A stretch of 64,000 nucleotides of DNA from Micromonospora sp. Llam0 (GTDB taxonomy: Bacteria; Actinomycetota; Actinomycetes; Mycobacteriales; Micromonosporaceae). Each line of letters begins with the position of its first letter. Positions within the stretch are counted from its first letter, which is position 1. The notes below the pieces were generated by a model, which did no database searches, was not told where the DNA came from, and was given only the letters and a program-made list of their open reading frames with translations. Made by a program: the position numbers and the translations under genes. The stretch spans positions 1,054,001 through 1,118,000 of the forward strand of contig NZ_RJJY01000002.1 of the NCBI RefSeq assembly GCF_003751085.1, written 5' to 3'. Below are positions 1 through 64,000 of this stretch, piece by piece.

Positions 1-1
1 C

Positions 2-172
2 AGCGGGCCGGACCAGACAGTGCGGATCGACCAGGCCGACGAGACTACCCGGATCGTCCGGACGGCGGACGGCCCCGACGGCCCCGACGGCCCCGACGGC
101 CCCGACGGTGGCGACGAGACCACGACGATGCTGCCGGCCCGTCCCGACGACGCCGGCAAGTCCCCGACCTGA
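2..172 (+). CDS. C-terminal tail of an unidentified protein (5' end outside window)
   Basis: An open frame enters from the left edge and ends at a TGA at 170-172, giving the last 56 residues of a protein. The tail is hydrophilic and rich in Asp, Thr and Pro, with four Gly-Pro-Asp units encoded by a 9-bp tandem repeat, followed by DETTTMLPARPDD. No catalytic motif is visible. Acidic, low-complexity tails of this kind are common at the cytoplasmic ends of actinobacterial membrane proteins, but the family cannot be named from this fragment. It converges with the acyl-CoA dehydrogenase gene. Confidence 0.55.
   Translation, partial: SGPDQTVRIDQADETTRIVRTADGPDGPDGPDGPDGGDETTTMLPARPDDAGKSPT
71..106 (+). 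repeat. Four perfect 9-bp tandem repeats (GGCCCCGAC)
   Basis: Four contiguous GGCCCCGAC units lie in frame inside the partial first gene and encode (Gly-Pro-Asp)4. The period is a multiple of three, so changes in copy number would not break the frame. Confidence 0.9.
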
Positions 173-215
173 GGCCGGAACCCGAACCTCAGGTCCGGCC
201 GCAGGTCAAGCCAGG

Positions 216-1379
216 TCAGGGTGTCAGCAGCTGGCGCGCCATCACGATCCGCTGGACCTGGTTCGTGCCCTCGTAGATCTGAGTGATCTTGGCGTCCCGC
301 ATCATCCGCTCGACCGGGTAATCCCGGGTGTAGCCGTACCCGCCGAGCAGTTGCACCGCATCGGTGGTGATCTCCATGGCCGCGTCGGAGGCGAAACACT
401 TCGCCGCCGCCCCGAAGAAGGTCAGGTCGGCGTCGGCGCGCTCCGACCGGGCGGCTGCGGCGTAGGTGATCTGCCGGGCCGCCTCCAGCTTCATGCCCAT
501 CTCCGCGATCATGAACTGGACGCCCTGGAAGTCGGCGATCGGCTTGCCGAACTGCTGGCGCTCCCGCACGTACCCGCGAGCGAAGTCGAGCGCGCCCTGC
601 GCGATGCCGACGGCCTGGGCGGCGATCGTCACCCGGGTGTGGTCCAGGGTGCGCATCGCGGTGGCGAACCCGGTGCCCGGCTCGCCGATCATCCGGTCCG
701 CCGGAATCCGGACATTGTCCAGGTAGACCTCGCAGGTCGGTGACCCCTTGATGCCGAGTTTCTTCTCCGGTGCGCCGAAGCTCACCCCGGGGTCGGACTT
801 CTCCACGACGAACGCGGAGATCCCCCGTGACCGGGCACCCGGCTCGGTGACCGCGAAGACGGTGTAGTACTCCGAGACACCGGCGTTGGTGATCCACCGC
901 TTCACCCCGTTGAGCACCCAGTGGTCGCCGTCGCGGACCGCGCGGGTGGTCATCGACGCCGCGTCGCTGCCCGCCTCCGGCTCGGACAGGCAGTACGAGA
1001 ACATCGCCGCACCGGACGCCACCGGCCGCAGGTAGCGCTCCTTCAACTGCTCCGAGCCGGCCAGCAGCAGCGGCATCGTGCCGAGCTTGTTGACCGCCGG
1101 GATCAACGACGAGGATGCGCAGGCCCGCGCGACCTCCTCGATGACGATCGCGGTGGCGAGGGCGTCGGCGCCCGCCCCGCCGTACTGCTCCGGAACGTGC
1201 GGGGCGTGGAAGTCCGCCGCCCGCAACGCGTCGTAGGACGCGGTGGGAAACTGCGCGGTCTCGTCGGCTTCGGCGGCGTTGGGGGCGACCTTCGCGTCGC
1301 ACACCTCCCGGACCGCTTCCCGGATCGCTGCGTGCTCCTCTGGTAACTGATAGACATCGAACGCCGGCCCGGACGTCAT
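216..1379 (-). CDS. Acyl-CoA dehydrogenase
   Basis: FAD-dependent acyl-CoA dehydrogenase of 387 residues, which introduces the alpha-beta double bond into acyl-CoA thioesters and passes electrons to electron-transfer flavoprotein. The usual three blocks are present: an alpha-helical N domain, a beta middle domain ([17 protein letters not shown] near residues 125-145) and a C-terminal four-helix domain. The C-terminal YEGTNQVQR carries the general-base Glu (near residue 370) in the position typical of short-chain, isovaleryl or isobutyryl enzymes; the substrate cannot be read from sequence. I chose the ATG at 1379, not the overlapping GTG at 1382, because GGGAGG lies five bases upstream of it. 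A TetR-type palindrome lies upstream at 1431-1446. Confidence 0.93.
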
Positions 1380-1430
1380 CACGCCCTCCCTCGCCTGGAG
1401 TGTTCCCTCGATATCCTGCTCGAGTGCGAG

Positions 1431-1446
1431 GATACCGGTGAGTAAC
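1431..1446. promoter_or_regulatory. Imperfect TetR-type palindrome upstream of the acyl-CoA dehydrogenase
   Basis: The sequence GATACCGGTGAGTAAC is an imperfect palindrome of the form TAC-N6-GTA with GaTAC/GTAaC half sites, about 50 bp upstream of the acyl-CoA dehydrogenase start. TetR-family fatty-acid regulators of actinobacteria often use TTAC-N6-GTAA operators, so a role as an operator is plausible. This rests only on position and symmetry. Confidence 0.35.
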
Positions 1447-1643
1447 GCCGATGCCGGTCGCCCCCGCCCAGCCGCACGGACTATCGTCTGCCGGGCAGCC
1501 GACCGGCAGCCTCAGCCGGGTCGGCACCCACGAAGCGGTATGCCGCGAACGTCAAAACCACGATGATTGGTGTCGAGCCCCCGGCACCGGGCCACCGAGT
1601 GCGACGCGACCACAGCGCCGCCAGCGCGAGCGGAGAACAAGGC

Positions 1644-3071
1644 GTGACCATCCCGTACCCGAACATCCAGCCCGTTCCGGCCATCGCGGCGGTGGCCCCG
1701 CCGTCGGGTGCCCCCCGCCCGCGGCTGACCTTCCTCGGCACCGGTTACCTCGGAGCGACGTACGCCATCTGTTTCGCCGAGCTCGGCTACGAGGTGATCG
1801 GCTACGACGTCGACGCCGACAAGATCGCGAAGCTGTCCGCCGGTGAGGTGCCGTTCCACGAGCCGGGCCTGGACGAGCTGCTCAAGCGGAGTCTGGCCGC
1901 CGGGCGACTGCGGTTCACCACCGACATGGCGGCGACGGCCGAGTTCGGTGACGTGCACTTCATCTGTGTGGGTACCCCGCAGCGGGCCGACGCGATGGGC
2001 GCCGACCTGTCGTACGTCGAGGCGGCGGTGACCGGTCTGGCCCAGCACCTGTCCCGCAAGGCGTTGATCGTCGGCAAGTCGACGGTGCCGGTCGGCACCG
2101 CGGAGTGGATCGAGCAGCTGGTCGGCAAACACGCCCCGGGCGATCTGGGCGTCGAGGTGGCCTGGAGTCCGGAGTTCCTGCAGGAGGGCTTCGCCGTCGA
2201 GGACGTGCTGCGGCCGAACCGGATCGTCGTCGGGGTACGCAGCGAGTGGGCCAACGGGATGCTGTTCGCGGCGCACAAGGGGGTGTTCGACCTGGCCGCC
2301 ACCGAGGACCGGGAGGTGCCGTTGGTGGTGACCGACTTCGCCACCGCCGAGTTGGTGAAGGTCGCGGCGAACGCGTTCCTGGCCACGAAGATCTCGTTCA
2401 TCAACGCGATGGCCGAGGTGTGCGAGGTCGCCGGCGGTGACGTCACCCAGCTGGCCCGGGCGATCGGGTACGACCCGCGGATCGGCAACCGGTTCCTGCA
2501 GGCCGGGGTCGGGTTCGGTGGTGGCTGTCTGCCGAAGGACATCCGGGCGTTCCAGGCGCGGGCGCAGGAGCTCGGCGCGGGTGAGGCGTTGCGGTTCCTG
2601 CACGAGGTCGATCTGATCAACCAGCGGCGGCGGTCCCGGGTGGTGCAGCTGGCGGCCGAGCTGCTGGGCCGCCGGTCCGGGCCGGCCGGGCCGGATCTGT
2701 CCGGCACGACGGTGGCGGTGCTGGGGGCGACGTTCAAACCCAACTCCGACGACGTACGGGACGCGCCGTCACTGGCGGTGGCGGCGATGCTCGCCAAGAC
2801 CGGCGCGCAGGTGCGGGTCTTCGACCCGGAGGGTACGGAGAACGCCCGGCGGGCACAGCCGGACCTGACCTACGTACCGTCGATGGTCGACGCGGTCCGC
2901 GACGCCGACCTGGTCTGCGTCCTGACCGAGTGGGCCGACTTCCGTAACGCCGACCCGGTGGCGTTGGGTGAGCTGGTCGCCGGCCGCCGGGTGATCGACG
3001 GCCGGAACTGCCTCGACTCGACGTTGTGGACCGGCGCCGGCTGGCAGTACCGGGGCATGGGCCGCCCCTGA
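1644..3071 (+). CDS. UDP-glucose 6-dehydrogenase
   Basis: NAD-dependent UDP-glucose/GDP-mannose dehydrogenase family enzyme (475 residues) that oxidises UDP-glucose to UDP-glucuronate, a precursor for polysaccharides or glycosylated metabolites. The N-terminal Rossmann motif FLGTGYLGATYA, the central domain, and the catalytic cysteine in GVGFGGGCLPKD are intact, followed by the C-terminal UDP-binding domain (GATFKPNSDDVRDAPSL). I placed the start at GTG 1644 because GGAGAA lies nine bases upstream; an upstream in-frame start at 1563 would add a basic, unconserved stretch. The gene is monocistronic and followed by a strong intrinsic terminator. Confidence 0.93.
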   Translation: MTIPYPNIQPVPAIAAVAPPSGAPRPRLTFLGTGYLGATYAICFAELGYEVIGYDVDADKIAKLSAGEVPFHEPGLDELLKRSLAAGRLRFTTDMAATAEFGDVHFICVGTPQRADAMGADLSYVEAAVTGLAQHLSRKALIVGKSTVPVGTAEWIEQLVGKHAPGDLGVEVAWSPEFLQEGFAVEDVLRPNRIVVGVRSEWANGMLFAAHKGVFDLAATEDREVPLVVTDFATAELVKVAANAFLATKISFINAMAEVCEVAGGDVTQLARAIGYDPRIGNRFLQAGVGFGGGCLPKDIRAFQARAQELGAGEALRFLHEVDLINQRRRSRVVQLAAELLGRRSGPAGPDLSGTTVAVLGATFKPNSDDVRDAPSLAVAAMLAKTGAQVRVFDPEGTENARRAQPDLTYVPSMVDAVRDADLVCVLTEWADFRNADPVALGELVAGRRVIDGRNCLDSTLWTGAGWQYRGMGRP

Positions 3072-3102
3072 GCCCGGCACCGCCCGCACCCGAACCGGCC
3101 GG

Positions 3103-3137
3103 TCGTGGGTCCGGTCCCGGACCCACGACGGGTTTTT
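3103..3137 (+). terminator. Intrinsic terminator of the UDP-glucose dehydrogenase gene
   Basis: A perfect 12-bp stem (TCGTGGGTCCGG at 3103-3114, CCGGACCCACGA at 3117-3128) with a two-base loop is followed by CGGG and five T residues at 3133-3137. It lies 31 bp after the stop codon. This is the most canonical Rho-independent terminator in the window. Confidence 0.9.
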
Positions 3138-3172
3138 CTCCGATCTCCACGCCGCCTAGGGCTGTTCAACAG

Positions 3173-3201
3173 TTGCTTGGTTTAGGCATGCTTCGTAGGA
3201 A
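3173..3201 (+). promoter_or_regulatory. Probable sigma-A-like promoter for the giant membrane protein
   Basis: TTGCTT (3173-3178) and TAGGAA (3196-3201) are separated by 17 bp, in a locally AT-richer stretch just after the upstream terminator and 38 bp before the ATG at 3240. Spacing and position fit a housekeeping promoter; the hexamers are only partial matches. Confidence 0.45.
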
Positions 3202-3239
3202 GCGGTCCACAGTGTGGTCCGGGCGTGGAGGAGGGTGCC

Positions 3240-6200
3240 ATGAGTTCGCCGTACCGCTGCGCCTCGTGTGGGCGGACCGTGCCGGCGGCGGCGACCTGCC
3301 CACGGTGCGGCGCCGAGCAGCCGCAGTTCGCTGAGGACCTGGTCCGTATCGAGCGGTCCATCGCCGAGATGAAGGCCCGCGAGCTCGCGCTGGCCAAAGA
3401 GCAGAAGCAGACGGCCAGCGACCTGCAGGCGGCGATCTTCCAACGGGACATCCTGTCCACCGGCGGTGCCGCCGGTCGGCGTGGCCCGGGGCCCCGGGTC
3501 TCGGTCCGCCGCCGGGCCGGGCGGCGACCGCCGACCGCCGACCAGGGCACCGCCCCGCCCAGGTTCCCCCGGCAGAGCCCCAACCTGGCCGACGACGACC
3601 TGCCGCCGACCGGGCCGCCGCCGGGCTCCGAGCCGCCGGGCGCCGGCCAGCCCGGCTACCCGCCGGCCGCCGGTGGCGACGATCCGACCCAGGTCCTGTC
3701 GTCGGACGGCACCCGACCGGAGGCGTCCGCCCAGTCGATCCAGAACGTCCTGCTCGGCCTCGGCGCGCTGATGGCGGTGGTGGTGTTCGCCGCCGTCGCC
3801 AACAGCACGCTGCCCGACGTCACCCGGCTGAGCGTGCTGTTCGCCGGCACGCTGCTGCTGCTCGCGGCCCCGCCGGCGGTCGCCACCCGCGGGCTCACCT
3901 CCACCGCGGAGACGATCGCCGCCGTGGCGCTGGTCCTCGTCCCGATCGACGGCTACGCGATCTGGGCGACCGACGCCGTCCGGGCCGGTCCGGTCAGCCC
4001 GTCGGCGTTCGCCGGCCTCACCTTCGCCGTCACCGCGCTGGTCGCCGCCGGGTACGCCGCCACGACCGGGCTGCGCCTGCCCCGGTACGGCATGGTGCTC
4101 GCGATCCAGCCGGTCGTGCCGCTGCTCGGTCAGGACCTGATCCGGGGGCCGGCCGGTTGGGCGTCGGCGCTCGCCGTGGTCGCCGTGCTCGACCTGCTGC
4201 TGGTCCGGCTGCTGAGCGGCCCCGGACAGCTCGGCGCCGGCTGGCGGTTCGGGTCGCCGACGGTGCCACCAGCCCGGCCGGACGCGCCGGCCGGACCGGA
4301 CAGCGGCTCCGACCGGCCGGAGAGTGCGCCGGAGGAGGCCGACGCCGTCGTCGAGGGCGAGCCGCCCGGTGGCGGCGACGGTGGTCGAGGGCCGGGCTGG
4401 CTACCGCCGGCACCCACTGCGGCCGTCCTCTGGCTACGCGACCTGGTCTGGACCCTGCACGGGCTCGCCGTCACCGCCGCGCTGCTGTTCGCCGTGGTGG
4501 CGGTGCTGCGCGCCGACACGGTGCCCGCCGCGCTGGTCGCTGCGGCGGTGCTGCTGATCGCCGCCGGGGTCGGGCTGGCCGGCGGATTCACCCTGGGCCA
4601 CCCGCCGCTGCCGGACCTGACCGCCGGCGTGTTCGCCCTGGCGGTCATCGGCGCGGCCAGCCGGGTCGCGGCGGTCGCCCTGCCCGGCCCGGCGCTGCTG
4701 ATGATCGCCGCCGTGGTCGCCGTCGCCGGGATCGGTGTACGGACCCTGCCCGAGCAGGTCCGCCGTGGCCCGCAGCTCGCGGCCGCGGCCGCGTTGACCG
4801 TGCTCGGCGTACTCGTCGCCGGCGGCGCGCTGCGGGCGGCGCTGGCACCGGTCCGCGCCGCGTTGCCCGCCTGGCAGGCCGACCTGGCCGGCTACCAGCA
4901 GAGCCTGGTCGACTACGCCGGGCCCGCCGACTGGCAGCTGGCCCTGGCCGCGCTGCTGATCACCATCGCGGCGGCGGTCGCCATGCCGGTCGAATGGCGT
5001 CGCGAGGCGACCGTCGTCGGCGTGACGCTGACCGCGCTGGCCGTGCCGGCGTCCTTCGCCCTGCCCTGGTACGCCGCGCCGTGGCTGCCGGTGCTCGCCG
5101 CCGTCGCGGTGGCCGGCACCGGTTTCCTCACCGACACCACCCGGGCCGCCCGGGTGCACGTGATCTGCGCGGCGGTGCTCGGCACCGCCGGTGCGGGCGC
5201 GGCGCTGGCCCGACCCGGCTCCACCGCCGCCGCTCTGCTGGTGCTGGCCGCCGCCGGCGTACTGATCGCGGTGGCCGGGACGCTGCCGGAGGTACGTCGC
5301 CGGCCGGCCGGTGACGCGGTCGGCGGTTGGGCCGCCGGCGGTGCAGCGTTCGCCCTGCCCGGCGGGGTGGCGGCGTTCGTCACCGCCCTGGTGCCGCCGC
5401 CGGGGCCGACCGCGCTGGCCGTCCAGGAGACGACCGCCCCGATCCTGGCCGCCGGTTTCCTCGCGGTCTGCGGCACGCTCGGCTACTCGGCGCTGGCGCA
5501 GGTGGCCGAACGGCAGATCCCCCGACCGTTGACCATCGGCACCGGGCTGGGCGCGCTCGCGGTCACCGCCGCGGCGTTCGGCTCGCCCGGCGCGGCCATC
5601 GCCGACGTGTGGGTCGCCGTCGGGCTGCTGGTCGCCGCGGGGCTGCTACTCATGGCGCCGTCGATCGACGCCGGCCGGCGGGCGGACCGGCTGCTCGACG
5701 GCCCCGACTACGCCGCGGCGGCCGCCACCGCCGCGCTGGTCGGCACGCTGGCCAGGGTCAGCGCGATCGTGGTACCCGGCACCGAACTGGTGGCCAGCGC
5801 CGCATTGACCCTGCTGGTGGCGGTCGCCGTACGTGCCCTGCCCGAGCACTGGCGGCGCGGACCGGTCCTGGGCACCGCGGTCAGCGGTGGGGTCATCGCC
5901 GTCCTCGCCGGCTACACGGCGGTCGCCGGCGGCGTCCAGGCACTGGCCACCCCGGGCCAGCTCTGGCAGGCGGACCTGACCGCCTGGTCCACCGAGGTCA
6001 CCGCCAACTCCTGGCAGGTGCCGCTGGCTCTGGTACTGCTCGCGCTGGCCGCCGCCGTCGCGCTGCCCCGACCCTGGTCGTTCCACGCCGCCGGCGTGCT
6101 GGTCGCGCTCGCCACCGTCGGCACCCCGGCGGCGCTCGGCCTGCCCTGGTGGTCGCCGATCGTGGTCGGCTGCCTGGTCGCGATCGGGTACGGGATCATC

Positions 6201-8312
6201 TCGGTGGCCGCCAACGATCCACAGGCGGCCACCGCCCGGGCCGGCGTCGCCGTGGCGGTCGCCCTGTACGCCATCGGCGCCAGCCTGGTCCGTCCGTGGA
6301 CCACCGCCGCCGCGCTCGGTGTCGTGGTGCTGACCTGCGTGGTGGTGGCGGTACTCGCCCGGGTCGTCGCCACCTTGACGCTGGCCGACCAGGCCGACCA
6401 GTCCGACCAGGCCGACCAGTCCACTCAGGCCGACCAGGCCGACCAGGCCGGTAACGGACAGCCCGTCCCCGACCGGGAATCGATGCCGGCGCACCTGGCG
6501 AAGATCGGTGGCGCGGCGACCGGGGCCGCGCTGCTGGCTCTGCCCGGAGCGGTCGCCGCGCTGGCCGCCGCGCTCGGCTGGACCACCGAGATCGTGCTGA
6601 CCGGGGCGTTGGCCGCCTCGGCGCTCGGCGTCGCGGTGCTGGCCATGGTCCGCCGCCGGGTGCCGCACTACCTGCCGTACGCCACCGTCGGGTTGGCCGC
6701 CGGCGCGACGGTCACCGCCCTCGCTTCGCTCCCCACCGACCTGCCGACCGGCATGTACGCCGCCGGCGCCGCGCTACTCGGCGTACTCGCCGAACTGCTC
6801 CGGGCCGCCACCCCACCGCCGGTGGACCTGTCCCGGCCGAGCCGCCGATGGTCCGGGATCGGCGGCCGGTGGAGCCAGCCGGGGCCGCTGGAGATCGGCC
6901 AGGAGTGGGCGATCAGCCCGGTCAAGGGTGCGTTGGCGGCCGCCGCGCTGCCCACCGCGCTGGCCGTCGCGGCGGTGGCACCGACACTGACCGCCGCGCT
7001 GGTCGAGCCGTACCGCACCCTGGCCGCGATCTGGCAGGGACCACCGGCCGGGCTGCTCGATCCGCCAGCCGCCGCCGTGGACCCGACCAACGTGCTCGCC
7101 GCGCTGCTGCTCACCGTCGCGGCGGCGCTGGCCGCGACCGGGTTCAACACCGGCCAGCCGGGCCAGGCGGTTCCGGTGGTGCTGCCCGGCGTGGCGATCA
7201 CCCTGCTGATCACCCCGATGTCGTTCGGCGTCGGGTGGCCGGCGGGCACCATGGCGGCGCTGCTGGTCTTCGCGGTCGCCATGGTCGGCCTGGCGTTGAC
7301 CGAACCGCCGCCGGACACCGAACGGCACCGGCCGTTGCGCATCGCCCGCCGGCTGCTGTTCCTGATCGGCCTCGCCGCCGGTGGCGCCGGGCTCGCCGGC
7401 GCGCTGGCCAACGATCAACTGACCGTCTTCACGCTGGGCAGCTCGGTGTGCGTCGGAGCGGTGGCCGCGTACGCCGGACGCAGCCAGCCGGCCCGGATCC
7501 TCGGCTGGCTGTTCGCCTCGGTGATGGCGCAGATGTTCGTGCTGACCATGGGCCTCGTCGCCGGCCTTCCGCCGAGCTGGTCGGCGTTCGGCGTACTCGC
7601 CGTCGGTGCCGGCCTGCTGCTGTCCGCGACCCGGCTGCCCCGGCTCAGCCACCCCGAGGCGGTACGCGAGGCGGCGGTGGTCGAGTGGAGCAGCTACGCG
7701 GCCGCACTGCTCGCGCTGGCCCTGGCGTACGACTCGGCCGCGCATCTGGCCGGGCTGTTGGCCGCCTGGGGTGCGGTGCTCGGGGTGACGGCCACCCGGC
7801 CGGGCCGCCGCGCGATGGAGCGCCGGGTGCTGTTCTGGCTGGCGGTCGGCTGCGAGATCACCGCCTGGTGGATGCTGATGCGGATCACCGACGTGGCGCT
7901 CACCGAGGCGTACACCTTGCCGTTCGCCGTCCTCGCCCTGCTGGTCGGGGTCCTGGAGCTGCGGCACCGGCCGGACCTGAGCAGTTGGACGGCGTACGGG
8001 CCGGCACTGGCCGCGGCGTTCCTGCCCACCCTGGTGCTGGTGATCAGCTCGGGGGAGAACAGCTTCCGGCAGGTCCTGTTGCTGCTCGGTGCGGTCGGCA
8101 CCCTGCTGGTCGGGGCGATGAGTCAGCAGCAGGCCCCGGTGGTGGTCGGTACGGTGGTCAGCGCGGTGACCGCGTTGCACGCGTTGACCTTCTTCGGGCC
8201 ATGGCTGGTGCTGATCCCGGTCGGTCTGGTGCTGCTGGCGCTCGGGGCCAGCAGCGAGTGGCGCCGGCAGACTCAGGAGCGGGTGCGGGGCGCTCTGCGC
8301 GGCATGCGCTGA
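3240..8312 (+). CDS. Giant polytopic membrane protein with N-terminal zinc ribbon (SCO7613-like)
   Basis: A 1690-residue protein. It opens with a rubredoxin-like zinc ribbon (CASCG at about residues 6-10, CPRCG at about 19-23), followed by a short coiled-coil-like Glu/Lys segment, a Pro-rich linker, and then dozens of Ala/Leu/Val-rich membrane helices to the C-terminus. A hydrophilic loop near residue 1050 carries a DQA tandem repeat. The architecture matches actinobacterial proteins that databases label after a Streptomyces SCO7613 C-terminal domain; the function is unknown. The ATG at 3240 is preferred because GGAGGAG lies just upstream, with an in-frame GTG at 3225 inside the leader. It appears monocistronic, convergent with purE. 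Confidence 0.85.
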   Translation: MSSPYRCASCGRTVPAAATCPRCGAEQPQFAEDLVRIERSIAEMKARELALAKEQKQTASDLQAAIFQRDILSTGGAAGRRGPGPRVSVRRRAGRRPPTADQGTAPPRFPRQSPNLADDDLPPTGPPPGSEPPGAGQPGYPPAAGGDDPTQVLSSDGTRPEASAQSIQNVLLGLGALMAVVVFAAVANSTLPDVTRLSVLFAGTLLLLAAPPAVATRGLTSTAETIAAVALVLVPIDGYAIWATDAVRAGPVSPSAFAGLTFAVTALVAAGYAATTGLRLPRYGMVLAIQPVVPLLGQDLIRGPAGWASALAVVAVLDLLLVRLLSGPGQLGAGWRFGSPTVPPARPDAPAGPDSGSDRPESAPEEADAVVEGEPPGGGDGGRGPGWLPPAPTAAVLWLRDLVWTLHGLAVTAALLFAVVAVLRADTVPAALVAAAVLLIAAGVGLAGGFTLGHPPLPDLTAGVFALAVIGAASRVAAVALPGPALLMIAAVVAVAGIGVRTLPEQVRRGPQLAAAAALTVLGVLVAGGALRAALAPVRAALPAWQADLAGYQQSLVDYAGPADWQLALAALLITIAAAVAMPVEWRREATVVGVTLTALAVPASFALPWYAAPWLPVLAAVAVAGTGFLTDTTRAARVHVICAAVLGTAGAGAALARPGSTAAALLVLAAAGVLIAVAGTLPEVRRRPAGDAVGGWAAGGAAFALPGGVAAFVTALVPPPGPTALAVQETTAPILAAGFLAVCGTLGYSALAQVAERQIPRPLTIGTGLGALAVTAAAFGSPGAAIADVWVAVGLLVAAGLLLMAPSIDAGRRADRLLDGPDYAAAAATAALVGTLARVSAIVVPGTELVASAALTLLVAVAVRALPEHWRRGPVLGTAVSGGVIAVLAGYTAVAGGVQALATPGQLWQADLTAWSTEVTANSWQVPLALVLLALAAAVALPRPWSFHAAGVLVALATVGTPAALGLPWWSPIVVGCLVAIGYGIISVAANDPQAATARAGVAVAVALYAIGASLVRPWTTAAALGVVVLTCVVVAVLARVVATLTLADQADQSDQADQSTQADQADQAGNGQPVPDRESMPAHLAKIGGAATGAALLALPGAVAALAAALGWTTEIVLTGALAASALGVAVLAMVRRRVPHYLPYATVGLAAGATVTALASLPTDLPTGMYAAGAALLGVLAELLRAATPPPVDLSRPSRRWSGIGGRWSQPGPLEIGQEWAISPVKGALAAAALPTALAVAAVAPTLTAALVEPYRTLAAIWQGPPAGLLDPPAAAVDPTNVLAALLLTVAAALAATGFNTGQPGQAVPVVLPGVAITLLITPMSFGVGWPAGTMAALLVFAVAMVGLALTEPPPDTERHRPLRIARRLLFLIGLAAGGAGLAGALANDQLTVFTLGSSVCVGAVAAYAGRSQPARILGWLFASVMAQMFVLTMGLVAGLPPSWSAFGVLAVGAGLLLSATRLPRLSHPEAVREAAVVEWSSYAAALLALALAYDSAAHLAGLLAAWGAVLGVTATRPGRRAMERRVLFWLAVGCEITAWWMLMRITDVALTEAYTLPFAVLALLVGVLELRHRPDLSSWTAYGPALAAAFLPTLVLVISSGENSFRQVLLLLGAVGTLLVGAMSQQQAPVVVGTVVSAVTALHALTFFGPWLVLIPVGLVLLALGASSEWRRQTQERVRGALRGMR
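6384..6446 (+). repeat. In-frame 9-bp degenerate tandem repeat (GCC/TCC-GAC-CAG)
   Basis: Seven consecutive 9-bp units encode the Asp-Gln-Ala/Ser repeat in a hydrophilic loop of the giant membrane protein. It is the only markedly non-hydrophobic tandem repeat between its membrane segments. Confidence 0.85.
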
Positions 8313-8333
8313 GAGTTGGCCGGGGCGACGGGG

Positions 8334-8828
8334 CTAAGCAGTGCCGCCGGGTGACGCCTGCAGCGCGGCGTCCTTCGCGGCGACCAGCTCGACCAGCTCC
8401 TGCTGGTAGGCGAGCATCCGGGCGCGCAGCCCCGGGTCGGTGGCGGCGAGGATCCGCACCGCCAACAGACCCGCGTTGCGGGCACCATCGATCGACACCG
8501 TGGCCACCGGCACGCCCGCCGGCATCTGCACGATCGACAGCAGCGAGTCCATCCCGTCCAGATGCTTCAACGGCACCGGCACCCCGATCACCGGCAGCGG
8601 AGTCGCCGAGGCCACCATGCCCGGCAGGTGCGCCGCGCCGCCCGCCCCGGCGATGATCACCTGGATGCCCCGGTCGGCGGCGTTGCCGGCATAGTCGAGC
8701 ATGCCGTGCGGGGTGCGGTGCGCCGAGATCACCCGTACCTCGTGCTCGACGTCGAACTCGGCGAGGGCCTCGGCGGCGGCCCGCATCGTCGGCCAGTCCG
8801 AGTCGCTGCCCATGATGACGCCGATCAT
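8334..8828 (-). CDS. purE: N5-carboxyaminoimidazole ribonucleotide mutase
   Basis: Class I PurE (164 residues), which converts N5-CAIR to CAIR in de novo purine synthesis. The signature GSDSDWPTM lies at residues 7-15, SAHRTP near 40-45, and the AIR-binding [11 protein letters not shown] near residues 71-81. The start ATG overlaps the purK stop as ATGA (8825-8828), so translation is coupled to PurK, whose product is the PurE substrate. The gene ends 21 bp from the convergent giant membrane protein gene. Confidence 0.97.
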
Positions 8829-9994
8829 CGACCCTCCTGCAGCCAGCGGGCGGCCCGGGCGGCCCGGTTCCGTACGTCGGTGAGATCCTCGCCGAGCACC
8901 GTCAGGTGGCCGATCTTGCGGCCCGGCCGGACCTGTTTGCCGTACAGGTGGACCTTGGCGCCGGGGTCGGTCGCGAACAGGTGGTGCAGCCGCTCGTCGA
9001 TGCCCATCCCGCTGTCCGCGCCGCCCAGCACGTTCGCCATCACCACCGCCGGGGCGGTCAGCCCGGTGTCACCCATCGGATAGTCCAGTACCGCCCGCAG
9101 ATGCTGCTCGAACTGGGAGGTACGCGCCCCTTCGATCGTCCAGTGCCCGGAGTTGTGCGGCCGCATCGCCAACTCGTTGACCACCAGGCCACCGGGCACC
9201 TCGAACAACTCCACCGCCAGCAGCCCGACCACGTCGAGCGCGCTGGCCAGGTCGATGGCCAGCTGCTGGGCCGCCAGAGCGCGCGACTGCGGCAGGGCCG
9301 GCGCGGGTGCCAGGACCTCGACGCAGATGCCGTCCCGCTGCACGGTCTCCACCACCGGGTAGACCGCCAGCTGACCGAAGGGCGAGCGGGCCACCTGCAC
9401 GGCCAGTTCGCGGACCAGCTTCACCCGCTCCTCGGCGATCAGCTCCACCGCCGGGTCGGCCGACGGTCCGGCCTGGTCGAGACCGACGGCAGCCAGCTCG
9501 TCCGGCGTGTCCAGCAGCCACACCCCGCGGCCGTCGTAGCCGCCACGCGCGGTCTTGACCACCACCGGCCAGCCGACCTCGGCACCGAACGCGGCCAGCT
9601 CGTCGACCGAGCCGATCCGCCGCCAGCGGGGCACCGGTACACCCAGCTCGGTCAGCCGCTGCCGCATCACCGCCTTGTCCTGCGCGCAGCGCAGCGCGTC
9701 GGCCCCCGGGTGAAGACGCACGCCGTCGGCGGCCAGCGCCCGGATGTGCTCGCCCGGCACGTGCTCATGGTCGAAGGTGACCACGTCACAGCCCTTGGCG
9801 AAGGTACGCAGCGCGGCGAGGTCGGTGTGCTCGCCGTACTGCACGTCGGCGGCGACCAGGGCGGCGCCGTCCTCCGGCGTGCGGGCCAGCACGCGCAGCG
9901 ACTGGCCGAGCGCGATCGCGGCCTGGTGGGTCATCCGGGCGAGCTGCCCACCACCCACCATGCCGACGACGGGCAGTCCGGTACGGGTATCCAT
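8825..9994 (-). CDS. purK: 5-(carboxyamino)imidazole ribonucleotide synthase
   Basis: ATP-grasp enzyme (389 residues) that carboxylates AIR with bicarbonate to give N5-CAIR. The N-terminal [11 protein letters not shown], the ATP-grasp lid region ([15 protein letters not shown]) and the metal-binding [22 protein letters not shown] are intact. It lies 12 bp behind the DUF255 gene and overlaps purE by four bases, so the three may be co-transcribed. TAGGCT lies nine bases upstream of the ATG and could act as an internal -10 element. Confidence 0.97.
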
Positions 9995-10006
9995 GGCGGC
10001 GACAGC

Positions 10007-12040
<2,034 letters not shown>

Positions 12041-12120
12041 GCTGGTCGCTCCTCGGGGTCGTGGCACGACCCCGACGGTGTGGGGTCGCACGTTCCGACC
12101 ATAGCCAGTCGGCGGGCGGC

Positions 12121-12723
12121 TCACCGCCGGGTCGGCAGCGGAACGTCCGGGTATCGCAGCGCGGTGAGGCCCGCCTCGGCGGCGGCCTGCACGTTCTCCG
12201 GCCGATCGTCGACGAAGGTGACCCGGTGGGCAGGCGCGCCGAGCCGGTGCAGCAACGCCGCGAAGATCGCCGGATCGGGTTTGATCAGCGCCAGCCGGCA
12301 GCTGAACAGCCGGTGGTGGAACACCCCCGCCCAGTCGGCCGCGTCGATCGCCGTGGCGATGGACGCGGGGGCGTTGGACAACAGCGCCAGGCCGTGTCCG
12401 TCGGCGGCCAGGTCGGTGACGAGCTCGACGGTACGTGGATTCAGCTGCGACCAGCTGGCGATGTCGGCCCGGTCCAGTTCGGCCACGAGCGGATCGTCGG
12501 CGGGCAGCGGCCGACCGACCACGTGGCTCCAGTAGCGGTCGGCCGGCCAGCCGGCGTCGTAGGCGTCCCGGTGCCGCCAGTACCCCTCGTCGAAGGTGGC
12601 CTGCGGCAGCCCGGCCAGCTCGGCCATGGCGGCCACCGCGGCCGGCGGCTGCGGCAGCGAGATGACCTGGCCGTAGTCGAAGACCAGCCAGTCCCGGACG
12701 GCGCCGCTGGGCCGGCCGGTCAC
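12121..12723 (-). CDS. HAD-superfamily hydrolase (HAD-IA type)
   Basis: Haloacid-dehalogenase-like hydrolase, 200 residues. Motif I is VFDYGQVI, with the nucleophile Asp but Gly in place of the usual second Asp, as in the GGV subgroup. Motif II is LLSNAP, motif III the Lys in IKPDPAIF, and motif [14 protein letters not shown]. This subgroup contains phosphatases and dehalogenases; the substrate is unknown. The GTG start overlaps the stop of the upstream GGDEF-EAL gene as GTGA, so translation is coupled to it. Confidence 0.85.
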
Positions 12724-15308
12724 GACGCACCGTCCGCGCGCAGCGGATAGATCTGGGCCTGCGCGGAGTCCGCCAGGGAGCGGAGCACCGCGAGCACCTT
12801 GTCGGCGGGCATCGGCTTGAAGAAGTGGTAGCCCTGCGCGGCGGCACAGCCGAGGGCGGCCAGGGTGGCCCGTTGGTCGGCGGTCTCCACACCCTCGGCG
12901 ACCACCCGCAGGCCCATCTCGCGGCCCAGCCGGACGGTGTGCCGCACGATGGCGGCGTCGCGTGGCGAGTCGGCCATCCGGACCACGAAGGACCGGTCGA
13001 CCTTCAGCTCGTCGACGGTGACCCGGGTCAGGAAGGCCAGCGAGGAGAACCCGGTGCCGAAGTCGTCGACGGCGAGCTGGACGCCCATCTCCCGGAGGCT
13101 GGCCAGCACCTCGTCGATGATCTCCAGCTCGCTCATCACCACCGTCTCGGTGATCTCCAGCACCAACCGGTGGGCCGGGACCTGGTGGCGGCGCAGCAGC
13201 TCGCCGATCTCGGCCGGCAGCTGCGGGTCGAGCAGACTCCGGGCCGAGACGTTGACCGAGATCGGTACGTCGATGCCGTGTACCGCCCACTCGGCGGCGG
13301 CCGACAACGCCCGGTCGACGACGTACCGGGTGAACGGGGCGAGCAGCTCGCTGCCCTCGACCGCTCTGACGAAGTGGACCGGGGTGAGCCGGCCGCGGCG
13401 CGGATGCCGCCACCGGATCAGCGCCTCCACCCCGGTCGGCCCGCCGGTGGCGAGGTCGACCGCCGGTTGCAGGGCCAGTTCGAGCTGGTCGTCGACGTCC
13501 AGCGCGGCGCGCAGTTCGGCCAGCAGCGCCAACTGGTCGGTGTTGGCGGCGTCCTTCGCGCTGTCGTAGCCGGCGACGCTGCCGCCGATCGCCTTCGCCT
13601 GACTCATCGCGATGTTCGCCCGACGAAGCAGTTCGTTCATGTCGGCGGTGCCGGCACCGGCGACCACCACGCCGAGTGCGCCTTCGACCGACATCCGCAC
13701 ACCGGCGACCTCGGTCGGCTCGGCCAGCATCGCGGTGATCTCGCGGGCCCGGCGCATCGCCACCCCGGTCGGCGAGGTCCGCTCGACGCAACCGGCCGCC
13801 GCCGGGCTCAGCGACGTCAGGAGCAGGGCGAACTCGTCGTTGCCGAGCCGGCCGAGCAGCTCGCCGGGGCGGAGCCGGTCGCTGAGCCGCCGGGCGGCGG
13901 ACTGCAGCAGCTCGTCACCGGCGGCGTTGCCCAGGGTGTCGTTGACCTCTTTGAAGCCCTTGATGTCGAGCAGCAGCAGAGCGACCGGATGATCATGCTC
14001 CAGCCGGTGCAGGGCGACGTCGCCCTTGGTGAGCAGCGCCGCCCGGTTGAGCAGCTCGGTCACCGGATCGTGCATCGACCGGTGCAAGGTCCGGTCGGTG
14101 AGGTGGCGCAGTGCCCGGTCGGTGGCCGCGTCGTGCAGGGCCGCGGCGAGCGCGTCACCGAAGGCGGAGAGCGCGTTGCGGTCCCGGGACCTCGGCATGG
14201 TGCTGGCCGGCAGGTGGATCCGCAGCTCGCCGACGGCGGTCCGGCCGACCGTGAGCGGGTGGACGAGCATCTGGTCGGTGGCGTCGTCGGCGACGTCCTC
14301 AGCCGCCGCGACGGGGTCGACGGGGTCGGCCGGCGGCTCCGACCGGCGCAACCCGCCATCGGCGTCGCCGACGTAGCGCCACAGCCTGCCGCCGGCCTGC
14401 CGCACGTCGATCTCGACGCGCTCGGCGCCGAACAGGGCGAGCCCGCCGGCGACCCCGGCACCGACGACGGCCGGCTCGTCGAGCTGGTTGAGCGCCCGGG
14501 TCGCCCGGGCGAACTCCTGCCAGGCCCGACGCTCGTCCTCGACCCGCAGCCGGTGTCCGTAGGTCTGCTGCAGCAGCCACAGCGCTGGGGGCAGCAGCAG
14601 CAGCCAACGCGGATCGTGGCCGAGCATCCCGACCGTGACCAGCCCGACCAGGACGTTGCCGACGAACATCAACAGCTTGTTGCGCAGCACGTGCAGCAGG
14701 GTGGCACCGAACGGCCGGCCGTGCCGCAGCGACAGGGCGACCGTGGCCAGGGCGGCGGTGATCAGCAGATAGACCAGCCCGCCGAGCAGCATGGCGGCGG
14801 CGAGCAGCGGGGTGAGCTGCTCGGCGTACGGGTCGGCGACCGCCCGGGCGGCGACGCCGGCCGCCGCGACGGCGACGGTCAACGACGCGGTGACCCGGAG
14901 AATCTCCGGCACGGTACGGGACTCGGAGAAGACCGACAGCAGGGTCCAGGCGATACCCACGCCGACGGCGGCGGCGGCCGGCAGCCAGCCGACCGGGAGG
15001 ACGTAGAGCCCGACGATGAGGGCGGCCTCGCCCCAGGTGAAGCTGACCGTGCCGGTGCCGATGCGGAACCGCAGTCGGGCGAGTTGTGCGACGCCGAGCA
15101 GTGCCGCGACGATCGCGAACCCGGCCGGGGCCGGGAGTGCCGACGCCTGCGGGGCCGACCCGGTGAGCAGCCCGATGGCGATGGTGGCGACGGCGGCCAC
15201 ACCGACGGCGACGGTGAAGACGGGCAGCCGCCACTGGCCTCCGCCGTCCAGGGCTTCGGTCGTCGCTTCGTACGCGGTCGCAGCCGGTTCCGGCCGCGCC
15301 GGCGTCAC
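12720..15308 (-). CDS. Membrane-anchored GGDEF-EAL protein (c-di-GMP turnover)
   Basis: An 862-residue protein. Residues about 30-250 form six to eight membrane helices, followed by a GAF-like linker, a GGDEF domain (about 405-580) and an EAL domain (about 595-850). The GGDEF signature reads RLGNDEF, with Asn for the second Gly, so cyclase activity is doubtful. The EAL domain keeps EAL, NVSARS, EITETV, DDFGTG and the KVDRSF lysine, so phosphodiesterase activity is likely. Hydrolysis of c-di-GMP would affect development via BldD in actinomycetes (established in Streptomyces). The GTG start has GGGAG seven bases upstream. It has a long, strongly folded 5' leader. Confidence 0.9.
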
Positions 15309-15578
15309 GGGTCACTCCCGGTGACCGCCGGGCCGTGGACCGATGCCCGGCGCGGACGACCGACCATGATGAGCATCCCTCGCGTCCGTTCCGTACGACC
15401 AGGGACGACAGCTGTCCGATCCATGGTCGCCCCTTTCCGCGCGCGGTCGGAGGAACTGAAGGTCCCCGGCGGAAGGCTAAGCCAAAGCCGATTCCGGCAA
15501 CAGGGGCCACTGGGCCGGTTTACCGGCGGAGGCCCACTGGAGGGGAGAAAAGTCCCTGGTGAGAGCGCATGTAAGCGG
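15309..15578 (-). other. 270-bp leader of the GGDEF-EAL gene, rich in hairpins; no gene seen
   Basis: No convincing ORF lies here. Read on the minus strand, the sequence can fold into several stems: GCCGG-TAAA-CCGGC (15508-15521) inside a GGGCC/GGCCC stem, GCCG-GAAT-CGGC (15486-15497), and CTTCCGC pairing with GCGGAAAG further downstream. I could not fit it to the c-di-GMP-I, c-di-AMP or cobalamin riboswitch consensus. Confidence 0.4.
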
Positions 15579-15583
15579 TTACA
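15570..15583. promoter_or_regulatory. LacI/cre-like palindrome TGTAAGCGGTTACA
   Basis: This 14-bp near-perfect palindrome differs by one base from TGTAAGCGCTTACA, the classic LacI/CcpA-type operator core. It overlaps the stop codon of the small membrane protein gene and lies at the upstream end of the GGDEF-EAL leader. Binding is inferred only from sequence. Confidence 0.4.
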
Positions 15584-15836
15584 AAGGGGATCCTGGACGC
15601 GAGTCGCCTTCTGTCGGATCAAGGACATTGCGTTCGGCCGACGCCGACCCGCCGCCCGGCGCCGCGTCGTCGAACCGCTCGGGCAGCCGACGCAGCCGGG
15701 CGTTCATGTTCCGGATCAGGAACACCGTCGCGGCGGCGAGCAGCAGGAGCAGGAACAGTCCCATCGGCCCGGCCAGACCACCGCTGCGGGTGTCCCCGAA
15801 GTTGTTCACCGCCAGGACATGGACAGCACTCAGCAC
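15579..15836 (-). CDS. Small single-pass membrane protein (Rv1083-like position)
   Basis: An 85-residue protein with one clear membrane helix (about residues 22-42, GLAGPMGLFLLLLLAAATVF), followed by a basic stop-transfer (RNMNARLRRLPERFD) and a hydrophilic tail. The GTG start is preceded by AGAGGGG. It lies directly downstream of mca on the same strand with 51 bp between, as the small protein Rv1083 lies beside mca in M. tuberculosis. The function is unknown. Confidence 0.7.
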   Translation of the reverse strand: MLSAVHVLAVNNFGDTRSGGLAGPMGLFLLLLLAAATVFLIRNMNARLRRLPERFDDAAPGGGSASAERNVLDPTEGDSRPGSPL

Positions 15837-15887
15837 GATCGGACCCCTCTGCGTCGCTGACGTCGACTACACGTTACGCCCGGTGGA

Positions 15888-16772
15888 TCAGGAGCGGCCG
15901 AGCCCCTCACGAATCCCGGCAAACAGGTCGGATTCCGGCTTCGGGCTCTCGACGAACGACCGGACCAACTCGAAATCCTCGGTCGGCCAGGCCTGCCGCT
16001 GCACCTCCATCGGCACCTGGAACCAGAAGCCGTCCGGATCGACCTGGGTGGCGTGTGCGCGCAACGCGTCGTCGCGGACCGGGAAGTAGTCGGCGCAGTC
16101 GACCCGGGTGGTGATCCGGTCGCCCTTGTCCGGGCGCTCCTCCCACCGGTCCATCCACTCCTGGTACGGCGACTCCCGACCGATCGCGAGCATCCCCTCG
16201 TGCAGCGCGAGAATCCGCGCCTTGGTGAAGCTCATGCAGTAGTACAGCTTCAACGGCTGCCACGGCTCACCACCGACACCCGGGTAGCGGGCCGGGTCAC
16301 CGGCCGCCTCGAACGCGGCGACGCTGACCCGGTTGCACATGATGTGGTCCGGGTGCGGATAACCGCCGTCCTCGTCGTAGGTGGTCACCACGTGCGGACG
16401 GAACTCCCGCATCAACCGCACCAGCGGCCCGGCCGCCTCCTCCAGCGGCTCCAGGGCGAAACACCCGTCCGGCAGCGGCGGCAGCGGGTCGCCCTCGGGC
16501 AGCCCCGAGTCGACGAAGCCCAACCAGGCCTGCTCGACGCCGAGGATCGCCCGGGCGGCGTCCATCTCGGCCCGGCGGATCTCGGCAATGTTCTCCCAGA
16601 CGTCCGGCCGGTCGAGTTTCGGGTTCAGCACGCTGCCCCGCTCCCCGCCGGTGCAGGTCACCACCAGCACCTGGGCGCCTTCCGCGACGTACCGGGCCAT
16701 CGTCGCGGCACCCTTGCTGGACTCGTCGTCCGGATGGGCGTGCACCGCCATCAGACGCAGTTGCTCAGCCAA
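15888..16772 (-). CDS. mca: Mycothiol S-conjugate amidase
   Basis: Zinc metalloamidase of the LmbE/PIG-L family (294 residues) that cleaves mycothiol S-conjugates so that the mercapturate is exported, detoxifying electrophiles and antibiotics. The metal site is AHPDDE (residues about 11-16) plus HPDHI, and the family-typical CTGGERG follows. I chose TTG at 16772 ([18 protein letters not shown]) because GGGAG lies eight bases upstream and the length matches characterised Mca. It is divergent from the DUF4307 gene. Confidence 0.93.
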
Positions 16773-16900
16773 CGAAAACGCTCCCTCATCCCGTGCCTGA
16801 CATCCCCTGCCGGCGGCGTCCGGGCCCGGCTGCGACAATGGGGCCCGTCGACCATTCTCGCCGACCGCACCGACACGTCCGCCAAGGAGTTCCGTCCCGG

Positions 16901-17335
16901 GTGACCGACACGTCCGCCACAACCGCACCGACCGCCGCCATGTTCCCACCCGGGCGGTACGGCCGGCGACGCGCGCCCCGAGTGCGCCGGCCGTGGCTCG
17001 TCGCGCTGCTCACGGCGGTGGCGGTGCTGGTCGGGACGGCGATCGCCGGCCGGCTGTACACGCTCTACGGCGACCCGCTGCACCAGCCCGAGGTGATCAC
17101 CTACACCGAGGCCACCGAGGCCGGGATCACCATCGACTTCGCCGTCACGGTGCCCCCCGGCGGGGCGACGACCTGCCTGGTCAGGGCCCGATCGCGGGAC
17201 GGGGCGGAGGTGGGCCGGTCCGAGGTGACCGTCCGGGCCGAACCGGGCGAACGACACGTCCGCACCACGTACCGACTGGCCACCGAACGGGTCGCGTTCC
17301 TGGGCGAGGTGCCACGCTGCCGACCCGCCGACTGA
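16901..17335 (+). CDS. DUF4307 membrane protein
   Basis: A 144-residue protein with the DUF4307 signature FPPGRYGRR near the N-terminus, one membrane helix (about residues 31-50) and an extracytoplasmic beta-rich domain with two Cys (TTCLVRARS and EVPRCRP) that could form a disulfide. GTG at 16901 is preceded by AAGGAG at 16884-16889. The family is almost always divergent from mca and upstream of greA in actinobacteria (Rv1081c in M. tuberculosis); its function is unknown. Confidence 0.85.
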
Positions 17336-17489
17336 CCAGCCGACCGTGACCCTCGCCACACCCACCGGGGCGGGTGGCGAGCCGGCGGCCGGCACACCCG
17401 GGCCGTTGCAACCCCGGTACCTCGGTGCGGATCGCTGGTACGTTGGTAGTTCGACCTCGACCGCCCGCAAGCCCACAAGGAGATCGTCT

Positions 17490-17990
17490 GTGTCCACGAC
17501 CGACCGCGAGGCGCCCACCACCTGGCTGTCCCAGGACGCTTACGACCGGCTCCAGGCCGAGCTCAACGAGCTGATCGCCGGACGGACGGCGATGGCCGCC
17601 GAAATCAACGCCCGTCGGGAGGAAGGCGACCTGCGGGAGAACGGCGGGTACCACGCCGCCCGCGAGGAGCAGGGCAAGCAGGAGGCACGGATCCGCTACC
17701 TGCAGGAGCTGCTGCGTACCGCCAAGGTCGGCGAGGCACCGAACGCGGACAGCGTCGCGCCCGGCACGGTCGTCACGATCCACTTTGACGACGACCCCGC
17801 CGACACCGAGACCTTCCTGCTCGGCTCCCGGGAGATCTCCTCGACGACCGAGCTGACCGTCTACAGCCCGGAGTCCGCGCTCGGTCAGGCCATCCTGGGC
17901 AGCCGGCAGGGTCAGACGGTGACCTACACCGCGCCGAGCGGCGCGGACATCAAGGTCACCGTCGACAAGTTCGAGCCCTTCGCCGGCTGA
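17490..17990 (+). CDS. greA: Transcription elongation factor GreA
   Basis: GreA, 166 residues, which stimulates RNA polymerase to cleave backtracked transcripts. The N-terminal coiled coil carries the acidic tip EEGDLRENGGYHAAREEQ, and the C-terminal FKBP-like domain ends VTVDKFEPFAG. The GTG start is preceded by AAGGAG with a seven-base spacer. It lies 154 bp after the DUF4307 gene on the same strand and converges with ilvA. Confidence 0.95.
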   Translation: MSTTDREAPTTWLSQDAYDRLQAELNELIAGRTAMAAEINARREEGDLRENGGYHAAREEQGKQEARIRYLQELLRTAKVGEAPNADSVAPGTVVTIHFDDDPADTETFLLGSREISSTTELTVYSPESALGQAILGSRQGQTVTYTAPSGADIKVTVDKFEPFAG

Positions 17991-18035
17991 ATTCGCGGCC
18001 GCCGTGGCGGCGGTGGGTCAGTCAGCGGGGACGGG

Positions 18036-19256
18036 TCAGTCAGCGGTGGCGAACGCCACCTGGTAGCCGCGATCACGGAGCACCTCGACCAACTCGGTCG
18101 AGTGCTCCGGTCCGCGGGTCTCCACCGACAGGCCGACTTGGACCTCACCCAACCGCAGGTGCGGGTTGCGCCGCTGATGATCGACGTCGACCACGTTCGC
18201 CCGCCGCTCGGCGATCAGCGCCAGCAGCGCGGCCAGCTCGCCGGGCCGATCGCCGCACCGCACGGTGAACCGCAGGTACCGGCCAGCTGCGGCCAGGCCG
18301 TACTCGATCACCCGCAACAGCAGCAACGGGTCTACGTTGCCGCCGGACAGCACCGCGACCGTCGGGGTGGACGGCCGCACCGCGCCGGACAGCAACGCCG
18401 CCACCGCGGCCGAACCGGCCGGTTCGACCACCTGCTTGCCCCGCTCCAGCAGCATCAGCAGCGCCCGTGACAGGTCCTCCTCGGTGACCGTCACGATCTC
18501 GTCGACCAACGTGCTGACGTGCGCGAAGGTCAGGTCGCCGGGGCGTCCCACGGCGATGCCGTCGGCGATCGTACGGTAGTCGGCCAACCGCACCGGGGCG
18601 CCGGCGGCCAGCGACGGCGGGTACGCGGCCGCGCTGTCCGCCTGCACGCCGATCACCCGTACGTCCGGGCGCAGCGCCTTGACCACCACCGCGATCCCGG
18701 AGATCAGCCCGCCGCCACCCACCGCCGTGACGATGGTGGTGACCTCTGGGCACTGCTCCAGGATCTCCAGCGCCACGGTGCCCTGACCGGCGATGACGTC
18801 CGGATGGTCGAACGGGTGGATGAGCACCGCGCCGGTACGGTCGGCGAACTCCCGGGCCGCCTCCAACGCCTCGTCCACGGTGGCACCGGCGAACTCGACC
18901 TCGGCGCCGTACCTTCTGGTCGCGGCGACCTTCGGCAACGGCGCGCCGGTCGGCATGAACACCGTCGCCCCGATGTCCAGCAGCCCGGCGGCGAGTGCCA
19001 CGCCCTGGGCGTGGTTGCCGGCGCTGGCCGCGACCACCCCGCGCCGCCGCTGCCGCTCGGTCAGCCGGGAGATCCGCAGGTACGCGCCCCGCACCTTGTA
19101 GGAGCCGGCCCGCTGCAGGTTCTCGCACTTCAACCACACCGGACCGCCGAGCAGGGCGGTCAACGGCCGGGACGGCTCCAGTGGAGTCACCCGTACCACG
19201 TCCGCCAGGACGTCCCGGGCGGCCAGGACGTCCGGCAGTCCGACCAGTTCCGTCAT
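18036..19256 (-). CDS. ilvA: Threonine ammonia-lyase (threonine deaminase)
   Basis: PLP-dependent fold type II enzyme (406 residues) that deaminates threonine to 2-oxobutanoate, the first step to isoleucine. The PLP lysine is in GSYKVRGA (about residue 53), SAGNHAQG binds the substrate carboxylate and VGGGGLISG the phosphate. A C-terminal ACT-like domain (from about residue 330) would give allosteric control. Its ATG overlaps the stop of the upstream amidase gene by four bases (ATGA), so the two are translationally coupled. Confidence 0.93.
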   Translation of the reverse strand: MTELVGLPDVLAARDVLADVVRVTPLEPSRPLTALLGGPVWLKCENLQRAGSYKVRGAYLRISRLTERQRRRGVVAASAGNHAQGVALAAGLLDIGATVFMPTGAPLPKVAATRRYGAEVEFAGATVDEALEAAREFADRTGAVLIHPFDHPDVIAGQGTVALEILEQCPEVTTIVTAVGGGGLISGIAVVVKALRPDVRVIGVQADSAAAYPPSLAAGAPVRLADYRTIADGIAVGRPGDLTFAHVSTLVDEIVTVTEEDLSRALLMLLERGKQVVEPAGSAAVAALLSGAVRPSTPTVAVLSGGNVDPLLLLRVIEYGLAAAGRYLRFTVRCGDRPGELAALLALIAERRANVVDVDHQRRNPHLRLGEVQVGLSVETRGPEHSTELVEVLRDRGYQVAFATAD

Positions 19257-20644
19257 ACCGTGCTGTCCACTCTAGGCCACGACGGGGCGTGCCGGGGCCA
19301 CGGTGCCATCATCTCCAGCTGGCCGGCCACGGCGAGCAGCAGCAGCTCCGAGCCGGGCGGCCCGACCAGTTGGACCCCGACCGGCAGGCCGTCCGGGCGC
19401 AGCCCGGCCGGCGCCACCAACGCGGGCAGGCCGGCCATGTTCCACGGCGCGGCGTACGGGGCGTACCGCACGCAGCTCCACATGTTCGCCGCCCAGGACC
19501 GGCGCGCCCAGCTGGTCGCGGCCGGCGGGGTGCTGGCCAGCGCCGGGGTCAGCAGCACGTCGGCGCGCTGATCGGTGAAGAACCCGGTCATCCGGTCCCG
19601 CCAGGCGGTCCGGTCGGCTTCCCGGACGTACCCACGTCGTTGTGCCCACCGGCCGAGCGCGACGTGCCGGCGGGTCCGTGGCTGCAGGTCCCGGCCGCCG
19701 GCCCGGCCGGCGGCGGCGTCCTCGGCCGCGGCGGCGAACCAGGTGGACAGCCCGCGCAGCCCCAGCGAGGCCGGATAGTGCAGCTCGGTGCCGACCACGT
19801 CGTGGCCGGCCTCGGTGAGCCGGCGCGCCGTCGCCGCCACCGCGTCCCGGTTGGCCGCGTCGGCCCGCAGCCCGGCCACCGGCGAGGTGAGCGAGACCGC
19901 CACCCGCAGCCGGCCCGGCTGGACCAGCTTCTCCGGTCGCCGGCCGGCGAGCACCGCGAAGCCGGTCGCGGCGTCCGCCACGCAGGTCGTCAGGATGCCG
20001 TGCTCGGTGAGGCCGAACCAGTCCTCGGTACCGAGTTGTCGCGGAACCACGTCGCGGCCCGGCTTGAGCCCGAGCAGGCCACAGCAGGCGGCCGGGATCC
20101 GGATCGAGCCGAATCCGTCGTTGCCGTGTGCGATCGGCACCATGCCGCTGGCCACCGCGGCAGCCGCGCCGCCGGAGGAACCACCCGGGGTGCGTGACAG
20201 CTGCCAGGGGTTGCGGCTGGTCGCCGTGGCGTCGTCGGTGGTCGCCCAGAGCCCGAGCTCCGGCATCCGGGTGACCCCGACGACGACCGCGCCGGCACCG
20301 CGCATCCGGCGGACGATCTCGTGGTCGTGTTCGGCCACCGGGGTCCGCGCGGCGGCCGATCCGCGCCAGGTCGGCAGCCCGGCGACCGGGGTGTTCTCCT
20401 TGATCGCCACTGGCACCCCGGCGAGTGGCAGGTTCGCCAGGTCCTCCTGCTCGTCGACCTTCTCCGCTTCGACGATGGCCTCGCCGCCGCGGACCGCCCG
20501 GAAGGCGGACAGCTCCGGGTCGGCTCGGGCGATGTGGTCGAGATGGTCGGCAACGACCCGGGTCGCCGAGGTGTCACCCCGGCGTACGGCCCGGGCGATC
20601 TGCCGGGCGGTGGTTCCGACCCAGGTCGGTACGATGTCGTGCAC
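19253..20644 (-). CDS. Amidase signature family hydrolase
   Basis: A 463-residue amidase with the Ser-cisSer-Lys triad visible: Lys in PVAIKEN, cis-Ser in TPGGSSGGAAAAVASG and the nucleophile Ser in GNDGFGSIRIPA. It hydrolyses an unidentified amide; the GatA-type GlnRS context is absent, so it is probably a stand-alone amidase. The GTG start has GGAGG five bases upstream. Coupling to ilvA by ATGA overlap suggests shared expression, although no pathway link is known to me. Confidence 0.85.
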   Translation of the reverse strand: MHDIVPTWVGTTARQIARAVRRGDTSATRVVADHLDHIARADPELSAFRAVRGGEAIVEAEKVDEQEDLANLPLAGVPVAIKENTPVAGLPTWRGSAAARTPVAEHDHEIVRRMRGAGAVVVGVTRMPELGLWATTDDATATSRNPWQLSRTPGGSSGGAAAAVASGMVPIAHGNDGFGSIRIPAACCGLLGLKPGRDVVPRQLGTEDWFGLTEHGILTTCVADAATGFAVLAGRRPEKLVQPGRLRVAVSLTSPVAGLRADAANRDAVAATARRLTEAGHDVVGTELHYPASLGLRGLSTWFAAAAEDAAAGRAGGRDLQPRTRRHVALGRWAQRRGYVREADRTAWRDRMTGFFTDQRADVLLTPALASTPPAATSWARRSWAANMWSCVRYAPYAAPWNMAGLPALVAPAGLRPDGLPVGVQLVGPPGSELLLLAVAGQLEMMAPWPRHAPSWPRVDSTV

Positions 20645-20760
20645 GGCACCTCCAGGCAGCCGGTACGCGGTTCGCGTCGCTGTGCGGACCCGTCGCCGGA
20701 CCCGCCCGGTGTCGGGCCGGCCCGGGGTGGGCCCGCCCGTCGGATCTCGCCGACGGATCC

Positions 20761-21903
20761 TCAGCCGAGCGCCTGATCCAGGTCAGCCAGCAGGTCGTCC
20801 ACGGTTTCGATTCCGACAGACAGTCGCACGAGATCGCCGGGGACTTCAAGAGGCGAGCCGGCGGCGCTCGCGTGGGTCATCCGTCCAGGATGTTCGATCA
20901 ACGATTCGACCCCGCCGAGCGATTCGGCGAGTACGAACAGTCGGGCCCGGTTGCAGATCCGCACCGCTTCCGCCGCACCGCCGGCCGCCCGGAACGAGAC
21001 CATCCCACCGAACCGGCGCATCTGCTTGGCCGCCGTCTCGTGGCCGGGGTGGTCGCGGTGTCCGGGGTAGAGCACCTGGCGTACCGCCGGGTGCTGGTCG
21101 AGGAATTCGACGATCCGCTCGGCGTTGTCGCAGTGCCGTTCCATCCGTACGCCCAGGGTCTTGATCCCGCGCAGGGTGAGCCAGGCGTCGAAGGGCCCGT
21201 TCACCGCGCCCATGGCGTTCTGGTGGAAGGCCAGCTCGGCGGCGAGCTCCGGATCGTCGGTGACCAGCGCGCCACCGACCACGTCGGAGTGTCCACCGAG
21301 ATATTTGGTGGTGGAGTGGACCACCACGTCGGCACCGAGCGCCAGCGGCTGCTGCAGGTACGGCGAGGCGAAGGTGTTGTCCACCACGAGCCGCGCCGCG
21401 ACGTCGCGGGCCAGGGCGGCCAGTCCGGCGATGTCGGCGATGCCGAGCAGCGGGTTCGTCGGGGTTTCCGCCCAGATCATCCGGGTACGACCGGGTTGTA
21501 CCGCTGCCCGGACCGCGTCGACGTCGGAGATCCGCGCGGCGGTCCAGGTCAGTCCCCAGCGTTCGGCGACCTTGGCGAACAGCCGGAAGGTGCCGCCGTA
21601 CGCGTCGTCCGGAATGATCACGTGGTCGCCGGGCCGGCAGACGGTACGCAGCAGCGTGTCCTCAGCCGCCAGACCGCTGGCGAAGGCGAGCCCGGCCCGG
21701 CCCCCCTCGATCGCGGCCAGGCATTCCTGCAGCGCGTCCCGGGTCGGGTTGGCCGACCGGCTGTACTCGTACCCGGCCCGGGGCACGCCCACCTCATCCT
21801 GGGCGTACGTGCTGGTCTGGTGGATCGGCGGCACGACCGCTCCGGTCCGGGCCTCCGGCTCCTGCCCGGCGTGGATGGCGATCGTGTCGAACCCGTATGT
21901 CAT
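20761..21903 (-). CDS. metB: Cystathionine gamma-synthase
   Basis: Cys/Met-metabolism PLP enzyme (380 residues). It joins an activated homoserine with cysteine to give cystathionine; the reverse direction (gamma-lyase) cannot be excluded by sequence. The PLP lysine is in [11 protein letters not shown] (about residue 199), and AYGGTFRLF and NPTRDALQ are conserved. With the cystathionine beta-synthase gene 4 kb away it covers transsulfuration between methionine and cysteine, ultimately supplying cysteine for mycothiol. It is divergent from msrA. Confidence 0.9.
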
Positions 21904-22040
21904 GGCACGAGGCTAGGCCATCGGTCCGACCACCACCGCCGGTGGGACGGATGCCCACCCGACCTGCGGGTATCCCTGGCGGGAACGAGCCGGCCCCCGC
22001 CGGTGTTGTCCGAGAGGCCACGAACGAGAGGAGTCGCACG

Positions 22041-22697
22041 GTGTTCCTGCGACCGATGAAAGCGAACCTGCCCGAACCGGGTCAGGCCCTGCCCGGCCGG
22101 GACCGGCCGATGCCGGTGGCGGACCGGCACGCGGTGCTCGGTACGCCGTTGACCGGCCCGTGGCCGGCCGGCACCCGGGTGGCGGTCTTCGGGATGGGCT
22201 GCTTCTGGGGGGCCGAACGGCTGTTCTGGCGACTGCCCGGGGTCGTGTCGACCTCGGTCGGGTACGCCGGCGGCGAGACGCCGAACCCCACGTACGAGGA
22301 GGTGTGCTCCGGCGGGACCGGGCACGCCGAGGTCGTCCAGGTGGCCTACGACCCGACCCGGATCGGCTACGCCGACCTGCTGAAGGTGTTCTGGGAGAAC
22401 CACGACCCGACGCAGGGCATGCGTCAGGGCAACGACGTCGGTACGCAGTACCGGTCGACGATCTACACCACCGACGCCGAGCAGGCGACCGAGGCCGCCG
22501 ATTCCCGGACCGCGTTCGCTCCGGTGGTGGCCGCGGCCGGCCGGGACGGGATCACCACGGAGATCCGGCCGCTCGGCGAGTACTACTACGCCGAGGATTA
22601 CCACCAGCAGTACCTGCACAAGAACCCGGGCGGCTACTGCAACCACGGGCCGAACGGGATGACCTGCCCGGTGGGCGTCGCCCGTAGCGCCGGCTGA
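22041..22697 (+). CDS. msrA: Peptide methionine-S-sulfoxide reductase
   Basis: MsrA (218 residues) reduces the S-epimer of methionine sulfoxide in proteins. The catalytic Cys is in [11 protein letters not shown] (about residue 54) and recycling cysteines occur in [14 protein letters not shown] near the C-terminus. There is a roughly 45-residue N-terminal extension before the core, common in actinobacterial MsrA. GTG at 22041 has GAGAGGAG upstream with a seven-base spacer; the longer in-frame extension runs into the divergent metB promoter region. Confidence 0.95.
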
Positions 22698-22773
22698 CCC
22701 GGAGCCGGCTGTCGCCGATACTGAGCCGAAGCGGACCGCCGCCGATGCTGAACCGGAAGCCGGCCGCCGCCGA

Positions 22774-23841
22774 TCAGGCGGCGGCCCGCTCCACCTCCCG
22801 CAGCATCAACCGCAGCGACTGGCTGTGCTTGGCCGGTGGCAGACTCGCCAGTGCCGATCGGGCGTGTCGCAGCCCTTCGACGCGGTCGCCCGATTTGACC
22901 AGCATCAGCCCACGGTGCAGCTCGATGTGGGTGGCGAACCGGGCCAGGCTGGCCGGCCGGGTCCGGTCCGCCCACTCCTGGGCGTCGACCGCGGCCGGGT
23001 CGCCGAGGCGGGCGAGCAGCATGCTGGTGAAGGTCGCCATCCGCCACTCGGGCACGGCGAAGTCGGAGATCTGCTCGGCGGAGCAGGTCTGGTCGAAGAC
23101 CCGGCGGGCCGCGGCCAGGTGCGCCAGCGCGGCGGTACGGTCGCCACGGACGCCGGCGACGTGCGCCTTGGCCATCAACGCGTTGAGCCGCCCGAGCGAC
23201 GGTCGGTCGGTCAACGCGAGGGCCTGGTCGGCCAGGTCCTGCGCGACCGCGAGGGCGGCACCCTCGTAGCCGAGGGCGAGCGCGGCGCGGCCCCGGACCC
23301 AGACCCGCACCGTCCGGTCACCGCTGCGGTCCGCGCTGACCGCCGCCAGCCGGTACCACCGGACGGCCTCCTGCGCCTCCCCGGTGGTCTTGCCGTAGAC
23401 GCTGAGGAAGCGAGCGGCCAGTCCCCACATCACCGGGGAGCCGAGTTGCTGCTGCAGCACGACGAGGTCGCTGGCGAGCCGATCCTGCAGCTCACCGGCG
23501 CCGACGGACATGTAGTCGCGGCCGAGATTGCCGGCCCGCTCCTGCCACTGTTCCTCGGCCGCCGGGTCGCCGAGCGCCGCAGTGAAGCCGCGATGGATCA
23601 ACTCGGAGACGGCGGCCGGTGCCACCACCGCGGCGGCGAGCCCGGTGATCAGGCCCCGACGTTGCATATGGTCCCCCAAGACCTGCTCGTATGCGGTCAC
23701 CACGTCGGCCGTCGCTGTCCGCCGCCCCGCCTCGACGTTCGACAGATGGCCCTTGCTGAAGTGGCTCAGCGCGGCCATTTTCGCCAGGCTGACACCAGCG
23801 GATTCTCGGGCCTTCCTCAGGGTCTCACCCGTGTCGCTCAT
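22774..23841 (-). CDS. XRE-family HTH regulator with TPR-like C-terminus
   Basis: A 355-residue protein with a Cro/CI helix-turn-helix at residues about 5-60 (LRKARESAGVSLAKMAALSH, FSKGHLSNVEAGRR), followed by a long Ala/Leu-rich helical part with repeated tetratricopeptide-like helices (for example SLGRLNALMAKAHVAGVRGD). This layout is common in actinobacterial regulators of development and secondary metabolism that sense peptides or small ligands. The ATG at 23841 gives the HTH its usual N-terminal position; a weak AGGCGG lies upstream. The target genes are unknown; its upstream region faces the leader unit at 24.3 kb. Confidence 0.85.
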   Translation of the reverse strand: MSDTGETLRKARESAGVSLAKMAALSHFSKGHLSNVEAGRRTATADVVTAYEQVLGDHMQRRGLITGLAAAVVAPAAVSELIHRGFTAALGDPAAEEQWQERAGNLGRDYMSVGAGELQDRLASDLVVLQQQLGSPVMWGLAARFLSVYGKTTGEAQEAVRWYRLAAVSADRSGDRTVRVWVRGRAALALGYEGAALAVAQDLADQALALTDRPSLGRLNALMAKAHVAGVRGDRTAALAHLAAARRVFDQTCSAEQISDFAVPEWRMATFTSMLLARLGDPAAVDAQEWADRTRPASLARFATHIELHRGLMLVKSGDRVEGLRHARSALASLPPAKHSQSLRLMLREVERAAA

Positions 23842-24322
23842 ATTCCGCCTGCCCACCTGTATTGAAGACCTGCTGAAAACCCAGCCGCGCTTTTCCTGAC
23901 CTTCGGCTGCCCCTGACGCTATTGACCAGAGGCCGCGGGGATGGCGCGTGGACGCGTTGGACCGAACCTCCACCGACTCGGCGTAACGGCCCGCCGACCT
24001 CGCGGCCCATCGACCAGCATGCCAGCGACCGGCCACCATGTGCACCAACGATCTGGGGTCAAGTACACCATCCAGCAAAGACGATGGCAGATGTCGGCCG
24101 TGCTGGACAAGTCCGGGCCGACTTCATTCGATCTCCCGTGGCGTGATACCCGAGGCCACCCGAGACTAAGACCATAATCAATCATTGTCATTAACCACCC
24201 AAAGTGAGTGCAAGGTAACCATTCGTCACCGCCGGTCGATGCCGCCGGACTGGCCAGGCAGGTCCACGCCCGCGCCCCGGCCAGGCGGTCCACGCCGTCG
24301 CCCGGCTCGGCGGCAAAAATCG
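23842..24322. other. 481-bp non-coding stretch upstream of the HTH regulator
   Basis: No ORF here has convincing codon bias or motifs. A clearly AT-richer segment (about 24165-24230) lies in the middle and probably holds promoter elements, but I could not align a convincing -35/-10 pair on either strand. Confidence 0.35.
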
Positions 24323-24352
24323 TTGCCGGCCGCCGTAGCCGCCGGCTAGCGT
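24323..24352 (+). promoter_or_regulatory. Probable promoter of the short leader unit
   Basis: TTGCCG (24323-24328) and TAGCGT (24347-24352) are 18 bp apart. Transcription would begin near 24359, only about seven bases before a very strong Shine-Dalgarno sequence at 24366-24373. Confidence 0.5.
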
Positions 24353-24364
24353 GGCCACACACGG

Positions 24365-24382
24365 GAAAGGAGGTGGTCCAGC
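24365..24382 (+). promoter_or_regulatory. Extended Shine-Dalgarno sequence
   Basis: GAAAGGAGGTGGTCCAGC can pair along all 18 bases with the conserved 3' end of 16S rRNA (GCUGGAUCACCUCCUUUC), with one G-U pair. Ordinary ribosome binding sites in this window pair over five to eight bases. The 16S end used here is from general knowledge; the gene is not in this window. Confidence 0.75.
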
Positions 24383-24383
24383 G

Positions 24384-24422
24384 TTGTATAGCTATAGGAC
24401 TCGTGAGGTGGCTGCCCGCTAG
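24384..24422 (+). CDS. Putative 12-residue leader peptide
   Basis: A TTG start ten bases after the extended Shine-Dalgarno opens a 12-codon frame (LYSYRTREVAAR) that ends in TAG at 24420-24422. The other frame, from a GTG inside the Shine-Dalgarno, also stays open for about 20 codons (ending TGA near 24435), so the choice is uncertain. No longer ORF follows this ribosome site, which makes a leader-peptide role the simplest reading. The product itself is not one I recognise. Confidence 0.4.
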   Translation: MYSYRTREVAAR

Positions 24423-24491
24423 CCGCTGTCCTTGACAGCTCCGATCGTCGAGACCGTGTGGCAGCGGTGCGGCGAATCCACGACAGCCACC

Positions 24492-24556
24492 CGACCCCCG
24501 GGGTGCCGGCCCAGTCCAGCCGGTCCGCGTCGAAGACGCGGAAGCCCCGGGGGTCG
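24492..24556 (+). ncRNA. Candidate three-way-junction RNA element
   Basis: Three nested perfect stems form a closed junction. P1 is 12 bp (CGACCCCCGGGG 24492-24503 with CCCCGGGGGTCG 24545-24556), P2 is CCGGC/GCCGG (24506-24510 and 24519-24523) and P3 is CCGCGTC/GACGCGG (24525-24531 and 24535-24541) around a GAA loop. Unpaired linkers are only one to three bases. It lies 70 bp after the putative leader peptide and 25 bp before the acetyltransferase start. It could be an attenuator, a small RNA or a terminator; no U-run follows. Confidence 0.5.
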
Positions 24557-24567
24557 TCTCATGCCGG

Positions 24568-24573
24568 TAGGCT
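24568..24573 (+). promoter_or_regulatory. -10 element for a leaderless acetyltransferase mRNA
   Basis: TAGGCT ends seven bases before the GTG at 24581, the spacing expected when the transcript starts at the initiation codon itself. No Shine-Dalgarno sequence precedes that GTG. Confidence 0.5.
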
Positions 24574-24580
24574 CGGCCGG

Positions 24581-25135
24581 GTGGCGGTCACCCTGCGCAC
24601 GGCCATCCTCGATGACATCGCCCCGGTCGGTCACCTGCACCACCGGTCCCGGCTCAGCGCGTACCAGGGCATCGTGCCGGATGCCGCCCTGGAGACCTAC
24701 GGTGCCGACGTCACGGCGCGGTGGTGGGTCGAGCGATGGAGCCATGAACGCGACACGCACCGGCTGACGGTCGCCGAACACCAGGGGCGGCTGGTCGGGT
24801 TCACCTACGTCGGTCCGCACGAGGACGGCGAGCCGGCCACCGGTGAGCTGTACGCGATCCACGTCGATCCCGGGCACCAGGGCTGCGGCGTCGGCCGGGC
24901 GTTGATCCGCGATGCGCTCGACACGATGCGCGAGCTCCGGTGCCGTCGCGCGGTGCTCTGGGTGTACGCGGCCAACCACCGGGCCCGGAACTTCTACGAA
25001 GCGGGCGGCTGGCAGCCGGACGGGGTCCGCCGGGACGGCTGGCTCGGGCCGGTGTCGACTCCGCAGTTGCGCTACGCGCGCGACCTCACGGTCGCCGCAG
25101 CTGAGCCGGCGACGCAGGCCGCCGCACCAGGCTGA
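24581..25135 (+). CDS. GNAT-family N-acetyltransferase
   Basis: A 184-residue acetyltransferase. The fold is recognisable from the N-terminal LRTAILDDIAPV strand-helix, the acetyl-CoA binding loop VDPGHQGCGVGRALI (motif A, about residues 97-111) and the AANHRARNFYEAGGW motif B (about 127-141). The acceptor substrate is unknown. GTG at 24581 is the first start that keeps the whole domain; it probably heads a leaderless mRNA, although read-through from the upstream leader is possible. The gene is followed by a long hairpin shared with the convergent cbs gene. Confidence 0.85.
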   Translation: MAVTLRTAILDDIAPVGHLHHRSRLSAYQGIVPDAALETYGADVTARWWVERWSHERDTHRLTVAEHQGRLVGFTYVGPHEDGEPATGELYAIHVDPGHQGCGVGRALIRDALDTMRELRCRRAVLWVYAANHRARNFYEAGGWQPDGVRRDGWLGPVSTPQLRYARDLTVAAAEPATQAAAPG

Positions 25136-25185
25136 CGGCCACCGGGCTGACCGTCGCGCCGCCGCGCCGCCGCACAAGGCTGACG

Positions 25186-25248
25186 GCCGGGCGAGAGTAC
25201 GGGACCGCTGCTGCGGGGGTTCCGTCCAGCCCCGCACTCTCGCCCGGC
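25186..25248. terminator. Bidirectional hairpin terminator between acetyltransferase and cbs
   Basis: The arms 25186-25203 and 25231-25248 pair at 17 of 18 positions (13 uninterrupted, one mismatch, then four more), with a 27-base loop. It lies between two convergent genes. The rest of the 352-bp gap (25136-25487) shows no gene. Confidence 0.75.
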
Positions 25249-25487
25249 ACTGCCCGCCCTAACCGGGGGAAAACGCCTGGCCGAAGGCGCTCAACCGGCG
25301 GAGGCGTGCCGGTTGATCGGTGTGGGCGGGCAACAGTGCGGGACCCCGGGATGCTGGCGGGCGCCCAGGGTCACCGCGGTGGTGAAGCACCATGGTCGCC
25401 TGCCCCGGTGACGGACCGTGCCGGGGCAGCGCTTCCATGGCCCTAGTCAACCCCAGCCACCAGCAATCAACCGGACACACTGTGCGA

Positions 25488-26864
25488 CTATCGGCCAGAC
25501 TTTCCCAGATGCGCCAGCAGGTCCTGGCGGGTGATCACTCCACGTGGTTTGCCATCGACCAGCACCAGGGCCGCGTCGGTGCCGGCCAGCAGCGCCACCG
25601 CGTCGCGTACCGGCTGGCCACCGCCCACCATGGGCAGCGGCGGCGCCATGTGCCGCTCGATCGTGTCGTGCAGCTGTGCCTTGCCGCTGAACAGCGCGTC
25701 CAGCAGATCCCGTTCGGCGATCGACCCGGCCACCTCGCCGGTCACCACCGGCGGCTCCGCCTTGAGCACCGGCAGCTGCGAGATGCCGTACTCGCGCATG
25801 TAGTCGACCGCGTCGCGGATCGTCTCGGTCGGGTGTACGTGCACCAGCTCCGGCAGGCCGCCCGGCTTTGCCGCCAGCACGTCGCCGACGGTCGGCTCGG
25901 CCGCCTCGATCCCCAGGAACCCGTACCGGGCCATCCACTCGTCGTTGAAGATCTTCGACAGGTAGCCGCGTCCGCCGTCCGGCAGCAGCACCACCACCAC
26001 GTCGTCCGGCCCGGCCCGGCCGGCCACCCGCAACGCCGCCGCGACCGCCATCCCGCACGAGCCACCGACCAGCAGCCCTTCCTCCCGGGCCAGCCGGCGG
26101 GTCAACTCGAACGACTCCTGGTCGGAGACCTCCACGATCTCGTCACAGACCGACCGGTCGTAGGTCTGCGGCCAGAAGTCCTCCCCCACCCCTTCGACCA
26201 GGTACGGCCGCCCTGACCCGCCGGAGTAGACCGAGCCCTCCGGGTCGGCGCCGACCACCCGCACCGCGCCGCCGGACACCTCCTTCAGGTAGCGGCCCAC
26301 CCCGGAGATGGTCCCTCCGGTGCCCACCCCGGCGACGAAATGGGTGATCCGCCCCTCGGTCTGTGTCCACAGCTCCGGCCCGGTGCCCTCATAGTGCGAC
26401 TGCGGATTCGCCGGGTTCGCGTACTGGTCCGGCTTCCACGCACCGGGGATCTCCGCCGCCAGTCGGTCGGACACCTGGTAGTAGGAGCGGGGATCCTCCG
26501 GCGCGACCGCCGTCGGACAGACGACCACTTCGGCACCGTACGCCCGGAGCACGTTCTGCTTGTCCTCGCTGACCTTGTCCGGGCAGACGAAGACGCACGA
26601 ATAGCCGCGCAGCTGCGCGACCAGGGCCAGGCCGACGCCGGTGTTCCCGCTGGTCGGCTCGACGATCGTGCCGCCGGGCCGGAGCAGCCCGTCCTGTTCG
26701 GCGGCCTCGACCATCCGCAGCGCGATGCGGTCCTTCACCGAGCCGCCCGGGTTGAAGTACTCGACCTTGGCCAGCACCGTCGCGGAGATCCCTGCGGTGA
26801 CGTTGCGCAGCCGCACCAGCGGGGTGTCGCCGATGAGATCGACAACGCTGTCGTGGTAACGCAC
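25488..26864 (-). CDS. Cystathionine beta-synthase with tandem CBS domains
   Basis: PLP enzyme of 458 residues that condenses serine with homocysteine to give cystathionine. The catalytic core (residues 1-320) carries the PLP lysine in NPGGSVKDR (about residue 44), TSGNTG (about 72-77) and the GTGGT phosphate-binding loop (about 182-186). Two C-terminal CBS motifs (about 335-455) form a Bateman module that may bind an adenosyl ligand. No N-terminal haem-binding region exists. Together with metB it forms reverse transsulfuration; the order cbs-metB-greA-mca resembles M. tuberculosis Rv1077-Rv1082. Confidence 0.92.
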   Translation of the reverse strand: MRYHDSVVDLIGDTPLVRLRNVTAGISATVLAKVEYFNPGGSVKDRIALRMVEAAEQDGLLRPGGTIVEPTSGNTGVGLALVAQLRGYSCVFVCPDKVSEDKQNVLRAYGAEVVVCPTAVAPEDPRSYYQVSDRLAAEIPGAWKPDQYANPANPQSHYEGTGPELWTQTEGRITHFVAGVGTGGTISGVGRYLKEVSGGAVRVVGADPEGSVYSGGSGRPYLVEGVGEDFWPQTYDRSVCDEIVEVSDQESFELTRRLAREEGLLVGGSCGMAVAAALRVAGRAGPDDVVVVLLPDGGRGYLSKIFNDEWMARYGFLGIEAAEPTVGDVLAAKPGGLPELVHVHPTETIRDAVDYMREYGISQLPVLKAEPPVVTGEVAGSIAERDLLDALFSGKAQLHDTIERHMAPPLPMVGGGQPVRDAVALLAGTDAALVLVDGKPRGVITRQDLLAHLGKSGR

Positions 26865-26984
26865 CTCGTTGTGCCCTTCTGCTGACGCCGGCGAGGCGCC
26901 ATCGTCGGGTTGAGGTCGTCAGCCGACAACAGCCCGCTGCCGGCGGTGGAGTATGTCGGGGTCAGCCTACTGGTGCCCGGCCGG

Positions 26985-27341
26985 TCAGCCGACCACCTGA
27001 CCGGGCACCACCGACTCGCGCCGGGCCTCCCAGTCCAGGAAGCGTTCGGTCTCGGCGAGCACGCTGCCAGCGAGCCAGGTCACCACGAGCGCGTCGTCGA
27101 CGATGCCGAGCATCAGCAGCATCGCCTCCGGCACCAGGTCGAACGGGGACGCGACGTAGGCCACGGCCGCGGTCATCAACGCCAGCCGCAGGCCGCCGTC
27201 GTAGTCGCCGCGCACGGTGGCCCGGATCATCCGGGGCAGCGCCGCCAACCGCCGCCCCAGTGAGGGACCGCCGCGGGCGCCTGCGGTCAGCGCCCGCCCC
27301 AGCGCCGCGAACGCCGCCGCCCGCTTGAGTGTCCTGGCCAT
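26985..27341 (-). CDS. DUF1232 (YkvA-like) small membrane protein
   Basis: A 118-residue protein with the DUF1232 core: a basic amphipathic N-terminus (residues 1-45), then YVASPFDLVPE and a membrane helix with GIVDDALVV. The SPFDLVPE and DD motifs are the family signature. The function is unknown. The ATG at 27341 has GAGGAGG upstream; an in-frame GTG at 27350 lies within that ribosome site and is less likely. Confidence 0.85.
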   Translation of the reverse strand: MARTLKRAAAFAALGRALTAGARGGPSLGRRLAALPRMIRATVRGDYDGGLRLALMTAAVAYVASPFDLVPEAMLLMLGIVDDALVVTWLAGSVLAETERFLDWEARRESVVPGQVVG

Positions 27342-27583
27342 CGCGGCCACCTCCTCGTCACCGGGCCTGCCGGATGTGTGTGCCCACCGGCCGCCGACCG
27401 TGCCCGGTCGTCGACCCGTGGTGCCCTGCCCTCCATGATGCCCGGGATCGGCAAATGTCGCCGGACACGCGTCCCCAGCCCGGTGGACCCCGCCAGGAAT
27501 CGGGCTGAGCCCGGCACCGAGTGCCGAGATAATCTCGAAGGACCTAGCACGACGGCAGCAGCGGATCGCAGTCGGGGGGCGCG

Positions 27584-28705
27584 ATGGGTACGGGTGGCGC
27601 GGGTACGCGTCCGACCGACCGGACCGTGGCGACGCGGGCCGTCCGGCTGGTGGCGTTCGGAGCCGGTGCCGCCGCAGCGGTCGCGGTGGCCACCGCCGGC
27701 ACCCTCTACGGGCAGGCCAAACAGGCCCGGCGGATCATCCCGCTGGCCGAGGCACCGCCGCCGCGCGGTGACGGGGTGTACGGTTCCCGGCTGCCCGGGC
27801 CGCCGCTGACCCTGGTGGTGCTCGGCGACTCGTCGGCCGCCGGCTACGGCGTGCACCGCCCCCGAGAGACCCCCGGCGCGCTGCTGGCCACCGGCATCTC
27901 CCGCCGGCAGCGGCGACCGGTCCGGCTGCACCGGCTGGCGGTGGTGGGTGCCCGGTCGGTCGGCCTGGTCCCGCAGGTGGAGGCGGCGCTGGAGCTGCGA
28001 CCGGACCTCGCGGTAATCCTGATCGGCGGCAACGACGTCACTCACCGCACTCCGCCGGAGGTCGCGGTCGGGCACCTCGTCGACGCGGTACGGCAACTGC
28101 GCGCGGCCGGGGCCGAGGTGGTCGTCGGCACCTGCCCGGACCTGGGCGCGATCAAGCCGATCAAACCGCCGCTGCGCTGGCTGGCCCGTCGGTGGAGCCG
28201 ACAGCTCGCCGCGGCGCAGACCGTCGCGGTGGTCGAGGCCGGCGGCTGGACGGTCTCCCTCGGCGACCTGCTCGGTCCACGGTTCGCCGCCGAACCGGGC
28301 CGGCTCTACTCCTGGGACCGGTTCCACCCCTCGGCCGAGGGGTACGCCATGGCCGCCGCCGTCCTGCTGCCGGCGGCCCTCGGCGCGCTCGGTGCCAGCA
28401 CCGCGTCGCGTGGTGTGGTCGCCGGCCGGGAGAAGGTGCGGACGCTGCCCCAGGCCGCGCACGAGGCCGTCCGCCACGCCGGCACCGAGGTCCGCGGCAC
28501 CCGGGTGGCCGGCCGGGAACGCGGTCCGGCCGGCCGCTGGGCCCGGCTGCGCCGTCGGCCGAGGTTCGCCGGCCGGTCCTGGCAGACCGCCGCGCTCAAC
28601 TGGTTGTTCGGTCCGCCGGGCGGCGATCGGGACGGCGACCACCGCAAGTCGGCCGTATCCTCCGATCAGCGGGTCGGCCTGTCCACCGCCGGACCGCAGG
28701 ACTGA
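27584..28705 (+). CDS. Membrane-anchored SGNH/GDSL-type esterase (first copy)
   Basis: A 373-residue SGNH hydrolase with an N-terminal signal anchor (about residues 20-42). Block I is VVLGDSSAAGYG (nucleophile Ser), block III is GGND, and block V is DRFHPSAEGY (catalytic Asp and His). A 100-residue basic C-terminal extension follows the catalytic domain. M. tuberculosis Rv1075c, in the equivalent position near cbs, is an esterase of this family. The start ATG follows a G-rich run (GGGGGG). The extension differs from the next gene. Confidence 0.88.
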   Translation: MGTGGAGTRPTDRTVATRAVRLVAFGAGAAAAVAVATAGTLYGQAKQARRIIPLAEAPPPRGDGVYGSRLPGPPLTLVVLGDSSAAGYGVHRPRETPGALLATGISRRQRRPVRLHRLAVVGARSVGLVPQVEAALELRPDLAVILIGGNDVTHRTPPEVAVGHLVDAVRQLRAAGAEVVVGTCPDLGAIKPIKPPLRWLARRWSRQLAAAQTVAVVEAGGWTVSLGDLLGPRFAAEPGRLYSWDRFHPSAEGYAMAAAVLLPAALGALGASTASRGVVAGREKVRTLPQAAHEAVRHAGTEVRGTRVAGRERGPAGRWARLRRRPRFAGRSWQTAALNWLFGPPGGDRDGDHRKSAVSSDQRVGLSTAGPQD

Positions 28706-28746
28706 GCCGTGCGCGACCGCAACCGCACCGACGGAAGGTGACCGCC

Positions 28747-29553
28747 GTGACGTCGAAAAACATCGCTGTACGGATGGGCCAGGTCACCGCCGCCACGGTC
28801 GTCGCCGGTGCGGTGAGCAGCGCCGCGCTGCTGGTCGGGGAGGCGCTGCTGGCCCGTCACCGTCGGTACGCCCAGCCGGAGCTGGGGCTGGCCGTCCGGG
28901 TGGCGCTCGGTCCGGCCGGCGGCGCGCCGCTGCGGCTGGTGCTGCTCGGCGACTCGGTGACCCTCGGAGTGGGGGTGGACCGGGTGGCCGACACGGTCGG
29001 CGGCCAGTTGGCCAGGCTGCTCGCCGAGCACGCGGGCGGTTCGGCGGTCGCCGGGCGCCGGGTCCTGCTGTCCAGCGTCGGCGTGGCCGGCTCCCGCTCC
29101 CGGGACCTGGCCACCCAGGTCGCCCGGGCGCTGCTGGGCGACCGACCGGACGTAGCGGTCGTTCTGATCGGCACCAACGACGCGGCCGCGCTGCGCCGGC
29201 CCGGCGAGTCGGCGGTTCATCTCGCCGCGGCGGTACGCCGGCTACGTGGTGCCGGGACGGAGGTGGTGGTCGGCACCTGCCCGGATCTCGGTGCCGCCCG
29301 GGCGATCTTGCCGCCGCTGCGTCAGCTCGCCGGGCTGCTCGGGCGGCGGACCGCCCGGGCCCAGGCCCGCGCCGGCCGGGACGCCGGCGCCAGGGTGGTC
29401 GACCTGGCCGGCGAGACCGGGGCGGTGTTCCGCGCCGACCCCAACACCTACTGCCACGACGGCTACCACCCGTCGGCCGACGGGTACCGGATCTGGGCGC
29501 ACGCGCTGCTTCCGGCGGTACTCGCGGCGGCGAACACCGCCCCGCACCGCTGA
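28747..29553 (+). CDS. Membrane-anchored SGNH/GDSL-type esterase (second copy)
   Basis: A 268-residue relative of the preceding gene, lying 41 bp downstream, with an N-terminal hydrophobic anchor (about residues 13-35). It carries LLGDSVTLGVG, GTND and DGYHPSADGY, so the Ser-Asp-His triad and oxyanion-hole residues are intact. The C-terminal extension of the first copy is absent. GTG at 28747 is preceded by GGAAGG with an eight-base spacer. A tandem duplication followed by divergence is the simplest origin. Confidence 0.88.
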   Translation: MTSKNIAVRMGQVTAATVVAGAVSSAALLVGEALLARHRRYAQPELGLAVRVALGPAGGAPLRLVLLGDSVTLGVGVDRVADTVGGQLARLLAEHAGGSAVAGRRVLLSSVGVAGSRSRDLATQVARALLGDRPDVAVVLIGTNDAAALRRPGESAVHLAAAVRRLRGAGTEVVVGTCPDLGAARAILPPLRQLAGLLGRRTARAQARAGRDAGARVVDLAGETGAVFRADPNTYCHDGYHPSADGYRIWAHALLPAVLAAANTAPHR

Positions 29554-29582
29554 CCCACCGCGTACCGCAGAGCCCGCACCGG

Positions 29583-29900
29583 TCAGGGCGTTTCGAGCCG
29601 GCCGCGCAGCCGCCGCGCCGCAGCCGCCGCCGATTCCAGCACCGCAGGGTCGGGTGCCGCCCGGATCAGGTCGGCGGCGACCACCCGCAACTGGTCGGGC
29701 AGCGCGGTGTCACGGCTCAGCCGGGGTATCTGCCGGCCGGGCAGCCCCTCGGCGGCCGCACCCAAGTCGGCCAGGTACTGCACCAGGTCGTGGAACTCGT
29801 CCGCTCGGTGGCCGTCACCCGCCGCCCATCGGGGCTGTTCCCAGTGGGCCACCTGCCGGACCAGGAGGTCGACCAGGCGGGTCAGGTGTGCTGCGGCCAC
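29583..29900 (-). CDS. Hypothetical protein of 105 residues
   Basis: A small, Ala- and Leu-rich, predicted all-helical protein with RADEFHDLVQYLADLG in the middle. I do not recognise the family. It is supported by strong GC3 codon bias, a compact ORF and position between convergent SGNH and Bax-inhibitor genes. The GTG start at 29900 lacks a clear ribosome site. Confidence 0.55.
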   Translation of the reverse strand: MAAAHLTRLVDLLVRQVAHWEQPRWAAGDGHRADEFHDLVQYLADLGAAAEGLPGRQIPRLSRDTALPDQLRVVAADLIRAAPDPAVLESAAAAARRLRGRLETP

Positions 29901-29973
29901 CGCCGCAGTCTAGTGCCGGCGACGACAGCCGCGCCGCGCCGACAGTACGGCGCGGCGCGGTCTGTACGAACGG

Positions 29974-30795
29974 TCAGTCGTCGCCCTGCAGGAAACTGAG
30001 CAGTCGAAGGATCTCGATGTAGAGCCAGATCAGGCTGACCAGGATGCCGAACGCCGCCGTCCAGGAGTAGCGCTGCGGCAGGCCGAGCCGGACGCCCTCC
30101 TCGACCTCGTGGAAGCTCAACACGAAGCTCAGCGAGGCGACCACGATGCAGATGAGGCTGAAGATGATGGCGACCGGACCGCCACTACGCAGCCCGGTGT
30201 CGACGCCGAACAGCGACAACACCAGGTTGATCATCATGACCGCGAAGACACCGACCATCGCGGCGATCAGGCCACGGGTGAATTTCGGGGTGGCCCGGAT
30301 GACCTTCATCTTGTAGAGGGCGGCCATCAGGAAGAAGACGCCGAAGGTGGCGACCACCGCCTGCAGGACGATGCCCTGGTAGCCGGCGACCACCTCGAAG
30401 AACTTGCTCACCAGACCGACGAAGACACCTTCGACGACGGCGTAGGTGACCACCAGCGCCGGGTTCGCGACCCGGGAGAACGAGATGACCAGCCCCAGCA
30501 CCAGACCGACGATCGCGGCACCGATCCAGGCGCCGAACAGCAGCGAGTCGGGGACCAGGACCCAGGCCGCCGCCGCCGACAGGCCGGTGATGCCGAGCAG
30601 GGTGACGGTCTTGACGACGACGTCGTCGACCGTCATGGGCGCGACGGTGGGTGGCGCGGCCGGGTAACCGGCCTGCGTCGGATATGGCTGCCCGGCGCCG
30701 GGCTGCCCGTAGGGACCGGCAGGGGCGTACCCGGTGGCCCGCTCCCGCTCGGCCGCCTGGCCGAGCCGGGCCAGGACCGGGTTGGATGTCTTCAC
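29974..30795 (-). CDS. Bax inhibitor-1/YccA family membrane protein
   Basis: A 273-residue protein with a Pro/Gly/Tyr-rich cytoplasmic N-terminus (residues about 20-52), followed by seven membrane helices typical of the BI-1/YccA (TMBIM) family. SRVANPALVVTYAVVEGVF and the last-helix region LIWLYIEILRLL are typical of bacterial members, which leak protons or calcium. The GTG start has GGGAGG eight bases upstream. It ends 73 bp from the convergent hypothetical gene. Confidence 0.9.
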   Translation of the reverse strand: MKTSNPVLARLGQAAERERATGYAPAGPYGQPGAGQPYPTQAGYPAAPPTVAPMTVDDVVVKTVTLLGITGLSAAAAWVLVPDSLLFGAWIGAAIVGLVLGLVISFSRVANPALVVTYAVVEGVFVGLVSKFFEVVAGYQGIVLQAVVATFGVFFLMAALYKMKVIRATPKFTRGLIAAMVGVFAVMMINLVLSLFGVDTGLRSGGPVAIIFSLICIVVASLSFVLSFHEVEEGVRLGLPQRYSWTAAFGILVSLIWLYIEILRLLSFLQGDD

Positions 30796-30939
30796 TGTCC
30801 AGCCTCCCTCAGGGGGTTGTCACACGATGGTGTGAGGTCAAGGGTAGACGGCCCGATCGACGCCGCGTAGGACCGGCGGCTGCGGACGGGCTCCGGCCGG
30901 TGACACCGGGGGCGCAGACGGCAACGGGCGACGCCGAGG

Positions 30940-31020
30940 TACCCGGGGCGGGAATCGAACCCGCACGCTTTTCAGCAGCCGCTTTTAAGGCAGCCGTGTC
31001 TGCCATTCCACCACCCGGGC
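30940..31020 (-). tRNA. tRNA-Leu (anticodon UAA), bldA type
   Basis: On the minus strand the cloverleaf is complete: acceptor stem GCCCGGG/CCCGGGU (one G-U), D arm, anticodon stem GCUGC/GCGGC around loop CUUAAAA (anticodon UAA), a class II variable arm (GCU/AGC), and T arm GCGGG-UUCGAAU-CCCGC. The discriminator is A and CC is encoded before a T, so CCA is completed by CCA-adding enzyme. This tRNA reads the rare UUA codon; its Streptomyces counterpart is bldA, a developmental regulator. The only TTA codons I found in this window are in the NACHT gene. Confidence 0.96.
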
Positions 31021-31147
31021 CGGCGGGTCGGCCGGGCTACGCCCGGCCGTACCCGATCGCCGACACGCCACGCGCTGGTACGCGACGGCACGATGTCACG
31101 GTAGCGGGTCGCGCCCAGCCGGACGCAGCCCGGCCGGCCGACGGCAC

Positions 31148-31153
31148 TAGGGT
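31148..31153 (+). promoter_or_regulatory. -10 element of a leaderless membrane-protein gene
   Basis: TAGGGT ends seven bases before the GTG at 31161 with no Shine-Dalgarno in between, the arrangement of a leaderless mRNA. Confidence 0.5.
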
Positions 31154-31160
31154 GCGAACC

Positions 31161-33023
31161 GTGAGCCGCTCAGCAACCGCAGCGCAGGACACCGGCCCCG
31201 TTCCGCCCCGGCCCGGCGGGCCCTCGGCGGCCGGCTCCCGGTGGTCCCGGATCGTCGCGGCGGCCCGTGGACACCGGGTGGACGCCGTGGTGTGCCTGCT
31301 CTTCGTCCTGTTCGCCGGCCTGCTGACCCACCAGCTCTGGCCCGCACCCGGTGCCCGTCTGCTGGCCTTCAACCCGGAGGACCAGACCCTGTACGAGTGG
31401 TTCCTGGCCAGCGACGCGCGGCTGCTGTTCGGCGACTTCGGCCTGCTCAGTGACCGGCTGAACGCCCCCGACGGGGTGAACCTGATGGCCAACACGACGG
31501 TCATCGCGCTCGGCTTCCTGATGGCCCCGGTCACCGTGCTCTTCGGCGCCCCGGTGAGCTTCGCGCTGCTGGTCGCCGGCAACCTGGCCGCCAGCGCGAT
31601 CGCGTTCTACCTCCTGTTCGCCCGGACCCTCGGGACGCACCGGCTGGCCGCGGCGACCGGCGGTGCGTTCTGCGGGTTCGCCCCCGGGATGGTCTCGCAG
31701 AGCAACAGCCACCTGCACATGACCGCACTGTGGCTGATTCCGGTCATGGTGTGGCTGCTGATCCGGATCATGCGGGCCGCCGACCCGACCGGCTCGACAC
31801 CCGGCGGGCGGATTCTCGGGCCGGCCGGCCGGCCCGACCGCCGCCGGATCGTCACCTCCGGCGGCTGGCTCGGAGTCGTGGTCGCGGTCCAGGTGTTCGT
31901 CGGCGAGGAGGTGCTCTTCCTCACCGCCGTCACGCTGATCATCATGGCGGCGGCGTTCGCCGCGACCAGGCCCCTTTACGTGTGGCGGATCCTGCCGAAC
32001 TTCGTCGCCGGGATGCTCGTCGCCGTGGCCGTTGGCGTGGTGCTGCTCGGGTATCCGCTGTGGTTCCAGTTCGCCGGGCCGCAGGGCGTCTCCGACGGCG
32101 TGTTCGACCCGGCGTACTTCTCGGCCGATCTGGCGAGCTGGCCGGCGGTGTCCGAGCTGTCGGTGGCCGGTTCGGCGGCTGCCGCCGAGCTGACCACCGG
32201 CCCGGCCGAGTACAACACCTTCCTCGGCTGGCCGCTGGTGCTGGTCACGGTCGCCGCCACCGGCTGGTTGATCCGGCGACCGGTGGTGATCGCCTGCGCC
32301 GCCGGGACGCTGCTGATGGCGGGGCTTTCGCTCGGCCCGCGGATCGTCGTCAACGGCGCCGAGACCGACGTCCCCGGGCCGTACGCCCTGCTCGACGGGA
32401 TGCCGGTGGTGGACGGCGCGCTACCGATGCGGTTCGCCCTCGCGGTGATCCCGTTGATCGCAGTCATCCTGACCCTCGCCGTCGACCGGGTGCTGCGGCT
32501 CGGCTGGCGGCCGGCCCGGCTGGCCGGCCCGGCCGTCGTCGCGGTGGCGCTGCTCCCGGTCGTGCCGGCCCCGCTGCCGGCGATGGACCGTGACCCGTTG
32601 CCGGAGTTCATCGTCGGCGGCCACTGGCGGAGCTGCGTACCAGCCGGCGGGGTGCTGGTGCCGGTGCCGCCCGCCACCCCGCCGCAGCCGTGGCCGATGG
32701 CCTGGGCCACCGCGACCACGGTCGCCTTCGGCATGCCGGAAGGGTTCTTCATCGGCCCGTACGCCCCAGGTGGCGACGCCTCGATGGGCACGTTCAAACT
32801 GCCGACGTCGAAGATCCTCGCCGAGGTGGCCCGGACCGGCGAGGTGCCGGAGATCACCGACGAGGAACGCGCCCGGGCCCGTCGTGACCTGACCCGCTGG
32901 GGCGCCGACTGCGTGGTGCTGGTGGACGACACCACGCACGCCGCCGAGCTGCGGCAGACCACCGAGGACCTGCTCGGGCCGGGCCAGCGGGTGGCCGACG
33001 CCTGGACCTGGCCGGTCAGCTGA
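31161..33023 (+). CDS. Polytopic membrane protein, GT-C glycosyltransferase-like
   Basis: A 620-residue protein with about ten to eleven membrane helices and a C-terminal soluble domain (from about residue 475). The first large loop after helix 1 has FNPEDQTLYEWFL and the motif APDGVNLMANT, seen in uncharacterised actinobacterial GT-C-fold proteins; the acidic pair in that loop would be the metal or base site if the assignment is right. The substrate is unknown. Two close GTG starts (31152, 31161) are possible; 31161 fits the -10 element. Its 3' end overlaps the convergent ndh gene by 8 bp. Confidence 0.7.
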   Translation: MSRSATAAQDTGPVPPRPGGPSAAGSRWSRIVAAARGHRVDAVVCLLFVLFAGLLTHQLWPAPGARLLAFNPEDQTLYEWFLASDARLLFGDFGLLSDRLNAPDGVNLMANTTVIALGFLMAPVTVLFGAPVSFALLVAGNLAASAIAFYLLFARTLGTHRLAAATGGAFCGFAPGMVSQSNSHLHMTALWLIPVMVWLLIRIMRAADPTGSTPGGRILGPAGRPDRRRIVTSGGWLGVVVAVQVFVGEEVLFLTAVTLIIMAAAFAATRPLYVWRILPNFVAGMLVAVAVGVVLLGYPLWFQFAGPQGVSDGVFDPAYFSADLASWPAVSELSVAGSAAAAELTTGPAEYNTFLGWPLVLVTVAATGWLIRRPVVIACAAGTLLMAGLSLGPRIVVNGAETDVPGPYALLDGMPVVDGALPMRFALAVIPLIAVILTLAVDRVLRLGWRPARLAGPAVVAVALLPVVPAPLPAMDRDPLPEFIVGGHWRSCVPAGGVLVPVPPATPPQPWPMAWATATTVAFGMPEGFFIGPYAPGGDASMGTFKLPTSKILAEVARTGEVPEITDEERARARRDLTRWGADCVVLVDDTTHAAELRQTTEDLLGPGQRVADAWTWPVS

Positions 33024-34374
33024 CCCGGGCCGGCGCGGCACCCGGCTGGTCGAGTTTCGGGGTCGCCCCGAGGAACTCCTCACGCGGGTCGTGCAGCTGC
33101 CCGAGCGCCACCACCTCACGCTTGAGCACCAGCGCGAGCGTCCAGTCGACGATCACCCGCACCTTACGGTTCAGCGACGGGATCCGGCTCATGTGGTACG
33201 TACGGTGCATGAACCAGGCCGGCAGCCCGGTCATCTTGATCCCGTACACCTGGGCGACGCCCTTGTGCAGGCCGAGGCTGGCCACACTGCCGGCGTGCTT
33301 GTGCCGGTACTCGACCGGCTGCTGCCCACGGACCACCGCCAGGATGTTGTCGGCCATCGTCCGGGCCTGGCGCACCGCGTGCTGGGCGCTCGGCGAACAG
33401 TACGCCCCGGGCGGGCCGGTCAGGTCCGGCACCGCGGCGCAGTCACCGGCGCTCCACGCGCCGTCGACCGTCCGGTCGCCGTCGACGACCTGCAGGGTCG
33501 GCCGGCAGCTGATCCGCCGCCGCTCGTCGCGGGGCAGATCGGTGGCGTCGAGCATCGGCGACGGCTTCACCCCGGCCGTCCAGACGATCGTGTCGGCCGG
33601 GAAGCTGTCGCCGTCGGAGAGCCGCACCAGCCCGTCGACGCAGGACTCCAGCCGGGTGTCCAACCGGATGTCCATCCCCCGCTTGACCAGCTGCTGCACC
33701 GTGTAGGCGCCCATGTCCCGGTCGACCTCGGGCAGCACCCGCTGGGTCGCCTCGACCAGCACCCAGCGCATGTCCGCCGGCTTCAGCTCGGGGTAGTAGC
33801 GCAGCGCATCCCGGGCCATGTCCTCCATCTCGGCCAGCGCCTCGATGCCGGCGTAACCGCCGCCGACGAAGACGAACGTCAACGCGGTCCGACGGACCTG
33901 TTCGTCGGCGGTGGCAGCCGCCACGTCGAGCCGTTCCAGGACGTGGTTGCGCAGGTAGATCGCCTCACCGATGGTCTTGAACCCGATACCGTGCTCCCGC
34001 AGGCCGGGGATCGGCAGGGTGCGCGACACCGAACCGGGGGCGACGATCACATGGTCGTAGCTGATCTCCCGGGGCGGCCCGACGATGGGTTGCACCTCGG
34101 CGACCTTGCGGGCGTGCTCGATCCGGGTCACCGCTCCGGCGATCACGTGGCAGCGGCGCAGCTCCCGGCGCAGCGGCACGACGGAGTGCCGGGGTGAGAT
34201 GTTGCCGGCCGCCGCCTCCGGCAGGAATGGCTGGTAGGTCATGTGCGGCTGCGGGTCGACCACGATCACCTCGACCTCGCCCCGGCGCATCTTGCGGGAC
34301 AGGCGCAGGGCGGCGTAGAGACCGACATGCCCGGCACCGACGACAAGGATCCGTTGCCTGTTCACGTACCCCAT
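33016..34374 (-). CDS. ndh: Type II NADH:quinone oxidoreductase (NDH-2 family)
   Basis: FAD-dependent oxidoreductase of 452 residues that passes electrons from NADH to membrane quinone without proton pumping. The N-terminal FAD-binding VVGAGHVGLYAA (residues about 11-22), the second Rossmann motif FVFVGGGYAGIEALAE (about 165-180) and the third FAD motif AWSAGDCAAVP (near 300) are all present. The quinone-site AQHAVRQA helix and a C-terminal amphipathic membrane-binding stretch are visible. The ATG has GGGAGG a few bases upstream. Confidence 0.9.
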   Translation of the reverse strand: MGYVNRQRILVVGAGHVGLYAALRLSRKMRRGEVEVIVVDPQPHMTYQPFLPEAAAGNISPRHSVVPLRRELRRCHVIAGAVTRIEHARKVAEVQPIVGPPREISYDHVIVAPGSVSRTLPIPGLREHGIGFKTIGEAIYLRNHVLERLDVAAATADEQVRRTALTFVFVGGGYAGIEALAEMEDMARDALRYYPELKPADMRWVLVEATQRVLPEVDRDMGAYTVQQLVKRGMDIRLDTRLESCVDGLVRLSDGDSFPADTIVWTAGVKPSPMLDATDLPRDERRRISCRPTLQVVDGDRTVDGAWSAGDCAAVPDLTGPPGAYCSPSAQHAVRQARTMADNILAVVRGQQPVEYRHKHAGSVASLGLHKGVAQVYGIKMTGLPAWFMHRTYHMSRIPSLNRKVRVIVDWTLALVLKREVVALGQLHDPREEFLGATPKLDQPGAAPARVS

Positions 34375-34511
34375 CTTCCTCCCGGTTGCCTCTTGACGCC
34401 GCCTCGAAAGCCAGATATGTGACCGAGCACGCCCGTGTGAGCCGCCGCACGCCGGCCGACCAGGCCGACCGCCGACCGCGCCGCCCCGGGGCGGTCAGCG
34501 GCGCCGGACGG

Positions 34512-35075
34512 TCAGCGGCGCCGGCCCAGGGTGGCGAGCAGGGCGACCGCGCCGACCGCCACCACCAGCCCGGCCAGCACCGCGAGTAGGAAAGGCTGAC
34601 CGGCGGTCCGGCCGGCGGCGGTGATCAGCAGCACCACCAGCACCGCCGAGGCGAGCAGCACCACCGCCACCCGGGTCGACCAGCGCACCACGACCTCGGG
34701 GGCCAGCACCACGTCGTACGGCACGGCGGCGGCCAGCGCGGCGAGACTGTGGGTCAGATACAGCAGCGCGCCGACCGCCAACAGCCGCCACAGCTGCACC
34801 GGGGTCCCGTACCCGGTGGTGGCGAGCACCCAGCCGCCGATCCCGACCAGGATCGTCACCGTCGGCGCGTGCCCGCGCGGCGCCAACGCCGGCAGCAGCG
34901 CGACGGCGAGCAGCGCCGGGCCGGCCCGGCCGAGGAAGACTTCGGCCGGGTAGGCGAGCCCGAACGCGAGTAGCGCGGTGACCGCCACCGCGCCCCGCAG
35001 CAGTGCCGGCGCGAGGGTGACCCGGGTGAATCCGGTGCGCACCGCCGTCATCCGGTCCCGGATCGCGGTGATCAT
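34512..35075 (-). CDS. Membrane protein at the end of the MoxR/DUF58 operon
   Basis: A 187-residue protein with about five or six membrane helices; family not recognised. Its ATG overlaps the DUF58 stop by four bases (ATGA), so it is translationally coupled and the last gene of the five-gene operon. It probably acts at the membrane with the DUF58 protein. Confidence 0.75.
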   Translation of the reverse strand: MITAIRDRMTAVRTGFTRVTLAPALLRGAVAVTALLAFGLAYPAEVFLGRAGPALLAVALLPALAPRGHAPTVTILVGIGGWVLATTGYGTPVQLWRLLAVGALLYLTHSLAALAAAVPYDVVLAPEVVVRWSTRVAVVLLASAVLVVLLITAAGRTAGQPFLLAVLAGLVVAVGAVALLATLGRRR

Positions 35076-36544
35076 CGCAGCACCGCCTTCGGCGCCGACG
35101 CCAGTCGGGCCACGTCCCGCAGCACCTGGTCGAGGCTTCCAGCCCCGGCCCAGTTGACCACCGGTACGCCGTGTTCACGCAGCTGCCCGACGGTGTTCTC
35201 CCGGTCCAGCCGCCACAGCCGGTACGCCACCTCGGTCCACTGGCCCTGCCGGGGCGGCGGCGCCACCGTGGTGGGCAGCGTGTCGACGGCGACGACGATC
35301 CGCCCGGAGCGGGCCATCCGGGCCAGCATCTCCGCCGAACGCGGGTCCACCAGCGGGGTCAGCACCACGACCAGCGCGTCCGAGGAGAGCAGCTGCGGGC
35401 CGAAGACCTGGTCGTACGGTTCGTACGGGGTGGGCCGTACCTCGACGTCGAGCAGCCACTCCAGGACCGTCAGGTACTGCCGGCGGCCGGTGGCCGGGCG
35501 GAGCCGACGGGCCGTCGGCCCGTACTCCAGCATCGACACCCGGTCACCACGGTGCAGGTAGTGTTCGGCGATCGCGGCCGCCGCCCGGACCGTGGTGTCC
35601 AGCACCGACGCACCGCCGGACACCCCACCGGAGCGGCCGACCTCGGTGAGGACGTCGAGCAGCAGCACCACCTCGGCGTCGCGGTCGGACAGGGTCGCGG
35701 CGACGTGCAGCTGCCGGGCCCGCAGTGACACCCGCCAGTCGATGCGGCGCAGCCGGTCGCCGGGGCCGAAGATGCGCACCCCGGCCAGTTCACCGCCCTC
35801 CCCCGGCCGGCGGGACCGGTGCCCGCCGACCAGCCCGGCGGCGCGGGGCATCGCCTCGTCGGCGTTGAACGGGTCGATCACCGGGTAGACCGGCACCCGG
35901 ACCGGTTCGGCGACCACCGGCCGGCAGGACAGCAGCCCGTCGCAGGCGATCGCCCGCGCGGCGACCGGCCCGACCGGCTGGCGGCCCCAGCGCAGCGCCA
36001 CCCCGGTCAGCTCGAAGCCGGCCGCTGAGCCGGTCGGCACCGCCAGGCCGAACGGACGGTCCGGCACCCCACCGCTGGGCCGGGGGCTGGCCGCCGCCGC
36101 CAACCGTTCGAGCACCAGCAGCTGGCCACCTCCGGCAGCCTGATCGGCGGCGGCGTCGCCCGGACTGTCGCCGGGCCGGTCGTCGCTGGAACGACCGCCG
36201 TCGATCGAAATCGGCGCCAGCACCCCGACCTCGTCGATGCGCAGCCACGGCGACACCAACGCGCGTACCACCACCAGGTCGTAGTCGGCGTCGGCCGGGT
36301 TGGCGGCGGCGGCCCGGGCCCCGACCTGGCCGCCCTCGACGAGGTTGGCGTCGACCGCTCCGAGGTCCAGCACCGGCGCGGCGGCCGGCCGGCGGCGCAG
36401 CGCGTACGCGGTGCCCAGCGCGAACGGGGTGGCCAGGGCCACCAGGTCGACCCGGCCGAGGATCACCCCGGTGATCAGCAGCAGCCCGGTGATCAGCACC
36501 GCCCGGCCCAGCGCCCGGGTCGGCTGCCATTGCGTGGCGGTCAT
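35072..36544 (-). CDS. DUF58 domain protein
   Basis: A 490-residue protein with two N-terminal membrane helices (about residues 15-48), an immunoglobulin-like middle part and the C-terminal DUF58 domain. The DUF58 signature lies in GVRIFGPGDRLRRIDWRVS (about residues 247-265), followed by a von Willebrand A-like fold (VVLLLDVLTEVG) with an imperfect MIDAS. DUF58 proteins partner MoxR AAA ATPases in cofactor insertion or envelope complexes. The ATG at 36544 is 16 bp after the MoxR stop. Confidence 0.88.
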   Translation of the reverse strand: MTATQWQPTRALGRAVLITGLLLITGVILGRVDLVALATPFALGTAYALRRRPAAAPVLDLGAVDANLVEGGQVGARAAAANPADADYDLVVVRALVSPWLRIDEVGVLAPISIDGGRSSDDRPGDSPGDAAADQAAGGGQLLVLERLAAAASPRPSGGVPDRPFGLAVPTGSAAGFELTGVALRWGRQPVGPVAARAIACDGLLSCRPVVAEPVRVPVYPVIDPFNADEAMPRAAGLVGGHRSRRPGEGGELAGVRIFGPGDRLRRIDWRVSLRARQLHVAATLSDRDAEVVLLLDVLTEVGRSGGVSGGASVLDTTVRAAAAIAEHYLHRGDRVSMLEYGPTARRLRPATGRRQYLTVLEWLLDVEVRPTPYEPYDQVFGPQLLSSDALVVVLTPLVDPRSAEMLARMARSGRIVVAVDTLPTTVAPPPRQGQWTEVAYRLWRLDRENTVGQLREHGVPVVNWAGAGSLDQVLRDVARLASAPKAVLR

Positions 36545-36560
36545 GGCACGCCGCCGCCGG

Positions 36561-37598
36561 TCACGGCGCCGCGCGGCGGCCGGCCGCCGCGTTGCCCGGT
36601 GGGCCGAACCCGCCACCGTAGCTGGGCAGCGCGCCGCTGGCCGGGGCCGGGGTCTGCGCCAGCACCTCGCCGACCACGAACGACGGATCCACCCGGCGCA
36701 GCCACATCTCCGGCCGCAGGGTGATCCGGTGTGCCAGCACGGGGGCGGCCACCTCCTTGACGTCCTCCGGCACGACGAAGTCCCGGCCGGCCAGCACCGC
36801 CTTGGCCCTCGCCAGCAGCAGCAGCGCCAGCGAACCCCGGGGCGACGCTCCGACCAGGACCGACGGGTGTTCCCGGGTGGCCGCGGTGAGGGCCACGATG
36901 TACCGACCGATGGAGTCCTCGACCACCACGTTCTCCAGCGCCGCCTGCATGGCGCGCAGCCCGGCGGCGTCGACCACGGCGGCCAGCTCGGTCTCCTCCT
37001 GGCGGCGGGAGATGCGTCGGCGCAGTACCTCCCACTCCTCCTCGTGGGTGGGGTAGCCGAACGACACCCGCAGCAGGAACCGGTCCAGTTGCGCCTCGGG
37101 CAGCGGGTAGGTCCCCTCGTACTCGATCGGGTTGGCGGTGGCCAGCACGTGGAACGGCGCCTCCAGCCGGTAGGTGACCCCCTCGACCGACACCTGCTTC
37201 TCCTGCATCGCCTCCAGCAGCGCCGACTGAGTCTTCGGCGGTGTCCGGTTGATCTCATCGGCGAGCAGCAGATTGGTGAACAGTGGACCGGCCCGGAAGG
37301 TGAAGTCGGCGCTGCGCTGGTCGTAGAGGAACGAACCGGTAACGTCGGCCGGCAGCAGGTCGGGGGTGAACTGCAGCCGACGGAAGTCCAGCCCCAACGC
37401 CTGGGCGAACGACCGGGCGGTCAACGTCTTGCCCAGCCCGGGCAGGTCCTCCAGCAGCACGTGCCCGCCGGCGAGAATGCCGGCGAGGACCAGTTCCAGC
37501 GCGTCCCGCTTGCCGACCAGCACGGTGCCGACCGAGTCCAGGACGGCGTGCGCGAGCCGGCTGACCTCGGTGGTCGGGGCCGCCACCACGTCGTTCAT
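36561..37598 (-). CDS. MoxR-family AAA ATPase
   Basis: A 345-residue AAA+ chaperone-type ATPase. Walker A is EDLPGLGKT (about residues 49-57), Walker B LLADEINR (about 111-118), sensor 1 VLATANPIEYEGTYPLPEAQ with the arginine of LDRFLLR, and sensor 2 VGASPRGSLAL. MoxR ATPases assemble protein complexes with DUF58 partners containing a VWA-like domain. The ATG overlaps the upstream stop as ATGA (37595-37598), preceded by GGAG. Confidence 0.95.
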   Translation of the reverse strand: MNDVVAAPTTEVSRLAHAVLDSVGTVLVGKRDALELVLAGILAGGHVLLEDLPGLGKTLTARSFAQALGLDFRRLQFTPDLLPADVTGSFLYDQRSADFTFRAGPLFTNLLLADEINRTPPKTQSALLEAMQEKQVSVEGVTYRLEAPFHVLATANPIEYEGTYPLPEAQLDRFLLRVSFGYPTHEEEWEVLRRRISRRQEETELAAVVDAAGLRAMQAALENVVVEDSIGRYIVALTAATREHPSVLVGASPRGSLALLLLARAKAVLAGRDFVVPEDVKEVAAPVLAHRITLRPEMWLRRVDPSFVVGEVLAQTPAPASGALPSYGGGFGPPGNAAAGRRAAP

Positions 37599-38179
37599 AT
37601 CATCTCCAATTGGCTGACGAACACCGCGCAGTCCTTGGCGGACGGCTTGCGCCGGGCCGGGGTGTTCAGGAAGTTCCACAGTTCGTCCCCGCAGATCTCC
37701 CGGGCCCGTTGCGGGTCGGTGGCCCGGGTCAGCCCGTACCGGTGCCGTAGCCGCTCGTCGACCAGCTCGCCGAGCACCGGCAGGGTCACCTCGGCGAACC
37801 GGGCCGCGTCGCCCTGACCGGCCCGCAGCCGCCGCTCCCACCGGCCGACCGCCTCCCGCAGACCGTCCTCGCTGCCGAAAACGTAGCTGCCGTCCTCCGG
37901 GTCAGAGCCGACCCGGCGCAGCTTGACCGGGGGCGGGGCGGCGACCGACCGTACGGTGCGGCGCAGCACCACCAGCGCGAGGCAGCCGGCGAAGACCGCC
38001 TCGACGGGCACCGTCAGGCTGAACATCCGCAGCCCGAACAGCACGGCCGCGGTGCCGGCGGCGGCCAGCGCCAGCGCGGTCAGCCAGGACCGGACCCGGC
38101 CGGGTGCGCGACGCTCGCGAGGCGGTGCCTCCTCGTCGTGGTAGAGCAGGTCGTCGATGCTGGTCTGCGGGTCACTCAC
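37595..38179 (-). CDS. Hypothetical membrane protein of the MoxR operon
   Basis: A 194-residue protein with two membrane helices (about residues 30-72) flanked by an acidic N-terminus (SIDDLLYHDEE) and a soluble C-terminal helical region. No family is recognised. It overlaps the DUF4129 gene by 8 bp and the MoxR gene by 4 bp, so it belongs to the operon. Confidence 0.75.
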   Translation of the reverse strand: MSDPQTSIDDLLYHDEEAPPRERRAPGRVRSWLTALALAAAGTAAVLFGLRMFSLTVPVEAVFAGCLALVVLRRTVRSVAAPPPVKLRRVGSDPEDGSYVFGSEDGLREAVGRWERRLRAGQGDAARFAEVTLPVLGELVDERLRHRYGLTRATDPQRAREICGDELWNFLNTPARRKPSAKDCAVFVSQLEMI

Positions 38180-38921
38180 CGGCCGGCCCGCCTTCGCCTT
38201 CGCTGGGGCTGGCCGCGGCGGTCAGCTCGGTACGCAGCCGGCGCAGCGCCCACCGCGCCTGCTCCCGGGTTCGTTCGTCGACGTCGTGCCGGGCGTAGCG
38301 GGCCTCCCGGTAGACGGCCGCGAACGCCGACAGCACCTCGGCGCTGATCTCGTGCCCGGCGAGCAGCCGGGTGACCAGGTCGGTCGGGGTGTCGCCGATC
38401 TGGCGCGGGGTGCCGGCCGCGGCGGCGGCCTGCTCCAGGCGTACCCAGCAGGCGATCACCGCCCGGCGCGGGTCGGCGTCGGCGGCGGAGAGCTCGACCA
38501 GGCCGGCGTCGACGGCGGCGACCACTTCGGCCGCGCTGGCCGGGCCGGGCGGTGACGTGCTCCGCCGACGGATACCGACCGGGGCCGACCGGGGCCGGCG
38601 GCGCACCACGTCGCGCAGCAGGGTCCACAGCAGCAGGCCGGCGACGACCAGCACGGCAAGGCCGCACAGCGCCCCGGCGAGCAACGGAATCCAGGACGGA
38701 AGCTGCTGCTGATCGGCGGCGGCGAAGTCGTCCGGCGGCGGCTGGTTCCTCGGTGCCGTCTGCGGCTGCTGGTAGTCCGGCAGCGCGGGGATGTCCCGTT
38801 CGACGGTGGCGTCGGTGCGGCCGACCGGCAGGGTGGAGTTCGCCGCCGCGACCGCGGTCAGCGCGAGCAGTACGGCGATGGCGGCGAGTGGCCACAGCCT
38901 GCGGATAGCCGCGGAGTCCAT
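38172..38921 (-). CDS. DUF4129 membrane protein, first gene of the MoxR operon
   Basis: A 249-residue protein with an N-terminal signal/anchor helix (residues about 9-29), an extracytoplasmic Pro/Gln-rich segment, a second helix (about 76-98) and a cytoplasmic DUF4129 domain ending DVDERTREQARWALRRLR. DUF4129 proteins are often fused to transglutaminase-like domains or linked to MoxR/DUF58 operons. The ATG at 38921 gives a proper signal anchor; the longer frame upstream lacks coding signs. Confidence 0.82.
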   Translation of the reverse strand: MDSAAIRRLWPLAAIAVLLALTAVAAANSTLPVGRTDATVERDIPALPDYQQPQTAPRNQPPPDDFAAADQQQLPSWIPLLAGALCGLAVLVVAGLLLWTLLRDVVRRRPRSAPVGIRRRSTSPPGPASAAEVVAAVDAGLVELSAADADPRRAVIACWVRLEQAAAAAGTPRQIGDTPTDLVTRLLAGHEISAEVLSAFAAVYREARYARHDVDERTREQARWALRRLRTELTAAASPSEGEGGPAGE

Positions 38922-38968
38922 TGCCGGTGGGTGCCCCCTCGAGTCCTCCAGTGGTCGTCCCGGCCCGG

Positions 38969-39748
38969 TCAAATCCGCCCCGCCAGGCGATTCACCTCGG
39001 TGAACACCTCGTCGAGCATGGCGGGTGTGAGCCGTCCGGTGAACGTGTTCTGCTGGCTGACGTGGTAGCAGCCCAGCACGTCGGGCACCGCCCCGCCGCC
39101 CGACCAGTGTGCCCCATGGCCGAACACCGGCCGGGGCGTGGGCGGCCGTCGCCCGTACACCCGGGTCATCGCCGGCCACCACGCAGCCCAGGCGAACGCG
39201 CCGAGCGCGACCACCACCCGCAGCGTGGGTCTCAGCAGGGCGATCTCCCGGTGCAGCCAGGGCGCGCAGGTGTCCCGTTCGGCCGGGGTGGGCCGGTTCG
39301 CCGGCGGGGCGCAGCGGACGGCGGCCACCACCCGGGTGTCCGACAGCCGCAGACCGTCGTCGACCGCGACGCTGGTCGGCTGGTTGGCCAGTCCGGCGCG
39401 GTGCAGGGCGGCGAACAGCACGTCGCCGGAGCGGTCGCCGGTGAAGACCCGGCCGGTCCGGTTGCCGCCGTGCGCCGCCGGCGCCAGCCCGAGGATCGCG
39501 ATCCGGGCGTCCGGCGGCCCGAAGCCGGGGACCGGGCGGCCCCAGTAGGTCTGGTCCCGAAACGCCGCGCGCTTCGTCGCCGCGACCTCTTCCCGCCAGG
39601 CGACCAGGTTGGGGCAGGCCCGGCAGCCGGCTACCGCGTGGTCCAGCGCCGGCAGGTCCGGCACCCGCGCCGCCGCACTGGTCACCTCGGACGCGCTGAC
39701 GCCGGTCACCTCGGACGCGCTGGTCTCGTCGGCTGCGGTACCGGTCAC
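38969..39748 (-). CDS. Family 5 (UdgB-type) uracil-DNA glycosylase
   Basis: A 259-residue Fe-S uracil-DNA glycosylase. The UdgB-type motif is [23 protein letters not shown] (shown in two parts: [13 protein letters not shown], then [10 protein letters not shown]), with CRACP supplying two of the cluster cysteines and a C-terminal [13 protein letters not shown]. Such enzymes excise uracil, hypoxanthine and related bases. GTG at 39748 has AAGGAG five bases upstream. A 19-bp sequence is directly repeated (period 24) in the leader-proximal coding region, giving the TSASEV duplication. Confidence 0.88.
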
Positions 39749-39818
39749 CACGGCTCCTTCCGACGTCGGTCGGCCAGCGGACGACGCACCGCGAGACCGG
39801 GACCGGCCGGCTGCGGCG

Positions 39819-40526
39819 TCAACCGAGTCGGGTCCGGAACATCTCCAAGGTCCGCGCCCAGGCACGCGTCGACGCGTCGTCGTCGTACGACTCCGGCCGG
39901 TCGTCATTGAAGAACGCGTGCCGGGTGCCAGGGTAGTCGTAGACCACGCAACCGCCGCCGGCCGCCTCGATGTAGCCCTTGGCCTGCTGGATTCCGTCGG
40001 CGGCGGAGGTGCCGTCCTGCTCCGAACAGTGAATCATCGCCGACTTGCCGGCGTAGCCCGCCCAGTCCGGACGCATCCGCTCCCACGGCAGCGCCGGGTA
40101 GAACCCGGCGGTGGCGACGATCCGCCCGGTCAGCGTGGCCGACCAGAGCGCCAGGCTGCCGCCGGCGCAGAAGCCGACCGTACCGACGGTGTCGCCCGCC
40201 GACTCGGCCCGGCCGGCGAGGTACTCGGCAGCGCCCGCGATGTCCTCGGCCGCCTGGTCCATCGCCAGGCCCATCAGCAGCCGGCGGGCGTCGTCCGGCT
40301 CGGTCGCCTGTACGCCGTGGTAGAGGTCGGGGGCGAGGGCCACGAACCCCGCCTCGGCGAGCCGGTCGGCGACCGCGGCGATGTGCGGCACCAGCCCCCA
40401 CCACTCCTGGATCACGATGACCGCAGGTGCGGCGCCCACCGCGCCGCCCTCCCCGGGTGCCGGCGGCAGGGCCAGGTATCCCTCGCTGGTCCCGCCGTTG
40501 CTGCGGTAGCTCACCATCTCGCCCAT
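39819..40526 (-). CDS. Dienelactone hydrolase family protein
   Basis: An alpha/beta hydrolase of 235 residues. The nucleophile is Cys in GFCAGG (about residue 118), the Asp follows in [10 protein letters not shown] and the His is in GTRHAFFND, the Cys-Asp-His triad of carboxymethylenebutenolidase-like enzymes. IQEWWGL near residue 40 provides the conserved Glu. The chlorocatechol pathway genes are absent, so the substrate is unknown. The ATG is preceded by AGGAGG. Confidence 0.88.
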
Positions 40527-40678
40527 GGGGGTCCTCCTGTCGGTCAGTCATCGTTGGCTGGCGCGCAGTGGGGCACGTGTCCGGGTAGCCTGACACGCGC
40601 CGTGGGGCCGGGGAAGGCAAGCGGAGGGTGGCGTACGCCTCTTGGTGAGCTGCGGTACGTCTGCCGGTCACCGCAAAC

Positions 40679-41734
40679 TCAGGCAGATCCCGTCAGGCTC
40701 AGGCAGATCCCGTCCAGGATGTCGTGCTCACTGGCCACCACCGACGACACGTCGGCGCGTTCCATGACGATCCGCAGCACCAGGGCACCGGCGGCGATCA
40801 CGTCGGCCCGGCCCGGGTGCATCACCGGGATCCGCAGCCGCTGCCCGACCGGCATGGCTAGCAGGTCGGCGGTCACCTCGGCCACCTGGTCATAGCTGAT
40901 CCGGGCGTGGTGCAGCCGGTCCGCCCGGTAGCTGTCCAGCCGCAGCGCGATCCCGGCCACCGTGGTCACCGACCCGGCGAGCCCGACCAGCGTCGGCGGC
41001 GGTCCGGACCGGTCCGGACCCGTCACCACCGACAGCGCCCGGTCGACCGCCGCCGCGATGTCACGTTCGGCGGCGGCGATCTGGGCGGGGGTCGGCGGAT
41101 CGGCACGCAGGTGCCGCTCGGTCATCCGTACGCAGCCGACGTCCACCGACACCGCCCGGTGCACGGTGTCTGCGCCGACAACGAACTCACTGGACCCGCC
41201 GCCGATGTCAACCACCAGGTACGGTGCCGACGCGGTGGCCGCCAGCCCACCGACCGCCCCGGCGAAGGTGAGCCGGGCCTCCTCGTCGCCGGTCACCACC
41301 TCCGGGGTCACTCCGAGGGTGGCCTGCACCATCGCCACGAACTCGTCGGCGTTGTCGGCGTCGCGGCTGGCCGAGGTGGCGCACATCCGCACCCGCTCGA
41401 CGCCGTGCGCGGCCAGTTCGGCGGCGTACCCGGTGAGGGCCTGCCGGGTCCGTTCGATGGCCGCCGGGGCGAGCCGGCGGGTCCGGTCGACGCCTTCCCC
41501 GAGCCGGACGATCTCCATCCGGCGGACCACGTCGGTCAGCGGTGCGGCGGCCGACCCGGCCGGCGAGCCGGCTTCCGTGGCCAGGCCGTTCCCGGTCCCG
41601 GTCCCGGTCCCGGTCCCGGTCCCGGAGTCTGCCGGCTGCAGCGGATCCGGCAGGTCCGGCAGGTCCGCGATCAGCAACCGGACCGCGTTGGTGCCACAGT
41701 CGATGCCCGCCACCCGCGTCGCCACACCGGACAC
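40679..41734 (-). CDS. Exopolyphosphatase / guanosine pentaphosphatase (Ppx/GppA)
   Basis: Phosphatase of the sugar-kinase/Hsp70 superfamily (351 residues) acting on polyphosphate or pppGpp. The phosphate-1 motif GIDCGTNAVRLLI, DIGGGSSEFVVG (phosphate-2) and AGSVTTVAGIAL (adenosine-type) are present. A Gly-Thr repeat near residue 40, encoded by a CCCGGT microsatellite, lies in a surface loop. It is the last gene of an eno-divIC-DUF501-acetyltransferase run; the eno-divIC-DUF501-ppx order is conserved with M. tuberculosis Rv1023-Rv1026. Confidence 0.92.
   Translation of the reverse strand: MSGVATRVAGIDCGTNAVRLLIADLPDLPDPLQPADSGTGTGTGTGTGNGLATEAGSPAGSAAAPLTDVVRRMEIVRLGEGVDRTRRLAPAAIERTRQALTGYAAELAAHGVERVRMCATSASRDADNADEFVAMVQATLGVTPEVVTGDEEARLTFAGAVGGLAATASAPYLVVDIGGGSSEFVVGADTVHRAVSVDVGCVRMTERHLRADPPTPAQIAAAERDIAAAVDRALSVVTGPDRSGPPPTLVGLAGSVTTVAGIALRLDSYRADRLHHARISYDQVAEVTADLLAMPVGQRLRIPVMHPGRADVIAAGALVLRIVMERADVSSVVASEHDILDGICLSLTGSA
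41591..41625. repeat. Hexanucleotide microsatellite (CCCGGT) in the ppx/gppA gene
   Basis: Five perfect and one partial CCCGGT units (antisense to the gene: ACCGGG) encode alternating Thr-Gly. The unit is six bases, so slippage would change protein length in steps of two residues without shifting the frame. Confidence 0.9.
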
Positions 41735-41816
41735 CGTACCGGGTCCGGAGCCGCTGCCGGGCCGTCGGCGTCGGCCGCCGACGCCGTCGGGCGCGGGGGT
41801 GCGGGTGCGGTGCTCG

Positions 41817-42353
41817 TCAGCGCAGGTGCAGCAGCATCCGGGTGTTGCCGAGCGTGTTCGGTTTTACCCGCTCCAACCCGAGGAACTCGGCGACGCCTTC
41901 GTCGTACGAACGCAGCAGTTGCTCGTAGACCTGGGCCGGCACCGGAGCCCCGTCGATCTCGACGAAGCCGAAGCTGGCGAAGAACTTCGTCTCGAAGGTG
42001 AGCACGAACACCCGGGCCACGCCCAGCTGACGGGCGACGGCGAGCAGCTCCGTCACGATCCGGTGCCCGATCCGCCGGCCCCGGCACTGCGGGTCGACCG
42101 CGACGGTACGGATCTCCGCCAGGTCCTCCCACATCACATGCAGCGCGCCGCAGCCGACGATCGTCCCGTCCGCCGGCCGCTCGGCGACCCAGAACTCCTG
42201 GACGTCCTCGAACAGGGTGACCGTGGCCTTGCTGAGCAGCCGACGGTCCGGGCTGTACAGGTCGATCAGCCGTCGGATGCCCCGTACGTCGCGGGTCCGG
42301 GCCCGCCGGACGACCAGCTCGGCGTCGGATCCGGGATCCGTCACGCCGGTCAC
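41817..42353 (-). CDS. Amino-acid N-acetyltransferase (GNAT)
   Basis: A 178-residue GNAT protein of the short ArgA-like type that acetylates glutamate or a related amino acid; M. tuberculosis Rv2747 is the model. RTVAVDPQCRGRRIGHRIV is the acetyl-CoA loop (about residues 82-100) and LTFETKFFASFGF the C-terminal motif. The GTG start immediately follows the DUF501 stop (no gap), so it is translationally coupled. It is unclear whether arginine biosynthesis or another substrate is its main job. Confidence 0.8.
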   Translation of the reverse strand: MTGVTDPGSDAELVVRRARTRDVRGIRRLIDLYSPDRRLLSKATVTLFEDVQEFWVAERPADGTIVGCGALHVMWEDLAEIRTVAVDPQCRGRRIGHRIVTELLAVARQLGVARVFVLTFETKFFASFGFVEIDGAPVPAQVYEQLLRSYDEGVAEFLGLERVKPNTLGNTRMLLHLR

Positions 42354-42887
42354 CTAGTCCGACTCCGGCGGCGGCGGTACGCAGGGGCCGCCGGCCCACC
42401 AGGGGCCGATCAGCTCCCGCACCCGGTCGCCGATCGGGTTGACGCCCGGGCCGACGGCGAGTGCGTGACCCAGGTGGACGTGCAGACACTTGACCCGGCC
42501 CGGCATACCGCCGGCCGACACGCCGGCGATCTCCGGGACGTGGCCGATCGCCTCCCGCCGGGTCAGGTAGTCCTCGTGTGCCGCCCGGTAGTCGGCGGCG
42601 AACTCGGGATCCTCGGCCAGCTCGGCGGCGTACTCGCGCATCAGTCCGGCCGATTCGAGCCGGCTGCAGGCCGACGTCGCCCGAGGGCAGGTGAGATAGA
42701 ACAGGGTCGGGAAGGGCGTGCCGTCGGCGAGCCGGGGCACCGTCTCGACCACGTCGGGCAGTTGGCACGGACAGCGGTGAGCGACCGCCCGGGTGCCGCG
42801 CGGCGGCCGGCCGAGCTGCGCGGCGACCGCCGCGAGATCGCGTTCGTCGGCTGCTTCGCTCACCGATTCGTGCACCGATTCGCTCAC
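42354..42887 (-). CDS. DUF501 protein
   Basis: A 177-residue DUF501 member. RCPCQLPDVVETVPRLADG and PTLFYLTCPRATSACSRLES carry its conserved Cys residues, and VKCLHVHLGHALAVG the second half. The function is unknown. GTG at 42887 overlaps the divIC-like stop as GTGA, which indicates coupling, and the gene always sits beside eno and divIC in actinobacteria (from knowledge). Confidence 0.85.
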   Translation of the reverse strand: MSESVHESVSEAADERDLAAVAAQLGRPPRGTRAVAHRCPCQLPDVVETVPRLADGTPFPTLFYLTCPRATSACSRLESAGLMREYAAELAEDPEFAADYRAAHEDYLTRREAIGHVPEIAGVSAGGMPGRVKCLHVHLGHALAVGPGVNPIGDRVRELIGPWWAGGPCVPPPPESD

Positions 42888-43594
42888 CGAGAGATGCCCT
42901 CCGCGTCGGCGGCCTGCACGCTCGACCAGAGCGTGTCGTACCACGGGCCGGCTGGGCCGTCGCGCTCGCCAGCCGGCTCGACCGGCTCGCCCGAGTCGCG
43001 GGCGGCACCGTCCGGATCGTGCAGCACCAGCAGCGGAACCTCGCCCGGGTAGACCATGTAGAACCGGCGCTTCGCTTCGATCCGGATGAAGTCCGGGTCC
43101 TGCCAGCGCTCGGCCTGCGCGTTGAGCTCGGCGATCCGCTCGCGCTGGGCCTGCTGAGCCTGCTCGATGCGGGCGATGTCGGACTGCTGGGCCAGGTAGA
43201 CCCGCACCGGATAGGTGTACGCCAGCGCCAGGGCGACCAGCACCACCAACAGCACGGTGGCCCGGCCGGTGAACCGGTTGGGCTGCGGCGCGGTGGTCCG
43301 CTTGACCGGGCCGCCGGGCACTCGGCGGCCGGCCGCCGGCCGGCTGGCCGGGCGACCTGGGTCACCGGAGCGGCCCGCAGCGGACCGGGGCGCGCTGGAG
43401 CGGGGCGGGGCGGACCGGTCGGCACCGGCCGACCGGGTCGGTCTGCCGCGCTGGTCGGCCCGGGACCCGCCGTCCTGGCCGGTGTCCCGGCCGGCGAGTC
43501 GCAGTGGCCCGCGCGAGCCGGACCGGCCGGGCTGGCCCGGCCGGCGGGCCGGGCCCTGACCACTCGGTGTGCGCCGTTGCGGCACCGTCGTCAC
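42884..43594 (-). CDS. Septum formation initiator family protein (DivIC/FtsB-like)
   Basis: A 236-residue protein. A basic, Pro/Arg/Gly-rich cytoplasmic N-terminus (about 110 residues) leads to one membrane helix (LLVVLVALALAYTYPV) and a short coiled coil (IARIEQAQQAQRERIAEL), then a Pro-rich tail. It joins FtsQ/FtsL in the divisome. The N-terminus is much longer than in E. coli FtsB, as in other actinobacteria. GTG at 43594 is preceded by GGGAGG. A GTGA overlap couples it to DUF501. Confidence 0.88.
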   Translation of the reverse strand: MTTVPQRRTPSGQGPARRPGQPGRSGSRGPLRLAGRDTGQDGGSRADQRGRPTRSAGADRSAPPRSSAPRSAAGRSGDPGRPASRPAAGRRVPGGPVKRTTAPQPNRFTGRATVLLVVLVALALAYTYPVRVYLAQQSDIARIEQAQQAQRERIAELNAQAERWQDPDFIRIEAKRRFYMVYPGEVPLLVLHDPDGAARDSGEPVEPAGERDGPAGPWYDTLWSSVQAADAEGISR

Positions 43595-43635
43595 ACCCCT
43601 CCCCGGGCGGTTGGCTGTGCGGGACCGGTCGCGGT

Positions 43636-43664
43636 GCGCCGGCGGCTGGTCGAACCGCCGGCGC
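43636..43664. other. Hairpin between eno and the divIC-like gene
   Basis: A perfect 10-bp stem (GCGCCGGCGG/CCGCCGGCGC) with a nine-base loop lies 60 bp after the eno stop, in the 130-bp gap before the divIC-like gene. It lacks a U-run, so it may attenuate rather than terminate transcription. Confidence 0.5.
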
Positions 43665-43724
43665 GCCGGGACCGGCCGGACCGGACCCGGTCGCCAGGAC
43701 CGGGCCGGTCGAACCGGCGGGACG

Positions 43725-45218
<1,494 letters not shown>

Positions 45219-45223
45219 TCACC

Positions 45224-45934
45224 ATGCGTGCAACGGAGAACCGGTTCCGCCGCGCCGCTGCGGCCACCGCCGCCGGCACGCTGCTGTTGGTCGCCGGCTG
45301 CCAGACCATCGCCGACGCCGGGCAGACCATCGAGCCGGCCGACCTGGTCAACGAGCTGGCCGCCCGACTCGACGGAGCCAGGGCGTTGACCTACTCGGCC
45401 GAGTACCAACTGGTCGGCGGGGCCAGTGCCAGCATCGTGCAGGCGCAGACCCCGCAACGTACGGCGTACGTCTACCCGGGCGGCAAGCTGATCGTCACCG
45501 GCGAGACCACCACCGAGTGTGACACCGACGATTCCCCGCCGGTCTGCACCCTGACCAGCGGGCCGTCCCCTTCCACCCAACCAGATCCGGAGCTGTTCAC
45601 CGACGCCAACGCCGGCGGCCTGGTGACCCCACCGGTGGTGATCACGCTACTCAACGCCACCGCGCTGGATCCGGCGGCCGTGGTGAGCCAGAACGACACC
45701 ACGATCGCCGGCCGGCACGCCAGCTGTGTGCAGGTCAGCCAGGTGCAGGGGGCGGCGGCGTCCCGGTTCGACGTGTGTGTCACCACCGAAGGCGCGCTGG
45801 GCAGCTTCACCGGGGTGGTCGATGGACAGGCCGTCGAATTCGCGATAAGCCGGTACAGTGACACTGCCGACGAGACCGCCTTCACGCTCCCCCGCGGGGC
45901 CCGGTCCGTCGACCGTCGACCCGGCCCGGCGTAA
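45224..45934 (+). CDS. Lipoprotein of the LppX/LprG fold type
   Basis: A 236-residue secreted lipoprotein. The signal peptide (residues 1-26) ends in the lipobox LVAGC, with lipidated Cys near residue 27. The mature part resembles the LppX/LprG lipid-carrier fold (LVNELAARLDGARALTYSAEY). Four further Cys could form two disulfides (TECDTDDSPPVCT; ASCVQVSQ to FDVCVTT). The gene is 10 bp upstream of nudC; a shared transcript is likely. Confidence 0.8.
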   Translation: MRATENRFRRAAAATAAGTLLLVAGCQTIADAGQTIEPADLVNELAARLDGARALTYSAEYQLVGGASASIVQAQTPQRTAYVYPGGKLIVTGETTTECDTDDSPPVCTLTSGPSPSTQPDPELFTDANAGGLVTPPVVITLLNATALDPAAVVSQNDTTIAGRHASCVQVSQVQGAAASRFDVCVTTEGALGSFTGVVDGQAVEFAISRYSDTADETAFTLPRGARSVDRRPGPA

Positions 45935-45944
45935 CGGGCCGTCG

Positions 45945-46847
45945 GTGCCCGATCCGGCCCCGCCCAGCGATCCGGCCCCGCCCAGCAGATTCGTACCCGA
46001 CGCCCGGGTGGGCCAGGGTGCCGCTCCGGCCGATCCGTGTCTGGTGGTGGCCGGCCGCCGACTGCTGGTCGGCGCCGACGGCGGACTACCGTCGGTGGCC
46101 GATCTACCGGCCGGCACCGAGTGGGTGCCGCTGGGCAGCCTGGACGGCACCCGGGTGTGGGCGGCCGGCCTGCCCGCCGTCGACGACCAGCTCGGCGGCT
46201 GGCGGAGCTGGCCGGCGATGGCCGGCGAGCTGGGTGAGCCACTCGCCGCGCTCGCCGGACGCGCCCTGCAGGTGATCACCTGGCGGCGTACCCACCGGTT
46301 CTGCGGAGCCTGCGCCACCGAGCTGGCCGAGGTGCCCGGCGAGCACGCCCGCCGCTGCCCCGGCTGTGACCTGTACGTACCGATGCAGCTCTCCCCCGCC
46401 GTGCTGGCTGCGATCACCCGCAGCCCCGGCCCCGACGGTGACGAGTTGCTGCTGGTCCGGCACACCTACGGGCCGACCGCTGTCTGGGCCCTGGTCGCCG
46501 GGTTCGTCGAGGCCGGCGAGACGCTGGAGGAGGCGGTGCACCGCGAGGTCGCCGAGGAGGTCGGCCTCGACGTGCACGAGGTGGACTACTTCGGCAGCCA
46601 GCCGTGGGCGATGTCCGGCCCCGGCGTGGTGCTCGCCGGGTTCACCGCCCGCGCCGCGCCGGACGCCGAACCGGTCGTCGACGGCCGGGAGATCGCCGAG
46701 GCCCGGTGGTTCGCCCTGGACGACCTGCCGGCCGAGCTGCCGGCGACGTACTCGATCTCCCGCTGGCTGATCGAACACCAGCGGGGCGGTCGGGCCTCAG
46801 CAGCCCAGCAAGGCCGGGCCTCAGCGGCCCGGTCAGACCGGCAGTAG
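45945..46847 (+). CDS. nudC: NAD(+) diphosphatase (NudC)
   Basis: Nudix hydrolase of 300 residues that hydrolyses NADH to NMNH and AMP and can remove NAD caps from RNA. A zinc ribbon (CGACATELAEVPGEHARRCPGC, split as CGAC and CPGC) precedes the Nudix box GFVEAGETLEEAVHREVAEEVGL (Gly-x5-Glu-x7-Arg-Glu-Val-x-Glu-Glu). The diagnostic SQPW follows as SQPWAMSG rather than the usual SQPWPFP. I chose GTG 45945; its Shine-Dalgarno is weak. The 3' end overlaps the convergent DUF885 gene by 15 bp. Confidence 0.93.
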   Translation: MPDPAPPSDPAPPSRFVPDARVGQGAAPADPCLVVAGRRLLVGADGGLPSVADLPAGTEWVPLGSLDGTRVWAAGLPAVDDQLGGWRSWPAMAGELGEPLAALAGRALQVITWRRTHRFCGACATELAEVPGEHARRCPGCDLYVPMQLSPAVLAAITRSPGPDGDELLLVRHTYGPTAVWALVAGFVEAGETLEEAVHREVAEEVGLDVHEVDYFGSQPWAMSGPGVVLAGFTARAAPDAEPVVDGREIAEARWFALDDLPAELPATYSISRWLIEHQRGGRASAAQQGRASAARSDRQ

Positions 46848-48449
46848 CGCCGGCAGGTGCCGCGGCGGCGGGGAGCCGTGCGCCAGCATCGCGTCGTGCC
46901 ACTGCCGGGCCGGTACGCCGGTCGGCCGCGCCGCCGCCACCTGCGCCACCTCCGCATAGCCCACGAAGTACGTGGAGAGCTGGGTGAAGGTCAGCAGCGC
47001 CCGACGCCATTTGCCGGCCGCTTCGCCCTCCTCCTGGAAACCCCGACCGGTCATCAACGCCATCGCCTCGGCCTGCGACAGCTCCGCGCAGTGCGTCAAC
47101 TGGTCCAGGATCGCGTTGATGGTCATCCGCAACTGCATCTTCAACTGCTGCAGCCGTACCGGCAGGCCACCGAAACCGGCGTCGACCATCATCTCCTCGG
47201 CGTACACCGCCCAGCCCTCCACGAACGGCCCGGACCGGCCGACCGGCCGCACCCGGGTGGTGCCGAGGAACCGACGGGCGTGCGCCAACTGCAGGAAGTG
47301 CCCCGGCATCGCCTCGTGCACGGTCAGGTTACGCACCATGTGGTCGTTGTACTCGCGGTAGAACGACTCGACCCGCTCGGCCGGCCAGTCCGTCGGCGTC
47401 GGCGCGATGCAGTAGAACGTCGGCACGTCGGCCCGCTCCAGCACCCCGGGCGGGTCGCAGTAGGCCACCGCGACGCCCCGGGCGAACTCCGGCATCTCCT
47501 GGATCACGCACCGGTCGTCCACCATCGACACCAGATCGTGGGCGGCGACGAACTCACTGGTCTCCCGCATCGCGGTCTGCGCCAGCGACACGATGGACGA
47601 GTCGTCCGGATGCTCGGCGGCCAACCGGGCCAGCGCGGTGCGTACCGTGTCATCGGTGGCCGGCCCACCGGTCAGCTCGGCCGCCGCCGCCCGGATCTCG
47701 CCGGTCACCCGCTCCAGATTCGCCCAGGCCCGGTCCAGCACGTCGGCGGCGGTCAGCTCGGTGTCCAGGGTGTGCCACAGCTGGGCCTCCCACAGCCGCC
47801 GACCCAGCTGCGGATCCCGCCGGTCGACGTCGCGCTCCCGACTGTCGCGCAGCCAGCCAGCGAACTCGTCCAACGCGTACGCCGCCTCGGCCGCCAGCGG
47901 CTCGACCTGGTCCCGCAGCCCCGGCTCCTCGGCCAGCAGCCCCGGCACCTGCTCGCGAACCAGCGCGGCGGTGCCGGCGAACTGGCCGGCGGCGGTCTCG
48001 GCGTGAATCGCCGGCACGCCGCGCAGCGTCTCGCGGGCGGTGGCCAGCACGTCCGGTACGGCACCGAGCCGCCCGGCCAGGCTGGTCAGCCGCTGCGCGG
48101 CCGGCGCGAACGGGCGAGCGATCAGCCCGTGCAGCAGCGGCCCCGGGTTGTAGACCAGCGGATTCCACTCCCGGGCGCGCACCTCGGTCAACTCGAACAG
48201 CCGCCGGTCGACCATGGCCGACAGGATCGCGTGATCCACCCGCTCCTGAGTGGACAGCACGTCCGCGTCGACCTCGGCGAGCGCGTTGGTGGCATCCAGC
48301 AGCATCGTCGCGGTCGCGGCTACCCCGTCGACCGACAGGTCCGGCAGCCGGTCGTCGTGGCGGTGGTCACCGGCCGACGACGCCAGGGCGGGGTCGCTGG
48401 CCAGCAGCGCGTCGATGATGCGTTCAGCCAGAGGTACGAACGACGCCAT
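46833..48449 (-). CDS. DUF885 putative metallopeptidase
   Basis: A 538-residue DUF885 protein with the zinc-binding HEAMPGHFLQ motif (HExxxGH, about residue 384) and the downstream Glu of GWAVYAEEMM. The family is regarded as uncharacterised metallopeptidases with a helical body. TAGGGT lies seven bases upstream of the ATG (48457-48462), so the mRNA may be leaderless. It is 40 bp downstream of the Brp/Blh gene on the same strand, so it could also be read from the rhodopsin promoter. Confidence 0.82.
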   Translation of the reverse strand: MASFVPLAERIIDALLASDPALASSAGDHRHDDRLPDLSVDGVAATATMLLDATNALAEVDADVLSTQERVDHAILSAMVDRRLFELTEVRAREWNPLVYNPGPLLHGLIARPFAPAAQRLTSLAGRLGAVPDVLATARETLRGVPAIHAETAAGQFAGTAALVREQVPGLLAEEPGLRDQVEPLAAEAAYALDEFAGWLRDSRERDVDRRDPQLGRRLWEAQLWHTLDTELTAADVLDRAWANLERVTGEIRAAAAELTGGPATDDTVRTALARLAAEHPDDSSIVSLAQTAMRETSEFVAAHDLVSMVDDRCVIQEMPEFARGVAVAYCDPPGVLERADVPTFYCIAPTPTDWPAERVESFYREYNDHMVRNLTVHEAMPGHFLQLAHARRFLGTTRVRPVGRSGPFVEGWAVYAEEMMVDAGFGGLPVRLQQLKMQLRMTINAILDQLTHCAELSQAEAMALMTGRGFQEEGEAAGKWRRALLTFTQLSTYFVGYAEVAQVAAARPTGVPARQWHDAMLAHGSPPPRHLPALLPV

Positions 48450-48456
48450 GGCACCG

Positions 48457-48462
48457 ACCCTA
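48457..48462 (-). promoter_or_regulatory. -10 element (TAGGGT) for a leaderless DUF885 mRNA
   Basis: On the minus strand TAGGGT ends seven bases before the ATG at 48449, the same spacing as at 31148 and 24568. Confidence 0.45.
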
Positions 48463-48489
48463 GGCCATGCCACCGACGCTATGCGTCGA

Positions 48490-49515
48490 TCAACCCGGCG
48501 AGCAGCCGGGACTACCGGACCGCACCTCGCCCGGCGAGTCGGCGGCGGCGCGCCGGTCGAGCCAGAACACCAGCATGGCGTGCGGTGCGGTGAGCCCGGC
48601 CAGCACCGCGAAGCCGGTGGACACCGCCGCGTCCGGCGTGGTCGAGACGGTGATCGGAACCAGCACAACCAGCACGACCCCGACGGGGATCGCCGCCTGT
48701 GCCGCGAACCGGAGCAGCGGAGGACCCAGCCGGCCGGCACTCAACGCGACGGCATTGGCGGGGTCCGCGCACAATAGCCGAGCCACGTGTCGCACCGAGT
48801 GGCCAGCAGCGAAGTACGTTGCGAACGCCAGCGCGGGCGGCACCAGCGCGAACACGGCGACGAGCAACCCGAGGTAGGCGGCGTCACCTCGGCGGCCGGC
48901 TCGCAGGTCGTCCATCGCGGTGACGACCATCGCCGCGCCGGCGAGCGCGACAGCCGCGCCGCAGAGCTCGGTGGTCAGCAGGTCCGCCGCACCGGAGTCG
49001 ATGCTCTCCAGCAGCGGATCCACCTGGTCGCGCCAGAGCGCCAACGGTAGCAGCACCGGCGGCGCGCCGTAGGCGAGCACGGCGTACGGCCGAACCGGTG
49101 TGCCACGTCCGTCCCGTTGCCGGTGAAACGATTCGTCACCTGCGCCGAAGTGCCCGATCGTGAGCGCCAGGAACGCGATGAGCATCGGGCCGGAGGCGGT
49201 GTGGCATATCCACCAGCCAAACCCGGCAGCGCCGACGTACCCGGCCAGCAGGCCCGCCCGTGGTCGCCAGCCACGGGATGGCACCGACAGCCAGGCCGGC
49301 ACCAGGTGATCGACGGCACCGTGCGGGAGGCCGATCAGCAGACCCGCCAGCAGCGGCAGCGGCAGCGGCGAGTGGCTGGCCGGCCCGGCGGGTCTCAGCG
49401 CGAGCAGGTCCAGCAGCAGCACCGCGACCAGTGCCAGCGCGGAAAACCGCCCGGCGCGGCGCAGCAGCCACTGTCCGGTGTCCGGCTGACGCTCAGGCCA
49501 CAAGCAACTGGTCAC
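48490..49515 (-). CDS. blh: Brp/Blh-family beta-carotene 15,15'-dioxygenase
   Basis: A 341-residue polytopic (about ten helices) iron enzyme that cleaves beta-carotene to two retinals. The metal-binding histidines are in LPHGAVDHL (residues about 64-72), IGHFGAGDE (near 130), ATYFAAGHSVRHV (near 235) and APHAMLVF (near 310). It supplies the chromophore for the adjacent rhodopsin, whose gene overlaps its 5' end by 23 bp. The GTG at 49515 has no obvious ribosome site, consistent with translational coupling to the rhodopsin; an internal TTG is also possible. Confidence 0.88.
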   Translation of the reverse strand: MTSCLWPERQPDTGQWLLRRAGRFSALALVAVLLLDLLALRPAGPASHSPLPLPLLAGLLIGLPHGAVDHLVPAWLSVPSRGWRPRAGLLAGYVGAAGFGWWICHTASGPMLIAFLALTIGHFGAGDESFHRQRDGRGTPVRPYAVLAYGAPPVLLPLALWRDQVDPLLESIDSGAADLLTTELCGAAVALAGAAMVVTAMDDLRAGRRGDAAYLGLLVAVFALVPPALAFATYFAAGHSVRHVARLLCADPANAVALSAGRLGPPLLRFAAQAAIPVGVVLVVLVPITVSTTPDAAVSTGFAVLAGLTAPHAMLVFWLDRRAAADSPGEVRSGSPGCSPG

Positions 49516-50188
49516 GATCGGCGAGCAGCCGCAGCCGGCCCAGATCGACCGCGCTCCAGGCGACCTTCATCAGCGCCGACAGGACGACGAACACAACTGT
49601 CGTGGTTAGTTCGTCGAGGATGCCGAGGCCGGACGGTCCCAGCAACCAGACCAGTGTGAAGCCGAGCCACAATGCGGTCAGCAGCCGGGCCACCAGGATG
49701 AAGTGTGCCGCCATCGGGGCGGGCTGCCGCGCCGCGGTCATCCGCAGCGGCCCCCAGATGACTACGAGGTTGACCACGCCGACGCCGACGCCGTAGACCG
49801 TGTATCGCGTAGTCGGTTCGTGAGCCAGGTCGGCGAGCGTGCCACAGACGATCATGGGGACACTGGCCACGGTCAGGACCGCCACCAGGTCCAACCGCTT
49901 GCTGGCCAGGGCGTACGTCCCGGTAAGCACCAGGGAGTAGCCCAGCAGCGGCGCGGTGACGATCCAGTCGGCGTAGTGACCCCAGTGCACGTCATGGTCA
50001 CCGACCTTGGTGTGTGCGCCGCCGAGCGCCATCACGGCGTGCCAGATAGCGGACCAGATCAGGATGGCGGCCGCGAGCAGGTACGCCGTGACCGGGAGGC
50101 CCTTCGGCTCGCGACTCCAGCGGGCGAACCACAACGCGGTTCCGACAGCGAGCACCACGAACGACCACAACCACCCCTGCGACACCAC
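49493..50188 (-). CDS. Xenorhodopsin-like microbial rhodopsin
   Basis: A 231-residue seven-helix retinal protein that resembles Anabaena sensory rhodopsin along its whole length (SREPKGLP, HYADWIVTAPLL, GPSGLG, LMKVAWSAVDLGRLR). The Schiff-base lysine is Lys208, the proton acceptor Asp74, with Thr78 and Ser85 giving a DTS motif, and Asp215 matches the cytoplasmic Asp217 of the Anabaena protein. Unusually, His71 replaces the normally invariant Arg (Arg82 in bacteriorhodopsin) and Ser204 replaces the second counter-ion/Pro position. A pump, channel or photosensor role cannot be decided from sequence. The GTG at 50188 or the in-frame GTG at 50185 may initiate. Confidence 0.92.
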   Translation of the reverse strand: MVSQGWLWSFVVLAVGTALWFARWSREPKGLPVTAYLLAAAILIWSAIWHAVMALGGAHTKVGDHDVHWGHYADWIVTAPLLGYSLVLTGTYALASKRLDLVAVLTVASVPMIVCGTLADLAHEPTTRYTVYGVGVGVVNLVVIWGPLRMTAARQPAPMAAHFILVARLLTALWLGFTLVWLLGPSGLGILDELTTTVVFVVLSALMKVAWSAVDLGRLRLLADRDQLLVA

Positions 50189-50196
50189 AGGCCCTC

Positions 50197-50249
50197 GACA
50201 ATCGGAGACTTTGTCCGATATTGTCGCAGAACTTTCTGCCAGATATCTG
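50197..50249. promoter_or_regulatory. Three adjacent palindromes upstream of the rhodopsin gene
   Basis: Just upstream of the rhodopsin start are an imperfect palindrome (GACAAtCGGA / TCCGatATTGTC, 50197-50225), GCAGAACTTTCTGC (50226-50239) and CAGATATCTG (50240-50249). This AT-richer block is a natural place for an operator or a regulated promoter. No -35/-10 pair could be assigned. Confidence 0.45.
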
Positions 50250-50313
50250 CTTATAGGCTATTCGTCCCGACTACCGGTGCCGCGGGAGACGCCTGCGGCG
50301 TTGCGGCCCGATG

Positions 50314-50380
50314 CTTGATCCACTTCGGTCCTGCAACGCGACACGCCGTAGTGCTGTCCGTTGACGCGAAGTGGATCAAG
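50314..50380. repeat. Perfect 14-bp inverted repeat with 39-bp spacer
   Basis: CTTGATCCACTTCG (50314-50327) and CGAAGTGGATCAAG (50367-50380) are exact inverted copies, 39 bp apart, in the 314-bp gap between the rhodopsin and lspA genes. It is outside both genes. A transcription terminator or a short mobile palindromic element are both possible. Confidence 0.7.
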
Positions 50381-50502
50381 GAGACCCTGGGCGTTTGGTG
50401 CGACCGGCCTCCCTGATCGGGGGTACCGGTTGAGTCTGATGCCCGGTCACAGCGGTCGACGCGGCTGTGGGCTGCCGGACAGCGGTGGAAGAATCACCGA
50501 CC

Positions 50503-51153
50503 ATGAGCGAGCAGGCCGGCACCGACGAGACCGCCCACGAACCGACCGACTCCAGCACACCGGTGTCCGCGCCTCGGCAGCAGCGGTGGACCGGCCGTGC
50601 CCCCTGGCTCGCCTTCGGCATCGCAGCCACGGTGCTCGTCGTCGACCAGCTGACGAAGATGTGGGCGGAGGCGACGCTGACCCGGGGCGAGCGGACCCCG
50701 CTGGTCGGCGACGCCCTCGGCATCCAGTTGATCTACAACCCGGGTGCCGCGTTCTCCTTCGGTGAGAACACCACCTGGATCTTCACGATCGCCGCCGCGA
50801 TCGGTGTCGGCGTGACCGCCTGGTTCGCGTGGCGGGCCCGCTCCCGGGCCTGGGCGACCGCCCTCGGCCTGGTCCTCGGCGGGGCGTTCACCCACCTGCT
50901 GGACCGGCTGTTCCGGGAGCCGTCGTTCGGGCAGGGCCACGTCGTCGACTTCATCGCGTACTTCGACTGGTTCATCGGCAACGTCGCCGACATCGCGCTC
51001 TTCTTCGGCGTCGTCACGTTCCTCACCCTGGAACTGATCGGCATCCGACTGCGGCCCGAGCCGGCCGACTCGTCCGGGCCGTCAGAGCCGTCCGGGCCGT
51101 CAGCCGGCGGCGGTGCGGACGGCGGCGGCGTACGCGAGGGTGGCGCGGCGTAA
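50503..51153 (+). CDS. lspA: Lipoprotein signal peptidase (signal peptidase II)
   Basis: Aspartyl protease of 216 residues that removes signal peptides from prolipoproteins. Four membrane helices are seen; the first includes VVDQLTK. The catalytic Asp residues are in HLLDRLF (about residue 138) and NVADIALFFG (about 165). Both ends extend beyond the E. coli enzyme: 30 hydrophilic residues at the N-terminus and about 30 Ser/Gly/Pro-rich residues at the C-terminus. It clients the two lipoproteins in this window. Its 3' end overlaps mazG by 54 bp on the opposite strand. Confidence 0.93.
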   Translation: MSEQAGTDETAHEPTDSSTPVSAPRQQRWTGRAPWLAFGIAATVLVVDQLTKMWAEATLTRGERTPLVGDALGIQLIYNPGAAFSFGENTTWIFTIAAAIGVGVTAWFAWRARSRAWATALGLVLGGAFTHLLDRLFREPSFGQGHVVDFIAYFDWFIGNVADIALFFGVVTFLTLELIGIRLRPEPADSSGPSEPSGPSAGGGADGGGVREGGAA

Positions 51154-52161
51154 CGCGCCCTCGGCGTCCAGACCGTCGGCGCGGGCCTGCGCGACCAGCG
51201 CGAGCAGTTGCGCGCCGAGCCGCGCCGACGGCTCCGCCGCGCCACCCGGATCCAGGTCCGCCGCGCCACCCGGCTGCGGGTTCACGGCCGCGTCCGGCTC
51301 CGGCAGCGGTACGTCGACCCCGGCGCGCCCGGCCCGCTGCAGCACCTTGTCGGCCAGCGACAGCGCCGGCTGGGCCAGCACGATCCCGTCCATCGGTGAC
51401 GGGCCGTCGCCCACGCCGGAGGCGGCGCCCGACGCGGCCCGTTCGGCGGCCTTGATCTGCTCCCAGTTGTCGACGATGTCGTCGATGCCATCGACCTGCG
51501 CGCCGGCGAAGACGTGCGGGTTGCGGCGGATCATCTTCGCCACCAGGCCACCGGCCACGTCGTCGACGTCCCAGCGTTCGCCGTCCGGCAACTCCTGGGC
51601 GAGTCTGGCATGCAGCACCACCTGCAGCAGCACGTCACCCAGCTCGTCGCGCAGCGCCGTCAGGTCACCGGCGGCGATCGCGTCGTGCGCCTCGTAGCTC
51701 TCCTCCAGCAGATACCGCGCCAGCGAGTCGTGGGTCTGCTGCCGCTTCCACGGGTCGCCGCCGGGCGAGACGAGCCGGTCCATGACCTCGACCGCGTCGA
51801 GCAGCCTGGCACCGGGCGGATCCCAGGAGCCGTACATCAGCTCCAGCTCGGCCAGGCCGGGCTCGCGGGCCAGCCGCAGCCCCAGCCGGCGGGCCAGGTC
51901 CTCGTCGCCGGCCGGACCGGCCAGCCAGACCGCGGTACCGTGCTCGGCGGCCGCCGCCAGTAGCGTCTCCTCAGCGGGCTCCGACTCCGACTCCGGTGCC
52001 GGCACGGTTACCGAGCCGCCGGCGACACGGATCGCCGTGGCCAGCTCACTGTCCGCGCCAGCGAAGACCGGAAACCGGCGTACGGTGTCCCAGGCTTGCG
52101 CCGTCAGCAGCCCGGCCGGCAGCCGGGGCGAGGTGACCAGCAGGACGATCCGGGCGGTCAC
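51100..52161 (-). CDS. mazG: Nucleoside triphosphate pyrophosphohydrolase MazG
   Basis: A 353-residue MazG with an N-terminal SAM-like half (TARIVLLVTSPRLPAG, a tetrapyrrole methylase-type remnant), followed by the MazG domain. The catalytic Glu/Asp set is in LEESYEAHDAI (near residue 152) and ELGDVLLQV (near 171). It hydrolyses non-canonical and oxidised NTPs. The GTG start overlaps the stop of the upstream lipoprotein gene by four bases (GTGA), so the two are coupled. The C-terminus is Ala/Gly-rich. Confidence 0.92.
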   Translation of the reverse strand: MTARIVLLVTSPRLPAGLLTAQAWDTVRRFPVFAGADSELATAIRVAGGSVTVPAPESESEPAEETLLAAAAEHGTAVWLAGPAGDEDLARRLGLRLAREPGLAELELMYGSWDPPGARLLDAVEVMDRLVSPGGDPWKRQQTHDSLARYLLEESYEAHDAIAAGDLTALRDELGDVLLQVVLHARLAQELPDGERWDVDDVAGGLVAKMIRRNPHVFAGAQVDGIDDIVDNWEQIKAAERAASGAASGVGDGPSPMDGIVLAQPALSLADKVLQRAGRAGVDVPLPEPDAAVNPQPGGAADLDPGGAAEPSARLGAQLLALVAQARADGLDAEGALRRATLAYAAAVRTAAG

Positions 52162-52853
52162 TGCCGTTCGGAGACCGTACCCGAGTCGCCGTCGCCCAGC
52201 GGGATGCCGACCGCGATCACGTTGCCCTGAGGTGCCTGGAAGCTGAGCACCGGGAACTCCAGCGGGCGGTACCGCGGGTTGACCGTGACGTCCTGCTCGG
52301 CGACCGCCTCGGCGATCGCGTCGCGGGCGGCCAGCGCGGACCGCAACTGCTCACCGTCGAGTTGACCAGCGGCCTCCTCGTCGGCGACGTCGTCCGGGAT
52401 CACCCCGGCGGCCCGGCCCCGGTCGACCAGGTCGAACAGCTCCTCCTGGGTCGGCTGCACCTGGCCGCCGGCCTGCAGGCCGGTGACGCAGGTCCAGGCC
52501 TGCGCCGCCGCCCGCACGTACTCCGAGTCGGGCGGCAGGCCGAACTGCTGGGCGTACTGCTCCGGGGAGATCGGCTGCGCACCACCCGGCACGTCGAGCT
52601 GGGCGCAGACGTCGGCGAGCACCAGGGCACTGACCACCTGCTGCCGGGTCGGCGGCGGCGGGGCACCCTGCTGGCCGGCCTGCTCGCCGAGCCGGTCGCT
52701 CAGGTCGTCGATGACGCTGGTCACCTGCTCCTCGGTGTACTGCTCGTCGCCGACGTAGGCGGCGACCCCGGGCTGCGACCGGCAGGCGGACAGTGCGGCG
52801 ACCCCGACCAGGGCAATGACGGTGATCGACGCCAGGCGACGGACACGCTGCAT
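52158..52853 (-). CDS. SurA N-terminal-like lipoprotein
   Basis: A 231-residue lipoprotein. A signal peptide with lipobox LSAC (Cys near residue 24) precedes a predicted helical domain resembling the SurA chaperone N-terminal domain (VGDEQYTEEQVTSVIDDL). No parvulin isomerase domain follows. Two Cys (DVCAQLD, AWTCVTG) may form a disulfide. It starts 13 bp after mfd and overlaps mazG, so mfd, this gene and mazG probably form one transcription unit, as mfd and mazG do in M. tuberculosis. Confidence 0.82.
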   Translation of the reverse strand: MQRVRRLASITVIALVGVAALSACRSQPGVAAYVGDEQYTEEQVTSVIDDLSDRLGEQAGQQGAPPPPTRQQVVSALVLADVCAQLDVPGGAQPISPEQYAQQFGLPPDSEYVRAAAQAWTCVTGLQAGGQVQPTQEELFDLVDRGRAAGVIPDDVADEEAAGQLDGEQLRSALAARDAIAEAVAEQDVTVNPRYRPLEFPVLSFQAPQGNVIAVGIPLGDGDSGTVSERQ

Positions 52854-52866
52854 GGACGACACTCTC

Positions 52867-56598
<3,732 letters not shown>

Positions 56599-56739
56599 GG
56601 TCACAACCTTCGCGGTGGGATACGCCTTGCTGTGCGGCGGTGCGCGCTTGGGGCGCACACGCGACGACAACCCCCACGCCCGGTCCGGGCGGGGGTCAGG
56701 CCTACCAGCCTATCCGCCCGCAGATCCGCACTCACCCAC

Positions 56740-56745
56740 TAACCT
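56740..56745 (+). promoter_or_regulatory. -10 element (TAACCT) of a leaderless cyclase-family gene
   Basis: TAACCT ends eight bases before the ATG at 56754 and no Shine-Dalgarno is present in between. Confidence 0.4.
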
Positions 56746-56753
56746 CGCCGGAC

Positions 56754-57512
56754 ATGGGCACACCGACCGAGAAACGGTTCGTCGAACTCAGCCACGTCAT
56801 CCGGGACGGCATGGTCACCTATCCAGGACTGCCTGCCCCGGCGATCACCGAGTGGCTCAGCCGGGAGGCATCGGCCGAGCGGTACGCGGCCGGCACCACG
56901 TTCCGGATCAACCAGATCACGATGATCGGCAACACCGGCACCTACCTGGACGCCCCGTCGCACCGCTGGTCCGACGGGGCGGACCTGGCCGGGCTGCCGC
57001 TGGAGAAGTTGGCTGATCTGCCGGGCGTGGTGGTCCGGGTACCGCCCTCGACGCGGGCGGTGGACGCCGCGCTGCTGCGCCCGCACCTGGCCGGGGCTGC
57101 CGTCGTCGACGGCACGGCCGCCGGCGACGCAGCTACCGGCGGCGGCACGGCCGCCGGCGGGGCGGTGGCGGGGCGGGCGGTGTTGCTGGACACCGGCTGG
57201 TCGGCGCATTTCGGCACCGAGCGGTACGCCGCCCCGGACCACCCGTACCTGACGAAAGACGGTGCGGAACTGCTGGTCTCGGCAGGGGTCGCCCTGGTCG
57301 GCATCGACTCGATCAACATCGACGACACCGCGCCCGCGGCCAACGGTGCCCGGCCGGCGCACAGCGTCCTGCTGGCCGCCGGGATCCCGATCGTCGAGCA
57401 CCTGCGTGGGCTCGGCGAGCTACCGGTGTACGGGTTCCGGTTCAGCGCCGTACCGCCGATGTTCGCCGGGCTGGACACCGCGCCGGTCCGCGCGTACGCC
57501 ATCGTCGACTGA
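56754..57512 (+). CDS. Cyclase-family (kynurenine formamidase-like) protein with altered metal motif
   Basis: A 252-residue member of the cyclase/KynB family of metal hydrolases. The family metal motif HxGTHxDxxxH is replaced by GNTGTYLDAPSH, where Asn and Tyr occupy the two first His positions while Asp and the last His remain; ligands from a different part of the fold may substitute. The C-terminal HSVLLAAGIPIVEHLRGL is normal. An Ala/Gly insertion sits near residue 120. It is monocistronic, divergent from mfd. Confidence 0.75.
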   Translation: MGTPTEKRFVELSHVIRDGMVTYPGLPAPAITEWLSREASAERYAAGTTFRINQITMIGNTGTYLDAPSHRWSDGADLAGLPLEKLADLPGVVVRVPPSTRAVDAALLRPHLAGAAVVDGTAAGDAATGGGTAAGGAVAGRAVLLDTGWSAHFGTERYAAPDHPYLTKDGAELLVSAGVALVGIDSINIDDTAPAANGARPAHSVLLAAGIPIVEHLRGLGELPVYGFRFSAVPPMFAGLDTAPVRAYAIVD

Positions 57513-57578
57513 CCCGTACTGTCGCCGACCGGGCTACCGGCCCTGACCGTCACCGGCCGCCCCGTCAGCCGGCACCCG

Positions 57579-57953
57579 TCAGGCTGCGCGGCGGCGTCGG
57601 GGCGCGACGTCGTCGCGCAGCAGTCGCGGGATGAGCCAGGTCAGGGCGAGCGCCTGCGCGCCGGCGACCGGCCACTGGTCGACGTCGTCACCGAGTCGAA
57701 ATTCCAGCAGTACGCCGCCAGCCAGCACCGCCGCCGTACCGGTCATGCCGGTCGGCTGCATTCGGGCCGCCTGCGCTGGTTCGGCCGGATCGAGTTGCCA
57801 GCGGCCGACGGCGACGTCCACGTAGGGGTGCACGTCGGTCGCGGCAACTCGCAGCAGGCGAGAGGAGTGCCAGGCGGCGCTGTCGGGCGCGGTGGCGCAG
57901 TCGGCGCCGCGCAGACACCACGGCGGATGGGCACGCTTCGGTAGATTGCTCAT
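57579..57953 (-). CDS. Small Cys/Trp-bearing hypothetical protein
   Basis: A 124-residue protein whose N-terminus has HPPWCLRGADCATAPD (Cys-x5-Cys beside His and Trp) followed by VHPYVDVAVGRWQLDP. It resembles short actinobacterial DUF6907-type proteins often encoded beside GntR or HTH regulators, but I cannot confirm the family. A good sigma-A-like promoter is at 58059-58087 on the minus strand. It is divergent from the GntR gene. GC and codon use are normal. Confidence 0.55.
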   Translation of the reverse strand: MSNLPKRAHPPWCLRGADCATAPDSAAWHSSRLLRVAATDVHPYVDVAVGRWQLDPAEPAQAARMQPTGMTGTAAVLAGGVLLEFRLGDDVDQWPVAGAQALALTWLIPRLLRDDVAPRRRRAA

Positions 57954-58058
57954 GGGCCGGGGTCCTCTCCCGGTCAAGGCCCGGGATCATGGAGCGCCAA
58001 CTCCACCCGGGCCGCCTACAGATCTCATCGCTTCGACCTGCCACGGTCGACTAAGTCA

Positions 58059-58087
58059 ATCTAGGATTACTTGTCATGTCAGGTCAA
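58059..58087 (-). promoter_or_regulatory. Promoter of the small Cys/Trp protein gene, overlapping likely GntR operator half sites
   Basis: On the minus strand TTGACC (58082-58087) and CTAGAT (58059-58064) are 17 bp apart. The same stretch, with a plus-strand TTGACA at 58101-58106, holds several CTTG/CAAG half sites in inverted order (for example CTTG-N11-CAAG). These may be operators for the adjacent GntR protein. Confidence 0.5.
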
Positions 58088-58164
58088 GCCCTGTCGGTTC
58101 TTGACATTGACGCTCGGACGAGATCCGTGATCACATGGGCATACCTGCCACGGAAGTCATGCCC

Positions 58165-58392
58165 ATGCCTGCCTACACGAAGAAGCAACGCCTGATCGAC
58201 ACGCTGACCTCGCGAATCGAGTCAGGCGAGTACCCGCCCGGCGCGAAGCTGCCGTCCGGCACCGAACTGTGCGCTGAGTTCGACGTCTCCCGTCAAGTGG
58301 TCCGCGCCGCGATCGACTGGCTCAAGGCGCGTGGGCTCGTCGATGGCGCACCCGGCGCTGGCGTCTTCGTGCGGGAGCAGTCGGATCGGTGA
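58165..58392 (+). CDS. GntR-family regulator consisting only of the winged helix
   Basis: A 75-residue protein made of just the GntR-type winged helix-turn-helix: KQRLIDTLTSRIESGEYPPG, KLPSGTELCAEFDVSRQVVR, then WLKARGLVDGAPGAGVFV. No effector domain follows, unlike most GntR proteins. ATG 58165 has GGAAG eight bases upstream; an earlier in-frame ATG (58135 or 58159) is possible. The last 11 codons lie in a direct repeat (58360-58400), and a near-identical coding tail recurs at 62298-62338, beyond the NACHT gene. Confidence 0.8.
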   Translation: MPAYTKKQRLIDTLTSRIESGEYPPGAKLPSGTELCAEFDVSRQVVRAAIDWLKARGLVDGAPGAGVFVREQSDR

Positions 58393-58400
58393 CGCAACCG
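58360..58400 (+). repeat. Left 41-bp direct repeat flanking the NACHT gene (attachment-site-like)
   Basis: This 41-bp segment, identical to 62298-62338 at 38 of 41 positions (27 and 11 consecutive matches around a three-base difference), spans the last 11 codons (GVFVREQSDR and stop) of the GntR gene and eight bases beyond. A gene 3' end inside one repeat of a pair is the usual layout of a site-specific integration site. Confidence 0.8.
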
Positions 58401-58417
58401 ACATTCAGGCGCGACAG

Positions 58418-61400
58418 TTACCAACGGTCGTCGGGCAGGTCACGCTCGGACATCTGCCGCCAAAACCGGCTCAGCTCTCGTCGGGGGACAGCCTGCCACG
58501 GTGCCCGGTTGACGAACCGTGCCCACCAGATGTCCAGCCAGCGCGGAACGTCCTGCCAGTAGCCGCGCTTCCAGAACTCGGGGCTCGAGAAATCGCTCTG
58601 GATCGCGCCGACAAGATCCCCCTGGCGGGCGCAGAAGCTCTGGTCCATTTGGTAGGTCAGTCGTTCGCCTTGTGCCGGTAGCGGACAGAGCCGGAACGGA
58701 CAGCCGTCCAGGCAGGTCATACCCGGCTCGCCACGCTCCTTTGTCGTCAAATTGCGTTTGACCCGCAGTGCCCGGCGGTCGTCGGTGATACAGGGCGGCA
58801 GGTCTGATCGGTCAGACCGGGTCAGCCGTTCCTCGCGTCGGTCCGAGTCGTCACCCCGGTTGGCGAGGTTGTAGAGCAGCATGACGTCCGCCAGCAGACG
58901 CTGTGCTCGAGGCACCAGCAGACTCCAGCCCATCGAATCCGGAATCCAGGAGGTCTGGTGCCACCTGACCTCCTCCGACGGGCTGCACGCACCGACCCGG
59001 CTTGCCGTCTCACTCTCGTCGATCCAGATATAGCGTTCGGGGCGCAGGGTCAGCAGCGCGGATACGCAGAATCGACCGACCTCGACGACAAACGGATGGA
59101 CCATGCGACGCTCGCCTCCCGGCACGGCGCTGCCGGCCAGGCGGAGCCAGTACCGGACCTGTGCCCAGGGATTGACCACCCTCCCGCCCGGCGGGACAGC
59201 CGCATCCGGGTCGTCGGGAAGCGACAGCAGGGTGAGCGCCTGGATCAGGGCGATCTGGCTGTACCAATAACCCGAGTTGCGCAGCGCCAACTCGGCTCGC
59301 TCGACCATGAAGCTACGGTCCTGGACCCGGGTGCCCCGGGGCAGGCGGCGAAGGTTCGCGGCGAGCCGGAAGCCCTGGGCCAGCGCCAGCTCAGCCCGGA
59401 TCGGGAAGCGCACGTTGGGACGATTGGAGTCCCGTTGCGACAACGCATGTAGCCACCAGCCGAGTTGCTCGGTCACCTGCCGCGCAAGCTCTCCAGGCGT
59501 CCTGTCTCGGCCAGGAGCGATCGCACCAGCTCTACGGGACTGATGGTCGGGTTCCGATTCATCCTGTTTGTCCTGGCTTTCGAGGGACGCGGAGAGGTAG
59601 AGCAGCGGTAGCATCCAGCCGATGATCTGACAGCGGTCCTCGTCACGACCCTGCTGACCCTCAGCAGGCTGAGTCGGTCGGCTGGCCGTCCAGGACCCAG
59701 TCCGCGTCTCTTCGGTGCGGACAGACACACGCTCTTCGGCGACGACGGGCTCACGCCCCTTGACGGTCCACCGGCCCGGCCGCCACGGCAACCAGCGCAG
59801 CAGCGAGCCATGGCCTGCGGCCGGCGGGCGCGCCGGATCGGGCTGCTGGACGACAGCGGACCGTTGGACGACCTCCGAACGCCGGGTGACATCAAGCCGT
59901 CGAGAGCCATCAGCCCTCCGGGTGACATCCGCCAGGGGCGGCGGCGCCAGAACTTCAGGCTCCCGGCACAACTGCCTCGTCGCATCTAGACCACCGAGAC
60001 CGACTTCGCGGGCCGCTGCCAGCCGAACACGGTACGAATGCTCTTGGATCGCAATCTTGAACAGCTTCTCGTACTGCGGTGTCGCGTCGGAGTGGCCGCC
60101 AGCAGTGGTCCGAGCGCTGAGGAGCCGCGCGGCATCACCAGCCCGCCGGACGACGTGAAGCTTGGCCTCGTCCAACGGCCGGTCAGGCGCGGTCGGGTCC
60201 TCCAAAAATTCTTGCTTCCATCGCCGACACAATTCATCGACGATCCTTTCTTGCTGCGAGCGGTCACAGACGGCATCGACCTCCAGCGCAGCGGCGTACA
60301 TCTCCAGTCGCCAACAAGGATTGATTCCGCCGCTATCCTGAAATTTTGCCCGATCAAGGAGAAGACCCACCAGTTGATTCGGCGAATACTCATCCAACCT
60401 TCGTGCCACCGGCTTCTCTTCACCCGACCGCCGCCCTTGCCCCCACATTCGAGACATCAAAACCAGCGCACTCAACAGCTCCCGGCTCGGCTGATGGCCA
60501 CCAAGACAGGACTCCGCCCCCTTCCCGTAGCCGAAGCCAAAGCCAAATAATTCTTGAAGCAGTCCCGGACTCCTCGAATCGAACAGGAACTTGGCAGCCA
60601 GATAGGCTTGCAGATAGGCTTTCAGATCGCCGTACTGGAACCGCACACCATCGGCTTCCTCATCCACCAGACCCAACTCATCGCCACGCTGAGTAGCTAT
60701 AACAATATCATCTTTATTATTGATGTTGATCTTCTCAAGACCTTCTTTTTCCAACTGATCGCGGAGTAAATTTCTCACCTGACCAACGAATACGCTGCTA
60801 ATTTTGATGTTGCTTTCCCGCGGACAGTGGAACTCTTTGAAATCAACGCGCTGCGGCGATTCTTGACCGAGACCCAGGCAGGCGAATGCTTCGAGGACTC
60901 TCCCGGTGAGCTTGCGCTCATTTCGAGTATGGGCGTAATCCACCTGGAGATGCCCGTCAAGCAATGCCTCACACCATCTCTGCAGGAGCGCGAGCCGCAC
61001 TTGGACACGGTCCCGTGCCCTCAGAGAGTGTTTGGCGTCAGGCCCGACTTCAGTGCACAACTCACGGGGTAGCCGGTCTATCCGTTGCAAGTCCCGGATG
61101 ATACGTAGGAACATCGGCGACTCCGCGACGTCGGCCGCCTGCACGAGGATCGCGATGTCGGCGATGATCGCGATGTCGGCGATCGACTGATCCGCCAGCG
61201 ACCCAGAACCTTTTGCATAGTCAATGGCAGGGCCTTCGCCGAGCGGCTCCAGCGCGATGACGGCAGCCTTCATGGCACGCAGCGGATCGTAGGGTCGAGA
61301 TACTATCACCATAGGTAGGCCATCCTCGAAAGCCCGCCGAATAGCTTCTCGAATGGCACTGTCCCGAGCCGGCGCTCCCTGAATCGCCTCATCCAATCCG

Positions 61401-62209
61401 TCAGCGAGGACAGCCACCTCATTGGAGAGAAAGAGCTCCCGCCAGAGCCGTTCCTTATGGCCGTCACTAAAAATTTTCGAATCAACCGTCTCCAGAAACT
61501 TGTCCCTGGCCAGATCCTTGAAGTTCAATTTCGGGTGACCGACCGTGTCTCGCAGTCGGATCGGAATAGGCACAATTCCACGCGCGGCCAACCTGCGAGT
61601 CAACTCGACCAAAGTCGCGGTTTTACCTGCGCCAACTCCCCCGATAAGCACAATCGGAGATCGAGTAGCCGGATCCCGAATCCTGTCGATCAGCACCTCA
61701 CACAACTCGCGGCGACCAGCCACTTCATCGATAATTTTGGTTGCAGTCGCCACCAGCTCAGTCGGCGAATCACACGCCTTACTTAGATAGAAACGAACAA
61801 CCCTCCAATGCGCGACCAGGTAATAAGCAACAAAGGCGAGCGCGATACCGACGATCGGACCGACAACGGTCTTTATCTCACCCCACGCGGCGGCCGGACT
61901 CCATCGCAACCACGGAAACCACCACGACGGGATCAGCCAGTCCCAGTGCCGCCAATGCCAAAGAAGGTTGACAAGGGGAACCACCAGCTGAAACACGATG
62001 ACAGCTACGGCGGCCGTAGGCAGCACCCACTTGAACAGGGTGTACCACCCCGTCCGGCGCCACGGGCTGGCGTCCGACTGCCGCGGCTCGATGGTGCGCC
62101 GCAGGATTGGCCGCGACTGGTACTCCACCTCCATCTCGGTCTGGCGGACCAGTTGGGCCCACCAGACGCGGGGGGACAGGAGCCAGGATCTTCCGAGCCA
62201 GCCGCGCAT
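58418..62209 (-). CDS. Membrane-anchored NACHT (STAND) ATPase
   Basis: A 1263-residue protein (1269 from an in-frame GTG at 62227). Two membrane helices (about residues 61-90 and 118-140 in the longer numbering) are followed by a NACHT NTPase: Walker A GGVGAGKT (196-203), Walker B LADGLDE (274-280), an Arg in IVSRPYD, and the helical FQYGDLKAYLQAYLAAKF. The long C-terminal helical region probably senses a trigger; it ends with a Cys cluster (Cys1172, 1176, 1181, 1199). It has no recognised effector domain. Codon use is AT-richer around 60.7-60.9 kb, with TTA codons at 487 and 560. NACHT proteins often act in antiphage immunity or signalling; which applies here is unknown. The ATG at 62209 follows a G-run that may serve as a weak ribosome site. 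Confidence 0.9.
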   Translation of the reverse strand: MRGWLGRSWLLSPRVWWAQLVRQTEMEVEYQSRPILRRTIEPRQSDASPWRRTGWYTLFKWVLPTAAVAVIVFQLVVPLVNLLWHWRHWDWLIPSWWFPWLRWSPAAAWGEIKTVVGPIVGIALAFVAYYLVAHWRVVRFYLSKACDSPTELVATATKIIDEVAGRRELCEVLIDRIRDPATRSPIVLIGGVGAGKTATLVELTRRLAARGIVPIPIRLRDTVGHPKLNFKDLARDKFLETVDSKIFSDGHKERLWRELFLSNEVAVLADGLDEAIQGAPARDSAIREAIRRAFEDGLPMVIVSRPYDPLRAMKAAVIALEPLGEGPAIDYAKGSGSLADQSIADIAIIADIAILVQAADVAESPMFLRIIRDLQRIDRLPRELCTEVGPDAKHSLRARDRVQVRLALLQRWCEALLDGHLQVDYAHTRNERKLTGRVLEAFACLGLGQESPQRVDFKEFHCPRESNIKISSVFVGQVRNLLRDQLEKEGLEKININNKDDIVIATQRGDELGLVDEEADGVRFQYGDLKAYLQAYLAAKFLFDSRSPGLLQELFGFGFGYGKGAESCLGGHQPSRELLSALVLMSRMWGQGRRSGEEKPVARRLDEYSPNQLVGLLLDRAKFQDSGGINPCWRLEMYAAALEVDAVCDRSQQERIVDELCRRWKQEFLEDPTAPDRPLDEAKLHVVRRAGDAARLLSARTTAGGHSDATPQYEKLFKIAIQEHSYRVRLAAAREVGLGGLDATRQLCREPEVLAPPPLADVTRRADGSRRLDVTRRSEVVQRSAVVQQPDPARPPAAGHGSLLRWLPWRPGRWTVKGREPVVAEERVSVRTEETRTGSWTASRPTQPAEGQQGRDEDRCQIIGWMLPLLYLSASLESQDKQDESEPDHQSRRAGAIAPGRDRTPGELARQVTEQLGWWLHALSQRDSNRPNVRFPIRAELALAQGFRLAANLRRLPRGTRVQDRSFMVERAELALRNSGYWYSQIALIQALTLLSLPDDPDAAVPPGGRVVNPWAQVRYWLRLAGSAVPGGERRMVHPFVVEVGRFCVSALLTLRPERYIWIDESETASRVGACSPSEEVRWHQTSWIPDSMGWSLLVPRAQRLLADVMLLYNLANRGDDSDRREERLTRSDRSDLPPCITDDRRALRVKRNLTTKERGEPGMTCLDGCPFRLCPLPAQGERLTYQMDQSFCARQGDLVGAIQSDFSSPEFWKRGYWQDVPRWLDIWWARFVNRAPWQAVPRRELSRFWRQMSERDLPDDRW

Positions 62210-62297
62210 CACCGTACCCCCGTCCACGGTGCGTCCAGCTGGGGCGAGGTGCCCCCTGCCATCGCGGTCAACGTAGCCCGGTCACTCGTGGTACGAA

Positions 62298-62338
62298 GGC
62301 GTCTTCGTAAAGGAGCAGTCGGATCGGTGACGCAACCG
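62298..62338 (+). repeat. Right 41-bp direct repeat flanking the NACHT gene (attachment-site-like)
   Basis: This copy reads GVFVKEQSDR and stop in the same frame as the GntR tail; the three changed bases turn GTG-CGG (Val-Arg) into GTA-AAG (Val-Lys). Frame upstream of it stays open only to a TAG near 62273, so it is a detached 3' end, not a gene. Together with 58360-58400 it delimits about 3.94 kb containing only the NACHT gene. Confidence 0.8.
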
Positions 62339-62384
62339 GCCACCGGGACAGCGGTCAGTGAAGCCTGTCGGGCAGGCTCTGCCG

Positions 62385-63353
62385 ATGCCTGTCGCCGCCA
62401 GAGTCCCTCGCGAGTTGAGGCTCGCCCCGTTCTCCGGTAGCCGCGCGGTGGCCGCCGGCCTGGCCACCTGGCAGATGCTCCGTGGCCCCGCCTGGCAACG
62501 GCTGCTTCCCGACGTCTACGTGGAGGCGGCGGCGTTCGACCCCGACGACCACCGGATGTGGTGCGAGGCGGTAGCGGTGAAGCTGCCCGTCGGCGGGGCG
62601 ATCAGCGGACTGAGCGCCGCGTACCTGTGGGGTGTCGACCTGCTCCCCCGCAGGAGCCCGGTGCACGTCACCCTGCCTCGCTCGGCCAGATTCGGCGCAC
62701 ACCCCCGGCTGGCCGTCTCCCGTCGCTCGCTCGACCCGACCGACATCACCGTTTCGTTCGGCGGTATCGCGTTGACCACCGAGGTATGCACCGCGTTCGA
62801 CCTGGGCCGTCTGCTGCCCCGGGCCGACGCGCTCGCCGCACTCGACGCGATGTTGCACCGCCGGCTGCTGTCCGCTGAAGCCCTCACCGGCTATCTCGAC
62901 ACCAACGCTGGCGGACGTGGCATCGCCCAACTGCGTGAGCTCGTCACGCTCGTCGAACCGTTGGCCGAGTCGCCGATGGAGTCGCGGCTCCGGCTCTTGC
63001 TGCACGACGCGGGCCTGCCTCGCCCGACAGTGCAGTACGAAGTACGCCGGCCGGCGCAGCAGGCGATGTCGCAGCAGGCGATGTCGCGACGACAGGCACA
63101 GGCAGCGGATGGTGCCGGCCAGGGTCGCTTCATTGCTCGGGTCGATCTTGCCTACCCGCAGTGGCGGATCGCCATCGAGTACGAGGGTGACCACCATCGG
63201 GAGCGCACGACGTTCCGCCGCGACGTGGGCCGTTACAACGCGCTACGGGCCGCCGGCTGGCTCGTTCTGCGCTTCACGGCGGACGACGTCCTCCGACAAA
63301 GCGGACAACTCACCCGGATGGTCCGGCAGGCCATCGCCGAACAACGCCGGTGA
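62385..63353 (+). CDS. DUF559 nuclease-fold protein with AbiEi-like N-terminus
   Basis: A 322-residue protein (331 from ATG 62358). The N-terminal half has the AbiEi-type antitoxin/winged-helix features (LPDVYVEAAAF, SGLSAAYLWGVDLLP), and the C-terminal part is a DUF559 Vsr-like PD-(D/E)xK domain: FIARVDLAYPQWRIAIEYEG (Asp and Glu in place) followed by HHRERTTFRRDVGRYNAL and LVLRFTADDV. Proteins of this type are common singletons in actinobacteria; activity is unproven. A direct repeat duplicates QQAMS (63057-63086). It lies immediately outside the right repeat. Confidence 0.82.
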   Translation: MPVAARVPRELRLAPFSGSRAVAAGLATWQMLRGPAWQRLLPDVYVEAAAFDPDDHRMWCEAVAVKLPVGGAISGLSAAYLWGVDLLPRRSPVHVTLPRSARFGAHPRLAVSRRSLDPTDITVSFGGIALTTEVCTAFDLGRLLPRADALAALDAMLHRRLLSAEALTGYLDTNAGGRGIAQLRELVTLVEPLAESPMESRLRLLLHDAGLPRPTVQYEVRRPAQQAMSQQAMSRRQAQAADGAGQGRFIARVDLAYPQWRIAIEYEGDHHRERTTFRRDVGRYNALRAAGWLVLRFTADDVLRQSGQLTRMVRQAIAEQRR

Positions 63354-63360
63354 TCGGATC

Positions 63361-63415
63361 GAGGGAACCTACATTGTTGTCATCCGGCGGGTTTGACGAC
63401 AATACAGGTTCCCTC
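63361..63415 (+). terminator. Long hairpin after the DUF559 gene
   Basis: Two 21-base arms (63361-63381 and 63395-63415) pair through GAGGGAACCT/AGGTTCCCTC, a two-base internal loop and ATTGTTGTC/GACGACAAT (one G-U) around a 13-base loop. It starts eight bases after the DUF559 stop. It lacks a long T-run. A terminator function is likely but a palindromic element cannot be excluded. The rest of the 280-bp gap to ppc shows no gene. Confidence 0.65.
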
Positions 63416-63632
63416 GCTGAGCAGGTGGGGGTGACCGGCTTCCCTCGCTGCGTGGGCGCCGCCCCAGAAGGGGGCATCGCCGGGTCGGCAGGTCGGACCA
63501 AAAGGAACATTTCGGGACGGTACGCCGAACGTTGAGACAAGACTCACCAGTTTCCCCGTGGCCGGGGGGATCGCCGATAACATCCAAGTTGTCGGACAGC
63601 GCCGTCCTTCGTACTCGCGTGAGGAGCGCCTA

Positions 63633-64000
63633 GTGACTGAGCTGTCCGCAAACCCGATGCCCGACGCCCAGCAACTCGCCGCCACCCAGCAACCCGCCGC
63701 CGCGCAGGCCAGCAGCGCGCAGGCAGGCAACGCGCAGACTGACGCTGCTGGCAGCGGTCAGGATCAGGACGGGCCGGACGCGGCGCTGCGGTCCGACATC
63801 CGCCGGCTCGGCACCCTGCTCGGCCAGACGCTGGCCCGGCAGGAGGGTCAGCCGCTGCTCGACCTGGTCGAGGAGATCCGTACCCAGGTGCGCAGTGACG
63901 CCGAGGCCGCCGCGGCCCGGCTCGCCGCGATGGACGTCACCACGGGTACGAAGCTGGCCCGGGCCTTCTCCACCTACTTCCACCTGGCGAACATCACCGA
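63633..64000 (+). CDS. ppc: Phosphoenolpyruvate carboxylase, N-terminal part (3' end outside window)
   Basis: The first 122 residues of PEP carboxylase, which carboxylates PEP to oxaloacetate (anaplerosis). After a 45-residue Ala/Gln-rich extension the conserved start LRSDIRRLGTLLGQTLARQEG, LLDLVEEIRTQV and LARAFSTYFHLANIT appear. The GTG at 63633 has GAGGAG six bases upstream. The gene runs off the right edge. Confidence 0.93.
   Translation, partial: MTELSANPMPDAQQLAATQQPAAAQASSAQAGNAQTDAAGSGQDQDGPDAALRSDIRRLGTLLGQTLARQEGQPLLDLVEEIRTQVRSDAEAAAARLAAMDVTTGTKLARAFSTYFHLANIT

Follow-up and report, generated by a model that had tools for sequence, protein, structure and literature searches.

The only credible gene between a pair of 41-bp direct repeats in the 64,000-nucleotide stretch of DNA analyzed here (the window) encodes a STAND/NACHT-like protein of 1,269 residues. 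The history of this single-gene locus was probably one insertion, followed by reshuffling through homologous recombination. The genus sample consists of seven genomes, the window source (G000; 8.9 Mb in two contigs) and six congeners (G001 to G006), all related marine actinomycetes taken to belong to Solwaraspora, which is Micromonospora_E in GTDB (PMC12299039). The features of the locus are as follows.

57579..57977, minus strand: 132-aa protein beside GntR, with no match in Pfam, PADLOC, or NCBIfam
58005..58060, no strand: left recombination edge, where G000-G001 identity collapses 5' of GntR (150-bp profile and 30-bp windows)
58135..58392, plus strand: small GntR-type DNA-binding protein, 85 aa, allele A (Pfam GntR, 63.6 bits)
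58360..58400, plus strand: left 41-bp copy, true GntR 3' end (GVFVREQSDR-stop) with the AGTCGGATCGGTGAC element
58418..62227, minus strand: STAND/NACHT-like protein, 1,269 aa (ORF, Pfam, alignment of relatives, and homolog model)
62110..62169, no strand: right recombination edge, inside the NACHT 5' codons, where flank-level identity gives way to diverged sequence (30-bp windows and 150-bp profile)
62298..62338, plus strand: right 41-bp copy, detached GntR-like tail (GVFVKEQSDR-stop) with the DUF559 5' element
62317..62331, plus strand: conserved element AGTCGGATCNGYGAC, 41 bp 5' of position 62358
62358..63353, plus strand: DUF559 protein, start at 62358 or 62386 (Pfam DUF559, 30.8 bits; cutoff, 20.6)

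Composite repeats at the GntR-DUF559 junction

The two copies are identical at 38 of 41 bases, start 3,938 bp apart, and both translate to GVFV(R/K)EQSDR-stop, in full agreement with the first-pass annotation. The best ungapped score between the flanks is 32, compared with a maximum of 17 and a mean of 11.2 in 500 first-order resamplings of both 1-kb flanks. The left copy is indeed the real 3' end of the GntR gene and the right copy a detached tail. However, the repeat is not GntR tail throughout, as had been supposed: only its 5' half is, and its 3' half is an element that precedes DUF559 genes.

In many DUF559 paralogs, DNA similarity to the window begins abruptly inside the right copy, and the aligned 5' regions share the block AGTCGGATCNGYGAC directly before the gene, with unrelated DNA ahead of it. 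This block is found within two mismatches in 18 of 21 paralog loci, always 40 to 42 bp before the residue equivalent to position 62358; it has three mismatches in L188 and is absent from L132 and L194. Twenty of the loci come from a similarity search that scored only four candidates per genome and one from a separate search. Two further hits were set aside, one in G003 that spans 38 bp and a weak one in G000 with 32% identity. An initial subset of 14 loci, 11 of which were picked for a match starting near the element, contains it within two mismatches in 13 cases under a slightly looser pattern. The exact pattern occurs at 15 sites in the seven genomes and its reversed control at none. Thirteen of these sites lie 5' of a DUF559 gene (5 sites that lack the insert, 2 right copies, and 6 paralogs); the other two are the left copy in G000 and a site in seemingly unrelated DNA (G002:C1:3654100).

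Judged from these alignments, the 41-bp repeat is a composite of a GntR tail in the 5' half and a DUF559 5' element in the 3' half, and its duplication therefore preserves both neighbors, the GntR 3' end as well as the DUF559 5' element. At empty sites, this element, which might be regulatory, overlaps the stop codon of GntR.

The idea that DUF559 is a cassette in its own right, bounded by another core downstream, was tried and rejected. Within 600 bp downstream, only one of the 21 loci (L123) has a match on the same strand with two mismatches, the next best having four, and the opposite-strand matches at L125, L134, and L135 do not fit such an arrangement. Import of DUF559 along with the NACHT gene was dropped as an explanation because of its high dS across the whole genus (up to 0.65 among all pairs of the seven genomes, compared with 0.25 for mfd). 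Inspection by eye shows hairpins whose stems read GTGAGGCT...AGCCTCAC ahead of the DUF559 5' element at L127, L129, L130, L134, and L135, that is, in several places and genomes; these are possibly terminators or members of a small repeat family. Downstream of DUF559 in the window, positions 63360 to 63416 contain 23-nt arms that are 87% complementary and 11 nt apart. DUF559 may be linked to AbiEi, a connection that is not claimed here; no paper covering both was found in the open-licence literature.

Domain architecture of the NACHT-like protein

As the first-pass annotation stated, the gene on the minus strand at 58418 to 62227 stands alone between the repeats, and its codons are AT richer than those around it (GC3 of 0.70, versus 0.80 to 0.94 in five neighboring genes). 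The 16 other ORFs of at least 80 aa in the interval all overlap this gene or a repeat, and none has a Pfam match at an E value of ≤0.01. No recombinase was thus found between the repeats, which bears out the earlier remark that an integrase is absent there.

The protein contains two N-terminal hydrophobic segments (residues ~64 to 91 and ~120 to 139), followed by a NACHT-like NTPase, an arm region, a linker, and a C-terminal domain with six conserved cysteines. These cysteines, located within residues 1054 to 1199 of the window protein, are kept in all 16 aligned proteins. The motifs GGVGAGKT and LADGLDEA are both present, and we take them to be Walker A and the acidic Walker B, respectively. 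In Pfam, the window protein itself matches AAA_16 alone, with 22.4 bits and below the cutoff of 32.6. The NACHT label of the first-pass annotation finds its footing in the relatives: at an E value of ≤0.01, 15 of the 16 aligned proteins match AAA_16 and 11 match the Pfam NACHT domain (best E value, 4.1e-06), and the predicted model of a 60%-identical homolog resembles NLRC4, NLRP3, and NOD2 over model residues ~100 to 690. The predicted NACHT-type NTPase, with Walker A and acidic Walker B motifs, would place the window protein among the STAND/NACHT NTPases.

PADLOC gave no match for this protein, and sequence searches against solved structures gave none for the protein (E value of ≤0.1) or for the profile (E value of ≤0.01). 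The C-terminal domain modeled alone yields a poor model, with a mean pLDDT of 54. The protein probably has an anti-phage or other conflict role. In G001, the gene is broken into two frames of 846 and 419 codons near the linker, which makes its present function doubtful.

Occupied and empty sites

The first-pass annotation called for a search of related strains for a single repeat copy without the gene, and such sites are found in five of the six congeners. In G002 to G006, one 41-bp copy joins the GntR end straight to the DUF559 5' flank, and six-frame searches of these whole genomes detected no NACHT relative at an E value of ≤0.001. G001 carries the gene with both copies, so that two of the seven genomes are occupied. 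This pattern points to an insertion polymorphism and not to an old genus-wide duplication. G000 and G001 are also the nearest pair by mfd (dS of 0.11, versus 0.17 to 0.22 to the other five), and a single insertion on the G000/G001 branch is the simplest history.

All four occupied copies include GGAGCAG, whereas all five empty sites have GGAACAG; the empty sites therefore probably did not arise by excision from a locus arranged like the present occupied one. The right copies of G000 and G001 have 40 of 41 bases in common. The left copy of G000 is nearer to the right copy of G001 (39/41) than to its left copy (35/41), suggesting that conversion between the copies may have taken place and obscured their history.

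Exchange of GntR and NACHT alleles

The GntR protein exists in two forms, one in G000 and G003 (98.8% amino acid identity) and the other in G001, G002, G004, G005, and G006 (45 to 47% identity to G000; 45.5% for G001). This distribution across the seven genomes shows that the forms do not follow the insert. In 150-bp windows, G000-G001 identity is 0.85 to 0.98 in the flanks, 0.39 to 0.50 in the GntR region from ~58020, and 0.47 to 0.86 in most of the NACHT gene. Just inside the right copy, at 62170 to 62289, which includes the NACHT 5' codons, the two genomes match at 117 of 120 positions.

Between G000 and G001, the dS values are 0.111 for mfd, 0.132 for the cyclase gene, 0.105 for the gene of the 132-aa protein, and 0.115 for DUF559, compared with 0.976 for GntR, 1.64 for NACHT residues 61 to 780, and 0.75 for residues 861 to 1269, as calculated by Nei-Gojobori, a simple method at high GC, with the high values near saturation. 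Simple vertical inheritance after the two species separated does not account for this contrast. The sequence comparisons indicate that the occupied locus is one altered by allelic recombination since G000 and G001 diverged.

The protein of Solwaraspora WMMB762 (P0001), which is encoded in one frame, unlike the split G001 gene, has a mosaic relationship to the G001 protein. The two are identical at 300 of 300 residues in positions 1 to 300, at 311 of 485 aligned residues in positions 301 to 800, and at 276 of 282 residues in positions 901 to 1182. Residues 1 to 300 are not invariant in general, as G001 and G000 share only 218 of 300. Segments of different history would be the natural explanation for this pattern. 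WMMB762 enters this comparison through the protein P0001, and the locus DNA comes from the seven genomes alone.

Gene content of the mfd-ppc interval

The mfd-ppc interval has seen several single-gene gains or losses. The gene at the end of the window encodes PEP carboxylase, as the first-pass annotation had noted for ppc. The cyclase gene (56640 to 57512) is full length or nearly so only in G000, G001, and G005, with short partial matches in G002, G003, G004, and G006. It was considered as a second bracketed insertion, a reading that was dropped because G003 keeps the first cyclase codons, which makes a deletion as likely. The gap between DUF559 and ppc contains an LD-carboxypeptidase (Peptidase_S66) gene in G004 and G006 (L037:7762-9021 and L039:6709-7923) and shorter, similar-looking ORFs in G003 and G002, and is too short for such a gene in G000, G001, and G005.

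NACHT relatives in other genera

Some match to the NACHT protein at an E value of ≤0.001 is found in 20 of 201 genomes. Besides G000 and G001, strong relatives are present in G050, G085, G107, G114, G120, and G172; the gene is broken in G116, and the other 11 matches are weak. In two Micromonospora genomes, G085 and G050, the NACHT gene is located between a HATPase_c_2 gene and an HD gene (Pfam was run on G085). Among 30 such loci read out of 41 genomes, the NACHT gene separates HATPase from HD in 2, the two genes adjoin in 15 (one of these, L171, with a 34-residue NACHT-like match), and neither was detected in 13. At seven loci of NACHT relatives in other genera, the best scores for flanking repeats are 11 to 15, versus 32 here, so there is no general repeat rule for the family. 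The NACHT family is thus gained and lost as a lone gene at more than one location, and the loci examined lack repeats of this sort. A Micromonospora locus (L142, in G116) has a NACHT relative with three in-frame stops that is apparently decaying. Protein-guided and pattern scans of contigs from named genomes gave no match, in a set from which near relatives were perhaps left out.

Proposed history of the locus and alternatives

The following scenario appears the best explanation. A NACHT/STAND-like gene would have entered a single time, in the part of Solwaraspora that includes G000 and G001, at the place where the GntR stop overlaps the DUF559 5' element. As the anatomy and the empty sites show, the insertion left the 41-bp duplication, with which GntR keeps its 3' end and DUF559 its 5' element, and selection may have favored keeping both neighbors whole. 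The duplication most likely arose via short-homology integration or repair-linked target copying rather than through a dedicated recombinase. Later, diverged GntR and NACHT alleles were exchanged by homologous recombination through the shared flanks, and NACHT segments, most notably the arm that follows the NTPase, differ in history between strains, as the dS values, the identity breaks, and the protein mosaicism show. Transduction or conjugation could have carried the alleles. As for putative action, the variable arm or C-terminal region might sense a trigger, upon which NACHT would oligomerize and the protein would act on the cell through its membrane segments or its C-terminal domain.

The length of the duplication counts against this explanation: 41 bp is a common length for att sites and long for repair slippage. 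As in a site-specific integrative element, att-like direct repeats are found at both ends and one copy in the empty site; the recombinase that such an element encodes is not found within the repeat-bounded interval. The first-pass annotation accordingly proposed either a mobile cassette served in trans or a product of local recombination. This proposal is partly supported: the site shows an insertion polymorphism, and the occupied locus has undergone allelic recombination since. It is unlikely that the repeats are attL and attR of a circular one-gene element that entered attB at the GntR 3' end with the help of a recombinase encoded elsewhere. Such a cassette would account for direct repeats at the 3' end of a gene that is kept whole, for clean single-copy empty sites, and for diverged alleles in the same place. 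Yet the seven genomes show no second pair of cores and none of the alternative cargo that had been anticipated, the seven loci in other genera lack such repeats, both copies in both occupied genomes carry GGAGCAG, and the 3' half of the repeat is already accounted for by the DUF559 element.

The divergence of the NACHT genes (dS of 0.75 to 1.64, versus 0.11 in the flanks), together with the different GntR alleles, could instead mean that related NACHT genes entered this position twice, once in G000 and independently in G001. We regard this as rather improbable: the near identity just inside the right copy and the agreement of the right copies argue for one right junction and later exchange, even though two cassettes with a conserved end could mimic this. 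Ancestral presence followed by precise loss in the other congeners, with the two 41-bp repeats recombining, would likewise result in a single-copy site but is very improbable, given the GGAACAG of the empty sites against the GGAGCAG of the occupied copies and the need for losses in several lineages.

The preferred reading of one insertion followed by allelic recombination can be extended, tentatively. The overlap of the GntR stop and the DUF559 element might have served as a harmless landing site for a recombinase-free NACHT gene and then as an allele bank in which the NTPase and C-terminal domain are common and the arm is swapped between strains, a possible parallel in bacteria to the diversification of NLRs, achieved through simple recombination. 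If the proposed history is right, the locus shows a way for a large immune-like receptor encoded by one gene to take up a fixed place in the chromosome and alter its variable region while bringing no mobility gene along. With its occupied, empty, and mosaic alleles, this one genus offers a compact natural setting in which to ask what part of a bacterial NACHT-like protein determines recognition.

Comparison with known systems

No description of a comparable locus turned up in the open-licence literature. PAISt is said to be an integrative element at the 3' end of the bacA gene in Streptomyces. The locus described here shares with it entry at a gene 3' end; unlike PAISt-type elements, it consists of one gene, with no integrase found between the repeats, and half of its 41-bp repeat serves the downstream gene.

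Kibby 2023 is reportedly the reference for the bacterial NLR-related (bNACHT) anti-phage proteins. These proteins act against phages (PMC12169576). The window protein resembles them in being a large single-gene product with a NACHT/STAND-like NTPase and in the likeness of its homolog model to NLRC4, NLRP3, and NOD2. It differs in that PADLOC gives no match, in its two hydrophobic segments near the N terminus, and in a C-terminal domain that contains cysteines, and is known here from its sequence and the model of a homolog.

Lateral transduction of defense genes has been reported (PMC12829572), and here, too, a chromosomal defense-like gene is gained and lost without an integrase of its own. 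In the conflict systems of multicellular bacteria, recombination in chromosome arms has been posited to vary the VMAP ternary systems of actinobacteria (PMC7159879). Common features are an actinobacterial NTPase gene of the conflict type, variable parts, and recombination as their proposed source, whereas the window locus encodes a single NACHT-like protein, with segment exchange at one locus and locatable edges. Finally, STAND/NACHT sensors diversified by DGRs (PMC10907252) are NACHT-linked proteins with a diversified part, as is the window protein; in contrast to them, its variation looks like the replacement of whole segments.
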